In this document: in pieces, positions 1-64,000 of the stretch
Layout of the letters: each line of letters opens with the position of its first letter
Position numbering within the stretch: the first letter of the stretch is position 1
Assembly (NCBI GenBank): GCA_009839325.1
Contig: VXPW01000059.1
Span: 33,581 to 97,580 of the forward strand
Direction: 5' to 3'
Length of the DNA stretch: 64,000 nucleotides
Source of the DNA: Rhodospirillales bacterium
GTDB lineage: Bacteria > Pseudomonadota > Alphaproteobacteria > TMED109
Notes under the pieces: model-generated
What the model was told of the DNA's origin: nothing
The model's input: the letters and a program-made list of their open reading frames with translations, nothing else
Databases searched by the model: none
Translations under genes and position numbers: made by a program

Positions 1-193
1 CGTCGCCGTGGGCCCGCGCCCCCACCGCCCCTACGCGGTCCCCCCGACCCGGTCGCTACGCGCGCAATCGGGGGGGTGGGTCCCCGCGCCCCCCCCGGGG
101 CGGTAGGCGCTCGCCCTGGGCTGGCCCGCGACGACTCGTCGAGTTCGTAGCCTCACCGTCCATTCGAACTGAACGGCCGGAGGGGCCGCGGCC
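1..193. other. Window edge, no gene recognised
   Basis: This stretch is extremely G+C rich, with runs of seven G near 71 and eight C near 91, and no recognisable coding sequence. It holds a purine-rich stretch at about 177-187 that can serve as ribosome binding site for the next gene. The open frames across it on the minus strand are composition artefacts. Confidence 0.4.
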
Positions 194-979
194 ATGAACC
201 ATTCTCGCGCGGGTGAAGCCGGGCGCATCATTCACGATTGCTGGGCCGCCGGCTCGGTAGTCGACGAACTGCCGGAGAACTGTCGGCCAGCGACGCTGGA
301 GGCAGGCTACGAGGTGCAACGGTCCTTCGTGCAGCACTCCGGCGAGACCGTGGTGGGCTGGAAGATCGCGGCGACAAGTATCGCCGGCCAGCGCCATATC
401 AATGTCGAAGGACCCATCGCCGGGCGCCTGCTCGAGAGCCGTGTGCACCATAGCCCCGGCAGGGTGCAGCTCGGTCGGAACCGGATGAGCGTCGCCGAGG
501 CGGAATTCGCATTTGTGCTCGGCAAAGCGTTGCCAGCCCGCAGTGCCCCCTATACGGAAGCAGAGGCCTTCTCGGCGGTGGCAGATGTCCACCCGGCGAT
601 TGAGATCCCGGATTCCCGATATCTCGACTTCACACGGGCTGGAGGCCCCCAGCTCGCCGCGGACAATGCCTGCGCATGCCAGTTCATCCTGGGTCCCGCG
701 GCTGGGCCGGACCTGCAGTCGTTCAATTTTGCTGCACATCCGGTGCGGCTGGTCATCGACGGCGAGGAAGCCACCCGCGGAACCGGTGCCGACGCGCTCG
801 GCGATCCGCGAACCGCCCTCGCCTGGATCGCCAACAACCACGTGTTGCAGGGAGGGTCGCTGAAGGCCGGCGACATTGTCACGACGGGAGTGTGCGGGCA
901 ACCGAGCCCGATCAGACTGGGCAGCCGGGTCGTCGCGGATTTCGGCGGCCTGGGCGCCGCGGAAACGGTCCTGCTCTGA
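194..979 (+). CDS. 2-keto-4-pentenoate hydratase / FAH-superfamily protein
   Basis: The 261-residue product resembles the MhpD branch of the fumarylacetoacetate hydrolase superfamily, cytosolic enzymes that hydrate 2-hydroxypenta-2,4-dienoate or decarboxylate related 2-oxo acids in aromatic meta-cleavage pathways. The three acidic metal ligands expected for this family are visible as an E-x-E pair (E102 and E104 in 'AEAEFAFVLG') and E137 in 'HPAIEIPDSRY'. The C-terminal half has the family's 'GDIVTTG' turn. The ATG follows a GGAGGGG sequence. No other meta-cleavage gene lies beside it and the next gene is thiC on the opposite strand, so the real substrate cannot be told from context. The family call is firm and the specific reaction is not. 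Confidence 0.8.
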   Translation: MNHSRAGEAGRIIHDCWAAGSVVDELPENCRPATLEAGYEVQRSFVQHSGETVVGWKIAATSIAGQRHINVEGPIAGRLLESRVHHSPGRVQLGRNRMSVAEAEFAFVLGKALPARSAPYTEAEAFSAVADVHPAIEIPDSRYLDFTRAGGPQLAADNACACQFILGPAAGPDLQSFNFAAHPVRLVIDGEEATRGTGADALGDPRTALAWIANNHVLQGGSLKAGDIVTTGVCGQPSPIRLGSRVVADFGGLGAAETVLL

Positions 980-1150
980 TCCGGCCGCCGGCGGTGTAGA
1001 TCCGGCACAGCCGGCCCTCGGCCACGGCATCCGGGGCAGCCCGACGATTCCGTCGCAGGCCCTCCCGGAAATGCTCCCTCCGCTGGAGCACCGCGGCAGC
1101 AGCCCGGCAGCCGAGATGGCGCGGCTGTCCACCGGTCAGGATGTGCCGGC

Positions 1151-1173
1151 GGCCCCCGCGCGCCGCGGGGGCC
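1151..1173 (-). terminator. Strong GC hairpin downstream of thiC
   Basis: A perfect inverted repeat with 10-bp arms (GGCCCCCGCG / CGCGGGGGCC) and a 3-nt loop starts 9 bases past the thiC stop codon. No clear T tract follows on the minus strand, so it may act as an mRNA 3' stabiliser or a weak terminator and not a classical intrinsic terminator. Confidence 0.45.
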
Positions 1174-1181
1174 CGGAACGC

Positions 1182-3157
<1,976 letters not shown>

Positions 3158-3405
3158 AACGACGCAGGATGAAGTTTGCGATGAACCGCGGCTGACGTCA
3201 AACCGTGATGAGCGGAATCAATGATCCGGGCGAGCCCTGCCCACACCATCGTGCCGCGCCGTTGCACCCTGCCGGCCCTACCGTAAACTGCCAGCCGCGA
3301 CCCCATCCCGGCATCCAGACGTTGCTTCGCCGCAAGGTACCGTCTCTGCTGTCGGGTGCAGTGGTCCTGGCCGGCCTCCTGCAACCGCGTTCCAGGTAAC
3401 GTTCT

Positions 3406-4200
3406 GTGCCCCGAATCGCCTTGTCAGCAGTTGCGATTCTGTTGTTCGCAACGGCACTGCATTCGCACGCCGTACCCCCCACCCTGCCACATATCCAGCC
3501 GTTCGCGCTGACCGGTTCCGCCTATGTCGGCGGATTCCGGGCCGGCGAAGCCATCATGGAATTCGATATCAATGATGACGGCTACTCGGTACGCTTCAAC
3601 GCTGAATCGCAGGGCTTGATCCGACTCCTGTTCCAGTGGGCTTTCGAACTGGAGGTGGAGGGCACGCTGGAGGCCGAACTCGCTGCCGGGCTCCGACCGA
3701 CCGTGTACCAGTCGCGGCGCTACCATCGGGACGGACACGTCGAGCGTCATGTTCGCTTCCGGGCGGACTACGCCGAAACGGTTCTTCCGGAGGGTGCGGA
3801 GCCGTATCCGCATCCGGTGCCGCCCGAGGAGCGACGCCAGGTCCTCGATCCGGCAAGCGCGCTCTTGTCGGCCGGATTGGTGCTGGCCCGCACCGGACGC
3901 TGTGAACAGACCATCCGCGTATTCGACGGCAAGACGCGGAGCGATCTGGTCCTGACGGACCTGGGCGTCGATCCCGTGGCCGGCTCTCCGGATCCGGAGC
4001 ATCTACCCGGCCACGACAAGCAATGCACATTTCGAAGCCACCGCGTCGCCGGGTACAGTGATCGGCACATGCGCAAGCCGCCCGTGGAGGGCGAGATCTG
4101 GTTTCGTACCCACGTCGACGGCCTGATGGTGCCGGTCCGGCTGCAGACCCCTACGCTGATCGGGATGGCGATCTTTCACTTCGAACTTCCTGCCAGTTAG
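3406..4200 (+). CDS. DUF3108 periplasmic protein
   Basis: The 264-residue product begins with a likely signal peptide ('ALSAVAILLFATALHSHA') and then follows the pattern of DUF3108 proteins: an early 'FRAGEAIMEFDINDDGYSV' beta-strand region, a central 'YHRDGHVERHVRF' segment and a C-terminal 'PVRLQTPTLIGMAIFHFE' strand. DUF3108 proteins are predicted beta-rich periplasmic or envelope proteins of unknown function. The start is a GTG, chosen because it gives the signal peptide. It is divergent from thiC and shares about 245 bases of intergenic DNA with the thiC riboswitch, but no functional link is evident. Confidence 0.75.
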   Translation: MPRIALSAVAILLFATALHSHAVPPTLPHIQPFALTGSAYVGGFRAGEAIMEFDINDDGYSVRFNAESQGLIRLLFQWAFELEVEGTLEAELAAGLRPTVYQSRRYHRDGHVERHVRFRADYAETVLPEGAEPYPHPVPPEERRQVLDPASALLSAGLVLARTGRCEQTIRVFDGKTRSDLVLTDLGVDPVAGSPDPEHLPGHDKQCTFRSHRVAGYSDRHMRKPPVEGEIWFRTHVDGLMVPVRLQTPTLIGMAIFHFELPAS

Positions 4201-4316
4201 GTTCAAAGGGTCGCATCGACAACGCGATATCCACCGGCGCCGCACCGTCAGACGGGCCCGGATAACCGCGGTTCACCTCCCATCGTTCCCAACACCGCCT
4301 GCCATCGCGAGGTTCC

Positions 4317-5300
4317 ATGAAAGCTGTCCTCTGCCACGCCTTCGGTCCGATCGACTCGCTGTCGGTCGGTGAGATCGACCCGCCGGTTCCAGCAGCCGAC
4401 GAGGTCCGCATCAAGGTGCATGCGGCTGGCGTCAATTTCCCGGACATCCTGATCGTCGAGGGCAAGTACCAGTTTCGTCCGGAATTCCCCTTCGCGCCCG
4501 GCTCCGAATGTGCGGGCGAGGTGATCGAGGTCGGCCGGGACGTGACGGATCTGGTCCCGGGCGACCGGGTCATGGCCCCCGCCAGGCACGGGGCCTTTGC
4601 GGAGGAAGTCTGCGCGCCGGCCCTCAAGGCGGTGAGGTTGCCGGATCAACTGGATTACACGATTGCGGCGACGCTGCTCCTGACCTACGGAACTTCTGCC
4701 CATGCGCTCATTCAGCGCGCCAATCTGCAGGCCGGAGAAACGCTCCTGGTGCATGGCGCCGCCGGGGGGGTTGGCCTGGCCGCGGTCGAGATCGGCAAGG
4801 CTCTCGGAGCCACTGTCATCGCCACGGCGGGATCGGACGCGAAACTCGCTTTCGCGCGCGAGCACGGCGCCGACCACGGTATCAACTACACCGACGGCCC
4901 CTTCAAGGATCGTGTAAAGGAGCTGACCGGCGGCCGGGGCGCGGACGTCATCTACGACCCGGTCGGGGGCGCCGTCTTCGACCAGTCGCTTCGCTGCATC
5001 AACTGGAACGGGCGGCTTCTCGTCATCGGGTTCACCTCCGGAACGATTCCCTCTGCGCCGGCGAACCTTGCGCTGCTGAAGGGCTGTTCGATCGTTGGCG
5101 TGTTCTGGGGCGCATGGGTGGAACGCGACCCGGCCGCGCATCGGGCAAACATGGCGCGCCTGCTCGCGTGGCAGGCGGAGGGCGTCATCCGGCCGCATGT
5201 GGAGCTCAACGTCGGGCTGGACGGTGTTCCCGATGCTCTGCGAGCCCTGCGTGATCGGACCATCAAGGGCAAGGCGGTGGTCACGGTCCGGCCGGGCTGA
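4317..5300 (+). CDS. NAD(P)H:quinone oxidoreductase, MDR family
   Basis: This 327-residue protein belongs to the zinc-independent medium-chain dehydrogenase/reductase group (quinone oxidoreductase or enoyl reductase type). It has the N-terminal GroES-like fold ending in 'FAPGSECAGEVIEVG', the family's 'LLTYGTSAHAL' helix, and a Rossmann domain with nucleotide loop 'HGAAGGVGLAAVEIGKALGA' near residues 145-164. The structural and catalytic zinc cysteines of alcohol dehydrogenases are absent, as expected for this branch. It likely reduces quinones or conjugated carbonyls with NADPH in the cytosol. It stands alone between a DUF3108 gene and an epimerase gene, so the physiological substrate is unknown. 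Confidence 0.88.
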   Translation: MKAVLCHAFGPIDSLSVGEIDPPVPAADEVRIKVHAAGVNFPDILIVEGKYQFRPEFPFAPGSECAGEVIEVGRDVTDLVPGDRVMAPARHGAFAEEVCAPALKAVRLPDQLDYTIAATLLLTYGTSAHALIQRANLQAGETLLVHGAAGGVGLAAVEIGKALGATVIATAGSDAKLAFAREHGADHGINYTDGPFKDRVKELTGGRGADVIYDPVGGAVFDQSLRCINWNGRLLVIGFTSGTIPSAPANLALLKGCSIVGVFWGAWVERDPAAHRANMARLLAWQAEGVIRPHVELNVGLDGVPDALRALRDRTIKGKAVVTVRPG

Positions 5301-5609
5301 CTGCGGCCGACGGCACGGATTCATGCCGGCGGCGCGCGGCGGCCAGGGCCGATGCGCCAAGCGACGCAACGGCGCCGGCGAGACATCGCGAATGCCCTCG
5401 TGCTGTTTGCGCTCGGTGAACCGTCCGACCCTTCGTTGCAGGCCATGAAGCCGATCTGTGCGGCGCCCGAGCAGCGGGACGCACGCCAGAAGCCGGCGAT
5501 CCCGCACGCTGCAGGCACTTGAAGCCGGAGGTATCGGCCGCCGCATTGCGGACGCCTCCACGGGGGCCATAATGCGGGCGAACGTACCGTCGTCCGGGAG
5601 GGTCGACCA
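5301..5609. other. Intergenic region, no gene seen
   Basis: About 310 bases between the oxidoreductase and the epimerase hold no open frame I recognise. I found no clear terminator or promoter. A purine-rich GGGAGGG at about 5597 probably serves the epimerase gene. Confidence 0.4.
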
Positions 5610-6575
5610 ATGTTGGAGCGTTTTCCCGTGAACGGCGATGCGTGGTCGGGGCAAGTCCTGGTGACCGGGTCCGGCGGCTGCATCGGGGCCTGGACGATGG
5701 CGCTCCTTGTGCGCGCCGGCGTGGGTGTTACGGCGCTTGATCTTGACCCCAAGCCGCGGCGGCCAGCGCTGTTGATGTCGGACGAAGAGCTCGCCCGGAT
5801 CGACTGGGTGGTCGGCGACATCACCGATCCCGAGACCGTCCTTCAGGCGGCAAAGGGCTGTCAGGCGATCATCCACCTCGCCGCCCTGCAGGTGCCCTTC
5901 TGCATGGCAGACCCGATCGGTGGCGCCAGGGTCAACGTGGTCGGCACGGTCAACGTGTTCGAAGCCGCCCGGCACGAGGGGATTCGTCGCGTCGGCCACG
6001 CCAGTTCCATCGCCGCCCACGGCTTTTTCCCGGACAGCCCGTACCTCAAGACCCTGTACGGGGCTTACAAGACGTGCGGCGAGCAGATCGCGGCGGTCTA
6101 CTGGCAGGACTGGAACGTGCCAAGCGTCGGACTGCGCCCCAGCGTGGTGCAGGGAGTCGGGCGAGATCAGGGGGTCACCTCGAAGACGACGGTCGCGATC
6201 CAGGCGGCGGCCCTCGGCGCCCCCTATACCGTGCCCTTCAGCGGGCCCGTGTCCTTCCTCCACGCCGGAGAGGTGGCCTCGGCGTTCATCCAGTCCGTGG
6301 CAAGTGACGGCGACGGCGCGCCGGTCTTCGACATCAATGGAGGCGCTACCACGGTGGAGGCGATCGTGGGCCAGCTCCGCACCCTGGCGCCCGACTCGAA
6401 CATCGCCATCGAAGGCGACCCGCTGCCGTTTCCCGCAGATCTGCCCGATGCAGCCGTCCGCGCCCACCTCGGAGACTACGGCTCGATCGCACCCGCCGAG
6501 GGCGTCGAAGGCACGTTTCACGCATTTCGGTCGCTTGCCGAAGAAGGCCGCATGACGGCCTCGGACATCCGCTGA
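5610..6575 (+). CDS. NAD-dependent epimerase/dehydratase (extended SDR)
   Basis: The 321-residue product is an extended short-chain dehydrogenase. It has the glycine-rich dinucleotide motif 'VTGSGGCIG' near residues 19-27, a conserved acidic residue after beta-2 ('ALDLDP'), the active-site serine region 'GHASSIAAHG' and the catalytic Y-x3-K in 'LYGAYKTCGEQ'. Such enzymes epimerise, dehydrate or reduce nucleotide sugars or other small molecules using NAD(P). There is no sugar-nucleotide pathway nearby; the next gene downstream is rpiB after a short gap. The substrate cannot be assigned. An ATG at 5610 preceded by a GGGAGGG supports the start. Confidence 0.85.
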   Translation: MLERFPVNGDAWSGQVLVTGSGGCIGAWTMALLVRAGVGVTALDLDPKPRRPALLMSDEELARIDWVVGDITDPETVLQAAKGCQAIIHLAALQVPFCMADPIGGARVNVVGTVNVFEAARHEGIRRVGHASSIAAHGFFPDSPYLKTLYGAYKTCGEQIAAVYWQDWNVPSVGLRPSVVQGVGRDQGVTSKTTVAIQAAALGAPYTVPFSGPVSFLHAGEVASAFIQSVASDGDGAPVFDINGGATTVEAIVGQLRTLAPDSNIAIEGDPLPFPADLPDAAVRAHLGDYGSIAPAEGVEGTFHAFRSLAEEGRMTASDIR

Positions 6576-6618
6576 TCCGTACCGCCTCGGTTCTGGAATG
6601 CCCTCCGGGGACGGGCGG

Positions 6619-7065
6619 ATGAACACGCAGAATGGCAAGGGCCCGGTCGCGTTCGCCGCCGACCACGCCGGCTACGCCCTCAAGGAGCACCTGCGCGGAC
6701 GGTTGGCCGACACCGGCGTGCCGGTCCTGGACCTCGGCACTGATTCCAACGAGTCCGTGGACTATCCCGACTTCGGGAACGGGCTGGCTGACGCGCTGTT
6801 GCGGGGGGACGCATGGCGTGGTGTGGCCATCTGCGGTACCGGGCTCGGCATCAGCATGGCGGCGAACCGGCACCCTGGCATCCGCTGCGCCCCGAGCCAC
6901 GATGTCGACACCGTCAGGCTTGCCCGCGCCCACAACGACGCGAACGTGCTGGCCCTCGGAGCGCGGTTCGTCGATTCGGAAACCGCGTGGAAGTGCCTGC
7001 AGGCGTTTCTCGCGACCGAATTTGCAGCCGGACGCCACGCGGGCCGCGTGCGCAAGCTGGGTTGA
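6619..7065 (+). CDS. rpiB: Ribose 5-phosphate isomerase B
   Basis: RpiB interconverts ribulose 5-phosphate and ribose 5-phosphate in the pentose phosphate pathway. The 148-residue product shows the N-terminal 'AADHAGYALKEHL' substrate loop, the catalytic cysteine within 'AICGTGLGISMAANR', and the 'HNDANVLALGARF' C-terminal signature. I use the ATG at 6619 because it places the core at the usual distance from the N terminus; an in-frame start at 6598 would add seven residues. It is the first gene of a tightly spaced run, with glyA only 9 bases downstream, and the rpiB-glyA-nrdR order is common in alphaproteobacteria. Confidence 0.93.
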   Translation: MNTQNGKGPVAFAADHAGYALKEHLRGRLADTGVPVLDLGTDSNESVDYPDFGNGLADALLRGDAWRGVAICGTGLGISMAANRHPGIRCAPSHDVDTVRLARAHNDANVLALGARFVDSETAWKCLQAFLATEFAAGRHAGRVRKLG

Positions 7066-7074
7066 TCGCGGGCC

Positions 7075-8406
7075 TTGACTGGACGTCTCCCCGCAAGAGT
7101 CGAGCCGCCACTCGGGACGGCCGGGTTGCTGGCCGACGATCCGGAGGTCCGCGCCGGGCTGAACCTCGAACTCGAGCGGCAGCGCGACACCATTGAGTTG
7201 ATTGCTTCCGAGAACTTCACGAGTTCTGCGGTTCTCGCGGCGCAGGGATCGGTACTGACCAACAAGTACGCCGAGGGTTATCCGGGGCATCGCTACTACG
7301 GCGGGTGTGCGGCCGTCGATGTGGTCGAGGACCTCGCCATCAGGCGGGCTCGCGAACTGTTCCGGTGCGCCCACGTGAACGTGCAGCCGCATTCCGGTTC
7401 GGCCGCCAACCAGGCCGCTTTCCTGGCATTGATCAAGCCGGGCGACACCGTGCTGGGCATGAGCCTGGCGGCCGGCGGACATCTCACCCATGGAAATGCG
7501 CCCAACCTGTCCGGCCGTTGGTTCCGCACGGCCTTCTACGGCCTCGGAAGCGACGACCGCATCGATTACGACGAGGTGGCCAAGCGGGCTGCCGAGGCGC
7601 GCCCGCAACTGATCATCGCCGGCGCGTCCGCCTACAGCCGGGCCATCGATTTTGGACGCTTCCGGGAAATTGCCGATTCCGTCGACGCCTTCCTCTTGGC
7701 GGACGTCGCCCATTACGCCGGCCTCATCGCCGTGGACCGCTACCCGTCGCCACTGCCGCATGCGCATATTGTTTCGACCACCACCCACAAGACCCTGCGT
7801 GGACCACGCGGGGGCATGTTGCTCACCAATGACGCCGACATGGGCAAACGGATCGACCGGGCCCTCTTTCCCGGGCTGCAGGGCGGCCCCCTGATGCACG
7901 TGATCGCCGCCAAGGCGGTCGCGTTCGGGGAGGCGCTGCAACCCGACTTCCGCACCTATATCAACCAGGTATGCGCCAATGCGGCGGCGCTGGCGCGGGT
8001 GCTGCTGGCACGCGGGTTCGACATCGTCTCCGGCGGCACCGACACGCACATGGTGCTGGTGGACCTGCGCAGGCATGACGTCACCGGGCGGGATGCCGAG
8101 CACGCGCTCGAGCGGGCCGGCCTGACCTGCAACAAGAACGCCGTGCCCAAGGACCCACGGCCGCCGCTGGTCACGTCAGGGATTCGGCTGGGATCACCGG
8201 CAGCCACGACGCGCGGCTTCGCCGTGCCGGAGTTTGAAACCATCGGGCACCTGATCGCTGACGTTCTGGACGGCCTCCGCTCGAACGGGTCGAACGAGGA
8301 CGCCAACGCCGCCGTGGAGGCGGAGGTAAGGCGGAACGTGGGAGAGTTGACGCGCCGGTTTCCCCTCTATCCCGAACTTGGTACCGAGTTGTCGGGAGAA
8401 CTCTGA
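7075..8406 (+). CDS. glyA: Serine hydroxymethyltransferase
   Basis: GlyA converts serine and tetrahydrofolate to glycine and 5,10-methylene-THF using PLP in the cytosol. The 443-residue product has '[14 protein letters not shown]', the substrate motif '[15 protein letters not shown]', and the PLP-lysine segment '[15 protein letters not shown]'. The C-terminal '[15 protein letters not shown]' is also diagnostic. The start appears to be a TTG at 7075 without a strong ribosome binding site; a second TTG lies further in at 7123, so the exact start is uncertain. The stop codon overlaps the nrdR start (ATGA). Together with the gcv genes at 41-46 kb it supplies one-carbon units. Confidence 0.95.
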
Positions 8407-8870
8407 TGCGCTGTCCGTACTGTGGTGCCGAGGAGACCCGTGTCACCGACTCCCGCCCTGACGAGAACAAGACGGTGACCCGTCGCCGGCGCACCTGCGA
8501 GGGCTGCGGCCTGCGGTTCACCACGTATGAGCGAATTCACCTCAGGGAATTGATGGTCGTCAAGAAGAACGGCGACCGGGTCCCGTTCAGCCGGGACAAG
8601 CTGGTCCGGTCCATGGAAATCGCTCTACGCAAGCGCGACGTGGCGCCGGACCGAATCGAGCAGGCGGCCAACGGCATCGTGCGGCGGTTGGAGACCTCCG
8701 GCCAATCGGAATTCGACTCCACCGAAATCGGCGGCCTGGTGATGCAGACGTTGAAGCAGATCGACGAGGTCGCCTACGTGCGGTACGCCTCGGTGTACCG
8801 AAACTTCCGGGAAGTCGAAGAGTTCGAGAGAGCGGTCGAGAGCCTCCGGGACGGTGATCGCATCTCCTGA
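8406..8870 (+). CDS. nrdR: Transcriptional repressor NrdR
   Basis: NrdR is the zinc-ribbon/ATP-cone repressor of ribonucleotide reductase genes. In the 154-residue product the zinc ribbon is complete: 'CPYC' at residues 3-6 and 'CEGC' near residue 31, with the basic 'TVTRRRR' stretch between them. The ATP-cone domain follows from about residue 46 ('[16 protein letters not shown]'). It starts in the glyA stop codon (ATGA overlap) and its own 3' end overlaps ribD, so it is co-transcribed with both. No NrdR-box pair was recognised inside this window; the targets are presumably elsewhere. Confidence 0.96.
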
Positions 8871-9960
8871 TTCGGCGCACCTGCGCACGGCCCTCGCCCT
8901 GGGGCGGCAAGCGCTCGGCACGACGTGGCCCAACCCGGCGGTTGGCTGCGTCATCGTGGCCGCCGATGGGCGGGTTGCCGGACGCGGCGTCACCGGCATC
9001 GGCGGCCGGCCCCACGCCGAGGTGCAGGCGCTGACCGAGGCCGGTGACCGGGCCGCGGGGGGCACGGCATACGTCACGCTCGAACCCTGTGCGCACGACG
9101 GGGCCACACCGAGTTGCGCCCGGTTGCTCGCAGAGGCCGCGCTCGCGCGCGTGGTGATCGGCACGCACGACCCGGACCCCCGGACCAACGGCGCCGGCAC
9201 GGCCCTGCTGGCCGCCGCCGGCGTCACGGTGACGAGCGGCCTGCACGAGGACGAGGCCAAGCGACTGCACGCGGGGCACCTGCGCCGCGTGGCATCAGGC
9301 CGCCCGCAAGTCACGCTCAAGCTCGCCGCATCGCTGGACGGCCGGATCGCGACGTCCACGGGGGCCAGCCAGTGGCTGACCGGCCAACTGGCCCGCCGGC
9401 ACGGGCATCTCCTCCGTGCCCGGCACGACGCCATTCTGGTCGGGGCCGGCACGGCCACCCGCGATGATCCGGAACTCACGTGCAGGCTCCCCGGCCTGGG
9501 CGACCGTTCTCCGGTCCGCGTCGTCGTGATCGGGGCCGAATCCCCGCTGCCGTCGGGGCGACTTCTGTCGACGCTCGGCAGTTCCCCGGTCTGGCTCCTG
9601 GCCACTGCCCGGCGCCGCCCGGACACGACGGAATTGGAGGCTGCGGGCGCGGAGATCATCGACGTAGCCGCGGATGCCAGTGGGCGCCCGTCCCTCGAAC
9701 AGGCGCTTCGGACGCTGGCCGCGCGCGGCGTGACGTCAGTACTGGTCGAAGGCGGCCAGACGGTCGCCACGGCGCTTCTTCGCAACCGTCTGGTCGATAC
9801 GCTGGTGTGGTACAGTGCGGATGCCGTCGTCGGGAGCGACGGGCTGGCGGCGGTCGGCGAACTCGCCCGCACCGCGCTCAGCGAAACGCGCGATTTTCGA
9901 ACCGTCCGCGCACGTCGGCTGGGGCCTGACCACGTCCGTTTTCTGGAGCGGGCCACCTGA
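8854..9960 (+). CDS. ribD: Bifunctional riboflavin deaminase/reductase RibD
   Basis: RibD carries out the second and third steps of riboflavin synthesis, deaminating the GTP-derived pyrimidine and then reducing its ribose side chain. The 368-residue protein contains the zinc deaminase motifs 'PHAEVQAL' and '[15 protein letters not shown]' in the first 100 residues and a C-terminal reductase domain from about residue 145 ('[16 protein letters not shown]', '[14 protein letters not shown]'). The GTG start at 8854 lies inside the last codons of nrdR, a 17-base overlap. It is followed directly by ribE, ribBA and ribH, so almost the whole pathway is in one operon. Confidence 0.96.
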
Positions 9961-10034
9961 CCGTGTGCGGCACAATCCGCACTGTTTCCGACTACACTCG
10001 CGCGATCGTCTCCGGCGGCACTACCTATCAAGCA

Positions 10035-10640
10035 ATGTTTACTGGGATCGTCGTTGACACCGGCACCGTCACGGAGACCTCCGGACCAGGCGAACGTTCG
10101 GTCCGGATCGAACCGACGCGCGTGCCCGACTCCGTGCGCCTCGGTTCCTCGATTGCCTGCGCGGGCATCTGTCTCACCGTGACAGCAGTGGACCCGACCG
10201 GCTTCTCCGTCGACCTTTCCCCGGAGACCCAGGCGCGCACCACCGCCGGCGCATGGCAGCCTGGAACCGAGATCAATCTGGAGTACGCCCTGCAGGCCGG
10301 CGATCCGCTCGACGGACACATTGTCACCGGTCACGTCGACGCGGTCGCCGAGGTCCTCGACGTCACCGAGGCCGACGACTGCAGCGTCGTGCGCTTCTCG
10401 CTGCCCACCTCGATTGCGACGATGATCGCGTCCAAGGGATCGATCGCGGTCGACGGTACGTCGTTGACCGTCAACGCCGTAGGCCAGGACGCGTTTTCCG
10501 TGACGCTGATCCCGCACACCGGCCGCGTCACCACGCTGGGCGCGCTGGCGGCCGGCTGCTCGGTCAACCTGGAGGCGGACATCCTCGCGCGGTACGTGGC
10601 CCGGGCCCTCGGCCGTGGTGGCGCCGGAGACGCCCGTTGA
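10035..10640 (+). CDS. ribE: Riboflavin synthase alpha chain
   Basis: Riboflavin synthase dismutates two molecules of 6,7-dimethyl-8-ribityllumazine into riboflavin and the pyrimidine precursor. I start it at the ATG at 10035 because nearly all family members begin 'MFTGIV'; the open frame extends upstream to 9963 but that extension has no family support. The 201-residue protein shows the two internally similar lumazine-binding halves, the first with 'IACAGICLTV' and the second with 'DGHIVTGHVD' and 'AVDGTSLTVN'. It sits between ribD and ribBA on the same strand. Confidence 0.95.
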   Translation: MFTGIVVDTGTVTETSGPGERSVRIEPTRVPDSVRLGSSIACAGICLTVTAVDPTGFSVDLSPETQARTTAGAWQPGTEINLEYALQAGDPLDGHIVTGHVDAVAEVLDVTEADDCSVVRFSLPTSIATMIASKGSIAVDGTSLTVNAVGQDAFSVTLIPHTGRVTTLGALAAGCSVNLEADILARYVARALGRGGAGDAR

Positions 10641-10651
10641 GCTCGCCCCTG

Positions 10652-11767
10652 ATGCAACCGAAGGAAGTCTTCGCCTCGGTGGAGACGCTGATCGACGAGG
10701 CCCGCAATGGGCGGATGTTCGTGCTGGTGGACGATGAAGGCCGGGAAAACGAAGGAGATCTCGTAATCCCGGCTCAGATGGCGACCCCGGACGCCATCAA
10801 CTTCATGGCCACGCACGGACGCGGGCTGATCTGCCTCGCCCTCACCGGCAAACGCACCAGGCAGCTTGGCCTCGAGCCCCTCGACCGGCGCAATCCCGGC
10901 CCGAGGGACACGGCGTTCACGCTGCCGATCGAGGCGCGCGAAGGCGTGACGACCGGCATTTCGGCGGCCGACCGCGCCCGCACCATCCAGGTCGCCATCG
11001 ACCCCCGCAGCGCCGCCGACGACCTGCGCACGCCGGGACACGTGTTTCCGCTCGCCGCCCGAGACGGGGGCGTCCTCCTGCGGGCCGGCCACACCGAGGC
11101 GGCCGTCGATATCGCCCGTCTCGCGGGCCTGGTGCCGGCCGCCGTCATCTGCGAGATCATGAAAGCGGACGGCACCATGGCGCGGCTGAACGACCTGGTT
11201 CCGTTTGTCGAGCGCCACCAGCTTCGTCTGGGCGCCATCGAGGATCTCATCGCCTGGCGGGTACGGCACGATCCGATCGTCACGCGCGTCCTGGAATCCG
11301 ACTTCCTGTCCGACGAAGCCGGCGCTTTCAAGCTGTACATTTACCGGAACACGGTACTTGACGTGGAGCACGTGGCCCTGGTCAAGGGCAGCATCAACGA
11401 CGGCCGGCCGGTTCCGGTCCGCGTGCATGCGCTGGACGTCCTCGCCGATGTGCTCGGCGGCGGTACCGACGCGGCCGGATGCGAACGGGCGGGGACCCTG
11501 CGGGCGGCCATGCGGACGGTGCACGCGCTCGGGCGCGGTGTCGTGGTCCTGATCCGGGAATCCGTAACATCCGGACTCGCGCAACGGCTCAGCGCGGAGG
11601 AAGCGCCGCCCGGCGATCTCCGCGAGCACGGCATCGGCGCCCAGATACTGCGCGACCTCGGCGTGCGCGAGATGATCCTGCTCACCCACACCCAGCGTCC
11701 GATCGTGGGCCTGGAGGGTTTCGACCTCAGGGTGGTGGAGCGGCGTCCGCCGGACGAGACCGCATGA
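10652..11767 (+). CDS. ribBA: DHBP synthase with degenerate GTP cyclohydrolase II domain
   Basis: The first 200 or so residues are a typical 3,4-dihydroxy-2-butanone 4-phosphate synthase, with the acidic metal site 'DDEGRENEGDLV', the 'THGRGLICLAL' strand and 'RAGHTEAAVD'. The second half has the fold order of GTP cyclohydrolase II ('VEHVALVKG', 'DLREHGIGAQIL', 'LLTHTQRPI') but lacks the zinc ligands: the place of 'ECLTGD...RCDC' reads 'HALDVLADVL...DAAGCE', and the catalytic 'RQEGRGIGL' region reads 'RESVTSGL'. It should therefore make the four-carbon unit only, and a genuine ribA is expected elsewhere. The ATG at 10652 is used; an in-frame TTG lies at 10637. The stop overlaps ribH (ATGA). 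Confidence 0.9.
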   Translation: MQPKEVFASVETLIDEARNGRMFVLVDDEGRENEGDLVIPAQMATPDAINFMATHGRGLICLALTGKRTRQLGLEPLDRRNPGPRDTAFTLPIEAREGVTTGISAADRARTIQVAIDPRSAADDLRTPGHVFPLAARDGGVLLRAGHTEAAVDIARLAGLVPAAVICEIMKADGTMARLNDLVPFVERHQLRLGAIEDLIAWRVRHDPIVTRVLESDFLSDEAGAFKLYIYRNTVLDVEHVALVKGSINDGRPVPVRVHALDVLADVLGGGTDAAGCERAGTLRAAMRTVHALGRGVVVLIRESVTSGLAQRLSAEEAPPGDLREHGIGAQILRDLGVREMILLTHTQRPIVGLEGFDLRVVERRPPDETA

Positions 11768-12198
11768 CCCGCGATACCTTCCTGATTGTCCGAGCCATGT
11801 TCTACCGGGACGTCGCCGACATGCTGACCGGCGGCGCCACCGCGGTGCTTGCGGCTTCTGGGCGGAAATGGGAGGTGGTGGAGGTGCCCGGTGCGTTCGA
11901 GATCCCGGGCGCCATCGCGCAGGCGGCGCAGGGCGAGGGCTTTGCAGGTTACATTGCGCTTGGCTGTGTCATTCGCGGCGAGACCACCCACTACGATTAC
12001 ATCTGCAGCGAGAGCGCTCGCGGCCTGATGTCGCTTTCCGTCCGGGACCGATTGGCGATCGGCTACGGGATCCTCACCTGCGAGACACGGGCGCAAGCCG
12101 TCGAGCGAGCGAGCCCGGAGCAGGGCAACAAGGGGGCGGACGCGGCGAACGCCGCCCTGGCCGTAGCCGAGCTGCGCTCCCGTTTCGCCGCGTCATGA
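11764..12198 (+). CDS. ribH: 6,7-dimethyl-8-ribityllumazine synthase
   Basis: Lumazine synthase condenses the RibD product with dihydroxybutanone phosphate, the penultimate step of riboflavin synthesis, usually as a pentamer or icosahedral shell. The 144-residue product has the expected motifs: an aromatic substrate-binding residue in 'AMFYRDVADML', the phosphate-side 'VEVPGAFEIPGAI' and the catalytic histidine in 'GCVIRGETTHYDYI'. The ATG overlaps the ribBA stop and its own stop overlaps nusB, both as ATGA, which points to translational coupling along the operon. Confidence 0.95.
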   Translation: MTRDTFLIVRAMFYRDVADMLTGGATAVLAASGRKWEVVEVPGAFEIPGAIAQAAQGEGFAGYIALGCVIRGETTHYDYICSESARGLMSLSVRDRLAIGYGILTCETRAQAVERASPEQGNKGADAANAALAVAELRSRFAAS

Positions 12199-12650
12199 GC
12201 AGCACTGCCCCATCGAAAAAGACACAACGGACGTCCGCACGGGAAGCTGCCGTGCAGGCGCTCTTCCAGATCTCGGTCACCGGCGCATCGCCCGAGAGGG
12301 TCATCGGCGAGTTTCTTGATCGTCCGGTCACCGATACAAGCGTGGCCCACAAACCCCAGTTCCGGCGCATCGTCACGGGCGCAGCTGAATGCCTGACGGA
12401 ACTCGACGCGACGATCGATCCACTGCTCGGTGAGCGCTGGTCGCTGAAACGCCTCGACACCACACTGCTCTGCGTGCTCCGCTGCGCGATCTGGGAGCTG
12501 CTGCACGCCTCTCGGAAAGCGCCCGCACGGGTGATCATCGCCGAATATCTGAAGGTGGCCTACGGGTTTGCGGAAGACGGTGAAATCAGGTTTGCCAATG
12601 CCCTGCTGGACCGCGTTGCGAGGTCGGCGCGCGTAAGCGAATTCGCCTGA
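12195..12650 (+). CDS. nusB: Transcription antitermination factor NusB
   Basis: NusB binds boxA RNA with NusE (S10) and supports rRNA antitermination. The 151-residue all-helical product begins after a basic tail with 'SAREAAVQALFQISVTG', has the central 'LDATIDPLLGERWSLKRLD' segment and ends with 'EYLKVAYGFAEDGEIRFANALLD', each typical of the family. The ribH-nusB-thiL order is widely conserved in proteobacteria. It starts inside the ribH stop (ATGA) and ends 6 bases before thiL. Confidence 0.95.
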   Translation: MSSTAPSKKTQRTSAREAAVQALFQISVTGASPERVIGEFLDRPVTDTSVAHKPQFRRIVTGAAECLTELDATIDPLLGERWSLKRLDTTLLCVLRCAIWELLHASRKAPARVIIAEYLKVAYGFAEDGEIRFANALLDRVARSARVSEFA

Positions 12651-12656
12651 ACGACG

Positions 12657-13637
12657 GTGGATGAGCACGACATCCTGACGCGTTGCCTCCGTGCACTGGC
12701 TGCGGACTTCACTCCGGCGCACCGACTGCTGGACGACGTGGCCGTACTGCAATGCGACCAGGCGCTGGCCATCAGCACGGACACCGTGGTCGAGGGCGTC
12801 CACTTTCCGGCCGGAGCATTGTCGGCGGAACAGATCGCCAGGCGGGCGCTGCGCGTGAACCTGTCCGATCTGGCAGCCTCCGCCGCCACACCGCTCTGTT
12901 ACCTGCTCGGGCTCCAGCTGCCGCCCTTGACCGACCTGGATTGGATGGCGGGGTTTGCCGGCGGCCTCAGGGAAGACCAGGAGCATTTCGGCATCCGCCT
13001 CGCCGGCGGGGACACGGTCCGGACACCCGGTCCGCTTGCCGTTTCGATCACGGTAATGGGGCGAGTCGCCCGCGACGGTACCTTGCCGCGAACGGACACC
13101 GAAGACGGCGACGTTCTGGCAGTGACCGGAACCATCGGCGACGCGTGGCTCGGTCGGCTGGAGCTTGAAGGCAAGCTCCCGATTGCGGCGGGCGCTCCGA
13201 CGCTCGCCGAACGTTTCCTGCTTCCTGCACCCCGGCTCGAAATCAGCCAGGGACTCGCCGCGCTGGCGCACGCTGCCATCGACGTTTCCGACGGCCTGAT
13301 CGCGGATGTCCGCAACCTGTGCGGCGCGGCGGGGAAAGGGGCACGAATCTCGCTTGACGACGCCCCGCTGTCCGAAGCTGCCCGTTTCCACGTGGACCGA
13401 GGCAATGCGACGCTGGAAGACCTTGCTGCCGGCGGGGACGATTACGAACTTCTGTTCAGCATTCCCAGGCGCGCGGTCCCGCAAGCGACGGAGATCGCCG
13501 CCGCGTGCGGGGTGGCGCTGACCGTGATCGGCGAAGTGACGGACGGCCCGGGCGTGTCGGCGTTTACTACGGACGGCGAGAGCCCCGGTAGCGCCACGGG
13601 CGGTTACGTGCACAGTTGGAACGGCTCGGCCGACTGA
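12657..13637 (+). CDS. thiL: Thiamine-monophosphate kinase ThiL
   Basis: ThiL phosphorylates thiamine monophosphate to the cofactor thiamine pyrophosphate with ATP. The 326-residue protein is a PurM/HypE-fold kinase with the N-terminal 'LLDDVAVLQ' acidic motif, 'STDTVVEGVHFP' metal/substrate loop, 'RRALRVNLSDLAA' and 'LAGGDTVRTPG'. Its GTG start follows the nusB stop by 6 bases. It is the last gene of the rib-nus-thi operon; a hairpin lies directly after its stop. Its product would be sensed by the riboswitch upstream of thiC. Confidence 0.94.
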   Translation: MDEHDILTRCLRALAADFTPAHRLLDDVAVLQCDQALAISTDTVVEGVHFPAGALSAEQIARRALRVNLSDLAASAATPLCYLLGLQLPPLTDLDWMAGFAGGLREDQEHFGIRLAGGDTVRTPGPLAVSITVMGRVARDGTLPRTDTEDGDVLAVTGTIGDAWLGRLELEGKLPIAAGAPTLAERFLLPAPRLEISQGLAALAHAAIDVSDGLIADVRNLCGAAGKGARISLDDAPLSEAARFHVDRGNATLEDLAAGGDDYELLFSIPRRAVPQATEIAAACGVALTVIGEVTDGPGVSAFTTDGESPGSATGGYVHSWNGSAD

Positions 13638-13638
13638 A

Positions 13639-13654
13639 CCGGATCACGATCCGG
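13639..13654 (+). terminator. Hairpin after thiL
   Basis: An inverted repeat CCGGAT / ATCCGG with a 4-nt loop starts 2 bases after the thiL stop. The only T-rich stretch (TTTTTATCTT) comes some 25 bases later, so it is at best an atypical terminator for the long rpiB-thiL operon. Confidence 0.35.
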
Positions 13655-13798
13655 CCTGCCGTTGCGTCCAATGACCGCAGTTTTTATCTTCTTTCCCGGC
13701 TCGAGCTAGTTGCCAGCCCAGAATCTTTCTCCATCGCAGGACACGCCTGGACATCCCGAGTCCGGGCACAACTGAATCCCTCCTAGGAACGTCAACTC

Positions 13799-15907
13799 AT
13801 GAGCATGGAACTTTGGTTCGCAATCGCATGCGGCGCACTCGCTCTGGTCTACGGCTTGTTCACCGCTCGGTCGGTCCTGGCAGCCAGTGCCGGTGAAGCC
13901 CGAATGCAGGAAATTTCCAACGCCATCCAGTTAGGGGCCGCTGCCTATCTCAACCGGCAGTACCGGACGGTGGCAGTGGTTGGCGCGGTGATCTTCGTCA
14001 TCCTGGCGCTGGTCCTCGAAATCTCGGTGGCGATCGGCTTCCTCATCGGCGCGGCGCTGTCCGGGGCCGCCGGATACATCGGCATGATCGTCTCGACGCG
14101 AGCGAACGTACGCACGGCCGAGGCGGCGCGGACGGGGCTTGCGGCCGGACTGTCGCTCGCGTTTCGCTCCGGCGCCGTCACCGGCATGCTCGTCGCCGGT
14201 CTCGCCCTGCTGGCCGTCACCGTCTACTACATGATCCTGCTGGAAACGGGCGCCAGCGGGAGGGGCTTGATCGACCCGCTGGTGGCGCTCGGCTTCGGAG
14301 CGTCGCTGATCTCGATCTTCGCGCGGCTTGGCGGCGGGATCTTCACGAAGGGTGCCGACGTCGGCGCCGACTTGGTCGGCAAGGTCGAAGCGGGCATCCC
14401 TGAGGACGATCCGAGGAACCCCGCCGTCATCGCCGACAACGTCGGGGACAACGTTGGCGATTGCGCCGGCATGGCGGCCGACCTGTTCGAGACCTACGCG
14501 GTGACCGTGGTCGCGACGATGGTGCTGGCGTCCATCTATTTCGCCGGCGCGGACATGTCGGCGATGATGGTGCTGCCGCTGGTGATTGGCGGCGTCTGTG
14601 TCATTGCCTCCATCCTTGGCACCTACTTCGTCAAGCTCGGTGCCAACGGTTCCATCATGGGCGCGCTGTACCGGGGTTTCGTGGCGGCCGCTGTCCTGTC
14701 GCTGTTCGGAATTGCGGTCGCGATCGAGTGGCTGATCGGTTTCGGAAGTTCCGTCGGGGCCGCCGGCGAATCCTTGTCAGGCGGGGCGTTGTTCGGATGC
14801 GCCGTGGTCGGTCTCGTGGTGACGGCACTCCTCATCTGGGTCACCGAGTACTACACCGGCACCAACTACCGCCCGGTCCGCGCAGTCGCCAAAGCCTCGG
14901 AAACCGGCCACGCCACGAACGTGATCCAGGGTCTGGCGATTTCCATGGAGGCGACCGCGGTTCCGGCGGTGATCATCTGTGCCGCCATCATCGTGAGCTA
15001 TCTGCTCGCGGGTCTGTTCGGGATCGCCATCGCCGTTACGAGCATGTTGGCGCTGGCCGGAATGGTAGTCGCGCTGGACGCCTACGGACCCGTGACGGAC
15101 AACGCCGGCGGCATCGCCGAAATGGCCAACCTGTCCAGTGACGTCCGGAAGACGACCGACGCGCTCGACGCCGTGGGCAACACCACCAAGGCGGTCACCA
15201 AGGGCTACGCGATCGGTTCGGCCGGCCTCGGCGCGCTGGTGCTGTTCACAGCCTACACCGCCGATCTCGAGTACTTTGGCAGTGACGCCGAAACCTACCC
15301 CTATTTCGCCGGGATCACCCTCGATTTCTCCCTCGCCAACCCGTACGTGGTGGTGGGCCTGCTGCTGGGTGGCCTGATGCCGTACCTGTTCGGCGCCCTG
15401 TCCATGACGGCCGTGGGGCGGGCCGCCGGAGGCGTGGTGCTGGAAGTTCGTCGTCAGTTCAGGGATATCCCCGGCATCATGGAGGGAACTGCGAAGCCCG
15501 ACTACGGGCGCGCGGTCGACATGCTGACCCGAGCCGCGATTCGCGAGATGATCATTCCCTCGCTGCTGCCGGTGCTGATGCCCATCGTCTTTTTCGTGCT
15601 GGTCAATCTGATCGCCGACAAGGCCGCTGCGTTCTCCGCGCTGGGCGCGATGCTGCTTGGCGTGATCGTCACCGGCCTGTTTGTCGCCATCAGCATGACG
15701 GCCGGCGGGGGCGCCTGGGACAACGCGAAGAAATACATCGAAGACGGCAATCTCGGTGGCAAGGGCTCCGAGACCCACAAGGCAGCCGTCACCGGGGATA
15801 CCGTGGGTGATCCGTACAAGGACACGGCCGGACCGGCCGTGAACCCGATGATCAAGATCACCAACATCGTGGCGCTCCTGCTGCTTGCCGTGCTGGCGCA
15901 CGCGTAG
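13799..15907 (+). CDS. hppA: Membrane-bound proton-pumping pyrophosphatase
   Basis: This 702-residue, roughly 16-helix integral membrane protein couples pyrophosphate hydrolysis to proton export. The cytoplasmic active site is intact: '[14 protein letters not shown]' near residues 186-199, '[19 protein letters not shown]' shortly after, and the C-terminal '[19 protein letters not shown]'. The residue that separates K+-dependent from K+-independent pumps is a lysine ('[10 protein letters not shown]', K464), so this should be the K+-independent H+ type. It is preceded by about 160 bases with an AT-richer patch and followed by a long non-coding stretch, so it is probably monocistronic. Confidence 0.96.
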
Positions 15908-16314
15908 CGAGCGGTCGCATGGCGCAGGGCGGCGCGCCCGCACCGGCGTGCCGCTCTGCTGTCGGAGCAGGACCGGATCCGGCCGAGGGCTCGCGCGCGG
16001 ATCCGACTGCCAGTGCTGCCGTTGCCGAACCCCTGGTCGTCACGCCGCATTTGGTCGAACGCGGCGAACCGATGCGTGGCAGCGCCCCACGTAAATGCGC
16101 ACCGCTTGGCCGTTTGGCGCGGCAGATCCGGTACCGGGCCGACGGCGGCCCTTGACGCGCGTGCCGGTGGAATCGCCGTTCGGGCCGGGACCCGACTTCA
16201 CGTGGCCCGCGACTTCGATCGTGCCCGCGCGCCAACACGGCGACCGGCGGTTCGGCAATTGACGCGTGTGCCTGATCCGATCAGCGGCAGCGTTCGACCG
16301 GGAAGATCATCAAT

Positions 16315-16332
16315 ATGCGCAGTTCTGCGCAT
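16315..16332. promoter_or_regulatory. Palindromic operator candidate upstream of LysR gene
   Basis: A perfect inverted repeat, ATGCGCAG-TT-CTGCGCAT, lies about 85 bases before the LysR start codon and ends 8 bases upstream of a possible -35 element. LysR proteins often bind such dyads to repress themselves. A binding role is inferred from symmetry and position only. Confidence 0.45.
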
Positions 16333-16340
16333 AAAAGCGT

Positions 16341-16370
16341 TTTACATGCATCTACCTATGATCATAAGAT
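16341..16370 (+). promoter_or_regulatory. Possible sigma-70 type promoter of LysR gene
   Basis: TTTACA at 16341-16346 and TAAGAT at 16365-16370 are separated by 18 bases and lie in the only AT-rich island of this intergenic region. An overlapping TATGATCATA palindrome occupies 16358-16367. The match to consensus is partial, so this is a candidate only. Confidence 0.35.
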
Positions 16371-16415
16371 TGCCGAGATGCCGGAACCCTCGGTCATCTC
16401 GAACCGGAGCAAAGG

Positions 16416-17303
16416 ATGGACCTGCCGAACATCGACACGCGATTGGTGCGGTCATTCCTGGCTGTCGCTGCAGAACGCAGCTTCTCGGTTGCAGCCGAGC
16501 TGCAGGGGTGTTCGCAGGGAACCATGTCCCTTCGGATCCGGACCCTCGAGGACCAGCTGGGGATTCGCCTGTTTGACCGGTCGCAATCGAAGATCCGGCT
16601 GACCACCGCCGGCCAGGACCTCCTGCCCAGCGCGCAGGATCTCGTGAGTACCCATGACCTGATGGTCGGTCGTGCACGCACCATCCAGCACACCGGAACG
16701 GTGCGTATCGGCGTGGCGGAAGGAAACGGCATCCCGCTGCTCACGGAGCTGCTGGCGGGTGTGCGGGAACACAGCAGCACCATCGAAATCAGCATTCTGT
16801 GCCAGCTCAGCCGCCACCTGCTGCAAAAGATCCAAACCGGCACGCTGGACCTTGCGGTCGTGACGTCGCTTGAAGAGATTCCCTCGGCGATCCTGCTGGA
16901 CCGGCCCCGATTGCTCTGGGTGGCAGCCCCGGAATTTGCGGCAGATAGCGGCGCGCCATTGCCCGTTGCCCTCTCTCCGGACGGCTGCCAATTGCGCTCC
17001 GCGGCCCTTGAGGCGCTACAGCGTCGGGGAATCCCGTACCGAGAAATGCTCGGCACCCCGAGCGGGACGCTGATCGAAAGCACCGTATCCGCTGGACTTG
17101 CCGTGACCATCATGGCCGAAGGAGTGATCCCGACGAATCTCCGGGTCATTCGGCGGCCCGCGCTACTACCCCCGCTCGGAACGGTTTGCGTCCACCTGGT
17201 GCAAAGTGCTGCCCCGCAATCCGAGGCCGTCAGCGTCGTCAAACAGGCGATTGCGCAAACGTACCACGTCTCGTGGTCTGGCCGGGACGATCCCGGCGCC
17301 TAA
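16416..17303 (+). CDS. LysR-family transcriptional regulator
   Basis: The 295-residue protein has a N-terminal winged helix-turn-helix (residues about 5-62: 'VRSFLAVAAERSFSVAAEL', 'SLRIRTLEDQLGIRLFDRS') followed by the usual linker helix and a two-lobe effector domain. It would act as a cytosolic DNA-binding regulator responding to a small molecule. No divergently transcribed metabolic gene adjoins it; hppA lies upstream on the same strand and a CBS-domain gene downstream, so its target is unclear apart from probable autoregulation through the dyad at 16315. The start follows an AAAGGA sequence. Confidence 0.9.
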   Translation: MDLPNIDTRLVRSFLAVAAERSFSVAAELQGCSQGTMSLRIRTLEDQLGIRLFDRSQSKIRLTTAGQDLLPSAQDLVSTHDLMVGRARTIQHTGTVRIGVAEGNGIPLLTELLAGVREHSSTIEISILCQLSRHLLQKIQTGTLDLAVVTSLEEIPSAILLDRPRLLWVAAPEFAADSGAPLPVALSPDGCQLRSAALEALQRRGIPYREMLGTPSGTLIESTVSAGLAVTIMAEGVIPTNLRVIRRPALLPPLGTVCVHLVQSAAPQSEAVSVVKQAIAQTYHVSWSGRDDPGA

Positions 17304-17774
17304 CGGCTTTGACGCCGGGCACACGCGGCCACAAGGGCGCGGGTTCCGGCCCTCCCGCCACATGATCCGTCTCTTCCAAGGGGGCTGACTGTCGCGATTC
17401 GGCTGATGGCCGGGCTGACCGCCGGCATCAGCCCGCGGGGCACTTGCGAACCGGACCGACTCCCGGCGCCCTTGGGTAGCCGCACGAGCGCGGGCGACGG
17501 GCCGCCGCCACGGTAACCTGCGGGCAAGCCAGGCCCGGCGGACCAACCCGGGACGCATGACCACTACGGGTTGGGGGAAGGTGTGAACGCTGGTTTCGCA
17601 ATCGCCGCTCTGCAGCCATCATCTGGAGTCCGGTGGCACCGATGTCGGACCCTGCGACGTCGTCTCTCGTGCCGTGTATGTAAGTCCTGAACGGAACCCT
17701 TTACGCTTCGGACGCGTCCGGTCTGCGCGGACGTGAAGCATTGGACGGAGGAAATCCAGCTGCGGGAGGATCTC
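17304..17774. other. Intergenic region, no gene seen
   Basis: About 470 bases between the LysR gene and the CBS-pair gene hold no convincing gene or structured RNA. An in-frame GTG at 17733 could extend the downstream gene, but the ribosome binding site at 17765-17770 argues against it. Confidence 0.4.
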
Positions 17775-18203
17775 ATGACGTGTATTCGCGACATCCTGAT
17801 GGAAAAAGGCATCCAGGTCACCACGGTGAGTCCCGAGGAAACCGTCCAGAAGGCGGCGGCCGTTCTCTCCCGCCTCGGGATCGGTGCCCTGCCGGTCATT
17901 CAGGATGGGGCGCTTGTCGGCATCATCTCCGAGCGTGACATCGCCTATTCGGTCGGAGTCAAGGGCGTCCGCACGTCCACGCGCAAGGTCCGCGAGCTCA
18001 TGTCAGGAAACCCCAAGACCTGCTCCCCCGAGGAGCCCGTCGAGGAAGTGCTGGAGCGCATGAACCAACGCCGGATCCGTCACCTCCCGGTAATGGAAGG
18101 CGACAAGCTTGCCGGTATTGTCAGCATCCGTGATCTTGTTCGAGTTCGTCTTGGCGCCGCCTTGGCGGAGGCCGACCAGCTTCGCGAATACATCCAGAAC
18201 TAG
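17775..18203 (+). CDS. CBS-domain pair protein (Bateman module)
   Basis: The 142-residue cytosolic protein consists almost only of two CBS domains, about residues 8-65 ('TVSPEETVQKAAAVLSRLGI', 'GIISERDIAY') and 75-130 ('EEPVEEVLERMNQRRIRHLP', 'GIVSIRDLVRVRL'). Such stand-alone Bateman modules bind adenosine nucleotides or SAM and usually regulate partner proteins. I use the ATG at 17775 because GGAGGA ends 4 bases before it. It is followed by the remnant of a cystathionine beta-synthase gene, but its domains are complete and it is a separate gene, not the detached tail of that enzyme. Confidence 0.88.
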   Translation: MTCIRDILMEKGIQVTTVSPEETVQKAAAVLSRLGIGALPVIQDGALVGIISERDIAYSVGVKGVRTSTRKVRELMSGNPKTCSPEEPVEEVLERMNQRRIRHLPVMEGDKLAGIVSIRDLVRVRLGAALAEADQLREYIQN

Positions 18204-18221
18204 GCCGCAGGCACCGGGCCC

Positions 18222-18659
18222 GTGTCACGCGAACAAGCCACGCAGCCACCGCCTCCGGTTCACCCGGCGCTCGACCTCATCGGCAACCCACCACGTTCCG
18301 AGTTGACGCACTCGGCAACGGGCTGTCGCCGGCTGCCCCGTAGGCTTGAATGCCGGAATCCTGGAGCTTCCGCCATGGACCGCCCCGCTCGACGGGTGGA
18401 CACGGAGGCCGAGCAGTCGGGCAGGCTGCAGCCCGGCCGAGCCATCATCGAGGGGACCGCTGGCAACACCGGTGTCGCCCTCGCTCCGATCGCTCACCAG
18501 GAAACTGCCCTCAAGGTCAAGCCAGCGCGATCAGATCTCGCACGCATTGTCGGCCGGAACGGGTACGCTGTGGTCGCAGATGACGGACGGCTGGTCGGAG
18601 TGGATTCCACGCTCGACTTGCTGCGCGATGCCGGGCGTGCCGGCGTCAAGGAGCACTGA
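18222..18659 (+). pseudogene. Remnant of cystathionine beta-synthase gene (internal deletion)
   Basis: The 145-codon open frame keeps two separated pieces of cystathionine beta-synthase. Residues about 13-95 follow the N-terminal PLP domain: 'LDLIGNPP' for LDLIGNTP, 'LECRNPGASAMDR' for the usual LE-x-NPGGSIKDR, and 'EQSGRLQPGRAIIEGTAGNTG' region including the phosphate-binding loop. The PLP lysine of S-I-K-D-R is methionine here. Residues about 104-138 ('NGYAVVADDGRLVG', 'TLDLLRDAG') match the last CBS domain. Roughly 300 residues of a normal 450-residue enzyme are missing between them. It cannot be an active synthase. It overlaps the start of the intact gamma-lyase gene (ATGA), its former pathway partner. 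Confidence 0.75.
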
Positions 18660-19825
18660 TGAGCGGGCAAAACACACGATTCGAGACGCGCGCCATCCAT
18701 GCGGGTCAGCAGCCCGACCCGGCGACCGGTGCCGTCATCACGCCGATCTATGCCACGTCGACGTACGTGCAGCGCGAGCCCGCCGTGCACCAGGGCTACG
18801 AATACTCGCGTACCGGCAATCCGACGCGGGCCGCCTACGAACGATCCATCGCCGACCTGGAGGGCGGGACGCACGGCTTCGCCTACGCCTCGGGCATGGC
18901 CGCCACGGACGCCGTGCTCACCCTGCTGGACTCCGGCAATCACGTCCTGGCCATGGATGACCTGTACGGCGGGACCCGGCGACTCTTTGAACGGGTGCGG
19001 CGCGATGCATCCAATCTCCGGTTCTCCTTCGCCGATCTGGCTGACGATGCGGTGGCAGACCGCGCCATCGATTCGGGCGTGCAGATGGTTTGGGTTGAGA
19101 CGCCTACCAATCCGATGCTCAAGCTGGTGGACCTGGCCAAGGTGGCGGAGCTGGCCCACCGGTCCGGTGCCATTGCAGTCGCCGACAACACCTTTGCATC
19201 TCCCTTCCTGCAGCGACCCCTGGAACTCGGGTTCGACATCGTCGTGCATTCCGCAACCAAGTACCTAAACGGTCATTCGGACATGGTCGGCGGGGTAGCC
19301 GTGACCCGAGACGCCGGGATCGCCCAGCAGCTCGCGTTTCTGCAGAACGCCGTCGGCGGTGTGCAGGGGCCCTTCGATTCCTTCCTCGCGCATCGCGGCC
19401 TGAAGACGCTGGCCCTGCGCATGGAGCGACATGTCGCCAACGCCATGACCATCGCAGCGTGGCTGGAAGAGCGACCGGAAGTCGAACAGGTGATCTATCC
19501 CGGACTGCCCAGCCATCCCCAGCATGCGCTTGCGCGCCGCCAGATGCCGCTGGGATCGGGCGGGATTGTCACGGCGACCCTGCGGGGCGATCTCGAATCC
19601 TCGCGCCGAATGCTGGCTGCCTGCGAGGTCTTCACGCTGGCCGAATCCCTCGGCGGCGTCGAGAGCCTCATCGAACATCCGGCGCTCATGACGCACGCGT
19701 CGGTGCCGCCGGAGGTGCGCGCTGAACTGGGCATCAGCGACGGACTGATTCGTCTGTCGATCGGCATCGAGCACGTCTCGGACCTCATCGCCGACCTGGA
19801 ACAGGCCCTCAGCGAAGTCCGATAG
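18659..19825 (+). CDS. Cystathionine gamma-lyase/synthase family PLP enzyme
   Basis: The 388-residue product is a Cys/Met-metabolism PLP enzyme. It has the 'YSRTGNPTRAAYE' substrate loop, the 'ASGMAATDAVL' phosphate loop, 'DNTFASPFLQ' and the PLP lysine in 'SATKYLNGHSD'. The C-terminal 'ESLGGVESLIEHPALMTH' is typical. It could cleave cystathionine to cysteine (reverse transsulfuration) or act as a gamma-synthase; sequence alone does not separate the two well. AAGGAG lies 5 bases before the ATG, so it is translated on its own despite overlapping the stop of the degraded beta-synthase gene. Loss of that partner makes reverse transsulfuration here doubtful unless another beta-synthase exists. 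Confidence 0.92.
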   Translation: MSGQNTRFETRAIHAGQQPDPATGAVITPIYATSTYVQREPAVHQGYEYSRTGNPTRAAYERSIADLEGGTHGFAYASGMAATDAVLTLLDSGNHVLAMDDLYGGTRRLFERVRRDASNLRFSFADLADDAVADRAIDSGVQMVWVETPTNPMLKLVDLAKVAELAHRSGAIAVADNTFASPFLQRPLELGFDIVVHSATKYLNGHSDMVGGVAVTRDAGIAQQLAFLQNAVGGVQGPFDSFLAHRGLKTLALRMERHVANAMTIAAWLEERPEVEQVIYPGLPSHPQHALARRQMPLGSGGIVTATLRGDLESSRRMLAACEVFTLAESLGGVESLIEHPALMTHASVPPEVRAELGISDGLIRLSIGIEHVSDLIADLEQALSEVR

Positions 19826-19827
19826 CC

Positions 19828-20337
19828 TTGCGAACCCTCTATCTCCTGCGGCACGCCAAGTCCTCGTGGGCCCGGCCACTCCTTCGCGACCATGACCGGC
19901 CGCTGGCCCGCCGGGGTCGGGACGCCAGCCGCGTCATCGCCGACTACATCGCGAGCAGTCACCCCCTTCCCGACCTCGTGATCACGTCGACCGCAGCGCG
20001 AACGCTGGAAACCGCCCGGCTGGTCATTGCGCGATGGGAACCCAAACCCCCCGTGGTGGAAGACGCCTCGCTCTATCTCGCCTCCCCCGGCGACATGCTG
20101 AAGTGCATTCACGCGGTCGTGGATGCCCCGGTACTGATGCTGATCGGACACAATCCAGGGACCGCGGAGCTCGGCCACTTGCTGGCCGGCAACCGCCAGC
20201 TGTTCGGCAGCAAGTATCCGACCGCGGGTTTGGCCGTGTTCACGTTTGACATCGACGACTGGGCGCTTGCCGAACCAGGTGCCGGCAACCTTCAGGCCTT
20301 CGTCCAGCCGCGCGGCCTGATCGCTCGATCCGCCTGA
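19828..20337 (+). CDS. SixA-like phosphohistidine phosphatase
   Basis: The 169-residue protein belongs to the histidine phosphatase superfamily, SixA branch. The RHG-type motif appears as 'LLRHAKSSWA' with the catalytic histidine near residue 8, followed by 'DHDRPLARRGRDAS'. The second conserved histidine is in 'LIGHNPGTAELGH'. SixA removes phosphate from histidine phosphotransfer proteins; the exact target here is unknown. It probably starts with TTG at 19828, two bases after the stop of the gamma-lyase gene, so the two are likely co-transcribed. Confidence 0.88.
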   Translation: MRTLYLLRHAKSSWARPLLRDHDRPLARRGRDASRVIADYIASSHPLPDLVITSTAARTLETARLVIARWEPKPPVVEDASLYLASPGDMLKCIHAVVDAPVLMLIGHNPGTAELGHLLAGNRQLFGSKYPTAGLAVFTFDIDDWALAEPGAGNLQAFVQPRGLIARSA

Positions 20338-20380
20338 CCAGCGGGACCAACCCGTTCGGAGCCGGCGCCCGGCCGCCGTC

Positions 20381-21265
20381 CTAGTCCGATGGCGGCTTTT
20401 TCACCGTATTCCGCACCGGCGGTAGGTCCTGCAGCCAAGCGACCAGTGCGTCGAGGTCTTCGGGCGTCATCTTGCCCGTGCTGTGTTCCACGACCAGCGC
20501 CATGGCTCCACCGGCAGCATCGCCGTCCGGCGTCAATCCGGTCTGCAGGAAGAAACGAAGATCTACAGCGTCCCAGTCGAGGCCGGTTTCGGGGTCGGGG
20601 GTAAGGTTGCCGGCCACGTCGCCGTCGCCCAATCTGGCCCCCGCCATCGCCTTGGTCCTTCGCAGGGCGCCAAACCGGTTCCGAGGGGTATGGCATTCGC
20701 CGCAGTGCGCCAGCGCATTGGCGAGATAACCGCCGCGCGTGGCGGTATCGAGCGAATCGTCCGCCGGATCGAAGTAGAGGAGCCGCCAGGCCCACAGGCC
20801 GGTCCGGACCGAGAACGGGAAGGCCAGATCATGACCGGGTGACGATTCCCGAACGGGCTCCACGGTACGGAAATAGGCATAGAGATCGCGTGCGTCCTGG
20901 TCGGTCATCAGGGCATAGCTGAGATACGGAAACGCCGGGTAGTACGGCTGCCCCGCCGGGCTCACGCCCTGCTTGAGCGCCTGGACGAAGTCGTCCTCGC
21001 TCCACTTGCCGATTCCGTGGTCGGGGTCGAAGGTGATGTTCGGCGCCCGAAAGGTCCCGAAGTCCGATAGCAGCGGCGGCCCGCCGGCGTAGTGTCGGCC
21101 GCCGTGCTCGAAGTCGGTGTGGCACGACGCACATCCCGCGACGGCCGCGAGGTACGCGCCCCGTTCAGGGTCGCCCGCGTGGGCCGCGGCCGCGGCAAGA
21201 ACCGTTGCCGCGGCCAAGGTGATGCGGCCTACTACTCGTCCTTGATTCGGAATGACTTGTGGCAT
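20381..21265 (-). CDS. Diheme c-type cytochrome
   Basis: The 294-residue product has a signal peptide ('ITLAAATVLAAAAAHAGDP') and two heme c sites, 'CASCH' near residue 45 and 'CGECH' near residue 190, each in a separate cytochrome c domain. This architecture is seen in the diheme cytochromes that serve as electron acceptors of membrane dehydrogenases (alcohol, gluconate, sulfur compounds). It would reside in the periplasm. No dehydrogenase subunit adjoins it; instead it overlaps the 3' end of a cytochrome c' gene by 34 bases, so the two are probably translationally coupled. An upstream TTG at 21274 is the alternative start. Confidence 0.88.
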   Translation of the reverse strand: MPQVIPNQGRVVGRITLAAATVLAAAAAHAGDPERGAYLAAVAGCASCHTDFEHGGRHYAGGPPLLSDFGTFRAPNITFDPDHGIGKWSEDDFVQALKQGVSPAGQPYYPAFPYLSYALMTDQDARDLYAYFRTVEPVRESSPGHDLAFPFSVRTGLWAWRLLYFDPADDSLDTATRGGYLANALAHCGECHTPRNRFGALRRTKAMAGARLGDGDVAGNLTPDPETGLDWDAVDLRFFLQTGLTPDGDAAGGAMALVVEHSTGKMTPEDLDALVAWLQDLPPVRNTVKKPPSD

Positions 21266-21690
21266 GCGCCGCAACTCTTGCCGAGCGCGCCAAGTGCTGC
21301 GCCCACTGCAGCCATGTCGCCGCCGCCGGCCGCCACTGCGAGCGCCTCAGCCTTGCCGATGGTGTCCTCCAGCGCAGCATCGAACTTCGCGCGATCCTGC
21401 CAGATCTCGGGCTTGGCCTTGGTCTTGCCTTCGGCTGTACCCTCCGGGAAGGCGATACCCGCGTTCTTCAGCAGGTCAACGATGGCCTGCGAGTCGGTGA
21501 CCAGACCTGCGGAAAAATCGACCTGTCCCTTCACCAGCAATGCCACGTTGCTGATATGCCCGCCGACGGCCTTCATCAGGTTCTGCCGGTACTTGATCAC
21601 GTGCTCCGGAGCGTTCGCGGCGGAAGCCGCGCCACCCACAACGGCGGCCGCCAGGATCGCTGCCAAGGCGATGCGGACGAAATGCTGCAT
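21232..21690 (-). CDS. Cytochrome c' (class II cytochrome c)
   Basis: The 152-residue product has a signal peptide ('FVRIALAAILAAAVVGGAAS') and a four-helix domain with the single heme motif at the very C terminus ('KSCGACHKSFRIKDE'), the hallmark of class II cytochromes c. The N-terminal 'YRQNLMKAVGGHISNV' helix supplies the usual distal region. Cytochromes c' bind nitric oxide and are thought to protect against it in the periplasm. I start it at 21690, where GGAAGGAGG precedes the ATG; a longer reading frame to 21759 lacks support. It is the first gene of a two-gene unit with the diheme cytochrome. Confidence 0.92.
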   Translation of the reverse strand: MQHFVRIALAAILAAAVVGGAASAANAPEHVIKYRQNLMKAVGGHISNVALLVKGQVDFSAGLVTDSQAIVDLLKNAGIAFPEGTAEGKTKAKPEIWQDRAKFDAALEDTIGKAEALAVAAGGGDMAAVGAALGALGKSCGACHKSFRIKDE

Positions 21691-21908
21691 GACCCCCTCC
21701 TTCCAAGGATGCTGCGCGTACCGCAAGTGTGTTGTGTTTTGGAAGTCAGGGCAAGCCACGCCGAGGCCGGGACCCGCAGCCAGCTCCGAGAACGGCCGTC
21801 GCGGAGAGGCGGCTCTTCGGGGCTGATCCGGCGGGCACCTAGCGTCGGTAGGTTCGCTAGACTGCCGCCCTTTGCCGGCATCAAATGTCCCGCCCGGGAT
21901 GCGCGCCC

Positions 21909-23465
21909 ATGCTGAACCTAGCCACCGTCCTCGAATCCAGTGCCCGCGACCGGCCTGGCGCGACCGCGATCACGTTTCCCGGCAGCACTTTCACCTATGC
22001 GGAAGTCGACTCCCTGGCGAACAAGGTGGCCGCCGGGCTCCGGGCGGCAGGGATCGAGCCGGGTCAACGTATCGCGCTCTGCTCACCCAATGTCCCGCAG
22101 TTCATCTTCGTCTATTTCGGAATCATCAAGGCCGGTTGCGTCGTCGTCCCGTTCAACGTCCTGCTGGCGGAGGACGAGTTCGCCTACATCCTTGAGGACT
22201 CCGGCGCCGTCGGGTTCTTCTGCTTCGAGGGCACCAACGAACTGCCGGTCGGAGAAACCGGACGGAAAGCCTTTGTCCGGACGGAGGGCTGCCGTTGCTT
22301 CTGGTCCATTTCGCTGGACCCGCAGGCGCCGGACCCGTTCCCGGGCGCGAGCACGTTCCATTCGCTCGTGGCGGGCGCGGCCGACGATTTCGACACGGTC
22401 GATCGGTCGGGCGAGGACACCGCCGTCATTCTCTATACCTCGGGGACCACCGGCCGCCCGAAGGGCGCCGAACTCACACACGCGAACCTGGTGCTGAACA
22501 CGGTCGTGCTCGCGAAGGTGACCGATCTGACAGATCAGGACCGCATCCTCGTGGCCCTGCCGCTGTTCCACGTGTTCGGCCAGGTCGTCCTGATGCTTGC
22601 GGGGTTCCTCGGAAGCTGCCGCCTGGTCCTCATGCCGCGATTCGAGCCGGCTGCCGTGTTTGAACGCGTCAAGGCGGAAGGGGTTACCGTCCTGGCTGGG
22701 GTTCCGACGATGTACTGGGGCCTGCTCACGTACGCTGAAGCCGAACCCGGGCTGGACGCGGGCGGTGCGCTGGAGACGGTCCGGGTGTGCGCGACCGGCG
22801 GGGCCGCCATGCCCCTCGAGGTCCTTCGCGCGGTGGAAGAACGCTTCAATGTCACCGTGCTGGAAGGCTACGGTCTCTCGGAAACGTCGCCGGGCGTCAG
22901 CTTCAACAGCGTCGACGTCGAACGCCGGGCCGGGTCGGTCGGACGCGCGATCTGGGGCGTCGAGATGCGCATCGTCGACCCCGACGACAACCCGTTGCCG
23001 CCCCGCGAAACCGGCGAGGTCGTCGTCCGCGGACACTGCGTGATGAAGGGTTACCTGAATCGGCCGGAGGCAACCGCCGAGGCTATGCGGGGCGGCTGGT
23101 TTCATACCGGCGACCTGGGCTACATGGACGAGGAGGGCTATCTCTACATCGTGGACCGGCTCAAGGATCTCGTGATCCGGGGCGGTTACAACGTCTATCC
23201 ACGCGAAGTGGAGGAAGTCCTGATCGAGCACCCCGAGGTATCGTTGTGCGCGGTCATCGGTGTCCCGCATGAACAGTACGGCGAAGAGTTGAAAGCGTTC
23301 ATCGTCCGCGAACCCGGCTCCCGCCTGGACGCCGAGGCGGTCATCGGGTTCGCGCGCGAGCGCATTGCGGCCTATAAATACCCGCGACTCGTCGAGTTCT
23401 GCGACTCTCTGCCCATGAACGCCACCGGCAAGATCCTCAAGACCCACCTCCGGAGGCAGCCGTGA
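21909..23465 (+). CDS. Acyl-CoA synthetase (AMP-dependent ligase)
   Basis: The roughly 518-residue product is an ANL-superfamily ligase that activates a carboxylic acid, probably a fatty acid, to its CoA thioester via an adenylate. The P-loop 'YTSGTTGRPKGAELTH', the 'GYGLSETSPG' motif, the hinge 'DRLKDLVIRGGYNVYPREVE' and the C-terminal catalytic lysine in 'NATGKILK' are all present. I start it at the ATG at 21909, which matches the usual 'NLATVLESSA' beginning; an ATG at 21885 is also possible. Its last codon overlaps the ispH start. Substrate chain length cannot be inferred. Confidence 0.92.
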   Translation: MLNLATVLESSARDRPGATAITFPGSTFTYAEVDSLANKVAAGLRAAGIEPGQRIALCSPNVPQFIFVYFGIIKAGCVVVPFNVLLAEDEFAYILEDSGAVGFFCFEGTNELPVGETGRKAFVRTEGCRCFWSISLDPQAPDPFPGASTFHSLVAGAADDFDTVDRSGEDTAVILYTSGTTGRPKGAELTHANLVLNTVVLAKVTDLTDQDRILVALPLFHVFGQVVLMLAGFLGSCRLVLMPRFEPAAVFERVKAEGVTVLAGVPTMYWGLLTYAEAEPGLDAGGALETVRVCATGGAAMPLEVLRAVEERFNVTVLEGYGLSETSPGVSFNSVDVERRAGSVGRAIWGVEMRIVDPDDNPLPPRETGEVVVRGHCVMKGYLNRPEATAEAMRGGWFHTGDLGYMDEEGYLYIVDRLKDLVIRGGYNVYPREVEEVLIEHPEVSLCAVIGVPHEQYGEELKAFIVREPGSRLDAEAVIGFARERIAAYKYPRLVEFCDSLPMNATGKILKTHLRRQP

Positions 23466-24418
23466 AGCGGATCCTCCTGGCCAACCCCCGGGGCTTCTGC
23501 GCCGGCGTCGAGCGGGCGATCGAGGTGGTCGAGCGGGCGATAGACCTCTACGGGCCTCCGGTCTACGTCCGGCACGCAATCGTCCACAACGAACACGTGG
23601 TCGCGACGCTTCGTGACCAAGGCGTCGTGTTCGTCGACGAAGTGGATGAGATCCCGGTTGGCGCCATCGCGGTTTTCAGTGCCCACGGCGTCGCCAGCAG
23701 CGTCGAGAACGCGGCGGGAGTCCGGAGCCTGCGGGTGATTGACGCCACCTGCCCGCTGGTCTCCAAGGTTCACAAGGAGGCCGTGCGCTACCACGAAGCG
23801 GGATACGAAGTCCTGCTGGTCGGGCATCGCGGCCATCCGGAAGTGGTCGGCACCACGGGGCGGGTCAAGAGCGGCATCTTCGTGCTCGAGACGGTTGCCG
23901 ACGTCGAAGCATTCACGCCGCGTGACCCGGAACGCCTCGCCTATGTCACGCAGACCACGCTGTCGATGGACGACACGCGCGAGATGATCGACGCGCTGCA
24001 GGCCCGGTTCCCGACCATTCGGGGACCCGATCTGCGGGACATCTGTTACGCGACCCGGAACCGGCAGCAGGCGGTGCGGATCCTGGCCGAGCAATCGGAT
24101 CTCATCATCGTGGTCGGCGGATCCATGAGTTCCAATTCCGCGCGGCTGCGCGAAATTGGCGAGCAGGCCGATGTCCCGAGCTACCGCGTCAAGAGCGCGG
24201 ACGACCTCGAGACCTCATGGTTTGACGGGGTGTCGACGGTGGGTGTCACGGCCGGCGCATCCACTCCGGACGTACTGGTCGACACGGTGGTCGAGCGCAT
24301 CCAGGCCATTGCCGGGCGCACCGTGGCCGTCCAGGAACTCGAGGCAAAACCGGAGAACACCCGGTTCCGGCTGCCCAAGCATTGGCCCGAGGCTGAGACC
24401 CCGCAGCATCCGGCGTAG
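23462..24418 (+). CDS. ispH: 4-hydroxy-3-methylbut-2-enyl diphosphate reductase
   Basis: IspH performs the last step of the MEP isoprenoid pathway, reducing HMBPP to IPP and DMAPP with a [4Fe-4S] cluster. All three cluster cysteines are present in 'NPRGFCAGVERA', 'IDATCPLVSKVH' and 'DICYATRNRQ'. The 318-residue length is normal. The GTG start at 23462 overlaps the TGA of the acyl-CoA synthetase (GTGA), which suggests coupling. The first enzyme of the same pathway, dxs, lies at the far end of the window. Confidence 0.96.
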   Translation: MKRILLANPRGFCAGVERAIEVVERAIDLYGPPVYVRHAIVHNEHVVATLRDQGVVFVDEVDEIPVGAIAVFSAHGVASSVENAAGVRSLRVIDATCPLVSKVHKEAVRYHEAGYEVLLVGHRGHPEVVGTTGRVKSGIFVLETVADVEAFTPRDPERLAYVTQTTLSMDDTREMIDALQARFPTIRGPDLRDICYATRNRQQAVRILAEQSDLIIVVGGSMSSNSARLREIGEQADVPSYRVKSADDLETSWFDGVSTVGVTAGASTPDVLVDTVVERIQAIAGRTVAVQELEAKPENTRFRLPKHWPEAETPQHPA

Positions 24419-24801
24419 GCCAGAGCCCATTTTTTGGCACGCTTCGGGCCCGGGCGATCGCCAAGCCGATGCCCGGCGGTACGTGTCACGGCGCACCGGC
24501 CGGGCTCGCCAAGCGTCCTCCAACGAGTGGCCGTACGCTGCAGCCGGCGAGTTCGTCGAGCGCCACGCCCGATGCGACTCCACGACACGCCGGCCGCATG
24601 CCGCCGGACACCTCGCCAGCACTGTTCCTGGCATCCGGCCGCCGACCAAGCCCGGCCAAGCGACGGAACGGCCGACGGGATGCCGCGTGCCTGGAGCGGC
24701 GCCGCAGGCAGGAAGCCGGAGCCATTCTGGCCGGGCTGGGACCATGAGCCCTGCTATGCTCCGCATCCTTTCACGGTCAAGGGGCTGAGGAAGGAGGGTC
24801 C
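24419..24801. other. Intergenic region before the ABC importer locus
   Basis: About 380 bases with no recognisable gene. The final 50 bases form a leader that is nearly repeated in front of the third binding-protein gene and is listed separately. A T6 run at about 24430 follows ispH without a convincing stem. Confidence 0.4.
24753..24801 (+). repeat. Leader repeat copy 1 (upstream of binding protein 1)
   Basis: This 49-base segment, starting GCTATGCTC and containing TCCTTTCA-x-GGTCA and a purine-rich ribosome binding site, matches the segment at 27918-27966 at most positions and with identical distance to the start codon. It probably contains the transcription or translation signals carried along when the gene was duplicated. 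Confidence 0.7.
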
Positions 24802-26154
24802 ATGGCCACGAAGACGACTTCGCGCCGGATCTTCATGAAGACCGCAGGCGCCGCCACAGCCGGGGCGCTCGCCGCCCCCTACGTGAAGACCGCGACGTCG
24901 GCCGGAAGACTGAAACTGGGCGTCCTGGACCATTGGGTACCGGGCACGAACCAGGCGCTCCGGCGGATCCTCACCCGGTGGGGCGAGGCCAACGGGGTCG
25001 ACGTCTCCGTCGACTTCATCACGTCGCTCGGAAACAAGCCGCTGCTGACGGCACAGGCGGAAGCCCGCGCCAGGGCCGGGCATGACATCTTCATGCATTC
25101 CTCCTCGATGGTTCCGTTGTTCATGCATCGGCTCGTCCCCCTTGACGACGTGGTGGAGGACATTCTGTCCACGCAAGGCCCGATCGCTGAGGTCTTCCGA
25201 TACGCCGGCTACCTAAATGGCTCCTGGTGGGTGAGCCCTGCCCCTACCGGAACCAATTGCTACGCAACCGTGGCGCGGCGGGATCTCTTCAAGGAACACG
25301 CCGCCATCGACCTGACAGAGTTGTTTCCGGCGAACGATTCGCGAGACCCCGCGAAGGTAGATAGCTGGGACTGGGAGGCCTTTCGAAACGCGGCGGGCGC
25401 GCTCCACGCCGCCGGCGTCCCCGTTGGAGCCCCTGTTGCCCCGATCCCCGACAGCACCGGTTGGCTGACCCAGCTGTTCGCCGCCTACGGCGCGGCCGTG
25501 GTCGACGAACACGGTGACATTGCCGTCAATTCCGACCCTGTACGGGAAGCCCTCGAGTACGCAATCCGACTCCTGGAATTTCTGCCGGACAGCGTCTATG
25601 CGTGGGATGACGCAGGCAACAACCGGTGGATCATTTCGGGCTCGGGCAGCGCCATCTTCAATCCGCCGAGCGCGTGGGCGGTCGCCAGACGCGACAGCCC
25701 GGACGTGGCTCGTCACATCTGGCACTGCGATTCCCCCCGAGGACCGGCCGGCCGGTTTCGCACCTTCAACACGATCTTCTGGGGACTCTGGGACTTCTCC
25801 GAAAACCAGTCTGCCGCCCGAGACCTGCTGCGCTACGTGGCCGAGCCGGATGTGGTCGCGGCCATGCTGGATGCATCCCAGGGCTACGACCTCCCCATGG
25901 TTCTTTCGCACTACGACTACACGAACGTGTGGGCGGAGGGCCAACCGCCGACGGGCGGGCTGTACAACTATGCCATTCGGGGCGACGAACGACCGATCGT
26001 TGGAGGGTACCCTGCGCCCGCTGAAATCGGCGCGAGCATTACGGTGCAGCGGGTCGTCTCCAATCTTGTCGCTCGCGTTACCCAGGGCGGGGACAGCATC
26101 GACGCGGGCATAAGCTGGGCCGAGAACGAACTTGAAGGCGTGCTTCGCGGCTGA
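24802..26154 (+). CDS. ABC importer solute-binding protein 1, Tat-exported
   Basis: The 450-residue product is a family 1 extracellular solute-binding protein with a twin-arginine signal ('TSRRIFMKTAGAATAGALA'), so it should be exported folded to the periplasm and deliver ligand to the permease pair encoded downstream. The mature domain begins 'LKLGVLDHWVPGTN'. It is strongly similar along its whole length to the next two genes (for example 'NPPSAWAVARRDSPDVARH' and the C-terminal 'WAENELEGVLRG' recur). It differs from them around 'MHSSSMVPLF' and 'SWWVSPAPTGTNCYATVARR', positions likely to line the ligand pocket. The ligand is unknown; MalF/MalG/MalK-like partners suggest a sugar or polyol. 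Confidence 0.9.
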   Translation: MATKTTSRRIFMKTAGAATAGALAAPYVKTATSAGRLKLGVLDHWVPGTNQALRRILTRWGEANGVDVSVDFITSLGNKPLLTAQAEARARAGHDIFMHSSSMVPLFMHRLVPLDDVVEDILSTQGPIAEVFRYAGYLNGSWWVSPAPTGTNCYATVARRDLFKEHAAIDLTELFPANDSRDPAKVDSWDWEAFRNAAGALHAAGVPVGAPVAPIPDSTGWLTQLFAAYGAAVVDEHGDIAVNSDPVREALEYAIRLLEFLPDSVYAWDDAGNNRWIISGSGSAIFNPPSAWAVARRDSPDVARHIWHCDSPRGPAGRFRTFNTIFWGLWDFSENQSAARDLLRYVAEPDVVAAMLDASQGYDLPMVLSHYDYTNVWAEGQPPTGGLYNYAIRGDERPIVGGYPAPAEIGASITVQRVVSNLVARVTQGGDSIDAGISWAENELEGVLRG

Positions 26155-26317
26155 TGGGCGCGGGTGGGAGCTTTCACAGCGGCGGTCCGGACTTGCCCAC
26201 AAGAATTGCCGGATTCGGACATGATTCCATGCTGGTGAGAGCTGCATCCTGAGCCGCGCGCGCGGTCAGCCAGGATTCCTGACCGTGCGTGTCCCTTGAG
26301 GTGACGAAGAAGGAAGC

Positions 26318-27673
26318 ATGAACTTGATGACAGGCTCGACCCGCCGAACTTTCCTGAAAGCCGCCGGTGCCGCCGCCGCGGGGACACTTGCAGCCCCCTA
26401 CGTGCAGACCGCTGGCTCAGCTGGCCGGCTGAGGCTGGGGGTCATCGACCATTGGGTACCGGGCACGAATGAGGTGCTGCGGCAACTTTTGGAACGATGG
26501 GGCGAAGCCAATCACGTCGAAGTCACGGTCGACTTCATCACCACCATCGGCAACAAGCTGCTGCTGACCGCCCAGGCGGAGTCGCGCGCCGGGTCAGGGC
26601 ACGACATTTTTGCGCTCGAGTTTCACATGGTCCCGATGTTCAAGCATCGCCTGATTGCCGTCGACGACGTGGTCGACGACATCGTCGCTGCGTACGGACC
26701 CATTGCTGAACTGTCCAGGCAAGCCGCATTTCTCGACGGCGCGTGGCGAGGGGGCCCCTCCCCCGTGATGAACGCCTCGGCAGCGACCGTGGCCCGGCGC
26801 GACCTGTTCCTGGAGCACGCCGAAATCGATCTGACCGAATGGTTTCCGGCCAGCGATTCCCGTGATCCCGCCAAAGTCGACCGTTGGGACTGGGAGGCCT
26901 TCGGCAATGCAGCGGCAGCACTCCACGCTGCCGGTCGACCGGTCGGTGCCGCGATTTCACCCGTCACCGACAGCAGCGCCTGGCTGGCCCAGCTGTTCGC
27001 GTCCTATGGCGCGGCCATGGTGAATGAGCAGGGCGAAATCGCCGCGGATTCTGATGCGGTTCGCGAAGCTCTCGAATACCTGACCCGACTGGCGGAGGTC
27101 ATGCCGGACAGCGTGTATGCGTGGGACGACGCCAGCAACAACCGCTGGCTCATCTCGGGTACCGGCAGCGCCATCTTCAATCCCCCGAGCGCGTGGGCGG
27201 TTGCCAGACGGGATAGTCCGGACGTGGCGCGGCACCTCTGGCATTGTGATGTGCCGCGTGGCCCGGCGGGGCGTTTCCGGGCCTTCAACTCGATTTTCTG
27301 GGGCATCTGGGATTTTTCCGAGAACCAGTCGGCTGCCCGGGACCTGCTCCGCTACGTGGCCGAGCCGGAAGTGGTCGTCGCCATGCTGGAGGCTTCGCAG
27401 GGCTATGACCTCCCCCTGATTGCCTCGCACTACGACCGCACAACGGTGTGGGCGGACGCCGGCCCGCCCGCTGGCGGGCTCTACAACTACGCCCTCCGCG
27501 GGGACGAACGGACGTTGACCGACGGCTACCCCGCTCCCCCGGAGATTGCAGCGCGGATCAGCTTGCAGCGAGTCGTTCCCAACCTCGTGGCCCGGGTCAC
27601 CCAAGGGGGCGAAGGCTTCGACGACGCCATCAAATGGGCTGAGAACGAACTCGAAGGCGTGCTTCGCAGCTGA
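26318..27673 (+). CDS. ABC importer solute-binding protein 2, Tat-exported
   Basis: This 451-residue protein is the second of three tandem paralogs. The Tat signal reads 'STRRTFLKAAGAAAAGTLA' and the mature part begins 'LRLGVIDHWVPGTN'. Family 1 binding-protein features and the C-terminal 'WAENELEGVLRS' are shared with both neighbours. It diverges in the presumed pocket segments ('ALEFHMVPMFKHRL', 'GGPSPVMNASAATVARR'). Unlike copies 1 and 3 it lacks the shared 49-base leader; its start is preceded by AGAAGGAAGC. It likely feeds the same permease, possibly with another ligand. Confidence 0.9.
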   Translation: MNLMTGSTRRTFLKAAGAAAAGTLAAPYVQTAGSAGRLRLGVIDHWVPGTNEVLRQLLERWGEANHVEVTVDFITTIGNKLLLTAQAESRAGSGHDIFALEFHMVPMFKHRLIAVDDVVDDIVAAYGPIAELSRQAAFLDGAWRGGPSPVMNASAATVARRDLFLEHAEIDLTEWFPASDSRDPAKVDRWDWEAFGNAAAALHAAGRPVGAAISPVTDSSAWLAQLFASYGAAMVNEQGEIAADSDAVREALEYLTRLAEVMPDSVYAWDDASNNRWLISGTGSAIFNPPSAWAVARRDSPDVARHLWHCDVPRGPAGRFRAFNSIFWGIWDFSENQSAARDLLRYVAEPEVVVAMLEASQGYDLPLIASHYDRTTVWADAGPPAGGLYNYALRGDERTLTDGYPAPPEIAARISLQRVVPNLVARVTQGGEGFDDAIKWAENELEGVLRS

Positions 27674-27917
27674 CCGTCACGATGGCCTGATCGCGGCGCT
27701 CCCTGGGGCCTGACTGCCCCGGCGCCCCCCTCGCCCTGCCCGTAACGGACCAAGCGTTCCGGCCGCGTCGCTCCACGGAAACGGCCCGATTCACAACTCG
27801 TTGCCCATGCTGGTACGGGCCAGCACATCACCGCAGCAACAGCCGGCCTCCGGCGCCGCGAATACGGTCGGGACGCGATGCAGGGCACTCCGTGTCAAGC
27901 AGGCGCAAAGGTCTCTT

Positions 27918-27966
27918 GCTATGCTCGGCGTCCTTTCAAGGTCAGGTGGCTGTGGAAGGGGGGGAC
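27918..27966 (+). repeat. Leader repeat copy 2 (upstream of binding protein 3)
   Basis: This is the counterpart of 24753-24801: GCTATGCTC, then TCCTTTCA-x-GGTCA, GGCTG-x-GGAAGG and the start codon at the same distance. The second binding-protein gene has no such leader, so copies 1 and 3 are the closer pair for regulation. Confidence 0.7.
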
Positions 27967-29322
27967 ATGGGCACGAAGGCGACCGCTTCACGCCGAACCT
28001 TCATCAAGACGGCTGGCGCCACTGCTGTGGGGGCGCTCGCCGCTCCCTATGTCAAGACCGCATACTCCGCCGGCAAGCTGAAGCTAGGCCTCTGGGATCA
28101 CTGGGTGCCCGGCGCCAACGAGGCGCTGGAACAGATCCTGACCCGCTGGGGCGAAGACAACGGCGTGGAAGTCACGATCGACTTCATCACGTCGATTGGC
28201 AACAAGCTGCTGCTCACGGCCCAGGCCGAGTCCCGCGCCGGCTCGGGCCACGACATCTACTCGCACGCGTTCGCGATGGTGCCGCTGTTCAAGCATCGGC
28301 TGGTGGCCGTGGACGACGTGGTCGAAGACATCCTTTCCTCGCAGGGCCCGATCGCCGAGATCTCAAGGTTTTCCGCCTACCTCGACGGGGCATGGAGGGG
28401 GAGTCCCTCACCCACGGGAACGCTTTCGTACCCGACGGTCGCTCGCCGCGACCTGTTTCTGGAGCATGCAGGAATCGACCTGACGGAACTGTTCCCGGCC
28501 AGCGACTCACGCGATCCTGCCAAGATCGAGGGCTGGGACTGGGAGGCCTTCCTGCAAGCTGCGGCAGGGCTGCACGCGGCCGGACGCTCTTTCGGCGCCC
28601 CGCTGGCGACCACTCCCGACGGCAGCGCCTGGCTGGCCCACCTTTTCGCTTCCTACGGCGCCGCCATGGTGGACGAACAAGGTGAAGTCGTCGTCAATTC
28701 GGATGCCGTCCGCGAGGTGCTCGAGTACCTGATCCGAATCGCCGAGTTCATGCCCAACAGCGTCTACGCATGGGACGACGCCAGCAACAACCGCTGGATC
28801 ATCTCGGGAGAGGGCGGCGCGATCTTCAACCCGCCGAGCGCGTGGGCCGTCGCCAAACGCGACAATCCGGACGTGGCCAAACACATCTGGCATTTCGATG
28901 TCCCCCGGGGACCGGCCGGCAGGTTCCGCGCCTTCACGTCGTTCTTCTGGGGCATCTGGGACTTTTCCGAGAACCAGTCGGCCGCACGCGATCTACTGCG
29001 TTACGTCGCCGAGCCGGAAGTGGTGACCCAGATGCTGCGGGCCTCTCAGGGCTTTGACCTCCCCATGATCCGCTCGCACTACAACCATTCGCAGGTCTGG
29101 GCTGAGGCGGAGCCTCCGGCGGGAGTGCTTTACAACTACGCCATGCTCGGAGACGAGCGGACGGTGTTTGCCGGCTATCCCGCCCCCCCGGAAATCGGGG
29201 CGCGGATAGCGACGCAGCAGATCCTCCCCACGCTCGCTGCACTGGTCACCCAGGGCGGCGAAACCATCAACGACGCCATCGGCTGGGCCGAGAACGAGCT
29301 CGAAGGGGTACTCCGCGGCTAG
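27967..29322 (+). CDS. ABC importer solute-binding protein 3, Tat-exported
   Basis: The third tandem paralog is 451 residues from the ATG at 27967, chosen because it gives a Tat signal ('ASRRTFIKTAGATAVGALA') at the right place and has a purine-rich GGAAGGGGGGG just upstream; the open frame reaches back to 27892. The mature domain begins 'LKLGLWDHWVPGAN' and ends 'WAENELEGVLRG' like copy 1. The pocket-lining stretches read 'SHAFAMVPLFKHRL' and 'GSPSPTGTLSYPTVARR'. It is followed after about 50 bases by the two permease genes, making it the copy most tightly linked to the transporter. Confidence 0.9.
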   Translation: MGTKATASRRTFIKTAGATAVGALAAPYVKTAYSAGKLKLGLWDHWVPGANEALEQILTRWGEDNGVEVTIDFITSIGNKLLLTAQAESRAGSGHDIYSHAFAMVPLFKHRLVAVDDVVEDILSSQGPIAEISRFSAYLDGAWRGSPSPTGTLSYPTVARRDLFLEHAGIDLTELFPASDSRDPAKIEGWDWEAFLQAAAGLHAAGRSFGAPLATTPDGSAWLAHLFASYGAAMVDEQGEVVVNSDAVREVLEYLIRIAEFMPNSVYAWDDASNNRWIISGEGGAIFNPPSAWAVAKRDNPDVAKHIWHFDVPRGPAGRFRAFTSFFWGIWDFSENQSAARDLLRYVAEPEVVTQMLRASQGFDLPMIRSHYNHSQVWAEAEPPAGVLYNYAMLGDERTVFAGYPAPPEIGARIATQQILPTLAALVTQGGETINDAIGWAENELEGVLRG

Positions 29323-29373
29323 TCGCCGCGGACTAGCCGGTCGGGAAGTCATGCAGGGAACCGGCTCGGACTA

Positions 29374-30258
29374 ATGCGCGTGCTTCCCCCGCTTCTCCGG
29401 CGCAAACCCGCCGTCGCGGTACTCATGTGCGTGCCGCTGTTCGGGCTCATTCTGGGCCTCGTGGCGTATCCGTTCTTCCACGCACTCTTCCTGGCCACCC
29501 TCAACAAGGCGGAAACCGCGTTCGTCGGGCTGGACAATTTCAGCTTCCTGTTCGGACGCCAGACGTTCTGGATGGTGGTTCGCCAGAGCCTGCTGTTCGC
29601 GCTCGTGGCCGTCGTCTTCAAGGCACTCATCGGACTCGCGGCGGCCCACGCCATCAACACGATCCCCACCAAGGGCCAGCGCAAATGGCGCGGCATGATG
29701 CTGATTCCGTGGGTCATTCCGCCGGCCCTCTCCACCCTCGGATGGTGGTGGTTGTTCGAGCCCACCTACAGCGCGATCAACTGGGGGCTGACGAAGCTGG
29801 CCGTGCCGGCCGTGCCGTGGTTGTCCGATACGTTCTGGGCCCGGTTCTCGATCATCCTCGTCAATGTCTGGGTCGGCGCCCCGTTCTTCCTGATCATGTA
29901 TCTGGCGGCCCTCAAGTCGATTCCCGGCGAGCTCTATGAGGCGGCCGAGATGGACGGTGCCGGCCCCTGGCAGAAGTTCTTCTACATCACGCTGCCGATG
30001 ATCCGGAACATCATCGCCATCACCACGCTGTTCTCGATCATCGTCACCCTCGCCAACTTCGACATCGTCCGCGTCCTGACCCAGGGCGGGCCGCTCAACA
30101 CGACCCACCTCTTCGCCACGTACGCATTTCGGGTGGGGATCGAGTCCGGCGATATTCCATTGGGCGCGGCGGTCTCGCTGTTCATGTTCCCGATGCTGGC
30201 GATTCTCGCCTTCATCATTCTCCGGAACGTGCGCCGTCGGGCGGCGAGCCTCGCATGA
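29374..30258 (+). CDS. ABC importer permease, MalF type
   Basis: The 294-residue inner-membrane protein has six predicted helices and the cytoplasmic EAA loop that contacts the ATPase ('EAAEMDGAGPWQKFFYITLP'), typical of MalF/UgpA-like sugar permeases. It is followed by the MalG-type partner with an ATGA overlap, so the two are made in equal amounts. It should accept ligand from one or more of the three binding proteins encoded upstream. Confidence 0.92.
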   Translation: MRVLPPLLRRKPAVAVLMCVPLFGLILGLVAYPFFHALFLATLNKAETAFVGLDNFSFLFGRQTFWMVVRQSLLFALVAVVFKALIGLAAAHAINTIPTKGQRKWRGMMLIPWVIPPALSTLGWWWLFEPTYSAINWGLTKLAVPAVPWLSDTFWARFSIILVNVWVGAPFFLIMYLAALKSIPGELYEAAEMDGAGPWQKFFYITLPMIRNIIAITTLFSIIVTLANFDIVRVLTQGGPLNTTHLFATYAFRVGIESGDIPLGAAVSLFMFPMLAILAFIILRNVRRRAASLA

Positions 30259-31130
30259 CCGCCGTTCCGGTCACGGGCGCCACGAGTCTTCGGGCCAACC
30301 GCCGGTGGGCGCTGATCGCGGCCTACGCGTGCCTCGGCATCTTCGTGGTCTTCTTCCTGTTCCCGCCGTACTACATGCTGGTCACGTCGCTGAAGACGAA
30401 TGCGGAGATTGCCGAACTCGCCTCCAATCCCTGGATCGTGACCGACGGCGTGACGTTCAGCCACTACGAACACCTGCTCACGGAATCGTCGTTTCCGAGG
30501 TTCTTCCTGAACACGACCATCGTCACGGTCGTCGTGGTCGCCATCACCATGGTGATCAGCGTGCTCGCCGCGTACTCGCTGGCAAGGCTGCGGTTCTGGG
30601 GCTCCGGCGTGCTCGCCACCGGCGTGTTCCTCACGTATCTGGTGCCCGACACGCTGCTGTTCATCCCGCTGTTCAAGATCGTGGGCTGGCTCGGTCTGCT
30701 CGACACGTATTGGTCATTGATCCTCGTGTACCCGACCCTCACCGTCCCGTTCTGCACGTGGATCATGATCGGCTATTTCGGGTCGATCCCGCGCGAACTG
30801 GATGAGGCGGCGCTGATCGACGGCGCCAACCATCTGCAGATGCTGCTCAAGGTCTTCATTCCCGTGGCCCTGCCGGGACTGATCGCGGCGACGATTTTCG
30901 CATTCACGGTGGCCTGGGCCAATTTCCTCTACCCGCTTGCCTACATCTATTCCGAATCGGAGATGGTCCTGACCGTCGGAACGGTCACGACGCTCATCAA
31001 GGGCGACGTGTTCCACTGGGGCGGGCTGATGGCCGGCGCGCTGCTCGCCGCGGCACCTCCCGTGATCCTCTACGCGTTCCTGATGGACTACTACATTGCC
31101 GGTCTCACCTCGGGCGCGACCAAAGGCTGA
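30255..31130 (+). CDS. ABC importer permease, MalG type
   Basis: The 291-residue product is the second half of the membrane channel, with six predicted helices and the EAA loop 'EAALIDGANHLQMLLKVFIP'. The N-terminal 'FVVFFLFPPYYMLVTSLK' segment is characteristic of MalG/UgpE proteins. The start overlaps the stop of the MalF-type gene and the ATPase gene follows after 5 bases. Confidence 0.92.
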   Translation: MTAVPVTGATSLRANRRWALIAAYACLGIFVVFFLFPPYYMLVTSLKTNAEIAELASNPWIVTDGVTFSHYEHLLTESSFPRFFLNTTIVTVVVVAITMVISVLAAYSLARLRFWGSGVLATGVFLTYLVPDTLLFIPLFKIVGWLGLLDTYWSLILVYPTLTVPFCTWIMIGYFGSIPRELDEAALIDGANHLQMLLKVFIPVALPGLIAATIFAFTVAWANFLYPLAYIYSESEMVLTVGTVTTLIKGDVFHWGGLMAGALLAAAPPVILYAFLMDYYIAGLTSGATKG

Positions 31131-31135
31131 TCCCG

Positions 31136-32239
31136 ATGGCAGACGTAACCCTCCAGAACCTCGTCAAGACCTTTGACACCGTGGAAGCGGTGCGGGGCAT
31201 CGACTTGCGGATTCCGAACAACGAATTCGTGGTCCTCGTGGGCCCGTCCGGCTGCGGCAAGAGCACCGTGCTCCGCATGATCGCGGGATTGGAAGACATC
31301 ACCTCCGGCGACATCCGGATCGGTGATCTCCGCGTGAACGACGTGCCGCCCAAGGACCGGAACATCGCGATGGTGTTCCAGAACTACGCGCTGTATCCGC
31401 ACATGACGGTCGAGCAGAACATGTCCTTCGGCCTGCGGCTTCGGAAGGTCGCGAAATCCGAGATCCGCGGCAAGGTTCAGCGCGCCGCCGACATCCTCGG
31501 CATAGCGGAACTGCTCGGCAGGCGGCCTCGGGAGCTCTCGGGCGGGCAGCGGCAACGGGTCGCGATGGGGCGCGCCATCGTCCGCGATCCGCAGGTGTTC
31601 CTGTTCGACGAGCCCCTGAGCAACCTCGACGCCAAGCTTCGAGGCCAGATGCGGATCGAGATCCAGCGGCTCCATCAGCAGCTTCGAACGACCACCATCT
31701 ACGTCACCCACGACCAGGTGGAGGCCATGACCCTCGCCGATCGCGTCGTGGTCATGAACGCCGGCCGGATCGAACAGGCGGGAACACCGGACGAGGTGTA
31801 TCACCAGCCGCGCACGCGCTTCGTGGCGGGCTTCATGGGGTCGCCCGCCATGAATTTCCTCAACTGCCAGGTCACCGAAGAAAACGGCCACACCGTGGCG
31901 CGCCTGGCCGACGGTCCTGCGCTGCCGCTCCCCGCCGAGCAGGCCGCGCGCGTGCGCAGCTACGCCGGCCGCACCCTGGTGGCTGGCCTCCGGCCAGAAA
32001 ATATCCGCGAGGCGGCCAGCCACGACGGTGGCAACAGCGGCGGTGTCCCGCACGACATCTCGATCGACATCGTGGAGCCTCTTGGTCGCGAAACGATCGT
32101 CTATTTCAGGCTGGGTGACAGCACCCTGTGTGCGCGTGTCGGGACCGAGGTACATCCGCGGGCAGGCGAGCGGACGTCACTCGTGTTTCACCCGGACAGA
32201 CTGCACCTGATCGACCCAGAGACCGACCTCGTGCTGTGA
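31136..32239 (+). CDS. ABC importer ATPase, MalK/UgpC type
   Basis: The 367-residue cytosolic ATPase has Walker A 'GPSGCGKST' near residue 37, Q-loop '[14 protein letters not shown]', the signature '[15 protein letters not shown]', Walker B '[12 protein letters not shown]' and the H-loop '[10 protein letters not shown]'. A C-terminal regulatory region with TOBE-like strands ('[11 protein letters not shown]') follows, typical of importers for sugars and glycerol phosphate. Only one ATPase is present for three binding proteins. It is the last gene of the transporter unit. Confidence 0.94.
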
Positions 32240-32285
32240 GCCGGGGTTCCGTCGGCCACGCGTCGAGACACCGACAGCGCCAGGC

Positions 32286-32304
32286 CCTCGGGTGATGCCC
32301 GAGG
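32286..32304. other. Hairpin enclosing the start codon of the flavoprotein gene
   Basis: CCTCGGG-TGATG-CCCGAGG forms a perfect 7-bp stem with a 5-nt loop, and both candidate start codons of the next gene (GTG 32292, ATG 32295) fall in the loop or at its edge. There is no clear ribosome binding site ahead of it. It could regulate initiation or act as an end signal for the ABC transcript. Confidence 0.5.
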
Positions 32305-33710
32305 TCAGCGACGCCGTACGGCGGGACCTGAAGACCGTCGTTGGAGCGGCCGGAATCTTCACCGATCCCGCGGACCTTGAGGCTCACCTGGTCGACGAAC
32401 GCAGGGCCTTCCGGGGCGTGGCCCCCGTACTCCTCAAACCCGCCTCGACCGACGAGGTCGTCGCGATCGTGCAAATCTGCGCGGATGCCGGCGTTGGCAT
32501 CGTTCCGCAGGGCGGACGGACCGGGCTTTGCGGCGGGACGGTACCCGTGACGGGTGGGGGCGAGGTGCTGGTCAGCCTCGAGCGCCTGCGGCGTATCCGG
32601 GAGCTCGACGCACAGGGATTCACGATGACCTGTGAGGCCGGCTGCATCCTGCAAACCCTGCAGCATGAAGCCGAGAGCGCCGATCGCCTCTTCCCTCTGT
32701 CATTGGCGGCGGAAGGAAGCTGCACCATCGGCGGCAATCTCTCCACCAACGCGGGCGGGATCAACGTGCTGCGGTATGGCATGGCCCGGAGTCTCACCCT
32801 TGGTCTCGAAGTGGTCCTGCCGGACGGGACGCTTTGGGACGACCTCGGCGCCCTGCGGAAGGACAACCGCGGCTACGACCTGAAGCAATTGTTCATCGGT
32901 GCGGAGGGAACGCTCGGAATCATCACCGCCGCGACCATGGAACTCTTCCCCCGACCCCGGGACGTCGATACCGCGTTTCTCGCGGTAGCCGATCCCGAGG
33001 CGGCTCTCCAGCTGTTCGCTGTCGCACGCGAGGTAGCCGCCGACATGATGGTCGCCTTCGAGCTGAACGACCGGAATGCCCTGGACATGGTGTTCCAACA
33101 CATGGACGGTGTCCGTGATCCGTTTCCCACCCGGTACAGCTGGTACGTGCTGCTCGAGCTCACAGCCGGCGTCGACGGCCACGCCCGGGCCGCCGGCGAG
33201 CAAATCCTTGCGGCAGCGTTCCAACGCGGCCTCGTGCTGGATGGGGTACGGGCCGACAGCCTCGCACACCGCGCCGGATTGTGGCGCCTGCGGGAAACCG
33301 TGACGGAGGCGCAGAAGCACGAGGGGCGCAGTCTCAAGCACGACATCTCGGTTCCTGTGGTCGCGGTCCCGCAGTTCATCGACGAAGCCACGGCGGCGGT
33401 CCGGCGTGGCTGGCCGGGATACCGGGTGCTCGCGTTCGGCCACGTGGGTGACGGCAACATCCACTTCAACGTGTTCGGCCCGCCCGGCAACGATGGCGAG
33501 CAGCTGTTCGCGGAAAGCGAAGCCATCGAGGACGCCGTGTTCGCGATCGCCGATCGAATGCAGGGAAGTTTCAGCGCCGAACATGGCATTGGACAGCTGA
33601 AGCGCCGGGCCCTCCGGCAGTACGCGCCGGCCGGGTCCCTTGAGATGATGAAGGCCTTGAAACGCACGCTTGACCCGCAGGGAATCATGAATCCCGGCAA
33701 GGTGGTGTGA
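32295..33710 (+). CDS. FAD-linked oxidase (GlcD / D-2-hydroxyglutarate dehydrogenase type)
   Basis: The 471-residue flavoprotein has the PP-loop FAD domain ('VPQGGRTGLCGGTVP', 'GGNLSTNAGGINVLRYGMAR', 'LFIGAEGTLGIITAATM') and the C-terminal oxidase domain with the metal/active-site motif 'GHVGDGNIHFNVF' and 'SAEHGIGQLKR'. Members oxidise D-2-hydroxy acids such as D-lactate, glycolate or D-2-hydroxyglutarate and pass electrons to ETF or quinone. An ETF-quinone oxidoreductase is encoded at 48.5 kb, a plausible partner if this is a D2HGDH-type enzyme. It follows the ABC locus by about 50 bases and may share its transcript. Confidence 0.9.
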   Translation: MPEVSDAVRRDLKTVVGAAGIFTDPADLEAHLVDERRAFRGVAPVLLKPASTDEVVAIVQICADAGVGIVPQGGRTGLCGGTVPVTGGGEVLVSLERLRRIRELDAQGFTMTCEAGCILQTLQHEAESADRLFPLSLAAEGSCTIGGNLSTNAGGINVLRYGMARSLTLGLEVVLPDGTLWDDLGALRKDNRGYDLKQLFIGAEGTLGIITAATMELFPRPRDVDTAFLAVADPEAALQLFAVAREVAADMMVAFELNDRNALDMVFQHMDGVRDPFPTRYSWYVLLELTAGVDGHARAAGEQILAAAFQRGLVLDGVRADSLAHRAGLWRLRETVTEAQKHEGRSLKHDISVPVVAVPQFIDEATAAVRRGWPGYRVLAFGHVGDGNIHFNVFGPPGNDGEQLFAESEAIEDAVFAIADRMQGSFSAEHGIGQLKRRALRQYAPAGSLEMMKALKRTLDPQGIMNPGKVV

Positions 33711-33718
33711 AGCCGCGC

Positions 33719-35812
33719 TCAGGCCTCCAGCAACTCCTGAAAGGCCGCCTCGTCCAGCACCTTGATGTTCAACGCTTCAGCCCGTCGCCGCTTGGCGCCC
33801 CCGCCTTCGCCGGCGACGAGGTAGTCGGTTTTCGCGGAAACCGCTGAGGCCACGCGCGCGCCAAGTGCTTCCGCACGGGCCTTGGCCTCGTTGCGGGAGA
33901 GCCCGGCCAGCGTCCCGGTGAACACCAGCGTCCGACCGGAAAGGGGAGAATCGGCGGCCGGCGCTTCCGCATCCTGCACGTTCACCCCGGCCGCCCGGAG
34001 GTTGTCCACGACCGCTCGCGTCGACGGGTCCGTGAAGTGCTCGACCAGGGCGCGGATCTGTGCCGTGCCAATTCCGTCCACACCCGCCAGTTCGGCGTAC
34101 TCCGGCGTCTCCGGGTCCCGCGCGCATTCGGCCAGAGCCATGAGCCTGCCGAGCGACTCCGCAGCGCGCGCCAGTTGCGCTGCGTTCCCCTGACCGACGT
34201 GCCGGATTCCGAGCGCAAACAGAAATCGCTCCAGCGCGACGTCCCTCGCTCCGTGAATGGCGGCGCGAAGGTTGTGAACCGACGTCGGTCCCCACCCCTT
34301 TTCGTCGCTCAGGGCCTGCAACCACTGCTCGTCATCAGCGACCCGGAAGATGTCGGCCGGCTCGCGTATATCGCCGCGGTCCCAGAAAGCGCGGAGTTGT
34401 CGCTCTCCCAGACCGTCGATCGCGAAGGCATTCCGGCTCACGAAATGCACCAGTTGCTGGAACGCCTGCGCCTTGCAGGCTCGGCCGCCCGGACACCGGG
34501 TCACGACCTCGTCGGGTTCGCGCTCCACCGGGCGGCCGCAGGCCGGGCACTGCTCCGGGAATTCGAACGATGCCGACGTCTCCGGTCGGCCATCGAGATC
34601 GACGTCCACGACCTGCGGGATCACGTCGCCCGCGCGCTGGACCGTCACGAGGTCGCCCTCGCGGACGTCGAGACGATCAATCTCATCGCGGTTGTGAAGC
34701 GTGGCCCGCCCGACCACCACACCGCCCACCGTCACGGGTTGGAGACTCGCGACCGGTGTCAGAGCGCCGGTTCGGCCAACCTGCACGTCGATCGACAGGA
34801 CGCGCGTCTTGGCACGTTCGGCCGGAAACTTGCGGGCGACGGAATGACGCGGCGCGCGCGTGGAGGCACCCAGCCGCTGCTGCCAATCCAGACGGTCCAC
34901 CTTGTACACGATCCCGTCCACGTCGAATCCGAGCTCCGAACGGTCCGCGTAGAGCTGTTCGGCGAACCGCACCATGGCGTCGATGTCCTGGCAGACCTCG
35001 GTGCCTGGCGTGACATTGAAGCCGAAGCCGGCCAGCCGCTCCCTGGCCTCCGTCACTGTTTCTCCAAGCGCCTCGGAAGTCTCGCCCCAGCTGTGGACGA
35101 AGAATCCGAGGTCGCGTTCGGCCGTGATCACCGGATCGATCTGCCGAACGGACCCGGCCGCGGCATTACGGGGATTCACGAACGCGCGCTTGCCGGCCGC
35201 CAGTTGCTCGGCGTTCAAACGGTGAAAGGACTCGATCGGGAAGTACACCTCGCCGCGCACTTCAAGGCGCGCGGGCGGACGGCCCTGCAGCCGCTTCGGC
35301 ACGGCGGCAATCGTCCTGAGGTTGCGCGTGACGTCCTCGCCGTCACGTCCATCGCCGCGGGTGGCGCCTACGGCCAGTTCGCCATCGTCGTACCGCAGGG
35401 AGGCCGACAGGCCGTCGATCTTCGGCTCGGCCGCGATCGCGACTTCGACCGCCGGGTCCAGGTTGAGAAACTTTCGGACCCGGTCCACGAACTCTTGCAA
35501 CTCGTCGTCGGTAAAGACGTTGTCCAGCGACAGCATGGGTAGCGGATGCCGCACTTTGCGAAAACCGGAGGTCGGCGGTGCGCCGACCCTTCCCGACGGG
35601 CTGTCGTTTCGAACCAGTTCCGGCCAACGCTCCTCGATCGACGAGTTCCGACGCCGGAGAGCGTCGTAGTCCGCATCCGAAATCTTCGGTGTGTCATCGA
35701 TGTAGTACGCGCGGTCGTGCCGCAGGATGGCCGCCGCCAGCCGCGCGAGTTCGGACCGGGCTTCCTCCCGGCTGAGGGCCGCGACGGCGATCGCGGCGGT
35801 ACCGGCGGTCAC
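33719..35812 (-). CDS. ligA: NAD-dependent DNA ligase LigA
   Basis: LigA seals nicks during replication and repair using NAD. The 697-residue product has the adenylation lysine in 'AEPKIDGLSASLRY', an OB fold, a four-cysteine zinc finger ('CPACGRPVEREPDE' and 'TRCPGGRACK'), helix-hairpin-helix repeats ('LAGVDGIGTAQIRALVEHF') and a C-terminal BRCT domain ('SGRTLVFTGTLAGLSRNEAK'). I start it at the GTG at 35812, which overlaps the recN stop as GTGA and is preceded by GGAAGGGGG; the open frame reaching to 35962 would run inside recN. Confidence 0.95.
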   Translation of the reverse strand: MTAGTAAIAVAALSREEARSELARLAAAILRHDRAYYIDDTPKISDADYDALRRRNSSIEERWPELVRNDSPSGRVGAPPTSGFRKVRHPLPMLSLDNVFTDDELQEFVDRVRKFLNLDPAVEVAIAAEPKIDGLSASLRYDDGELAVGATRGDGRDGEDVTRNLRTIAAVPKRLQGRPPARLEVRGEVYFPIESFHRLNAEQLAAGKRAFVNPRNAAAGSVRQIDPVITAERDLGFFVHSWGETSEALGETVTEARERLAGFGFNVTPGTEVCQDIDAMVRFAEQLYADRSELGFDVDGIVYKVDRLDWQQRLGASTRAPRHSVARKFPAERAKTRVLSIDVQVGRTGALTPVASLQPVTVGGVVVGRATLHNRDEIDRLDVREGDLVTVQRAGDVIPQVVDVDLDGRPETSASFEFPEQCPACGRPVEREPDEVVTRCPGGRACKAQAFQQLVHFVSRNAFAIDGLGERQLRAFWDRGDIREPADIFRVADDEQWLQALSDEKGWGPTSVHNLRAAIHGARDVALERFLFALGIRHVGQGNAAQLARAAESLGRLMALAECARDPETPEYAELAGVDGIGTAQIRALVEHFTDPSTRAVVDNLRAAGVNVQDAEAPAADSPLSGRTLVFTGTLAGLSRNEAKARAEALGARVASAVSAKTDYLVAGEGGGAKRRRAEALNIKVLDEAAFQELLEA

Positions 35813-37473
35813 TTGCCCCCTTCCTGCAGCAGCCGCTTCGCGGCTGCGCGGGCCTCGTCGGTCAGTCCGCTGCCAGACATCATGCGTGCAATTTCCTCGA
35901 CCCGGGCCGCCTCGTCGAGTTCGGAAGCCGACACCGCATCTTCGGACCGAAGGATCAGCCATTGGCGCCGGCCGCGCGCCGCCACCTGTGGCTGGTGGGT
36001 GACCGCGAACACCTGGTGTCGCCTGGCGAGGCGCGCCAGGCGCGCGCCCACTGCATCCGCCACCGCACCTCCAACCCCCGCGTCGATTTCATCGAACACG
36101 AGCGTTGCCGGTTCGGTGACACGTGCCAGGACGATGTGGACCGCCAGCAAGAACCTGGACAGTTCGCCGCCCGAAGCGATTCGCTCGAGGGGGCCGATGG
36201 CGGCCCCCTGCATGGTCGCGACGCCGAAACGCACCCGCTCGCCCCCGTGCGGTCCCCACTTGTCGCGCGGCAATTCCTCGAGCTCTGTCACGAACCGCGC
36301 CCGTGCCATGCGCAGCGCCTCGAGTTCGTCACCGATGCGCTCGTCAAGGAACGCCGCCGCCTTCCGGCGGCCCGCGCCCAGCACCTCGACCGCGGCCTCA
36401 AACGCCTGGCGAGCGGCACCGGCCGCTTCCTCGAGTTCTTTCACACGGTGCTCGTCATCGTCGGTCTTCGCCGCGTGGTCACGCAGTTCCTCGTGCACCG
36501 TGCCCAGTTCATCCGGGGTCACGCCATGGCGACGAGCCGCGGACCGGAGCGCAAACAGTCGGGATTCCACGTGTTCCAGTTCGTTCGGGTCCAACTCGAG
36601 ATCTGCGCGCACCGCGTCGAGCAGGTTTCGGGCCTCCCCCAGTTCGACCAGCGCACGGTGCAGCGTCGACTTGAGTTCCGCGAACGGGCCCGAAACTTCC
36701 GGAAGCCCGTCGAGGGCAGCCGCCGCATCGTGCAGGGACGGCGTCGCAGTAGCCGCGCTCGCGCCCTCGCCCATGATGGCAGCCAGTTGTTCGATCACCG
36801 CCAGGACCCGGCCGCTCTGCATCAGGAACGAACGGCGCTCCGCCAGCTGTTCGGCTTCGCCGGGCGCAGGCGCCAGCGCCTCCAGTTCTGCCAGCCGGAC
36901 CCGGACTTCCTCCTCTGCGGCACGGGCGCTTTCCAGTCCTTCGGCGGCCTCGCGATGGGCCGCTTCGGCTTCGCGCCAGGCACGGTGGCGCTTGCCGAGG
37001 TTCCGCAACTCTCGGGACAGACTTCCGAACGCGTCGAGGAAGCCCTGATGCCGGGTGGCATCCAGCAGTCCCCTGCGATCGTGCTGGCCATGAATCTGCA
37101 GCAGGCGGTGACCGAGTTGCTCGAGCAGGCGGACCGTGACCGGGACGTCATTGATGAAGGCGCCACCCCGACCGTTGCGCGCCAGCACCCGGCGACACAG
37201 CAACGCGCCATCGCTCTGGATCCCGTGCTCGGAGGCAAATGCCACTGCCGGATGGTCGGCACCCACCTTGAACGAAGCGGTGACGACTCCCTCGGCCGCT
37301 CCGACCCTCACCAGGCTGGCGTCGGCCCGTCGACCCGTTGCCAGCGCGAGCGCTTCCATCAGCACCGACTTGCCCGCGCCGGTTTCACCCGACAACACGC
37401 AGAAGCCCGGGCCGAACGAAAAATCGAGAGCCTCGATCAGAACAACATTCCGAACCGAGAGGCTGATCAGCAC
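35809..37473 (-). CDS. recN: DNA repair protein RecN
   Basis: RecN is an SMC-like ATPase used in double-strand break repair. The 554-residue protein begins with the family's 'LSVRNVVLIEALDF' strand, has Walker A 'GETGAGKSVLMEAL', two long coiled-coil arms rich in Ala/Glu/Arg, and the C-terminal signature and Walker B regions ('SGGELSRFLLAV', 'LVFDEIDAGVGG'). I start it at the GTG at 37473, because upstream sequence to 37545 overlaps bamD and has no family match. It lies between bamD (16-base gap) and ligA (4-base overlap), the usual alphaproteobacterial order. Confidence 0.94.
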   Translation of the reverse strand: MLISLSVRNVVLIEALDFSFGPGFCVLSGETGAGKSVLMEALALATGRRADASLVRVGAAEGVVTASFKVGADHPAVAFASEHGIQSDGALLCRRVLARNGRGGAFINDVPVTVRLLEQLGHRLLQIHGQHDRRGLLDATRHQGFLDAFGSLSRELRNLGKRHRAWREAEAAHREAAEGLESARAAEEEVRVRLAELEALAPAPGEAEQLAERRSFLMQSGRVLAVIEQLAAIMGEGASAATATPSLHDAAAALDGLPEVSGPFAELKSTLHRALVELGEARNLLDAVRADLELDPNELEHVESRLFALRSAARRHGVTPDELGTVHEELRDHAAKTDDDEHRVKELEEAAGAARQAFEAAVEVLGAGRRKAAAFLDERIGDELEALRMARARFVTELEELPRDKWGPHGGERVRFGVATMQGAAIGPLERIASGGELSRFLLAVHIVLARVTEPATLVFDEIDAGVGGAVADAVGARLARLARRHQVFAVTHQPQVAARGRRQWLILRSEDAVSASELDEAARVEEIARMMSGSGLTDEARAAAKRLLQEGGK

Positions 37474-37489
37474 GAGATGCCCCGCCCGA

Positions 37490-38308
37490 TCAGAACAGTC
37501 CGAAGAACCAGGAGGACCGCGGAATCTCCGGCCCATCTCCTTCAAGCAAGTCGTAGGCGTACGCGTACCAACGGTTATTCGGATAGTTGTGGCCGAGCAC
37601 GGCCGCGTGCAGGCGTGCTTCGCGCTCGAGGCCGAGGGCCAGGTTCAACTCGACCATCCGGGCGAGAGCCTCGGCGACATGCGTGGTCTCGGGGTACGAT
37701 CGGACGACCGTCGCAAACCGGCGCAGCGCGGCTGGATATTGACGCAGTTGAAGGTAGGTCCGGCCCACCTCCATCTCCTTGCCCCCGAGATGGTCGTAGA
37801 CGAGATCGAGTTTCACCGCAGCATCGCGCGCGTAGACGCTGCCGGGATAGCGGGCAACCACCCCCTCCAACGCCTCTCTGGCAAGCCGGGTTTGCGTCTG
37901 GTCGCGCCGGACATCCGGAATCTGCTCGTAGTGACACAGGGCGATCAGGTACCGGACATAGGGCACGTCAGAACTGCCCGGGTGCAGATCGATGAAGCGC
38001 TCGGCCGCCGCGACCGCCAGGGTGTAGTCGTTCTTCAGGTAGTTGGCGTACGCGACCAGCAACTGCGCCCGCGTGGCCCATTCCGAATACGGATACTGGG
38101 CTTCGACCTGCTCGAATTCCGTGACCGCGAGCACGTAGTCGTCGTCCAGCAGCGCGTCGAGAGCGGTGTTGTAAATCTTCTCCAACGGACGCTCGGCAAC
38201 AGGCTCCGGGTCCTGAAACACGGAGCATCCGACCAGCAGAACCGCCAATGCGAGCGAAACCGCGATGTGGGAGCCGGACCAGAGGCGGTTGAGGGAGGAG
38301 ACGGGCAT
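37490..38308 (-). CDS. bamD: Outer-membrane assembly lipoprotein BamD
   Basis: BamD is the essential TPR lipoprotein of the beta-barrel assembly machine on the inner face of the outer membrane. The 272-residue product has a lipoprotein signal ending in the lipobox 'LLVGCS' and about five TPR-like helical pairs ('YNTALDALLDDDYVLAVTEF', 'YPYSEWATRAQLLVAYANYL'). I start it at 38308, which places the lipobox at a normal distance; 20 further residues upstream are unlikely. bamB is also in this window (55.9 kb). lpxC, often directly upstream of bamD in this class, is 15 kb away. Confidence 0.93.
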   Translation of the reverse strand: MPVSSLNRLWSGSHIAVSLALAVLLVGCSVFQDPEPVAERPLEKIYNTALDALLDDDYVLAVTEFEQVEAQYPYSEWATRAQLLVAYANYLKNDYTLAVAAAERFIDLHPGSSDVPYVRYLIALCHYEQIPDVRRDQTQTRLAREALEGVVARYPGSVYARDAAVKLDLVYDHLGGKEMEVGRTYLQLRQYPAALRRFATVVRSYPETTHVAEALARMVELNLALGLEREARLHAAVLGHNYPNNRWYAYAYDLLEGDGPEIPRSSWFFGLF

Positions 38309-38735
38309 TGGGGGTGTATACCACGCGAAACGGGTCGTGGGGCCGGGCGCATTCGGCACCGGCGCCACCGGCGCCGAATGCCGGAAGACCGATCAAGAGC
38401 CTGAAGACATTCGCAAGAACGTCGCACGTACCCCGGTTCGGTTAGGGCCGACCAGTGAACGCCGACGGCCCGGCGGGGACGGGATCCATGCTCCCGTCCT
38501 GTCATCATTGGCGTGCCTTGAGACGCGCCGGAGCAGCATCCCCCGACGCGCCGCCCCATCGGCGTTTTGCAGTTCGCACGGTCCCACTCTGGCTGTGCAG
38601 GGGTGCATCGGCGCAAGTGGCGCACGGGCGACCAGGGCAGGTCCCCGCGCGAAGCTGCGTGGTCGACCCAGGCGTCGTCCGGGCACACGGGGGCCGTGTA
38701 TCGTGGCTCCCCAACGGCGCACGAGTTCCAGTCCG
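38309..38735. other. Divergent intergenic region, no gene seen
   Basis: About 430 bases separate the divergent bamD and phosphatase genes. It should contain promoters for both but I could not identify convincing elements. Open frames through it are extensions without family support. Confidence 0.4.
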
Positions 38736-39524
38736 ATGGCTTCCTATGACGAATTCCTGACCTTTGCGCACGAGCTCGCCGATCTCGCCCGCACGGCCAT
38801 CCGACCACTGTTTCGATCGCGCGAGGCGATCGAAGTCAAGAGCGGGAAAGGAAGCCGGCTGCAGCTGGTGACCAAGGCCGATCGGGCAGCCGAAGCTAGG
38901 ATGCGCGACGCCATCGGCCGCCGCTTCCCCCATCACGGTGTCATGGGCGAGGAATACGGGTCCGAAAATACCGACGCCGAGCACACCTGGATTCTCGACC
39001 CGATCGACGGCACCAAGGCGTTTGTCGCCGGATTGCCGGTCTTCGGCACACTCGTCGGACTCCTGGAGCAGGGACGCCCGACGATCGGCGTCATCGATCA
39101 GGCAATCACGGGAGAACGCATGTGGGGGGCGCCACAGGGAGCTTGGCTAAACGGCGAACTGGTGACCACCTCCCGCCCGGCGGATCCGGATCGCATGATC
39201 ATCGCCATGACGGAGCCGGGCATGATTCGCTCGGCCGCCGCGCGCGCGGCCTTCCATCGGCTGGCCGATGAGGCCCTGTTTGTGCGGTACGGCACGGATT
39301 GCTGGGGGTATGCGATGCTGGCCGCCGGCTACATCGACGTGGTCGTGGAATCCGATATCAAGCCCTGGGACGTGCTGCCGGGAATGGCGATCATTTCGGC
39401 GGCTGGTGGCATCGCCAGCGCGTGGGACGGATGCCAGCCGGGATCCAACGGTACCGTCCTCGCTGCCGGCGATCCGGACTTGCACGCGGCGCTCGTCGAT
39501 CGCTTTCCAGATACAGACGCCTAG
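38736..39524 (+). CDS. hisN: Histidinol-phosphatase / inositol monophosphatase family
   Basis: The 262-residue enzyme belongs to the Mg-dependent inositol monophosphatase family. The metal-site motifs are present: 'VMGEEYG', 'WILDPIDGTKAF' and 'ESDIKPWDVLPGMAIISAAG'. The 'DPIDGTKAF' wording and length fit the HisN-type histidinol-phosphate phosphatases that replace HisB-N or PHP enzymes in many alphaproteobacteria, although other sugar phosphates are possible. I start it at the ATG at 38736 that matches the family N terminus ('YDEFLTFAHELADLAR'). No other his gene is nearby. Confidence 0.85.
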   Translation: MASYDEFLTFAHELADLARTAIRPLFRSREAIEVKSGKGSRLQLVTKADRAAEARMRDAIGRRFPHHGVMGEEYGSENTDAEHTWILDPIDGTKAFVAGLPVFGTLVGLLEQGRPTIGVIDQAITGERMWGAPQGAWLNGELVTTSRPADPDRMIIAMTEPGMIRSAAARAAFHRLADEALFVRYGTDCWGYAMLAAGYIDVVVESDIKPWDVLPGMAIISAAGGIASAWDGCQPGSNGTVLAAGDPDLHAALVDRFPDTDA

Positions 39525-39827
39525 CGGCCTTCTAACCTTGGTCACGGCGGTCCACCCCGGCCCGGGAGCGCGGACGGGCCTGGCCGCCGAACGTGTCCAC
39601 GTCGTGGCACGTGGCCCGGCAAGTCCGGTTCCGGACCGGCGGGGGCTTGCACCGCGTCCGTCGCTCTTCTACGACACTGCAGTCAGGGGCACGCATGCCC
39701 GAACCGTCGGGCGGGGGCGCCCCGGACGAAGGGTCGGTTGCGGGCCACGCGCCGCTGGCAGGTGGGGCTGCGCAGGTCCGACTCCGTCAAGGAGGCCAAG
39801 CTGTCGACTGTAATCGCGGGTAACGGA
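39525..39827. other. Intergenic region with uncertain start of the next gene
   Basis: About 300 bases after hisN without an independent gene. The reading frame of the methyltransferase stays open back to a TTG at 39738, preceded by GAAGGG. An AAGGAGG at 39789-39795 stands 5 bases before an in-frame CTG at 39801, so the true start could lie inside this stretch. Confidence 0.4.
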
Positions 39828-41036
39828 ATGCCGCCGGAGCGATCGACCCTCGGCCCGACCGACCTCGTCGACGATCTGGAGAACTTCTCCGAATTCGGAA
39901 CGCCGACCCAAGTCGAGACGGTGGACGGGGTGCGGTATTTCGTCAACGAGTTCTGGACCTCACGGCAACGCCAGGCGCACCGCATTCACGAAGTCTCTTA
40001 CCGCGCCTGTTTCAAGCCGCAGCTCCCGGGGTTCTACATCCGCCGCCTTACGGCAAGGCACGATGTTGTCTACGACCCCTTTATGGGACGGGGTACGACT
40101 CCGATCGAGGCGGCACTGGCCGAACGGATTCCCTACGGGAACGACACCAACCCGCTGAGCAGGGCCTTTACCGAGCCCCGGATCAACCCGCCCACCCAGT
40201 CCGAGGTCGTGACGCGACTCCGGTCGATTCCGTGGGACAGCTTCACCCGTGCTGACCGCAGCGACCTGGAAGCCTTCTACCATCCCGAAACCCTCGCCCG
40301 CATCGAAGGACTTCGACGGTGGATCCTGGACCGTCAGGACGCCGGATGCCTGGACCTGGTGGACAAGTGGATCCGGATGATCGCGATCAACCGGCTGACC
40401 GGGCATTCGTCCGGATTCTTTTCGGTTTACACCATGCCGCCCAACCAGGCGGTGTCGCTGGAACGCCAGCGGATCATCAACCGGCGTCGCAATCAGGTGC
40501 CGCCCCGCCGGGATGTGCCCGCGATCATTGAACGAAAGTCGCGTTCCCTGCTGTCATCGCGGGTGCTGCCGGCCGCCAGGCACCACCTGCTGTTGACCGA
40601 GCAATCGGACGAAACGTTCCAAATCCCGTCCGGAGCGGTCGCCTTGACCGTGACCTCGCCCCCGTTCCTCGACGTGGTCGACTACGTGACCGACAACTGG
40701 CTTCGCTGCTGGTTCCTGGGCATCGATCCCCACGAAGTCAGGCTTTCCCAGCTCCGGAACGTCGACGACTGGCAGCAGTTCGTTCGCTCCACGCTCGTGG
40801 AACTGGCCCGGGTCACGAGGTGGGGGGGCCACATCGCCTTCGAGGTGGGCGAGGTCCGTAACGGTTCCGTCCGTCTGGAAACCCATGTCGTGGCCGCCGC
40901 CGAGGGATTGCCGCTGGAAGTCCTCGGCGTGATGATCAATCAGCAGGAATTCACCAAGACCTCCAACTGTTGGGGAGTTGCGAACAACCGGCGTGGGACA
41001 AACAGCAACCGCATTGTCTTGATGCACAAGGTCTGA
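39828..41036 (+). CDS. Orphan DNA methyltransferase-like protein (motif I before TSPP)
   Basis: The roughly 402-residue protein carries the two hallmarks of amino-methylating DNA methyltransferases: an AdoMet loop 'DPFMGRGTTPIEAAL' near residue 83 and a catalytic 'TSPPFLDVVDYV' near residue 280. In the common beta class of N4-cytosine/N6-adenine enzymes the TSPP motif comes first; here the AdoMet loop does. Between them lies a roughly 190-residue region rich in basic residues that may contact nucleic acid. The C terminus ('GGHIAFEVGEVRNG') completes the fold. No restriction endonuclease gene adjoins it, so it is an orphan, and RNA as target is not excluded. ATG 39828 is the conservative start. 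Confidence 0.8.
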   Translation: MPPERSTLGPTDLVDDLENFSEFGTPTQVETVDGVRYFVNEFWTSRQRQAHRIHEVSYRACFKPQLPGFYIRRLTARHDVVYDPFMGRGTTPIEAALAERIPYGNDTNPLSRAFTEPRINPPTQSEVVTRLRSIPWDSFTRADRSDLEAFYHPETLARIEGLRRWILDRQDAGCLDLVDKWIRMIAINRLTGHSSGFFSVYTMPPNQAVSLERQRIINRRRNQVPPRRDVPAIIERKSRSLLSSRVLPAARHHLLLTEQSDETFQIPSGAVALTVTSPPFLDVVDYVTDNWLRCWFLGIDPHEVRLSQLRNVDDWQQFVRSTLVELARVTRWGGHIAFEVGEVRNGSVRLETHVVAAAEGLPLEVLGVMINQQEFTKTSNCWGVANNRRGTNSNRIVLMHKV

Positions 41037-41087
41037 CGCGGGGCGCGATGTTGACCTGTCGGGCCGATCCATTACGCTCCGCGTGTC

Positions 41088-41275
41088 CTCCCGCGGGAGA
41101 GTTCGGTGCATGTCACCGACGCCGAAGGAGCAACGGGGCCTCGGAACCTCTCAGGCACCAGGGACCGCGGGAATGGAGCACCTCTGGAGAGTGGCGAAGG
41201 TGACTTCGCCCACCGAAGGGGTAAGTCCGATATCCATTCCGGGCGTCGGACGAATCTCTCAGGTCCCATGACAGA
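41088..41275 (+). ncRNA. Tandem glycine riboswitch of the gcv operon
   Basis: Two glycine aptamers follow one another. The first (about 41088-41168) has GGGAGAG, GCCGAAGGAGCAA and CCTCTCAGGCACCAGGGACCG. The second (about 41186-41275) has TCTGGAGAG, CACCGAAGGGGTAAG and AATCTCTCAGGTCCCATGACAGAGG. These are the conserved purine-rich cores of the class, joined by a short linker that is typical of the tandem form. It lies upstream of gcvT and is expected to turn on glycine cleavage when glycine is abundant. The leader between it and gcvT contains a hairpin covering the ribosome binding site (see 41307-41329). Confidence 0.95.
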
Positions 41276-41306
41276 GGAGGCCTTGCCCGGCATCGGTTGA
41301 TCCGTG

Positions 41307-41329
41307 CCGGAGGGAGGCGCTCCTGCCGG
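41307..41329 (+). promoter_or_regulatory. Hairpin covering the gcvT ribosome binding site and start
   Basis: CCGG (41307-41310) can pair with CCGG (41326-41329) and GGAG (41313-41316) with CTCC (41320-41323), giving a hairpin with a GCG loop. It buries the Shine-Dalgarno sequence GGAGGGAGG (41309-41317) and the CTG at 41323 that I take as the gcvT start. It is a plausible expression platform for the glycine riboswitch; the switching itself is inferred. Confidence 0.5.
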
Positions 41330-42441
41330 GATCTTCGCAAGGCACAGCGCGGCCCACACCGCTCCACGACCTGCACATGGCCCTCGGGGGCAAGCTGGTG
41401 CCGTTTGCCGGCTGGGAACTCCCTGTCCAGTACGAGGGCATCCTCGCGGAGCATCGCTGGACCCGGGAATCGGCGTCGCTGTTCGACGTATCCCACATGG
41501 GCCAGGTCGAGGTCTCCGGCAAGGACGCCGCCGGCCAGCTCGAGACCGTCATTCCGGCCAGCCTCCAGAGCCTGCCCGAGGGCCGCACCCGGTACGCGGT
41601 CATCACCAACGACGACGGCGGCATCGTGGACGACCTCCTCGTGACCCGCCGGGCCGACGACATCTTCCTGGTCATCAATGCGGCGAGGATCGACGCGGAC
41701 CTGGCGTGGTTCCGGTCACGCTTGCCCGTCCTCACGTTCAACCATCGGCAGGAGCGGGCGCTGCTCGCCCTCCAGGGCCCGAAGGCGGCCAACGCCTTGT
41801 CCGACCTGATTCCGGCCGCACTCGAACTGGCACCGTTCGCCTACGGAGAGTTCGAGCTCCTCGGCGTGCCCTGCACGTTCAGCCGCAGCGGATACACCGG
41901 CGAGGACGGTTTTGAGATCGGCTGCGACGGGCCGGCCGCCGTGTCGGTCGCCGAGGCACTGCTAGCCCGCTCGGAGGTGCGGCCAGCCGGCCTCGGGGCG
42001 CGCGACAGTCTTCGACTCGAGGCCGGTCTGTGCCTCTACGGGAGCGACATCGACGCCGACACCAGTCCCGTCGAAGCGGGATTGGCGTGGACGTTCGGCG
42101 CGCGACGGCGGGACACCCTCGCGGTGCCCGGCGGTGCGCGCATCGAACGCGAACTTGCGAACGGCCCCACCCGACGACGCGTGGGGCTGCTGCCTGAGGG
42201 GCGCGGCGTGGTCCGCGGCGGCGCTGTGGTCCTGGACGCATCCGGACACGAGATCGGCAAGGTCACCAGCGGGACCTTCTCTCCGTCGCTCGCTGTTCCC
42301 ATCGCGATGGGATACGTCGCCACCGAGCATTCCGAACCCGGCGCCGCACTCCAGGTCGAGCTCCGGGGGCGGCAGGTGCCGGCCAGGGTGACCCCGCTTC
42401 CGTTTGTGCCCCCTCGCCGCCACCAGACGCGGCCCACCTGA
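41323..42441 (+). CDS. gcvT: Glycine cleavage system T protein (aminomethyltransferase)
   Basis: GcvT transfers the methylene group from H protein to tetrahydrofolate, releasing ammonia. The product shows '[13 protein letters not shown]', '[12 protein letters not shown]', '[19 protein letters not shown]' and '[13 protein letters not shown]'. Homologs begin with a T-P-L-x-x-L-H segment, and this is encoded upstream of the first in-frame ATG (41377) as '[13 protein letters not shown]'. The only plausible initiator covering it is CTG at 41323, with GGAGGGAGG ending 5 bases before it, giving 372 residues. If ATG 41377 were used, the protein would lose this segment. It is the first gene after the tandem glycine riboswitch. 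Confidence 0.88.
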
Positions 42442-42451
42442 GGAAAAGCGT

Positions 42452-42826
42452 ATGCCAAACCTTCGCTACACCAAGGACCATGAATGGGTCTCCGTGGACG
42501 GCGATCTCGCCACTGTCGGCATCACCGAGTACGCGCAGGACCAACTGGGTGACATCGTGTTTGTCGAGTTGCCCGAGGTCGGCCGGACCGTTGCCGCCGG
42601 CGAGGAGGTTGCCGTGGTCGAATCGGTCAAGGCCGCATCCGAAGTCTATGCGCCGGTGGCGGGGCAGGTCGCGGAGACCAACCCGGTCCTGGGCGACGCG
42701 CCGGAAACCGTCAATGCAGATGCAACCGGCGACGGCTGGTTCCTCAGGATCCGGATGGCCGACCCGGGAGAATTTGACCAGCTTCTGGATGAAGCAGCCT
42801 ACGCAGCGCTGACCGGCGAGGCCTGA
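42452..42826 (+). CDS. gcvH: Glycine cleavage system H protein
   Basis: GcvH is the lipoyl carrier that shuttles the aminomethyl group between the P, T and L proteins. The 124-residue product has the usual N terminus '[14 protein letters not shown]' and the lipoylated lysine in '[17 protein letters not shown]'. The ATG at 42452 follows a GAGGAAAAG. It lies 10 bases after gcvT and 4 bases before gcvPA. Confidence 0.96.
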
Positions 42827-42830
42827 TCCC

Positions 42831-44183
42831 ATGCGTTGGCTTCCGAACACCGATGCGGATCGCCGCGCCATGCTGGACCGAATCGGGGTGCCGGCGATCA
42901 ACGACCTGTTCTCGGACGTGCCGTCCGAAGTCCTCGACCCGGTGCTGGACCTGCCTCCGGCGGCCAGCGAGATCGAGATCGGACGGGTTTTCGAAGAACT
43001 GAGCGGCCGGAACCGCGCCGCTGGCGACGGGCCGTTCTTCCTCGGCGCCGGCGCGTACCGCCATTACATCCCGGCCAGCGTCGACGCGCTGATCCAGCGC
43101 GGGGAATTCCTGACCTCATACACGCCCTACCAGCCGGAGATCAGCCAGGGCACCCTTCAGACCCTTTTCGAGTTCCAGACGCAAGTGGCCTTGCTGACCG
43201 GGTGCGAGGTCGCCAACGCATCGATGTACGACGGATCGACGGCGTGCGTGGAGGCCACCCTGATGGCCGCTCGCGTCACCCGACGCAACCGGATTGCGGT
43301 TGCCGACGGCCTGCACCCGCATTGGCACGAGACCCTGACAACGTACTTCCACTTCGCTGGCCTGGAGCTGGTTCAGCTGTCGGGCGCCGAACCAGGACAG
43401 TGGCTGCCGGCAAGTCCCGATGCACTTCCCGACGACTGCGCGGCCGTGCTGGTGCAGTACCCGGACGTCTTCGGCGCCGTGGGCGATCTACGGCCTTGGG
43501 CAGAGGCGGCGCATGCAGCCGGTGCCCTGCTGATCGTGGCGGTCCCCGAAACGGTCGCGCTGGGCGCTCTCCGTTCGCCCGGCGAAGACGGCGCGGACAT
43601 TGTGGTTGCCGAAGGACAGTCCCTCGGTGTGGGCCTGGCGTTCGGCGGACCGTACGTGGGCTTGTTCGCTACCCGGGACAAGTACGTGCGGAACATGCCG
43701 GGGCGGCTCGCCGGTGAAACGGTGGACACCGAGGGCGAACGCTCATTCGTATTGACGCTCGCCGCGCGCGAGCAGCACATCCGGCGCGGCCGGGCCACCA
43801 GCAACATCTGTACCAACAGCGGGCTGTGTGCGCTCGCCTTTTCCGTCCATCTCGCGCTCCTCGGCGAGACCGGTCTGGCTCGCCTCGCCCGCCTGAACCA
43901 CGAGGCTGCCGTCCGGACGGCAGAGCGCATTGAAGCGGTCAAGGGCGTCAGCGTTGCCAACGAAACGTTCTTCAATGAGTTCGTGGTTGCTCTCGACCGT
44001 CCCGCCGAGGACGTGGCCGCGGCCATGCAGCGGGAGCGCGGGGTGCTCGCCGGCGTACCCGCCTCCCGCCTCTACCCGGGCCGCGACGACCTCGCGAACC
44101 ATCTCCTGATTGCCGCCACCGAACTCACGACAGACGACGATATCGAGCGCCTGGGCGCCGCATTCGAGGAGACACTGCGATGA
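42831..44183 (+). CDS. gcvPA: Glycine dehydrogenase subunit 1 (P protein, N-terminal half)
   Basis: GcvPA is the non-PLP half of the split glycine decarboxylase. The 450-residue product shows 'FLGAGAYRHYIPASVDAL', 'TPYQPEISQGTLQTLFEFQT' and 'NASMYDGSTACVEA', all conserved family signatures, and 'TSNICTNSGLCAL' near the C terminus. It overlaps gcvPB by ATGA, consistent with a 1:1 complex. The split form, as opposed to one 950-residue chain, occurs in many alphaproteobacteria, Firmicutes and archaea. Confidence 0.95.
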   Translation: MRWLPNTDADRRAMLDRIGVPAINDLFSDVPSEVLDPVLDLPPAASEIEIGRVFEELSGRNRAAGDGPFFLGAGAYRHYIPASVDALIQRGEFLTSYTPYQPEISQGTLQTLFEFQTQVALLTGCEVANASMYDGSTACVEATLMAARVTRRNRIAVADGLHPHWHETLTTYFHFAGLELVQLSGAEPGQWLPASPDALPDDCAAVLVQYPDVFGAVGDLRPWAEAAHAAGALLIVAVPETVALGALRSPGEDGADIVVAEGQSLGVGLAFGGPYVGLFATRDKYVRNMPGRLAGETVDTEGERSFVLTLAAREQHIRRGRATSNICTNSGLCALAFSVHLALLGETGLARLARLNHEAAVRTAERIEAVKGVSVANETFFNEFVVALDRPAEDVAAAMQRERGVLAGVPASRLYPGRDDLANHLLIAATELTTDDDIERLGAAFEETLR

Positions 44184-45676
44184 GCGGCATTCAGTCCGGA
44201 GCACCTGACCGCGCGGAACCTCTCCTGTTCGAACTCGGATCGCCGGGACGGAGCGGCATCGATCTGCCTGCCCCCTCAGGTTGCGCAACACGGCTCGGCT
44301 CCGCCGAACGGTCAACAGGAATCGGGCTGCCCGATCTCGACGAAGCGACCGTAGTGCGCCACTACACTCGGCTCAGCCGCCTCAATCACGGAATCGATAC
44401 CGCCTTCTATCCGCTGGGATCGTGCACCATGAAGCACAATCCCCGGCTCCACGAAAAGCTCGCCCGGCTGCCTGGCTTTGCCGACGTGCACCCGCTGCAG
44501 CCGGCATCCACCGTGCAGGGAGCCCTCACGGTGATCGACGAACTCGCGCGCTGGCTGCGGATCCTCACCGGATTGCCGGCAGTGGCGATGTGGCCCGCTG
44601 CCGGGGCCCACGGAGAGCTGTGTGGCCTGATGGCCATCAGGGCAGCACACGAAGCCAAAGGCGAGGCACGCCACCGCATCCTGGTGCCGGATTCCGCACA
44701 CGGAACCAACCCGGCGACCGCTGCGTTTTGCGGGTTCGAGGTGGAGAAGGTCCAGGAGGGTGCCGACGGTCGTGTCGATACTGCGAGCCTCGAAGCGGCC
44801 CTCGGCCCCGACGTTGCCGCCATCATGCTGACCAATCCGAACACCTGCGGCGTGTTCGAATCCGACATCCAGGCGATGGCAGAGGCGACCCACGCTGCGG
44901 GGGCCTACTTCTACTGCGATGGCGCCAACTTCAATGCCCTGGTGGGCAAGGTGAGACCGGGTGATCTGGGCGTGGACGCCATGCACATCAACCTGCACAA
45001 GACCTTCTCCACCCCGCACGGCGGCGGTGGCCCGGGTGCCGGCCCCACGGTGCTGTCTGCAGCGCTTGCGCCGTTTGCGCCGCTGCCCTGGGTCCTGCAC
45101 GAGGACGACGGACAGCTTCGCCTGCTGGAGCAGGCGACTGGCCCGGCCGGCGCCAGCTTCGGACGGCTGCGGGCCTTCCACGGCCAGATGGGAACGTTTG
45201 TGCGGGCCCTTGCCTACTGCCTGAGCTACGGCCGGGAGGGGATCCGGCAGGTTGCCGAGGACGCCGTGCTCAACGCCAACTACCTGCGCTCGGCGCTGGC
45301 TAACACCCTGTCTCCGGCCTACCCGGGACCGTGCATGCACGAGTGCCTGTTCGACGATTCGTTTCTCGACGGTACCGGGGTTTCCACGCTCGACTTCGCC
45401 AAGGCGTTGATTGAGCAGGGCTTCCACCCTCCCACAGTCTATTTTCCGTTGGTGGTCTCAGGGGCGCTGCTGGTGGAGCCCACAGAAACGGAAAGCCGGA
45501 CCACGCTGGATTCTTTCATCGAAGCTGCCCGCGACCTAGTGGCCCGTGCCCACGGCTCCGAGGCGGATGGCTTTGCCAATGCGCCCGGGAATGCTCCCCG
45601 CCGGCGCGCCGATGAGACCCGAGCTGCACGAAGTCCCGTGCTCAGATGGAAACCTTCGGCGGCGGAACACAGATGA
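44180..45676 (+). CDS. gcvPB: Glycine dehydrogenase subunit 2 (P protein, C-terminal half)
   Basis: GcvPB carries the PLP cofactor of the split glycine decarboxylase. The PLP lysine lies in 'NLHKTFSTPHGGGGPGAGP', and 'YPLGSCTMKHNPRLHEK', 'PDSAHGTNPATAA' and 'YCDGANFNALVGK' are intact. The 498-residue length is normal. The start codon overlaps the gcvPA stop. The operon lacks its own lipoamide dehydrogenase gene, which is usual because that subunit is shared. Confidence 0.95.
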   Translation: MSGIQSGAPDRAEPLLFELGSPGRSGIDLPAPSGCATRLGSAERSTGIGLPDLDEATVVRHYTRLSRLNHGIDTAFYPLGSCTMKHNPRLHEKLARLPGFADVHPLQPASTVQGALTVIDELARWLRILTGLPAVAMWPAAGAHGELCGLMAIRAAHEAKGEARHRILVPDSAHGTNPATAAFCGFEVEKVQEGADGRVDTASLEAALGPDVAAIMLTNPNTCGVFESDIQAMAEATHAAGAYFYCDGANFNALVGKVRPGDLGVDAMHINLHKTFSTPHGGGGPGAGPTVLSAALAPFAPLPWVLHEDDGQLRLLEQATGPAGASFGRLRAFHGQMGTFVRALAYCLSYGREGIRQVAEDAVLNANYLRSALANTLSPAYPGPCMHECLFDDSFLDGTGVSTLDFAKALIEQGFHPPTVYFPLVVSGALLVEPTETESRTTLDSFIEAARDLVARAHGSEADGFANAPGNAPRRRADETRAARSPVLRWKPSAAEHR

Positions 45677-45764
45677 GTACACTCACCTGACGGCTTGACG
45701 CTGGCATGCCCTATGTCTCAAGTGGCCTGCCTCTAGACGCCGCACTGCCAACCCCGTCGCTACC

Positions 45765-47891
45765 TTGATCGCCGCATCCCCCTGCACTCGCCGCGTCTGC
45801 GGCACGATTTCCCTGGTCCTGGCCCTCGGCCTGCCGGTGCCTGCTGCGGCCGCCACGGCGGCCGATACCGCCTCCGAATGGAGCGACGGCGAATCCTGGC
45901 GGACGCGAATCGTTTCGGCCGTGACAGCGGCCGGATCTCGCCCCACGCTCCCGCTCGGCCTGCAGGTGGCGCTCGACGACGGCTGGCATATCTACTGGCG
46001 AAGCCCGGGTGAAGCCGGATTGCCGCCCACCCTCACCGTCGGTCCAGCTTCGGAGAACGTCGCGTCCGTCGAATTTGTGTGGCCCGCCCCGGAGCAGTCG
46101 GTCGAGCAGGGGCAACTCGTCACACGCACCTACGCGGGAAACGTGCTCATCCCGATCCGACTCCATGTCGAGGAGCCCGGGCGGCCGACCACGCTCGATG
46201 CGGGAATCGACTACCAGGTCTGCGCTCAGGTCTGCATTCCCGTTCGAGTCGACACGTTGCTGCACCTGCCGGCCGGTGCCGCATCCCCCAGTTCCCACGC
46301 CCGGATCATCGCCGAAGCGGAAGCGCGCGTGCCCGGCCCGCCGCAGGCGGCCGGCTTCGAGCGACTGACCGCCGCCTTCGACGGGGTCCGCACGGTCCAC
46401 ATCACGGCGGACAGCATGTTCGAGCTGGATACCTCGCCCGAACAGATTGTCGCCCTCCTCGAGGGACCGGAGGGAATCTTCTTCCGCAGTGACCACGCGA
46501 CCGTCTCGGCCGACGGGAAAACGGTCGCGGTCGTTGTCGACGTCCTGCCCCCGTTCGATGCCGAGCAACTCGAAGGAGCCGATCTCGGTGTCACCCTGGT
46601 CACGGGCTCGGCCAACGCATACCGCCAACTCGTCCTCGCCGCGGCGCCAGCCTCGACCGGCGGCGACCTGACGCTCGGCGTGGCGTTCCTGCTCGCCCTG
46701 CTCGGAGGCCTGATCCTGAACCTGATGCCCTGCGTGCTGCCGGTACTCGGAATCAAGATTGCCCGGTTGATCGATGCGGCTGGGCAAGACCGGGCTGTCG
46801 TCTCCGCGAGCTTTCTCGCAACCGCAGCCGGTATCGTCGCGTCGTTCGGCCTGCTCGCCCTGCTGGTCGCCGCGGTTCGGGCAGCTGGCCTGACGGCCGG
46901 TTGGGGGTTCCAGTTCCAGATACCCGGGTTCATCGCCTTCGTTGCGGTGATCGTGCTGCTGTTCGCGGCAGTTCTTGCGGGTATCTGCGATATCCGGCTG
47001 CCCATTAGGGTGAACCGCTGGTTCCAGGCTGCCGGCGGCGACCTGAAGGGGCACGCGGGCGCGTTCGCGGAGGGAGCGTTCGCCACCGTGCTGGCCACGC
47101 CGTGCACCGCACCCGTGGTCGGCACCGCCGTGGGTTTCGCGCTCACGCGCGGCTTTGGCGACATCGTGCTCGTGTTTCTGGGCCTCGGACTAGGCATGGC
47201 CGTCCCATGGCTGCTGGTCGCCGTCCGGCCGGGTCTCCTTGCGATGTTGCCCCGTCCCGGCCCCTGGATGGGTCGTCTCAAGCTGGTGCTGGCGCTCATG
47301 CTCCTCGGCACGGCGATCTGGCTGCTGTCCGTGCTGCACTCGGCGGCCGGAGTCATCCCGACGGCTGTCGCCGCCGGACTGAGCGGACTCGCGGTGCTCG
47401 CATTTGCGGTCCGGACCGCCGAGCGGATCGTCCCGGTCGTGCGGGGCGCAGGCCTGGCCTCGCTGGTACTGGCGGTTCTGTTCCCGGCCATGGCCGGCTA
47501 CACGGGGCCCGGCGACCGGATGCCGGCCAGCGACCCGCTTTGGCGGCCGCTGAACCCGGCGGCCGTGCCCCACCTGGCCGCCGATCAGGTCCTCCTTGTG
47601 GACGTGACCGCCGACTGGTGCGTGACCTGCGTCGTGAACAAACGCCTGGTGCTCGATCGGCCGCCGATTCGCAACCTTCTGGAGGTTGGCGACATCGTCG
47701 GTCTGCGTGGTGACTGGACCCTGCCAGATTCGGACATAGCCGCCTATCTGGCGACGCACCAGCGCCTCGGAGTCCCGTTCAATGCCGTGTACGGACCGGG
47801 CCTTCCTGAGGGCGAGGTGCTACCGGAGCTACTGACTGCGGACGCGATCATCGAAGCCGTCCAACGCGCCAAACGGGCCAAGGTCAGGTAA
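45765..47891 (+). CDS. DsbD/ScsB-family thiol:disulfide reductase
   Basis: The 708-residue inner-membrane protein transfers reducing power from cytosolic thioredoxin to periplasmic partners. In order it has a signal peptide ('ISLVLALGLPVPAAAATA'), a periplasmic domain with cysteines in 'DYQVCAQVCIPVRV', an eight-helix DsbD core with the redox cysteines in 'LMPCVLPVLGIK' and 'ATPCTAPVVGTA', and a C-terminal thioredoxin-like domain with 'TADWCVTCVVNK'. The layout with a long N-terminal region resembles ScsB as much as classical DsbD. It starts with TTG at 45765. A peroxiredoxin gene follows within 80 bases, a plausible redox partnership, though that protein has no export signal. Confidence 0.9.
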   Translation: MIAASPCTRRVCGTISLVLALGLPVPAAAATAADTASEWSDGESWRTRIVSAVTAAGSRPTLPLGLQVALDDGWHIYWRSPGEAGLPPTLTVGPASENVASVEFVWPAPEQSVEQGQLVTRTYAGNVLIPIRLHVEEPGRPTTLDAGIDYQVCAQVCIPVRVDTLLHLPAGAASPSSHARIIAEAEARVPGPPQAAGFERLTAAFDGVRTVHITADSMFELDTSPEQIVALLEGPEGIFFRSDHATVSADGKTVAVVVDVLPPFDAEQLEGADLGVTLVTGSANAYRQLVLAAAPASTGGDLTLGVAFLLALLGGLILNLMPCVLPVLGIKIARLIDAAGQDRAVVSASFLATAAGIVASFGLLALLVAAVRAAGLTAGWGFQFQIPGFIAFVAVIVLLFAAVLAGICDIRLPIRVNRWFQAAGGDLKGHAGAFAEGAFATVLATPCTAPVVGTAVGFALTRGFGDIVLVFLGLGLGMAVPWLLVAVRPGLLAMLPRPGPWMGRLKLVLALMLLGTAIWLLSVLHSAAGVIPTAVAAGLSGLAVLAFAVRTAERIVPVVRGAGLASLVLAVLFPAMAGYTGPGDRMPASDPLWRPLNPAAVPHLAADQVLLVDVTADWCVTCVVNKRLVLDRPPIRNLLEVGDIVGLRGDWTLPDSDIAAYLATHQRLGVPFNAVYGPGLPEGEVLPELLTADAIIEAVQRAKRAKVR

Positions 47892-47956
47892 CCTGCAGTC
47901 CGCTGCTCCGGAGCGACCGCCTGGTCCCTCTCGGGCTCGTGCCACCAATCAAACCC

Positions 47957-47970
47957 GGGAGGCTCCGATA
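47957..47970 (+). promoter_or_regulatory. Ribosome binding site before a putative ATA start
   Basis: GGGAGG at 47957-47962 is followed by 5 bases and ATA at 47968, exactly where the family alignment of the peroxiredoxin calls for the initiator. No ATG, GTG or TTG lies in that frame nearby. Confidence 0.6.
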
Positions 47971-48450
47971 CCCATCTCGACTGGTGATTCCATCCCCGCC
48001 GCCACGCTCCGCCGCCTCAGCGCGGACGGCATGGAAGAAGTGTCCACGACCGAGTTCTTCGGCAACCGCAAGGTGGTCGTGTTCTCGGTACCCGGCGCAT
48101 TCACGCCCACCTGTTCCGTTCAGCATCTGCCCGGCTTCGTGCAGAACGCCGACGCGATCAAGGCAAAGGGGGTCGACGAGATCGTCTGCATTGCGGTCAA
48201 TGACGCATTCGTGATGGACGCTTGGGGTAAGAGCCAGAACACCGGTGATTCGGTGACGCTGCTGGCCGACGGCAACGGCGAATTCACGCAGGCCCTCGGT
48301 CTGGGGCTGGACGGGACCGGATTCGGGCTTGGGCAACGCGGCCAGCGATTCGCGATGGTCGTGGAGAACGGTTCGGTCGCCCACCTTGCCGTCGAAGAGG
48401 CAGGCGCGTTCGAAGTGTCAAGCGCCGAGCGGATTCTCGCCGTCCTTTGA
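47968..48450 (+). CDS. Peroxiredoxin, Prx5 family
   Basis: This cytosolic thiol peroxidase reduces hydroperoxides through the peroxidatic cysteine in 'VPGAFTPTCSVQHLPGF'. The Prx5 hallmarks 'KGVDEIVCIAVNDAFVMDAW' and 'LGLGLDGTGFGLGQR' are present. Homologs are about 160 residues and start with a x-I-x-x-GD-x-IP-x-x-TL segment. That segment is encoded here upstream of the first in-frame ATG (48031) as 'PISTGDSIPAATLRRLSADG', and the codon at the expected initiator position is ATA with an ideally spaced GGGAGG. From ATA the product is 160 residues. Starting at ATG 48031 would remove the first beta-strands. A sequencing or assembly error is the main alternative. Confidence 0.87.
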   Translation: MPISTGDSIPAATLRRLSADGMEEVSTTEFFGNRKVVVFSVPGAFTPTCSVQHLPGFVQNADAIKAKGVDEIVCIAVNDAFVMDAWGKSQNTGDSVTLLADGNGEFTQALGLGLDGTGFGLGQRGQRFAMVVENGSVAHLAVEEAGAFEVSSAERILAVL

Positions 48451-48492
48451 GGCCCCTGCGCCTCCCGATGACCCTCCCAAGGCAAGCCGCCG

Positions 48493-50148
48493 ATGAGTGA
48501 GTCTCCCGCCCCGCCTCCCCAGCGGGAAGCCATGGAGTTCGACGTGGTGATCGTGGGTGCCGGACCGGCCGGCCTCGCGGCCGCGATCCGGCTGCGCCAG
48601 CTGGCTGACGAAACCGGCCGGGATATTTCCGTGTGCGTCGTCGAGAAGGCCTCCGAAGTGGGCGCCCACACGCTCTCAGGCGCAATCCTCGATCCGCGCG
48701 GCCTCGACGAACTCATCCCGGACTGGCGTTCGCTCGACACGCCGGTACAGACCCAGGTCAGCGAAGAACGGCTCCTGTTCCTGGGCGCCAGGAGCAGCTT
48801 CACCTGGCCGCATGCCCTGCTGCCGCCCGCCATGCGGAACGACGGCAACTACATCATCAGTCTCGGCAACCTTTGCCGCTGGCTGGCGGGCACGGCCGAG
48901 AGCATGGGCGCCGCGGTCTTCCCGGGCTTCGCGGCGACCGAACTGCTCACGGACGGGGACCGGGTGTCGGGGGTTGCAACCGGTGACATGGGGCTTGCAG
49001 CGGACGGTTCGCGCGGCCCGGCTTGGCAGCCCGGTGTCGAACTCCGGGGCACCTTTACGCTCCTCGCGGAGGGTTGCCGCGGCAGTCTCGGCAAGCAGGC
49101 CATCCGACAGTTCGGGCTTGATCGGGATTGTGAACACCAGACATACGGACTCGGACTGAAGGAACTCTGGCAGGTCGCGCCGGAGCGCCACCAGCCCGGA
49201 CTCGTCCTCCACAGCGCCGGATGGCCGTTGCCCGGCGATACGTACGGCGGGGCGTTCCTGTACCACCTGGAGGACCGCCAGGTGGCCGTCGGGTTCGTGG
49301 TCGGGCTCGATTATTCGAATCCGCACCTCAGCCCGTTTGGCGAGTTCCAGCGGTTCAAGACCCATCCAGCGATCCGGCCGACATTCGAGGGCGGGCAGCG
49401 CATTGCGTACGGCGCACGTGCACTCAACGAGGGCGGGCCGCAGAGCCTCCCCCGCCTGGTGTTCCCGGGCGGCGCGCTGCTCGGCTGCGACGCGGGAACC
49501 CTGAACGTTCCCCGCCTCAAGGGCACGCACACGGCCATCAAGTCCGGCATGTGCGCGGCTGAGGCGGCCGCCCGGGCCCTGGCCGATGGCACAGTGGATT
49601 GCGCAGCCTACGACACGGAATTCCGCGCTTCATGGGCCTATCGCGAGCTCTTCCGGGGCCGGAACGTGCGCCCCGGATTTCGCTACGGGCGGTTCTGGGG
49701 GACCGTCCTCGCCGGAATCGACCAAATCCTGCTCCGTGGCCGGGCGCCATGGACGCTCCGCCACGGCAAGCCCGATCACGCCAGCCTGGAGGATGCCGCT
49801 TCGGCGCGGCCGATCACCTATCCGAAGCCGGACGGCGAGATCACGTTTGACCGCCTGACCAACGTTGCGTTCTCCGGAACCAACCACGAGGAGGGCCAAC
49901 CGTGTCACCTGCAGCTCGCGGATTCGGATGTGCCCCTGAGCGTGAACCTGGCCCGGTACGACGGGCCCGAACAGCGGTACTGTCCCGCCGGCGTCTACGA
50001 GTTCGTGGTCGAACAGGGCGAGCGGCAGTTGCGGATCAACGCGCCTAACTGTCTGCACTGCAAGGCGTGTGACATCAAGGATCCGACCCAGAACATCACG
50101 TGGGTTCCGCCGCAGGGCGGCGAGGGCCCGCGGTATCCCAACATGTGA
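48493..50148 (+). CDS. Electron transfer flavoprotein-ubiquinone oxidoreductase
   Basis: ETF-QO passes electrons from reduced ETF to the quinone pool at the inner membrane. The 551-residue product has the FAD loop 'VVIVGAGPAGLAAAIRLRQL' near residues 18-37, the central 'LKELWQVAPERHQPGLVLH' and quinone-binding region, and a C-terminal [4Fe-4S] ferredoxin-like segment with cysteines in 'RYCPAGVYEFV' and 'NCLHCKACDIKDPTQNI'. No ETF subunit gene adjoins it. It links beta-oxidation, matching the acyl-CoA synthetase in the window, and possibly the GlcD-type enzyme at 32 kb to respiration. Confidence 0.95.
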   Translation: MSESPAPPPQREAMEFDVVIVGAGPAGLAAAIRLRQLADETGRDISVCVVEKASEVGAHTLSGAILDPRGLDELIPDWRSLDTPVQTQVSEERLLFLGARSSFTWPHALLPPAMRNDGNYIISLGNLCRWLAGTAESMGAAVFPGFAATELLTDGDRVSGVATGDMGLAADGSRGPAWQPGVELRGTFTLLAEGCRGSLGKQAIRQFGLDRDCEHQTYGLGLKELWQVAPERHQPGLVLHSAGWPLPGDTYGGAFLYHLEDRQVAVGFVVGLDYSNPHLSPFGEFQRFKTHPAIRPTFEGGQRIAYGARALNEGGPQSLPRLVFPGGALLGCDAGTLNVPRLKGTHTAIKSGMCAAEAAARALADGTVDCAAYDTEFRASWAYRELFRGRNVRPGFRYGRFWGTVLAGIDQILLRGRAPWTLRHGKPDHASLEDAASARPITYPKPDGEITFDRLTNVAFSGTNHEEGQPCHLQLADSDVPLSVNLARYDGPEQRYCPAGVYEFVVEQGERQLRINAPNCLHCKACDIKDPTQNITWVPPQGGEGPRYPNM

Positions 50149-50156
50149 ACTCAAAC

Positions 50157-51290
50157 ATGCGCACCTTCGTCCTGACTTTCCTGCTGGCCGGACTGGCCGT
50201 GTTCGGTACCGCTGACTCGGTTGCAGACGAACGCCTCGCCACCATCCGTCTGCCCGACGGATTCGTCATCGAGCCGTTTGCAGACGTCCCCAATGCACGG
50301 CAGATGGCCTGGGGGGAGCAGGGCACGCTCTTCGTCGGCACCCGCCGGGACGGACGCGTGTTTGCGGTGACCGACGCCGACGGCGACGGCCGGGGAGAAC
50401 GCGTCCGCGAGATTGCGTCAGGCCTGCAAATGCCGAGCGGCGTCGCGTTCCATGACGGCGCTCTCTACGTGGGTGCCGTGAGCACCATCCTGCGCTTCGA
50501 TGATATCGAGTCCAGACTGGACAATCCGCCGGCTCCTGTCGTCGTAACGGATCGGCTTCCGTCGGACCAACACCACGGTTGGAAGGTTCTGGGCTTCGGG
50601 CCGGACGGACTTCTCTACGCCCCGGTTGGCGCGCCCTGCAATGTCTGCCGGGTCGACGGCTACTACGGCAGTGTGCTCCGGATGCGCCCCGACGGTTCGG
50701 AGATCGAGGTCTATGCGCGGGGCGTGCGCAACTCGGTCGGGCTTGCGTGGCATCCGGTCACGGGCGAGTTGTGGTTTACCGACAACGGCCGGGACCATCT
50801 CGGCGACGATCTTCCGCCATGTGAACTCAATCGGGCTCGGGAAGCTGGCCTCCATTACGGGTTCCCCTTCTGCCACGCCGACACGCTCAGGGACCCGAAC
50901 CTGGGAGGCGACGGGGAATGCGCCGATGCAGAACCCCCCGCGCAGGCGCTGGGTCCACACGTGGCGCCGCTCGGCCTCGCCATCCACTCCGGAACCAATT
51001 TGCCCGACAGCTATCGTGGCGCGGTATTCATCGCGGAACACGGATCCTGGAACCGGACCCGGAAGATCGGCTACCGGATTACCGTCGTGCGGCTCGCTGA
51101 TGATCACCGAACCGCGCTGGGCTACGAGACATTCGCCGATGGGTGGCTCAAGAACGAGCGGGCGTGGGGCCGGCCGGCTGACGTCCTCGAGGCGCCTGAC
51201 GGTTCCCTCATGGTCTCCGACGACAGGGCCGGAAAGGTCTACCGAATCCGTTATGTGGGCGGCACAATGGAGGCAGCCAACCGAAGCTGA
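50157..51290 (+). CDS. PQQ-dependent sugar / sorbosone dehydrogenase-like protein
   Basis: The 377-residue product begins with a signal peptide ('FVLTFLLAGLAVFGTADS') and continues as a six-bladed beta-propeller of the glucose/sorbosone dehydrogenase family ('LPDGFVIEPFADVPNARQMA', 'GWKVLGFGPDGLLYAPVGAP', 'RNSVGLAWHPVTGELWFTDN', 'AVFIAEHGSWNRT'). It is presumably periplasmic and uses pyrroloquinoline quinone to oxidise sugars or aldoses, but no pqq genes are in the window and some family members have no known activity. I start it at the ATG at 50157. It converges on the MORN gene with only 6 bases between the stop codons. Confidence 0.87.
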   Translation: MRTFVLTFLLAGLAVFGTADSVADERLATIRLPDGFVIEPFADVPNARQMAWGEQGTLFVGTRRDGRVFAVTDADGDGRGERVREIASGLQMPSGVAFHDGALYVGAVSTILRFDDIESRLDNPPAPVVVTDRLPSDQHHGWKVLGFGPDGLLYAPVGAPCNVCRVDGYYGSVLRMRPDGSEIEVYARGVRNSVGLAWHPVTGELWFTDNGRDHLGDDLPPCELNRAREAGLHYGFPFCHADTLRDPNLGGDGECADAEPPAQALGPHVAPLGLAIHSGTNLPDSYRGAVFIAEHGSWNRTRKIGYRITVVRLADDHRTALGYETFADGWLKNERAWGRPADVLEAPDGSLMVSDDRAGKVYRIRYVGGTMEAANRS

Positions 51291-51296
51291 CCGCCC

Positions 51297-52736
51297 CTAC
51301 TCGCTTTCGACCCGCGTCCCGTCGGGATAGGTGGTAACGGTCCGACCCGTCGCTGCCCCGTTCTCGAAGGTCGCCTCGAGTTTCACCCCGTTGGCATACG
51401 TCAGGATGCCGGAACCGTGGAAGTTGCCGTTCTGGAAGCCACCCTCGTACCGGGTCCCGTCCGCGTAGACGAGCACGCCCTCTCCGGTTTGCTGGCCGCC
51501 TGAAATCGCCCCCTCGTACCGGGTTCCGTCCGAATAGACGAGCGTGGCCTGCCCCTCCAGCTGCTTTCCGTTCTCGTAGGTCCCGGTGAACGTGTTTCCG
51601 TCCGGGTGTATGTACCTGCCCTCGCCGTGAAACTGGTTGTTCAGGAAGGCGCCTTCGTAGGTCGCTCCGCTGGCGAACCGGAACGTGCCCTGGCCTTCGC
51701 GCTGGCCGTCGACGAACCCGCCTTCGTAGGTCGATCCGTCGGCAAACCGGAATGTGCCCTGACCTTCGCGCTGACCGTCGACGAACTCACCCTCGTACGT
51801 GGCTCCGTCGGAAAGTGTCAGCTTGCCGCTACCGGACATGGTGCCCGCGGCAAAACTTCCTTCGTAGGTTCCGCCATTGGCGAACGTCAGCGTGCCGGTG
51901 CCAGCCATGACGTCGTCCGCAAATGTCCCGACGTAGACGTTACCGTTGGCAAACGTCAACGTTCCGGTGCCGTGTCGGCGGCCGTTCTCGTACGTCCCCG
52001 AGTACGTCGCTTCTCCGGGGTGCGTGTACGTGCCTTCACCGTGAAACTGGTTGTCGCGAAACGAGCCCTCATAGCTCCTGCCGTCGGCGAACCGGTACTC
52101 GCCCTGACCGGTGCGGCGTCCAGCCACAAAGTCGCCCTCGTACACGTCGCCACCCTGGAGCGTGAGCTTGCCGAAGCCGTTGGGCTGACCTTCCGTGAAG
52201 CCCCCCTCATACCGGCTCCCGTCCGCGTACACCCGTGTTCCGCTGCGGCGTTCACCGTGCTCGTAGGTGCCGGCAAACGTGCTGCCGTCCGGGTGCCGAT
52301 ACGTGCCCTCGCCGTGAAACTGGTCGTTCTCGAATGCGCCCTCGTACTGGGCCCCGTCCGCGAACTCCTGCAGGCCCTGACCCGACCGGACGCCGTCCCG
52401 GAAGTCCCCGTCGTACCGGGAACCGTCCGCGTACCGGAATATCCCTCGCCCGTCCTGCCTGCCCTCTACAAAATCGCCCTCGTAGGTGTCCCCGTTCGCG
52501 TATGTCAGCGTCCCGGGGCCGTGCATGACGCCACCGCGTATCTGGCCAACGTAGTGGCTCCCATCCGCGAAGCGGATTTCACCTTGCCGCTCGGCCGTGG
52601 CTGGGGCAGGTGGTGGCGGCGGCGGGGCCGGCGCCTCTACTCCTTCGGTTGCTTCCTGAGCGTGCGCAGGCGGTGCGTCCGAGGCACCGATTACAACGCA
52701 TAGCGCGACAAGGATCTGTGCAACTAGCAGCGGCAT
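51297..52736 (-). CDS. Secreted MORN-repeat protein (about 18 repeats)
   Basis: The 479-residue product has a signal peptide ('LLVAQILVALCVVIGASDAP'), a proline-rich linker with six consecutive prolines, and then about 18 complete 23-residue MORN repeats of the form G-x-x-x-[FY]-x-[DN]G-x-x-Y-x-G-x-[FY]-x-x-G-x-x-x-G, ending with a partial repeat. The repeat array is about 410 residues, long for the family. MORN arrays form extended beta-hairpin sheets and bind lipids or proteins. The gene lies 43 bases downstream of lpxC on the same strand, so co-transcription is likely. The start at 52736 gives a clean signal peptide; a longer frame to 52793 would overlap lpxC. Confidence 0.9.
   Translation of the reverse strand: MPLLVAQILVALCVVIGASDAPPAHAQEATEGVEAPAPPPPPPAPATAERQGEIRFADGSHYVGQIRGGVMHGPGTLTYANGDTYEGDFVEGRQDGRGIFRYADGSRYDGDFRDGVRSGQGLQEFADGAQYEGAFENDQFHGEGTYRHPDGSTFAGTYEHGERRSGTRVYADGSRYEGGFTEGQPNGFGKLTLQGGDVYEGDFVAGRRTGQGEYRFADGRSYEGSFRDNQFHGEGTYTHPGEATYSGTYENGRRHGTGTLTFANGNVYVGTFADDVMAGTGTLTFANGGTYEGSFAAGTMSGSGKLTLSDGATYEGEFVDGQREGQGTFRFADGSTYEGGFVDGQREGQGTFRFASGATYEGAFLNNQFHGEGRYIHPDGNTFTGTYENGKQLEGQATLVYSDGTRYEGAISGGQQTGEGVLVYADGTRYEGGFQNGNFHGSGILTYANGVKLEATFENGAATGRTVTTYPDGTRVESE
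51300..52560 (-). repeat. 69-bp tandem repeat array encoding MORN units
   Basis: The DNA repeats with a period of 69 bases, one MORN unit each. Units 12 and 13, at about 51678-51815, are nearly identical at the nucleotide level, pointing to recent duplication or gene conversion, whereas other units are more diverged. A larger pattern recurs: units 4-5, 8-9 and 14-15 each carry NQFHGEG or DQFHGEG followed by an H-P-containing and then a GTYE-containing segment. Confidence 0.85.
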
Positions 52737-52779
52737 GCGGCGGAGTGTAACCGATGCGAAGCCTTGGCGAGAACTTGAT

Positions 52780-53694
52780 TCAGGCCACAGCAACGCGGGC
52801 TGCAGTTCCGGCCCACGTCCCCGACGCGGGCGGGCAAGTGCTCCGCTCCCAGTTCGCCGGCTCGGAAAAGATCGCTGACAGCAGGCGGCGGTTCAACTCG
52901 TGACCGCCTCGCACGAACGTCACCCGGCCGAGCAGCGGCGCGCCCGCGAGGTAGAGGTCGCCAACGCAATCCAACACCTTGTGGCGAATGAACTCGTCGG
53001 CAAAGCGAAGCCCGTCCTTGGCCTGGACGCACATGCCATCCACCTGGATGACGTTCCCCGGATTCCCGCCCAGGCCCAGCCCCTGGCTGCGCAGCTTTTC
53101 GGCATCGGCGGGAGTGCAGAAGGTCCGGGCCGAGGCGATCTCGTCCCGGAACCGGGAACCCTCGAGCGCAAATTCGTAGCTCTGCCGGCCAATCGCGGTA
53201 TCGGGGTAGTCGATGGTGCCGTGGACCACGAACCCCTCAGCCGGCTCCATCACCACGGTACCGATGCCGTTTTCGACCCGCACCGGACGGCGAACCCGAA
53301 TCCAGGACCTGAGCCGATCCTGAGCAACCACTCCGGCTTCCTCAAGCGGGGCCACGAGGCCGGCGGCCGATCCGTCCAGGATCGGAACTTCGCGGCCGTT
53401 CAGTTCCACCCGGGCATTGTCGATGCCCAATCCGGCAAACGTCGCGAGCAGATGCTCCACCGTCCAGATCGTCGCACCATTGCCGGCACCAAGCATCATG
53501 GTCCGGCGCTCGGCATCCGCGACGCGGCCCCATTGCGCGGGGACTTCCGGCGAGCCGGGCATGTCCGTACGCACCAGGACAATGCCGGCTCCGGCAGCCG
53601 CGGGATGCACCGTCATCACGACCGGTTCGCCCGTAAACAGCCCGAGGTCACGGTACGTAACCGGTCGGGCAACGGTGTGCTCTACTGCGCGCAT
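52780..53694 (-). CDS. lpxC: UDP-3-O-acyl-N-acetylglucosamine deacetylase LpxC
   Basis: LpxC is the zinc amidase that commits UDP-acyl-GlcNAc to lipid A synthesis. The 304-residue protein has the first zinc histidine in 'WTVEHLLATFAGLGIDNARV', 'PILDGSAAG', the second zinc site 'IRHKVLDCVGDLYLAG' and the catalytic histidine in 'RGGHELNRRLL'. I start it at the ATG at 53694 because the upstream extension to 53850 has no family match. In many alphaproteobacteria lpxC directly precedes bamD-recN; here it instead heads a unit with the MORN gene. Confidence 0.94.
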   Translation of the reverse strand: MRAVEHTVARPVTYRDLGLFTGEPVVMTVHPAAAGAGIVLVRTDMPGSPEVPAQWGRVADAERRTMMLGAGNGATIWTVEHLLATFAGLGIDNARVELNGREVPILDGSAAGLVAPLEEAGVVAQDRLRSWIRVRRPVRVENGIGTVVMEPAEGFVVHGTIDYPDTAIGRQSYEFALEGSRFRDEIASARTFCTPADAEKLRSQGLGLGGNPGNVIQVDGMCVQAKDGLRFADEFIRHKVLDCVGDLYLAGAPLLGRVTFVRGGHELNRRLLSAIFSEPANWERSTCPPASGTWAGTAARVAVA

Positions 53695-54177
53695 TGGCGA
53701 TCCCGGCACGGCCACAATACGGACGCTACCCCGAGGGCAGCGGAGCCGAGCCGACCGGCGAGCGCCGCGTCCCGCTGGCAAAGCGGTTCCACGGGCCCTA
53801 GACGCGACGCGGCCGGAGCCAATGTATCGCCGGGACGCAGGGACGGCCAATCAACAATCATTTCAATTGTTGCAGAGGCGCGAAGCCGCCGGTCTGATCT
53901 GGCTGGATGCCAGGTTTTCGAGGGCTCCCGCTGGCTCAACACCCGGACGGGGATGACGGGCCGACCGGGTTCGTCCGTGACCAGGTGTGAGGCGAGCCAT
54001 CGAAGGAGTACCCGATGGGGCGTCTGCCGCCCCGGACGCAATCGGCACCGCACAGGGTGCCATCACGCCGGGGAACCGCTAGAACACGTGTCTGCTACGG
54101 CAGCGGCGGACCGGCGCCGGTGAAATTCGGAACCTGTCTACCACAAACTGCACCACGTATTGGCGCCAGGGGATCTC
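53695..54177. other. Divergent intergenic region, no gene seen
   Basis: About 480 bases between the divergent lpxC and esterase genes. It holds the inverted repeat at 53852-53872 and presumably promoters for both genes; I recognise no coding sequence. Confidence 0.4.
53852..53872. promoter_or_regulatory. Inverted repeat in the lpxC-esterase intergenic region
   Basis: CAACAAT-CATTTCA-ATTGTTG is a perfect 7-bp dyad with a 7-base spacer, located about 160 bases upstream of the lpxC start and about 300 upstream of the esterase start, in a local AT-rich island. It could be a regulator site. It is not followed by a T tract on either strand. Confidence 0.4.
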
Positions 54178-55137
54178 ATGAGCGACATCGACACCATTGA
54201 TCCTGCTCTCGTCGCCGCCAGCCGCCGCGCTGCTGAAGACGAGCCGCCCGTGGATTTCCGGGAGCTCGTCGACGCGCCCGTTGCCGAAATTCGGGCGGCC
54301 TACGAAGCCACGTCCGCATATTGGAATGCGAAACCACCGGCGCTTGCGTCCGTCACCGACATCACGCTTGACGGCCCGCACGGCGGGCTGCTGGCGCGCG
54401 TCTATCGACCGTCCGACACCATCCTTCCCGGGCTACTCTATTTTCACGGCGGCGGCTTCATGCTCGGGAGCGTCGACTCGCACGACACCATGTGTCGCCT
54501 CTTGGCCCGCGAGGCCGGCGCTTCGGTGATTTCCGTGGATTACCGCCTGGCCCCGGAGTACCGATTTCCGGTGGCGATCGAAGAGTGCCTGTTCGCGTGC
54601 GACTGGTTGGTCGAGCATGCGGCAGAAATCGACGTCGACGCCACCCGGCTGGCGGTCGGCGGTGACAGCGCCGGGGCCAACCTTGCCCTCTCCGTTCTCA
54701 ATGAGAAACGAGAGCCCCTCAGCGCAGGTGTCCTGTTCTATGGCTGCTACGGTCATCTGCCCGAGTTTGGTTACCCGCTTGGTGCGGCGGCCGAGGCTTA
54801 CGGGGATGGGCGCTACGGTCTTGGCCTCGACATCATGCGGCGGTTCTACATCGACTACCTGAGCGATGAAGCGGACGGGCTTGATCCTCGCTTCTGTTCG
54901 CTCCGCGGTGACTATCACGGCTTGCCTCCGGTCCTGCTGACGGCGGCAGCGTTGGATCCGCTGCGTGACGACGCCGAGGCCTTCCGCTCGCACCTGGAGG
55001 CGGCGAAGGTACCGCACCGCTACATTCTTTACCCGGGCATGCCGCACGGCTTCCTCAAGTTCGCTCCCGAAGTCGACGCCGCGCAGCGGGGACTACGCGA
55101 TGCGGCAACCTTTCTTAAGGAGCACTGGCGGCACTGA
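54178..55137 (+). CDS. Alpha/beta hydrolase, HSL-type carboxylesterase
   Basis: The 319-residue protein belongs to the hormone-sensitive-lipase group of alpha/beta hydrolases. The oxyanion-hole motif 'YFHGGGFMLGS' and the nucleophile elbow 'VGGDSAGANLA' are present, with the catalytic aspartate near 'LDPLRDDAE' and the histidine in 'GMPHGFLKF'. It likely hydrolyses short-chain esters in the cytosol, as no signal peptide is seen. I start it at the ATG at 54178, preceded by AGGGGA; a TTG six codons upstream is less likely. It stands alone, about 100 bases before the yfgM-bamB-der group. Confidence 0.9.
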   Translation: MSDIDTIDPALVAASRRAAEDEPPVDFRELVDAPVAEIRAAYEATSAYWNAKPPALASVTDITLDGPHGGLLARVYRPSDTILPGLLYFHGGGFMLGSVDSHDTMCRLLAREAGASVISVDYRLAPEYRFPVAIEECLFACDWLVEHAAEIDVDATRLAVGGDSAGANLALSVLNEKREPLSAGVLFYGCYGHLPEFGYPLGAAAEAYGDGRYGLGLDIMRRFYIDYLSDEADGLDPRFCSLRGDYHGLPPVLLTAAALDPLRDDAEAFRSHLEAAKVPHRYILYPGMPHGFLKFAPEVDAAQRGLRDAATFLKEHWRH

Positions 55138-55279
55138 AGCGCCGCCTGGGGAGTAACGTCCGGGCTCCCGCCAAGGGCGCTCCGTGGTGGTAATGTGAGG
55201 CCTCCGCGCCCGATCAGGCAGATCCCGCCGCGGGAGGATGCCCGCCAGTGCGTCTGCCGACCCGACCAAGGAGAAATCG

Positions 55280-55936
55280 TTGAGCGATCTGCTACGCGAA
55301 ATCGATGAGGATATTCGCATCGAACGGCTGCGCCGCCTGGGACGGCGCTATGGCCCGGCCGCGGCAGGCGTTGCGGCGCTGCTCGCTCTCGCGATCGGCG
55401 GTTGGTACCTGTGGCAGAACCATCTCGAGGAACGGCGGGCAGAGGACGCGGACCGCTACGCCGCAGCCATGGCCGCCCTCGAGAGCGGCAACACCGGTCT
55501 CGGCATTTCCGATCTGGCGGACCTGACGCGTGAGGCCGAATCCGGATACGCTCTCCTCGCCAAGCTCTCGGAAGCCGCAGCCCTGACCGCCTCCGGCGAC
55601 CCGGCGGCAGCCATCACCCTTTACGACGCAATCGCCGACGACGACGCCGTGCCGCCGCACTTTCGGGCGGTAGCCGATCTTCACGCGTCGTACCTTCTGC
55701 TTGATCAGGGCGCGGCCGCCGTCATTCGCGACCGTACGGCCTGGCTCCTCGAGGACCCCAGCGGCGCGTGGTACGCGCTCGCCCGCGAACTCAACGCGCA
55801 CCTGGCCTACCGGGAGGCGGACACGGAAACGGCAAAATCCGAATTTCGCGCGCTGGCCGACGACGCCAGCGTCCCGCGGGGGGTACGAACACGGGCCCAC
55901 CGCATGCTGCTGCTGTGGCCGAACCCGGAGGACTAG
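55280..55936 (+). CDS. YfgM-like tetratricopeptide membrane protein
   Basis: The roughly 218-residue product has a short cytosolic N terminus ('SDLLREIDEDIRIERLRRLG'), one membrane helix ('AAGVAALLALAIGGWYLW') and a periplasmic domain of TPR-like helices rich in alanine. This matches the YfgM/ancillary SecYEG-associated family that lies upstream of bamB and der in many proteobacteria. I prefer the TTG at 55280, because AAGGAG ends 6 bases before it and the family begins at this point; an ATG at 55238 would add 14 residues but has a poorly spaced ribosome binding site. The stop abuts the bamB ATG. Confidence 0.82.
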   Translation: MSDLLREIDEDIRIERLRRLGRRYGPAAAGVAALLALAIGGWYLWQNHLEERRAEDADRYAAAMAALESGNTGLGISDLADLTREAESGYALLAKLSEAAALTASGDPAAAITLYDAIADDDAVPPHFRAVADLHASYLLLDQGAAAVIRDRTAWLLEDPSGAWYALARELNAHLAYREADTETAKSEFRALADDASVPRGVRTRAHRMLLLWPNPED

Positions 55937-57241
55937 ATGAACATCGTCGCCCTCTCGATCGTCGCGTTCGTCCTCGCGGGATGTACATCCTGGTTCGGTG
56001 TCGACGACGAGGTGCCGCTGCCGGGCGAACGGGTGTCGATCCTTACCCTCGAAGAGCGTCTCGCGCCAACTGACGACACGAGCGACCCCGTCGTTCTGTC
56101 GGAACCGGTGACGGCCACCTGGTTTCAGCAAGACGCAAACGCCGACAACCGACCGCTCCATGGGGCCTATTCCGGCGGGTTCACCCTCGCCTGGAGCCTG
56201 GACGTCGGGAGCGCTGAAACTCGAACCTCACGCATCCTGGGCCAGCCGGTGGTCGGAGAGGGACATCTCTATTTCCTGGATCCCGATGGCCGCGTGATCG
56301 CGTTGTCGCTGGAGGACCGGCGATCAGCCTGGACCCGGTCCGTTCGCCCGGACGGAGAGGACGGGGGCCGTGGTGTCGGAGGCGGGGTCGCTCTGGATGG
56401 CGGTACCCTGTTCGTGAGCACCGGGTACGGCGAAGTACTGGCGCTCAACGCCCAGAACGGGGACGTGCAGTGGCGTCGTCGGTACGGGATTCCGTTCCGC
56501 GCGGCGCCAACCGTGCACGGCGCCCGCGTGTACGCCGGGCTGATGACCGACCAGACCGTCGCGCTGCAGCGTAGCGACGGCAGCGAGATCTGGTTGCATG
56601 AAGGCGCACTAAAGCAAGGGCCATCGATGCTGAATGCCTTGCCCGCTGCTGCCAACGACGACGTCGTGATCGCACCGTACTCCACCGGTGAAATTGTCGC
56701 CGTGCGGGCCGATAACGGACGAGAGGCCTGGCGAGTTCCGCTCACGGAGGCCCTTCAGGGGGCGATCCAGATCGAAATCGAGGACGTCGCCGGCGGCCCC
56801 GTCATCGACGCCGACTCTGTCATCGCCGGCGGCGCCACCGGGCAGCTCGCCAGCTTTGACCTCCAGACCGGAGCACTGCAGTGGCGGGTCCCACTGACCA
56901 TCGCGCACACGCCGCGCGTGACCGGGGAGTGGATGTACGCCTTGACCACCGAGGGGGAAATCGTGTGCCTCCGGCGGGGCACGGGCAACCTGCGCTGGCG
57001 AACCAATCTGGCGGATGCTCTTGGCATCGACGACGACGAGGACCTGTCCTGGGCCGGGCTGATCATCGCTGGCGGGAAGGTGCTGGTAGCGGGATCCCGA
57101 CGAATGGTCAGCCTCGACCCCTCCGACGGCTCGGTGCTGAACTCCGCCGCCATCCAGGGGGACCCGGCAAGCGCACCGATCCTGGCCGACGGCACCCTGT
57201 ACGTGCTGACACGCGAGGGCGCGGTCGTTGCGCTGAACTGA
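55937..57241 (+). CDS. bamB: Outer-membrane assembly lipoprotein BamB
   Basis: BamB is the beta-propeller lipoprotein of the BAM complex. The 434-residue product has a lipoprotein signal ending in 'VLAGCTSWFG' and an eight-bladed propeller built of PQQ-like repeats ('VIALSLEDRRSAWTRS', 'VLALNAQNGDVQWRRRYG', 'IVCLRRGTGNLRWRTNL', 'YVLTREGAVVALN'). It starts directly after the yfgM-like stop codon and is followed by der after 11 bases, the conserved yfgM-bamB-der order. Confidence 0.93.
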   Translation: MNIVALSIVAFVLAGCTSWFGVDDEVPLPGERVSILTLEERLAPTDDTSDPVVLSEPVTATWFQQDANADNRPLHGAYSGGFTLAWSLDVGSAETRTSRILGQPVVGEGHLYFLDPDGRVIALSLEDRRSAWTRSVRPDGEDGGRGVGGGVALDGGTLFVSTGYGEVLALNAQNGDVQWRRRYGIPFRAAPTVHGARVYAGLMTDQTVALQRSDGSEIWLHEGALKQGPSMLNALPAAANDDVVIAPYSTGEIVAVRADNGREAWRVPLTEALQGAIQIEIEDVAGGPVIDADSVIAGGATGQLASFDLQTGALQWRVPLTIAHTPRVTGEWMYALTTEGEIVCLRRGTGNLRWRTNLADALGIDDDEDLSWAGLIIAGGKVLVAGSRRMVSLDPSDGSVLNSAAIQGDPASAPILADGTLYVLTREGAVVALN

Positions 57242-57252
57242 GGGCGGAGTTC

Positions 57253-58602
57253 GTGCAGTTGCGGGTGGCAATTGTCGGCCGCCCCAACGTCGGCAAATCC
57301 ACGCTGTTCAACCGATTGGCCGGCCGACGGGCGGCGCTCGTCGACCCGAATCCCGGCATGACCCGGGATCTGAACGTCTCTTCCGGACAAATCGGGGCTG
57401 AGGATTTCCAGATCGTCGATACGCCCGGACTTGAGGAGGCTGACGCCGGCACGCTGGCTGCCCGAATGAGCGAAGCAAGTGAGCGGGCTCTCGCCGAAGC
57501 GGATCTGGTGCTGTTCGTGATCGACGGCCGGCAGGGCGTGACCCCGGTCGATCGCGAGTACGCACGTCTGGCGCGGACGCACGCCCGCGAAGTCATCCTT
57601 CTGGTCAACAAGTGCGACAGCCCCGCCTTGGCGGCGCAGGCGGTCGAAGGGTTCGAACTCGGGCTCGGCGAACCGATCCCGATCTCCGCCGAACATGGCC
57701 TCGGGATCGGCGATGTCGAGGCAGTGATCGCTGCCCGGAACGCCCCCGCGGCGCCAGCGGATGTGGACGCCCCGGACCAAGCGCGGCCCATCCCCATCGC
57801 GATCATCGGCCGCCCCAACAGCGGCAAGTCCACGCTCACCAATCGTCTGCTCGGCGAAGACCGGATGCTGACCGGGCCGGAACCCGGGATTACACGCGAT
57901 TCGGTCGGCCACGCCTGGACCTGGCGTGGTCGCCGGATCGAACTCGTCGACACCGCCGGACTGAGACGGACCAGCCGGGTTGATTCACGTCCGGAAGCGG
58001 TTTCCGCAGAGTCCACGAGACGGGCACTTCGCTTCGCGGAAGCGGCCGTGCTCATGCTCGACTGCAGCGAGGCCTTGGTGGATCAGGACCTCGCCATCGC
58101 GGCAGAAGTGGTGCAGGAAGGCCGCGCGCTGGTGGTTGCGGCCAATAAATGGGATCTGGTCCGGCAGCCTGCCGCCATGCGGCGGGCCCTGGCCGAGCGG
58201 CTCGACGAGACGTTGCCGCAGGCGCGCGGCGTCCCCTGTGTTGCGCTCTCCGCCTTGACCGGCCACGGGACCAGTCGTCTCATGCAGGCGGTCTTCACCG
58301 TCCATCAGCGATGGAACCGGCGCGTGCCGACACCGGCGCTCAACCGTTGGCTACGCGCCCAGACGGATGCGCACCAGCCACCCCGGGCCGGCGGGCGGGC
58401 CCAGCGCCTGCGTTTCATGACGCAGGTAAACGTGCGCCCTCCGACGTTCGCCCTGTTCGCCAACCACCCGGGGGGGCTTCCACGGAGCTATGTCCGCTAC
58501 TTGGCCAACGGCCTGCGCAAGACCTTCGATCTTGACGGCGTGCCCCTCAGGATCATGGTCCGCAAAGGTGACAACCCCTACGCGGACAAGGCCGGCAACT
58601 GA
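57253..58602 (+). CDS. der: Ribosome-associated GTPase Der (EngA)
   Basis: Der has two consecutive GTPase domains and matures the 50S ribosomal subunit. The first P-loop is 'GRPNVGKSTLFNRL' near residue 10 with 'DTPGLEE' and 'NKCD'; the second is 'GRPNSGKSTLTNRL' near residue 185 with 'DTAGLRR' and 'NKWD'. The C-terminal KH-like domain ('YVRYLANGLRKTFDLDGVPL') is intact. The 449-residue length is normal. I start it at the GTG at 57253, because the upstream frame to 56881 overlaps bamB. Confidence 0.95.
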   Translation: MQLRVAIVGRPNVGKSTLFNRLAGRRAALVDPNPGMTRDLNVSSGQIGAEDFQIVDTPGLEEADAGTLAARMSEASERALAEADLVLFVIDGRQGVTPVDREYARLARTHAREVILLVNKCDSPALAAQAVEGFELGLGEPIPISAEHGLGIGDVEAVIAARNAPAAPADVDAPDQARPIPIAIIGRPNSGKSTLTNRLLGEDRMLTGPEPGITRDSVGHAWTWRGRRIELVDTAGLRRTSRVDSRPEAVSAESTRRALRFAEAAVLMLDCSEALVDQDLAIAAEVVQEGRALVVAANKWDLVRQPAAMRRALAERLDETLPQARGVPCVALSALTGHGTSRLMQAVFTVHQRWNRRVPTPALNRWLRAQTDAHQPPRAGGRAQRLRFMTQVNVRPPTFALFANHPGGLPRSYVRYLANGLRKTFDLDGVPLRIMVRKGDNPYADKAGN

Positions 58603-58740
58603 TCCACGCGAAGATGCCTCTTTAGGCGGCCAGACGCCTGGGCCAGCGCGTCCGAACCGAGATGCCCGCGCGGTTCCAGCGACCGCGGCGGCGTCCCCGG
58701 CTGGTCTGTTTGGCACCATTACGGGGCGCCCGGGGGCGTT

Positions 58741-58756
58741 CGTCCGACATCGGACG
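58741..58756. terminator. Small hairpin between convergent der and aldolase genes
   Basis: CGTCCGA-CA-TCGGACG is a perfect 7-bp inverted repeat in the 188-base space between the convergent ends of der and the aldolase gene. It has no T tract. A role as bidirectional end signal is only suggested by position. Confidence 0.3.
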
Positions 58757-58790
58757 GGCCTCTTGCGAGCTGCAGCGACGTGCTGGCCTC

Positions 58791-59666
58791 TCAGCTCGCG
58801 GTCGCCGCCTTGCGCCGGCTGTGCTGGCGACCCGTCTCGGCGACCTCACGGGTGGTGGCTCCGATTTTCACGCCGGCATCGATGAGCGCGACCACGTTGT
58901 CGCGCTGCATGATGTCGAGAAAAGCGATTCCCGCCTGGTCGCAGGCCGTCTTGACCCGTTCCCTCGCCGCCAGCATGTCGGGCGGATAGGGTGGATCGTG
59001 CGCCTCCCGGTACCCGTAGGACATGCCCATGTCACCGGGTCCCCATTCAGCGAAGGCGATGCCGGGCACGGCGACGCTGGCCTCCGCCTGGACGAGTGCG
59101 CGCCGATTTTCGATTTTCAGGCCCAGCATCAGCTCACCGCTTGGGTTGAGAGGCCAGACGTCGGCACACTCCAGATAGTCCACCACCACCAGACCCCAGA
59201 TTTCAGCGGCAGTCTGCTGGCCACCCGATCCACGGCGGCCGGCTTCCAGGTGGCTGCCGACACCAAGATCCTGAAAGGAATACCTCGCTCCCTCGACGAA
59301 TGCCTTTACGGCCGCAGGGGCTTCTGCGTGACACAGGATCAGACCATGTACCCCCGTGGCCAGGGCTTGCTGGATCATCCAGCGATTGGTGCGCACGGTT
59401 CGGGCGTCACTGCCATCGGTCGGCAGTGTGACGATCACGGCCGGGGTACGGTGACCGGTGTCGGTAGGGCCGCCGGCGACCAACCCTTGCATGAAGTGGC
59501 CCAGTAGCGTCATGTCGAAGGGTTGGTGCTCAAGATCCACGATCAGGCAGTCGGCCCAGGTGCGGGCCTGCCTGACACCGTTCCCGTAGGTCAGATCGGC
59601 GACGGTATCGCTGTATACGGGCTGACCCGCCGCCAGCAGTTCAATCGCGCGGTTGATTCTGGGCAC
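58791..59666 (-). CDS. HpcH/HpaI aldolase family protein
   Basis: The 291-residue protein belongs to the class II pyruvate aldolases (HpcH/HpaI, citrate lyase beta-like) that cleave 2-oxo-4-hydroxy acids with a divalent metal. Recognisable parts are 'ADCLIVDLEHQPFD' near residue 38, the metal-binding acidic residue in 'MLGLKIENRRAL' and 'GIAFAEWGPGDMGMSYGY' near residue 205. An otherwise conserved R/E pair is less obvious, so activity and substrate are open. It is about 170 bases downstream of the aminotransferase gene on the same strand and could share its transcript. Confidence 0.8.
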   Translation of the reverse strand: MPRINRAIELLAAGQPVYSDTVADLTYGNGVRQARTWADCLIVDLEHQPFDMTLLGHFMQGLVAGGPTDTGHRTPAVIVTLPTDGSDARTVRTNRWMIQQALATGVHGLILCHAEAPAAVKAFVEGARYSFQDLGVGSHLEAGRRGSGGQQTAAEIWGLVVVDYLECADVWPLNPSGELMLGLKIENRRALVQAEASVAVPGIAFAEWGPGDMGMSYGYREAHDPPYPPDMLAARERVKTACDQAGIAFLDIMQRDNVVALIDAGVKIGATTREVAETGRQHSRRKAATAS

Positions 59667-59838
59667 TGGCGTATCCTACTGAACGGATGGACATCTCCAC
59701 GGTATCTGGTCCTGCAGGAACGAGCCCGGCCCACAGCGCAGACATCAGGCTAACCGTCTCCGGAGGGATCCCCGCGGCCGATCACACCTCCCGTGGACAG
59801 GGACGGCGGACGGGCGGGTGCCCGTTCCGCCCGTCCGA

Positions 59839-61245
59839 CTAAGGGTTCCAGGTTCCCGCCCTGACCAATTCGTCGGCGACGCGGTTCAGTGCACGCTCGA
59901 ACAGTTCGAGCGCCTCGTCCACCTCGGCCCGGGTGATGACCAGCGGCGGCGAAAACGACACCGCATCGCAGAGAGGCAGCGAGCGGGTGATGAGCCCCTC
60001 CTCCATCGAGTACTTGCTGAGCATGGGCCCGACGAGCAGGTCGGGGTCGAACGCCTCCTTGGTCTCCCTGTCCTTCACCAGTTCGACGGCCCCCAGCAAG
60101 GCATCGCCACGCACCTCGCCGACGAGCGGATGGTCGGCGGCGACCTCACGCAGCCGCCGCTGGAAATAGGCGCCAACCTCGGCGCATTTCCGCGGCAGGT
60201 CCAGCCGCTCCATGATGTCGAGATTCGCCATGGCCGCTGCGGCCGCGACGGGATGCGCGCTGTACGTATAGCCATGAGCGAAGGCGCCAACGCCAGGGGG
60301 GCCTTCCTTGATGACCTCCCAGATCTCCTCGGAAATGATGCTGCCCGACATCGGCACGTAACCGCTCGTGAGCCCCTTGGCGATTGTCATCATGTCGGGC
60401 TCGATGGCGTAGGTCTCGGACCCGAACCAGTTGCCGGTCCTGCCGAATCCCGTGATCACTTCGTCAGCGATCATCAGCACGTCGTACTCGCGCAGGACGC
60501 GCTGAATCTCCGGAAAGTAGCCCTCAGGCGGGATGATCACGCCACCGGCGCCCATTACCGGTTCCGCAATGAACGCCGCCACCGTCTCGGGTCCCTCTGC
60601 GAGAATCATCGCCTCGAGCTTCTGTGCGCACGCGCGCGAAAAGTCGCGCTCGCTCATTCCCGGCTCCGCGTGGCGCCAGTAGTGCGGGGTCTCGGTATGG
60701 AGGACCATCGGCAACGGCAGGTTGAACGCCGTGTGCACGGTCGAAAGCCCGGTCAGGCTCGCCGTCGCAACGGTGACGCCGTGATAGGCACGCTTGCGGG
60801 AAATGATCTTCCGCTTCTCCGGCTTGCCGCGCAGATTGTTGTAGTACCAGACCAGCTTGACGTTGGTGTCATTGGCATCCGAGCCCGAATTGCCGAAGCT
60901 CACCTTACTCATGTTGTCAGGCACGAGGCGCAGGATCCGGTCCGCGAGCCGGATGGGTGCCTCCGTCCCCATCGAGAAGAAGCTGTGGTAGTAGGCCAGC
61001 TCGTCCGCCTGCGCCGCGATGGCGTCGACCACCTCCTTGTGTCCCCAGCCGATGTTGACGCACCAAAGGCCGGCTACGGCATCGATGTATTCCTTGCCGG
61101 CCGAATTGGTGAGCCGCACGCCGTTTCCCGACACGATGATCTCGGGACCGGTCTCAAGATGCGATTTGAGCGCTGTGTAGCCGTGCAGAAAGCTCTGCTT
61201 GTCCATTTCCTCGAGAGAGAGATTGTGGTCCTGCCTGATTTCCAT
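59839..61245 (-). CDS. Class III aminotransferase (omega-amino acid:pyruvate type)
   Basis: The 468-residue PLP enzyme has the class III layout: 'DAVAGLWCVNIGWGHKEVVD', 'SFGNSGSDANDTNVKLVWYY', the PLP-stacking motif 'LMIADEVITGFGRTG' and the Schiff-base lysine in 'MMTIAKGLTSGYVPMSGSII'. The wording is closest to omega-amino-acid or putrescine/taurine:pyruvate transaminases, but the amino donor cannot be fixed by eye. A start at 61245 is plausible. It is divergent from the Old Yellow Enzyme gene, sharing about 220 bases of upstream DNA. Confidence 0.9.
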   Translation of the reverse strand: MEIRQDHNLSLEEMDKQSFLHGYTALKSHLETGPEIIVSGNGVRLTNSAGKEYIDAVAGLWCVNIGWGHKEVVDAIAAQADELAYYHSFFSMGTEAPIRLADRILRLVPDNMSKVSFGNSGSDANDTNVKLVWYYNNLRGKPEKRKIISRKRAYHGVTVATASLTGLSTVHTAFNLPLPMVLHTETPHYWRHAEPGMSERDFSRACAQKLEAMILAEGPETVAAFIAEPVMGAGGVIIPPEGYFPEIQRVLREYDVLMIADEVITGFGRTGNWFGSETYAIEPDMMTIAKGLTSGYVPMSGSIISEEIWEVIKEGPPGVGAFAHGYTYSAHPVAAAAAMANLDIMERLDLPRKCAEVGAYFQRRLREVAADHPLVGEVRGDALLGAVELVKDRETKEAFDPDLLVGPMLSKYSMEEGLITRSLPLCDAVSFSPPLVITRAEVDEALELFERALNRVADELVRAGTWNP

Positions 61246-61465
61246 CTCTGGTCCCCCGTCGCCGTCGCCGGTCGATTGGCCGCCGCCTGACCCCTGTTTC
61301 CGCCTGCCTTGACCGGCAGTGGCCCGGCGCGAAGTCCGATCATAGACACCGGACCCGCGCTGCAGGTCAGCGCCCGCAGGACGATCCTCGCGCTGCCGCT
61401 TGCGTCAAGCGACCAAATTCGCGAGAACCATCCGTTTCGCAGGAACGCACGGACCGCAGGGACAC

Positions 61466-62578
61466 ATGACAAGCCGCCTCTTCACCCCCATCACGCTCCG
61501 CGAACTGGAGCTCGCGAACCGGATCGTGGTCTCGCCCATGTGCCAGTACCAGGCCGTGAACGGAGCGGCCCAGGACTGGCACCTGATGAATCTGGGCCAG
61601 TACGCCATGGGTGCCGCTGGACTGGTGTTCGCCGAAGCCACCCACGTCGCACCGGAGGCGCGGATAACCCATCGCTGCCTCGGTCTCTGGTCGGACGAAA
61701 CTGAAGCGGCGCTCGCCCGGGTCGTCAACTTCTGCCGCGAGCACGGGGTCACCGCGCTTGCCGTCCAGCTGGCCCATGCCGGGCGCAAGGCGTCCTGTGA
61801 TCCACCCCTGTCCGGCGGAAGGCCATTGGGGCAGGAGCAGGGAGCCTGGACCACGTTGGCGCCCTCACCGATTCCCTACGACGAGGGTTGGCACGTGCCG
61901 ACGGCTCTGGATCTCTCAGGGATGGCTCGGGTCAAGCAGCAGTTCGTCCAGGCAGCGAAACGGGCGGCCCGTCTTGGCTTCGATGTGGCCGAAGTGCACG
62001 CCGCCCATGGGTACCTGCTCTCAGAATTCCTTTCGCCGATGTCCAATCAGCGCAAGGACGCCTACGGCGGCAACCGGGAGAACCGGATGCGCCTGCTGCT
62101 GGAGATCTTCGAAGCCGTCCGCGCTGTCTGGCCCAAGGCCCGCCCCCTCGGGGTCAGGATCTCCGCCAGCGAGTGGGTGGAAGGCGGTTGGAACATCGCG
62201 GACAGCGTCGCGCTCGCCCACGAATTGAAGGCCGCGGGCTGCGACTTTCTGGATGTCTCCTCGGGCGGGAACCACCCGAAACAGGCAATACCGCTGGGCC
62301 CCGGGTATCAGGTTCCGTTCGCGGAACGCATCAAGACGGACACCGGTATCACCACCATGGCCGTCGGCATGATCACCGAGCCACGGCAGGCCGAGGACAT
62401 CATCGCCTCGGGCAAGGCGGACATGGTGGCATTGGCCCGGGGGATGATGTTCGACCCCCGCTGGGCTTGGCACGCCGCGGAGGAGCTGGGCGCCGACACG
62501 GCGTACGCCCGGCAGTACGCGCGCTGCCATCCCTCCGGCCGCCCCCAGGTGTTTCCGATCCGGCAGGTTGCCAGCTAG
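61466..62578 (+). CDS. NADH:flavin oxidoreductase, Old Yellow Enzyme family (YqjM-like)
   Basis: The 370-residue FMN protein is of the YqjM branch of Old Yellow Enzymes, which reduce activated C=C bonds. It shows 'LANRIVVSPMCQYQAVNGAA' with the FMN-tuning cysteine (near residue 26), the substrate-binding 'VQLAHAGRKAS', 'EVHAAHGYLLSEFLSPMSNQ' and the C-terminal 'GKADMVALARGMMFDPRW'. I start it at the ATG at 61466 that gives the normal beginning; the open frame extends 22 codons upstream. The physiological substrate is unknown. Confidence 0.92.
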   Translation: MTSRLFTPITLRELELANRIVVSPMCQYQAVNGAAQDWHLMNLGQYAMGAAGLVFAEATHVAPEARITHRCLGLWSDETEAALARVVNFCREHGVTALAVQLAHAGRKASCDPPLSGGRPLGQEQGAWTTLAPSPIPYDEGWHVPTALDLSGMARVKQQFVQAAKRAARLGFDVAEVHAAHGYLLSEFLSPMSNQRKDAYGGNRENRMRLLLEIFEAVRAVWPKARPLGVRISASEWVEGGWNIADSVALAHELKAAGCDFLDVSSGGNHPKQAIPLGPGYQVPFAERIKTDTGITTMAVGMITEPRQAEDIIASGKADMVALARGMMFDPRWAWHAAEELGADTAYARQYARCHPSGRPQVFPIRQVAS

Positions 62579-62997
62579 CAGTCTCGCATCATGGGAAACA
62601 CGTGCGTCTGGCGATGGCCCTCCGGCGCCTGAGGGCCCGTCGGTAATAGTCAGGTCTTCCCCGTCGCCGCCTCGCCCGAGGACCGCAACCGCGAATCGGA
62701 AGGCGCGTCCCTACGGTCGTACGCATGCCCAGCCCGCGTTGGCAAGCCGATCGGCCATGACCTGTGGACGGGCCCCGCTGTGGAGGTAAGTGACGGAATC
62801 GCTCCGCTCCCGGAACCTTGTGGGGGCGCTAGTGGACCCGTCACATCCCCGCGACCCCCGATCCGGTGCTGGCGACCGGGTACTGACCGATGTAGCTGCC
62901 GAACCGTCCGAAAAGGTATTTTCGATGGGTCGACCATGGGCCTAGCTGATATGATTCAGCCGGGTAACGGAAAGGCCACCGCCGAAAAGAGGAAGTG
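62579..62997. other. Intergenic region upstream of dxs
   Basis: About 420 bases between the OYE gene and dxs. No gene or known structured RNA was recognised. A TATGAT at 62950 could be a -10 element but has no good -35 partner. AGAGGAAG just before the dxs ATG is its ribosome binding site. Confidence 0.4.
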
Positions 62998-64000
62998 ATG
63001 CCTGAGACACCTCTGCTGGACACCGTCGGGGATCCGAGCGAACTCAGAGCCCTGCGGCCGGACCAGCTGCGACAGGTCGCCGATGAACTGCGAGCAGAGA
63101 CGATCGATGCGGTTTCCGTGACGGGCGGCCACCTCGGCGCCGGCCTGGGCGTGGTCGAACTCACCGTTGCGCTCCACTACCTGTTTGACACGCCTTCCGA
63201 TCGCATCATCTGGGATGTCGGACATCAGGTTTACCCTCACAAGATCCTGACCGGTCGACGCGACCGTATCCGTACCCTTCGCCAGGGCGGTGGATTGTCA
63301 GGCTTCACCAAGCGATCCGAAAGCGAGTACGACCCGTTCGGCGCCGCACATGCGTCGACCTCCATCTCGTCCGCCCTCGGGTTTTCGGTCGCCCGCGATC
63401 TCCAGGGAAGAGACAACAAAGTCGTCGCCGTCATCGGGGACGGTGCGATGACCGGCGGCATGGCCTTCGAGGGGCTGAACAACGCCGGCGCAATGGCCAA
63501 CAAGCTGATCCTGGTCCTCAATGACAACGAGATGTCGATCGCACCCCCGGTGGGGGCACTGTCGGCGTACTTGTCGCGTCTGATTTCATCCAAGTCGTAT
63601 CGGTCTCTGCGTGATATCGGATTGCAGATGTCAAGGCGGTTTCCTGACTCGTTGCAACGGTCGGCACGTCGGGCCGAGAGCTACGCGCGGAGCTTGCTGA
63701 CCGGCGGTACGCTGTTCGAACAGTTGGGCATGTTCTACGTGGGGCCGATCGACGGCCACAACATCGACCATCTGGTTCCTGTGCTGCGCAACGTACGCGA
63801 TGACCAGGCCGAAGGACCCATTCTGGTTCACGTGGTGACGGAGAAGGGAAAGGGATATGCCCCGGCGGAAGGCTCAGAGGACAAGGGTCATGGCGTCGGC
63901 AAGTTCGACGTGGCCAGTGGCGCGCCAAAGGGCGGCGGCGGCGCCAACACCCCCCCGAGCTACACGCGCGTCTTCGCGGACGCCCTGATCGAGGAAGCCC
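62998..64000 (+). CDS. dxs: 1-deoxy-D-xylulose-5-phosphate synthase (3' end outside window)
   Basis: Dxs condenses pyruvate and glyceraldehyde 3-phosphate in the first step of the MEP isoprenoid pathway and uses thiamine pyrophosphate. The visible 334 residues show the N-terminal '[20 protein letters not shown]', '[16 protein letters not shown]', the TPP/Mg motif '[20 protein letters not shown]' with '[13 protein letters not shown]', and '[15 protein letters not shown]'. The remaining roughly 300 residues, with the transketolase pyrimidine-binding and C-terminal domains, lie beyond the window. The ATG at 62998 has AGAGGAAG just upstream. ispH of the same pathway is at 23.5 kb, and thiC/thiL make its cofactor. 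Confidence 0.95.

Follow-up and report, generated by a model that had tools for sequence, protein, structure and literature searches.

We conclude that a peroxiredoxin gene (prx5) of an uncultured alphaproteobacterial genus probably begins at an AUA codon. In this reading, initiation with formyl-methionine (fMet) at position 47968 is real and weak, is discriminated against by IF3, is rescued by a strong Shine-Dalgarno (SD) sequence and is kept by selection for low or IF3-sensitive synthesis (our estimate of its probability is about 0.84). The window, by which we mean the whole stretch of DNA that was analysed (64,000 nucleotides), belongs to a 2.7-Mb draft genome (G000, contig C25). Its features are collected in Table 1.

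Table 1. Coordinates of the features discussed, in window positions
Feature	Position	Strand	Remarks
glycine riboswitch aptamer, 5' of gcvT	41084..41177	+	Rfam RF00504, 69.7 bits
SD of gcvT, GGGAGG	41312..41317	+	matches the prx5 SD and its 5-nt spacing, here to CTG 41323
gcvT, which like prx5 lacks a canonical start	41323..42441	+	predicted start CTG 41323
dsbD-like gene, 5' of prx5	45765..47891	+	TTG start; TAA 47889-47891; Pfam DsbD_TM, DsbD_N, Thioredoxin_7
SD of prx5, GGGAGG	47957..47962	+	5-nt spacer CTCCG, read directly
putative start codon ATA of prx5	47968..47970	+	predicted to be read as fMet
prx5, Prx5/Redoxin-family peroxiredoxin	47968..48450	+	160 codons and TGA (48448-48450)
first in-frame ATG of prx5	48031..48033	+	judged to be internal residue M22
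ETF-ubiquinone oxidoreductase gene, 3' of prx5	48493..50148	+	ATG start; Pfam PF05187, PF21162

The peroxiredoxin gene and its ATA codon

The prx5 frame follows a dsbD-like gene, whose TTG start is kept among the genus genomes compared. The prx5 product matched the Pfam Redoxin profile PF08534 over positions 2-148 of 148 (E=6.1e-35, 120.6 bits). A phmmer search aligned it with the 1-Cys peroxiredoxin 5k2i (E=1.6e-49), the alignment starting 2 residues past the ATA-encoded residue. The closest solved structures were 5k2i/5k1g (1-Cys Prx), 1tp9 and plant/human Prx5 chains. These matches agree with the preliminary description of this DNA, which had recognised a Prx5-family frame with its conserved N-terminus lying 5' of the first in-frame ATG. 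The translation also contains the motif PGAFTPTCS, of the PGAFTPxCS peroxidatic cysteine type. Judged from its sequence, the product is a Prx5/Redoxin-type peroxiredoxin, for which peroxidase activity is predicted.

The same description had placed ATA at the initiator position with GGGAGG 5 bases ahead, had seen no ATG, GTG or TTG near the expected start and had assigned the product 160 residues. All three points held. ATA and GGGAGG are read directly from the DNA, the frame runs from the ATA through 160 codons to the TGA, and no in-frame ATG, GTG or TTG occurs from the dsbD stop codon up to 48031. Over the entire open frame, a canonical codon first appears at codon 66, and no ATG, GTG or TTG is compatible with the conserved N-terminus.

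We compared the locus in seven draft genomes of the genus (G000-G006), each representing a species. They fall into two subclades; of the roughly 87-91 fourfold sites that could be compared between these, 31-39 differ (34-45%). ATA stands at the start position in 7/7 genomes, followed by 159 sense codons. It sits in a near-invariant block, AACCCGGGAGGCTC(C/A)GATA, that is the same in all seven save for one C-to-A change, and the strong SD with its 5-nt spacer is invariant. The DNA immediately 5' of this block diverges among the genomes. Two of the seven loci have also been deposited as named MAG contigs (JAGWAT010000009.1 and JAJDZX010000092.1). ATA is rare among the isoleucine codons in conserved genes of the genus (160/5741, 2.8%), and yet it is invariant here, indicating more than chance.

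Nearly all homologs outside the genus have ATG instead. Among the named homologs, the position of the ATA is taken by ATG in 75/78 and by TTG in 1/78, with ATG one codon downstream in the other 2/78. A further 23 homologs, from the same family and class but different genera, carry ATG at this position or at most 2 codons away. Thus, the alignment of close relatives that the preliminary description had proposed as a check finds ATA, not ATG, conserved in all seven genomes, and with ATG outside the genus this makes ATA a fixed genus property rather than an error. Among the alternatives raised in that description, the relatives in both subclades favour actual use of the ATA codon.

Rival readings of the start site

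An ATA that is used might nevertheless be neutral, i.e. a weak start fixed once in an ancestor and never reverted, with no regulatory meaning. This rival survives best, and we regard it as possible but unlikely. A single ancestral event would suffice, the sample is seven genomes, and the prx5 5' region revealed neither a conserved RNA structure nor a regulator, the seven-genome consensus showing no covariation. Against neutrality stands the persistence of the third-position A. We took synonymous sites with third-position A in at least one genome and scored them for A in all. A was kept throughout at 3/29 such sites in prx5 and at 1/45 in the 5' portion of the gene downstream, compared in six genomes. 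At a combined 4/74 comparable sites (about 5%), retention is so low that an unconstrained A would usually have changed. The ATA thus appears constrained, although this is suggestive, not decisive, as chance retention of about 1 in 20 for a single site is not negligible alone. Moreover, reversion needs no more than a single transition, towards G, the genome is GC-rich, and the ATT of rsh and the ATC of infC (see below) persist likewise.

A hairpin hiding the SD was also considered. The pairing of CCUCUCGGG with CCCGGGAGG is found in G000 alone, where shuffled sequences fold equally well (z -0.64). It is absent from the seven-genome consensus and shows no covariation, and it was rejected.

Translation could also start at the ATG at 48031 and yield a 139-residue protein, the similarity 5' of it being a relic. 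This ATG is conserved in the genus and no canonical start precedes it in the frame, but several observations make the reading improbable. Variable sites in the seven genomes are distributed over the three codon positions as 15/7/78 in the whole of prx5, and codons 2-21 (2/0/11) show the same pattern as the remaining 140 codons (13/7/67), indicating that the segment 2-21 is coding and selected at the protein level. The selection pattern suggests that prx5 as a whole is a functional gene. Two residues 5' of M22 are kept in homologs, G6 in 101/101 and P10 in 100/101, as would not be the case in a relic; the position of M22 itself varies (P 50, V 19, M 18, I 12). Furthermore, GGACGGC ahead of 48031 is a poor SD, and the conserved SD sits at the ATA.

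Marginally less probable again is a start at another near-cognate codon nearby, such as codon 3 (47974), which is likewise an in-frame AUH codon. Used as a start, it would be separated from GGGAGG by 11 nt. Across the genus this codon reads ATC or ATT, its third base varying as in an ordinary isoleucine codon, whereas that of the ATA does not vary. In addition, homologs place methionine two residues before the codon-3 isoleucine (M-T-I).

Upstream entry fares worse. The subclades differ by a 2-nt indel located 5' of about position -50 relative to the ATA, and between this indel and 48031 an in-frame ATG, GTG or TTG is absent in all seven genomes. Because the indel breaks the frame, an in-frame upstream start is not common to both subclades; CTG 47893 and other such candidates were discarded as out of frame in the second subclade. 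Ribosomes might enter from a start in another frame, e.g. the existing GTG at 47939, and then shift frame, which we consider very improbable. This GTG reads ATG, GTA or GTT in the three second-subclade genomes, the indel argues against frameshift entry, and no conserved slippery motif was seen besides the SD block in the seven genomes. Finally, the ATA is one base away from the family start ATG, but a wrong base call or a recent loss of the start in a decaying gene, both entertained in the preliminary description, is almost certainly not the explanation, given ATA in 7/7 genomes of two subclades, two loci separately deposited as MAGs and strong purifying selection still acting on the whole gene.

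Translation machinery and proposed mechanism

In G004 and G006, where the initiator tRNA was read, its anticodon is CAT, excluding for these genomes an initiator with the altered anticodon UAU. No tRNA with a TAT anticodon was present among the 40 tRNAs of G000, whose assembly misses its initiator tRNA. Note that in the initiators of G004 and G006 the first of three anticodon-stem pairs is A-U, leaving two G-C pairs. In most initiator tRNAs all three of these pairs are G-C, and A-U as the first pair is common in alphaproteobacteria.

The IF3 of the genus aligns closely to the IF3 sequence of 8jsg, which we take to be that of E. coli, and retains the conserved C-terminal segments, including RFRGRE and GRQM. 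It is present and intact, and a degenerate IF3 is ruled out by this alignment. A conserved IF3 cysteine (PPVC) is present as well. The infC gene is itself devoid of an ATG start; instead, GGAG is followed by a conserved ATC (GGAGACAAACTA-ATC-GCT-AGG) in 6/6 genomes having its 5' end. With IF3 and initiator tRNA looking normal, initiation fidelity seems to be controlled in the usual way, and a penalty on near-cognate starts is expected.

We propose that GGGAGG, at its fixed distance, would place the 30S ribosome on the AUA of the prx5 mRNA. On AUA, the CAU anticodon would form A-U and U-A pairs and leave a C-A mismatch at the third position, and the first residue of the protein would be formyl-methionine rather than isoleucine. 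In vitro studies suggest that IF3 rejects weaker pairing at the third position (PMC10158994). As IF3 would partly reject the AUA complexes, the Prx5 yield is expected to be a fraction of the AUG yield and to increase if IF3 is limiting or defective. Such throttling of prx5 by IF3 is suggested by work in other bacteria (PMC13009471, PMC5472188), and the AUA start probably keeps prx5 expression low and sensitive to IF3. We suggest that selection for peroxiredoxin synthesis that is low or IF3-sensitive has retained ATA genus-wide.

On the comparative evidence, prx5 joins the small group of genes that naturally start at near-cognate codons. Experimentally supported bacterial AUA starts amount to a handful. 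To our knowledge, gene finders do not allow AUA starts, and the N-termini of such proteins would consequently be lost from annotation. In S. aureus, ccpN, citZ and infC have AUA starts, and AUA reporters with a strong SD reach about 10-30% of AUG expression, with about 10% in poor medium and, in the case of ccpN in rich medium, as much as 30% (PMC13009471). Like prx5, these genes combine AUA with a strong start-proximal SD, and the ccpN start is conserved among relatives. They are, however, other genes in another phylum, with no peroxiredoxin among them, and their starts were mapped by ribosome profiling, whereas the prx5 start was located by comparison only.

In Streptomyces, the GTC start of sigR is repressed by IF3, and infC has a near-cognate ATC-type start, as in the present genus (PMC5472188). 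sigR shares with prx5 a genus-conserved non-canonical start, a strong SD and a role in the oxidative stress response. In contrast to prx5, it encodes a sigma factor that is balanced stoichiometrically against its antisigma factor, its start is GTC, and its IF3 dependence was tested. E. coli infC and pcnB have AUU starts and are the only two AUU genes recognised in that species (PMC9410913). Their near-cognate AUH start limits translation, as it presumably does in prx5; compared with these two genes, at least two genes of the present genus, prx5 and rsh, join infC (ATC). prx5 could open a reporter route to IF3 control of stress genes beyond E. coli, Streptomyces and S. aureus.

Other candidate genes without a canonical start

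The prx5 AUA gains interest from companion non-canonical starts in the same genus, including that of gcvT in the window, which the preliminary description had missed. We scanned G003 against G001, which belong to different subclades, over roughly 0.9 Mb (525 genes), flagging selected coding regions that reach upstream of the first shared ATG, GTG or TTG. The survivors of the first set (contig C3 and the window-equivalent contig C22, 260 genes) were prx5, gcvT, rsh and a DASS symporter gene; the second set (C1 and C15, 265 genes) left no survivor after inspection. The scan misses genes in which a canonical codon happens to lie close by, so that its count is a minimum; it covers one genus, and no measured enrichment of odd starts is claimed. 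Flags on thiE, an SH3-domain gene, GcrA, clpX, murC, rpsL and others were discarded, as these have an upstream or normal canonical start. prfB was flagged correctly, due to its known +1 frameshift.

rsh, gcvT and the DASS symporter gene are thus further candidates for a non-canonical start. rsh/SpoT has ATT behind GGAGG and ATCCACC (GGAGGATCCACC-ATT-CGC-CAG) in 7/7 genomes (G000-G006), with an in-frame TAA or TAG 10 or 7 codons 5' of the ATT. Those out-of-genus genomes that could be aligned have ATG, GTG or TTG at or beside this position. The DASS/SLC13 symporter gene (G003 C3:33616-35193, minus strand; G001 C9 near 86 kb) has CTG as its sole start-like codon. In the two genomes read, one from each subclade, its CTGA overlaps the stop of the preceding gene, which by sequence is the usual reinitiation geometry with CTG replacing ATG.

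The gcvT frame is open from 41272 to 42441 (plus strand) behind an in-frame TGA (41269-41271), and its first in-frame ATG/GTG, at 41377, lies inside the family N-terminus. From the CTG, the product has 372 amino acids versus 371 positions of NF010093. CTG and GGAGG are kept in 7/7 genomes of the genus. In 2/7, an in-frame ATG lies four codons 5' of the CTG, within the SD, which makes this case less clean. Directly after the glycine riboswitch aptamer 5' of gcvT, a second aptamer-like stretch was seen by eye, probably extending to about 41285; it is below an Rfam match.

Taken together, the prx5 AUA, rsh AUU and infC AUC would make start-codon choice a conserved expression dial, unsuspected in this lineage. 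As a speculation that we consider unlikely, the genus may run a small IF3-governed translational regulon comprising infC (ATC), rsh/SpoT (ATT), prx5 (ATA) and possibly gcvT (CTG) and the DASS symporter gene (CTG). Initiation fidelity would then couple the state of the ribosome to the stringent response, peroxide defence and one-carbon metabolism, and Prx5 might be derepressed when the conserved cysteine of IF3 (PPVC) is oxidised. Regulation by oxidation of this kind was raised as speculation for Streptomyces, without demonstration there (PMC5472188).

The window also carries a TPP riboswitch on the minus strand (3053-3163; RF00059, 72.8 bits), 5' of a long conserved minus-strand gene (1185-3083).
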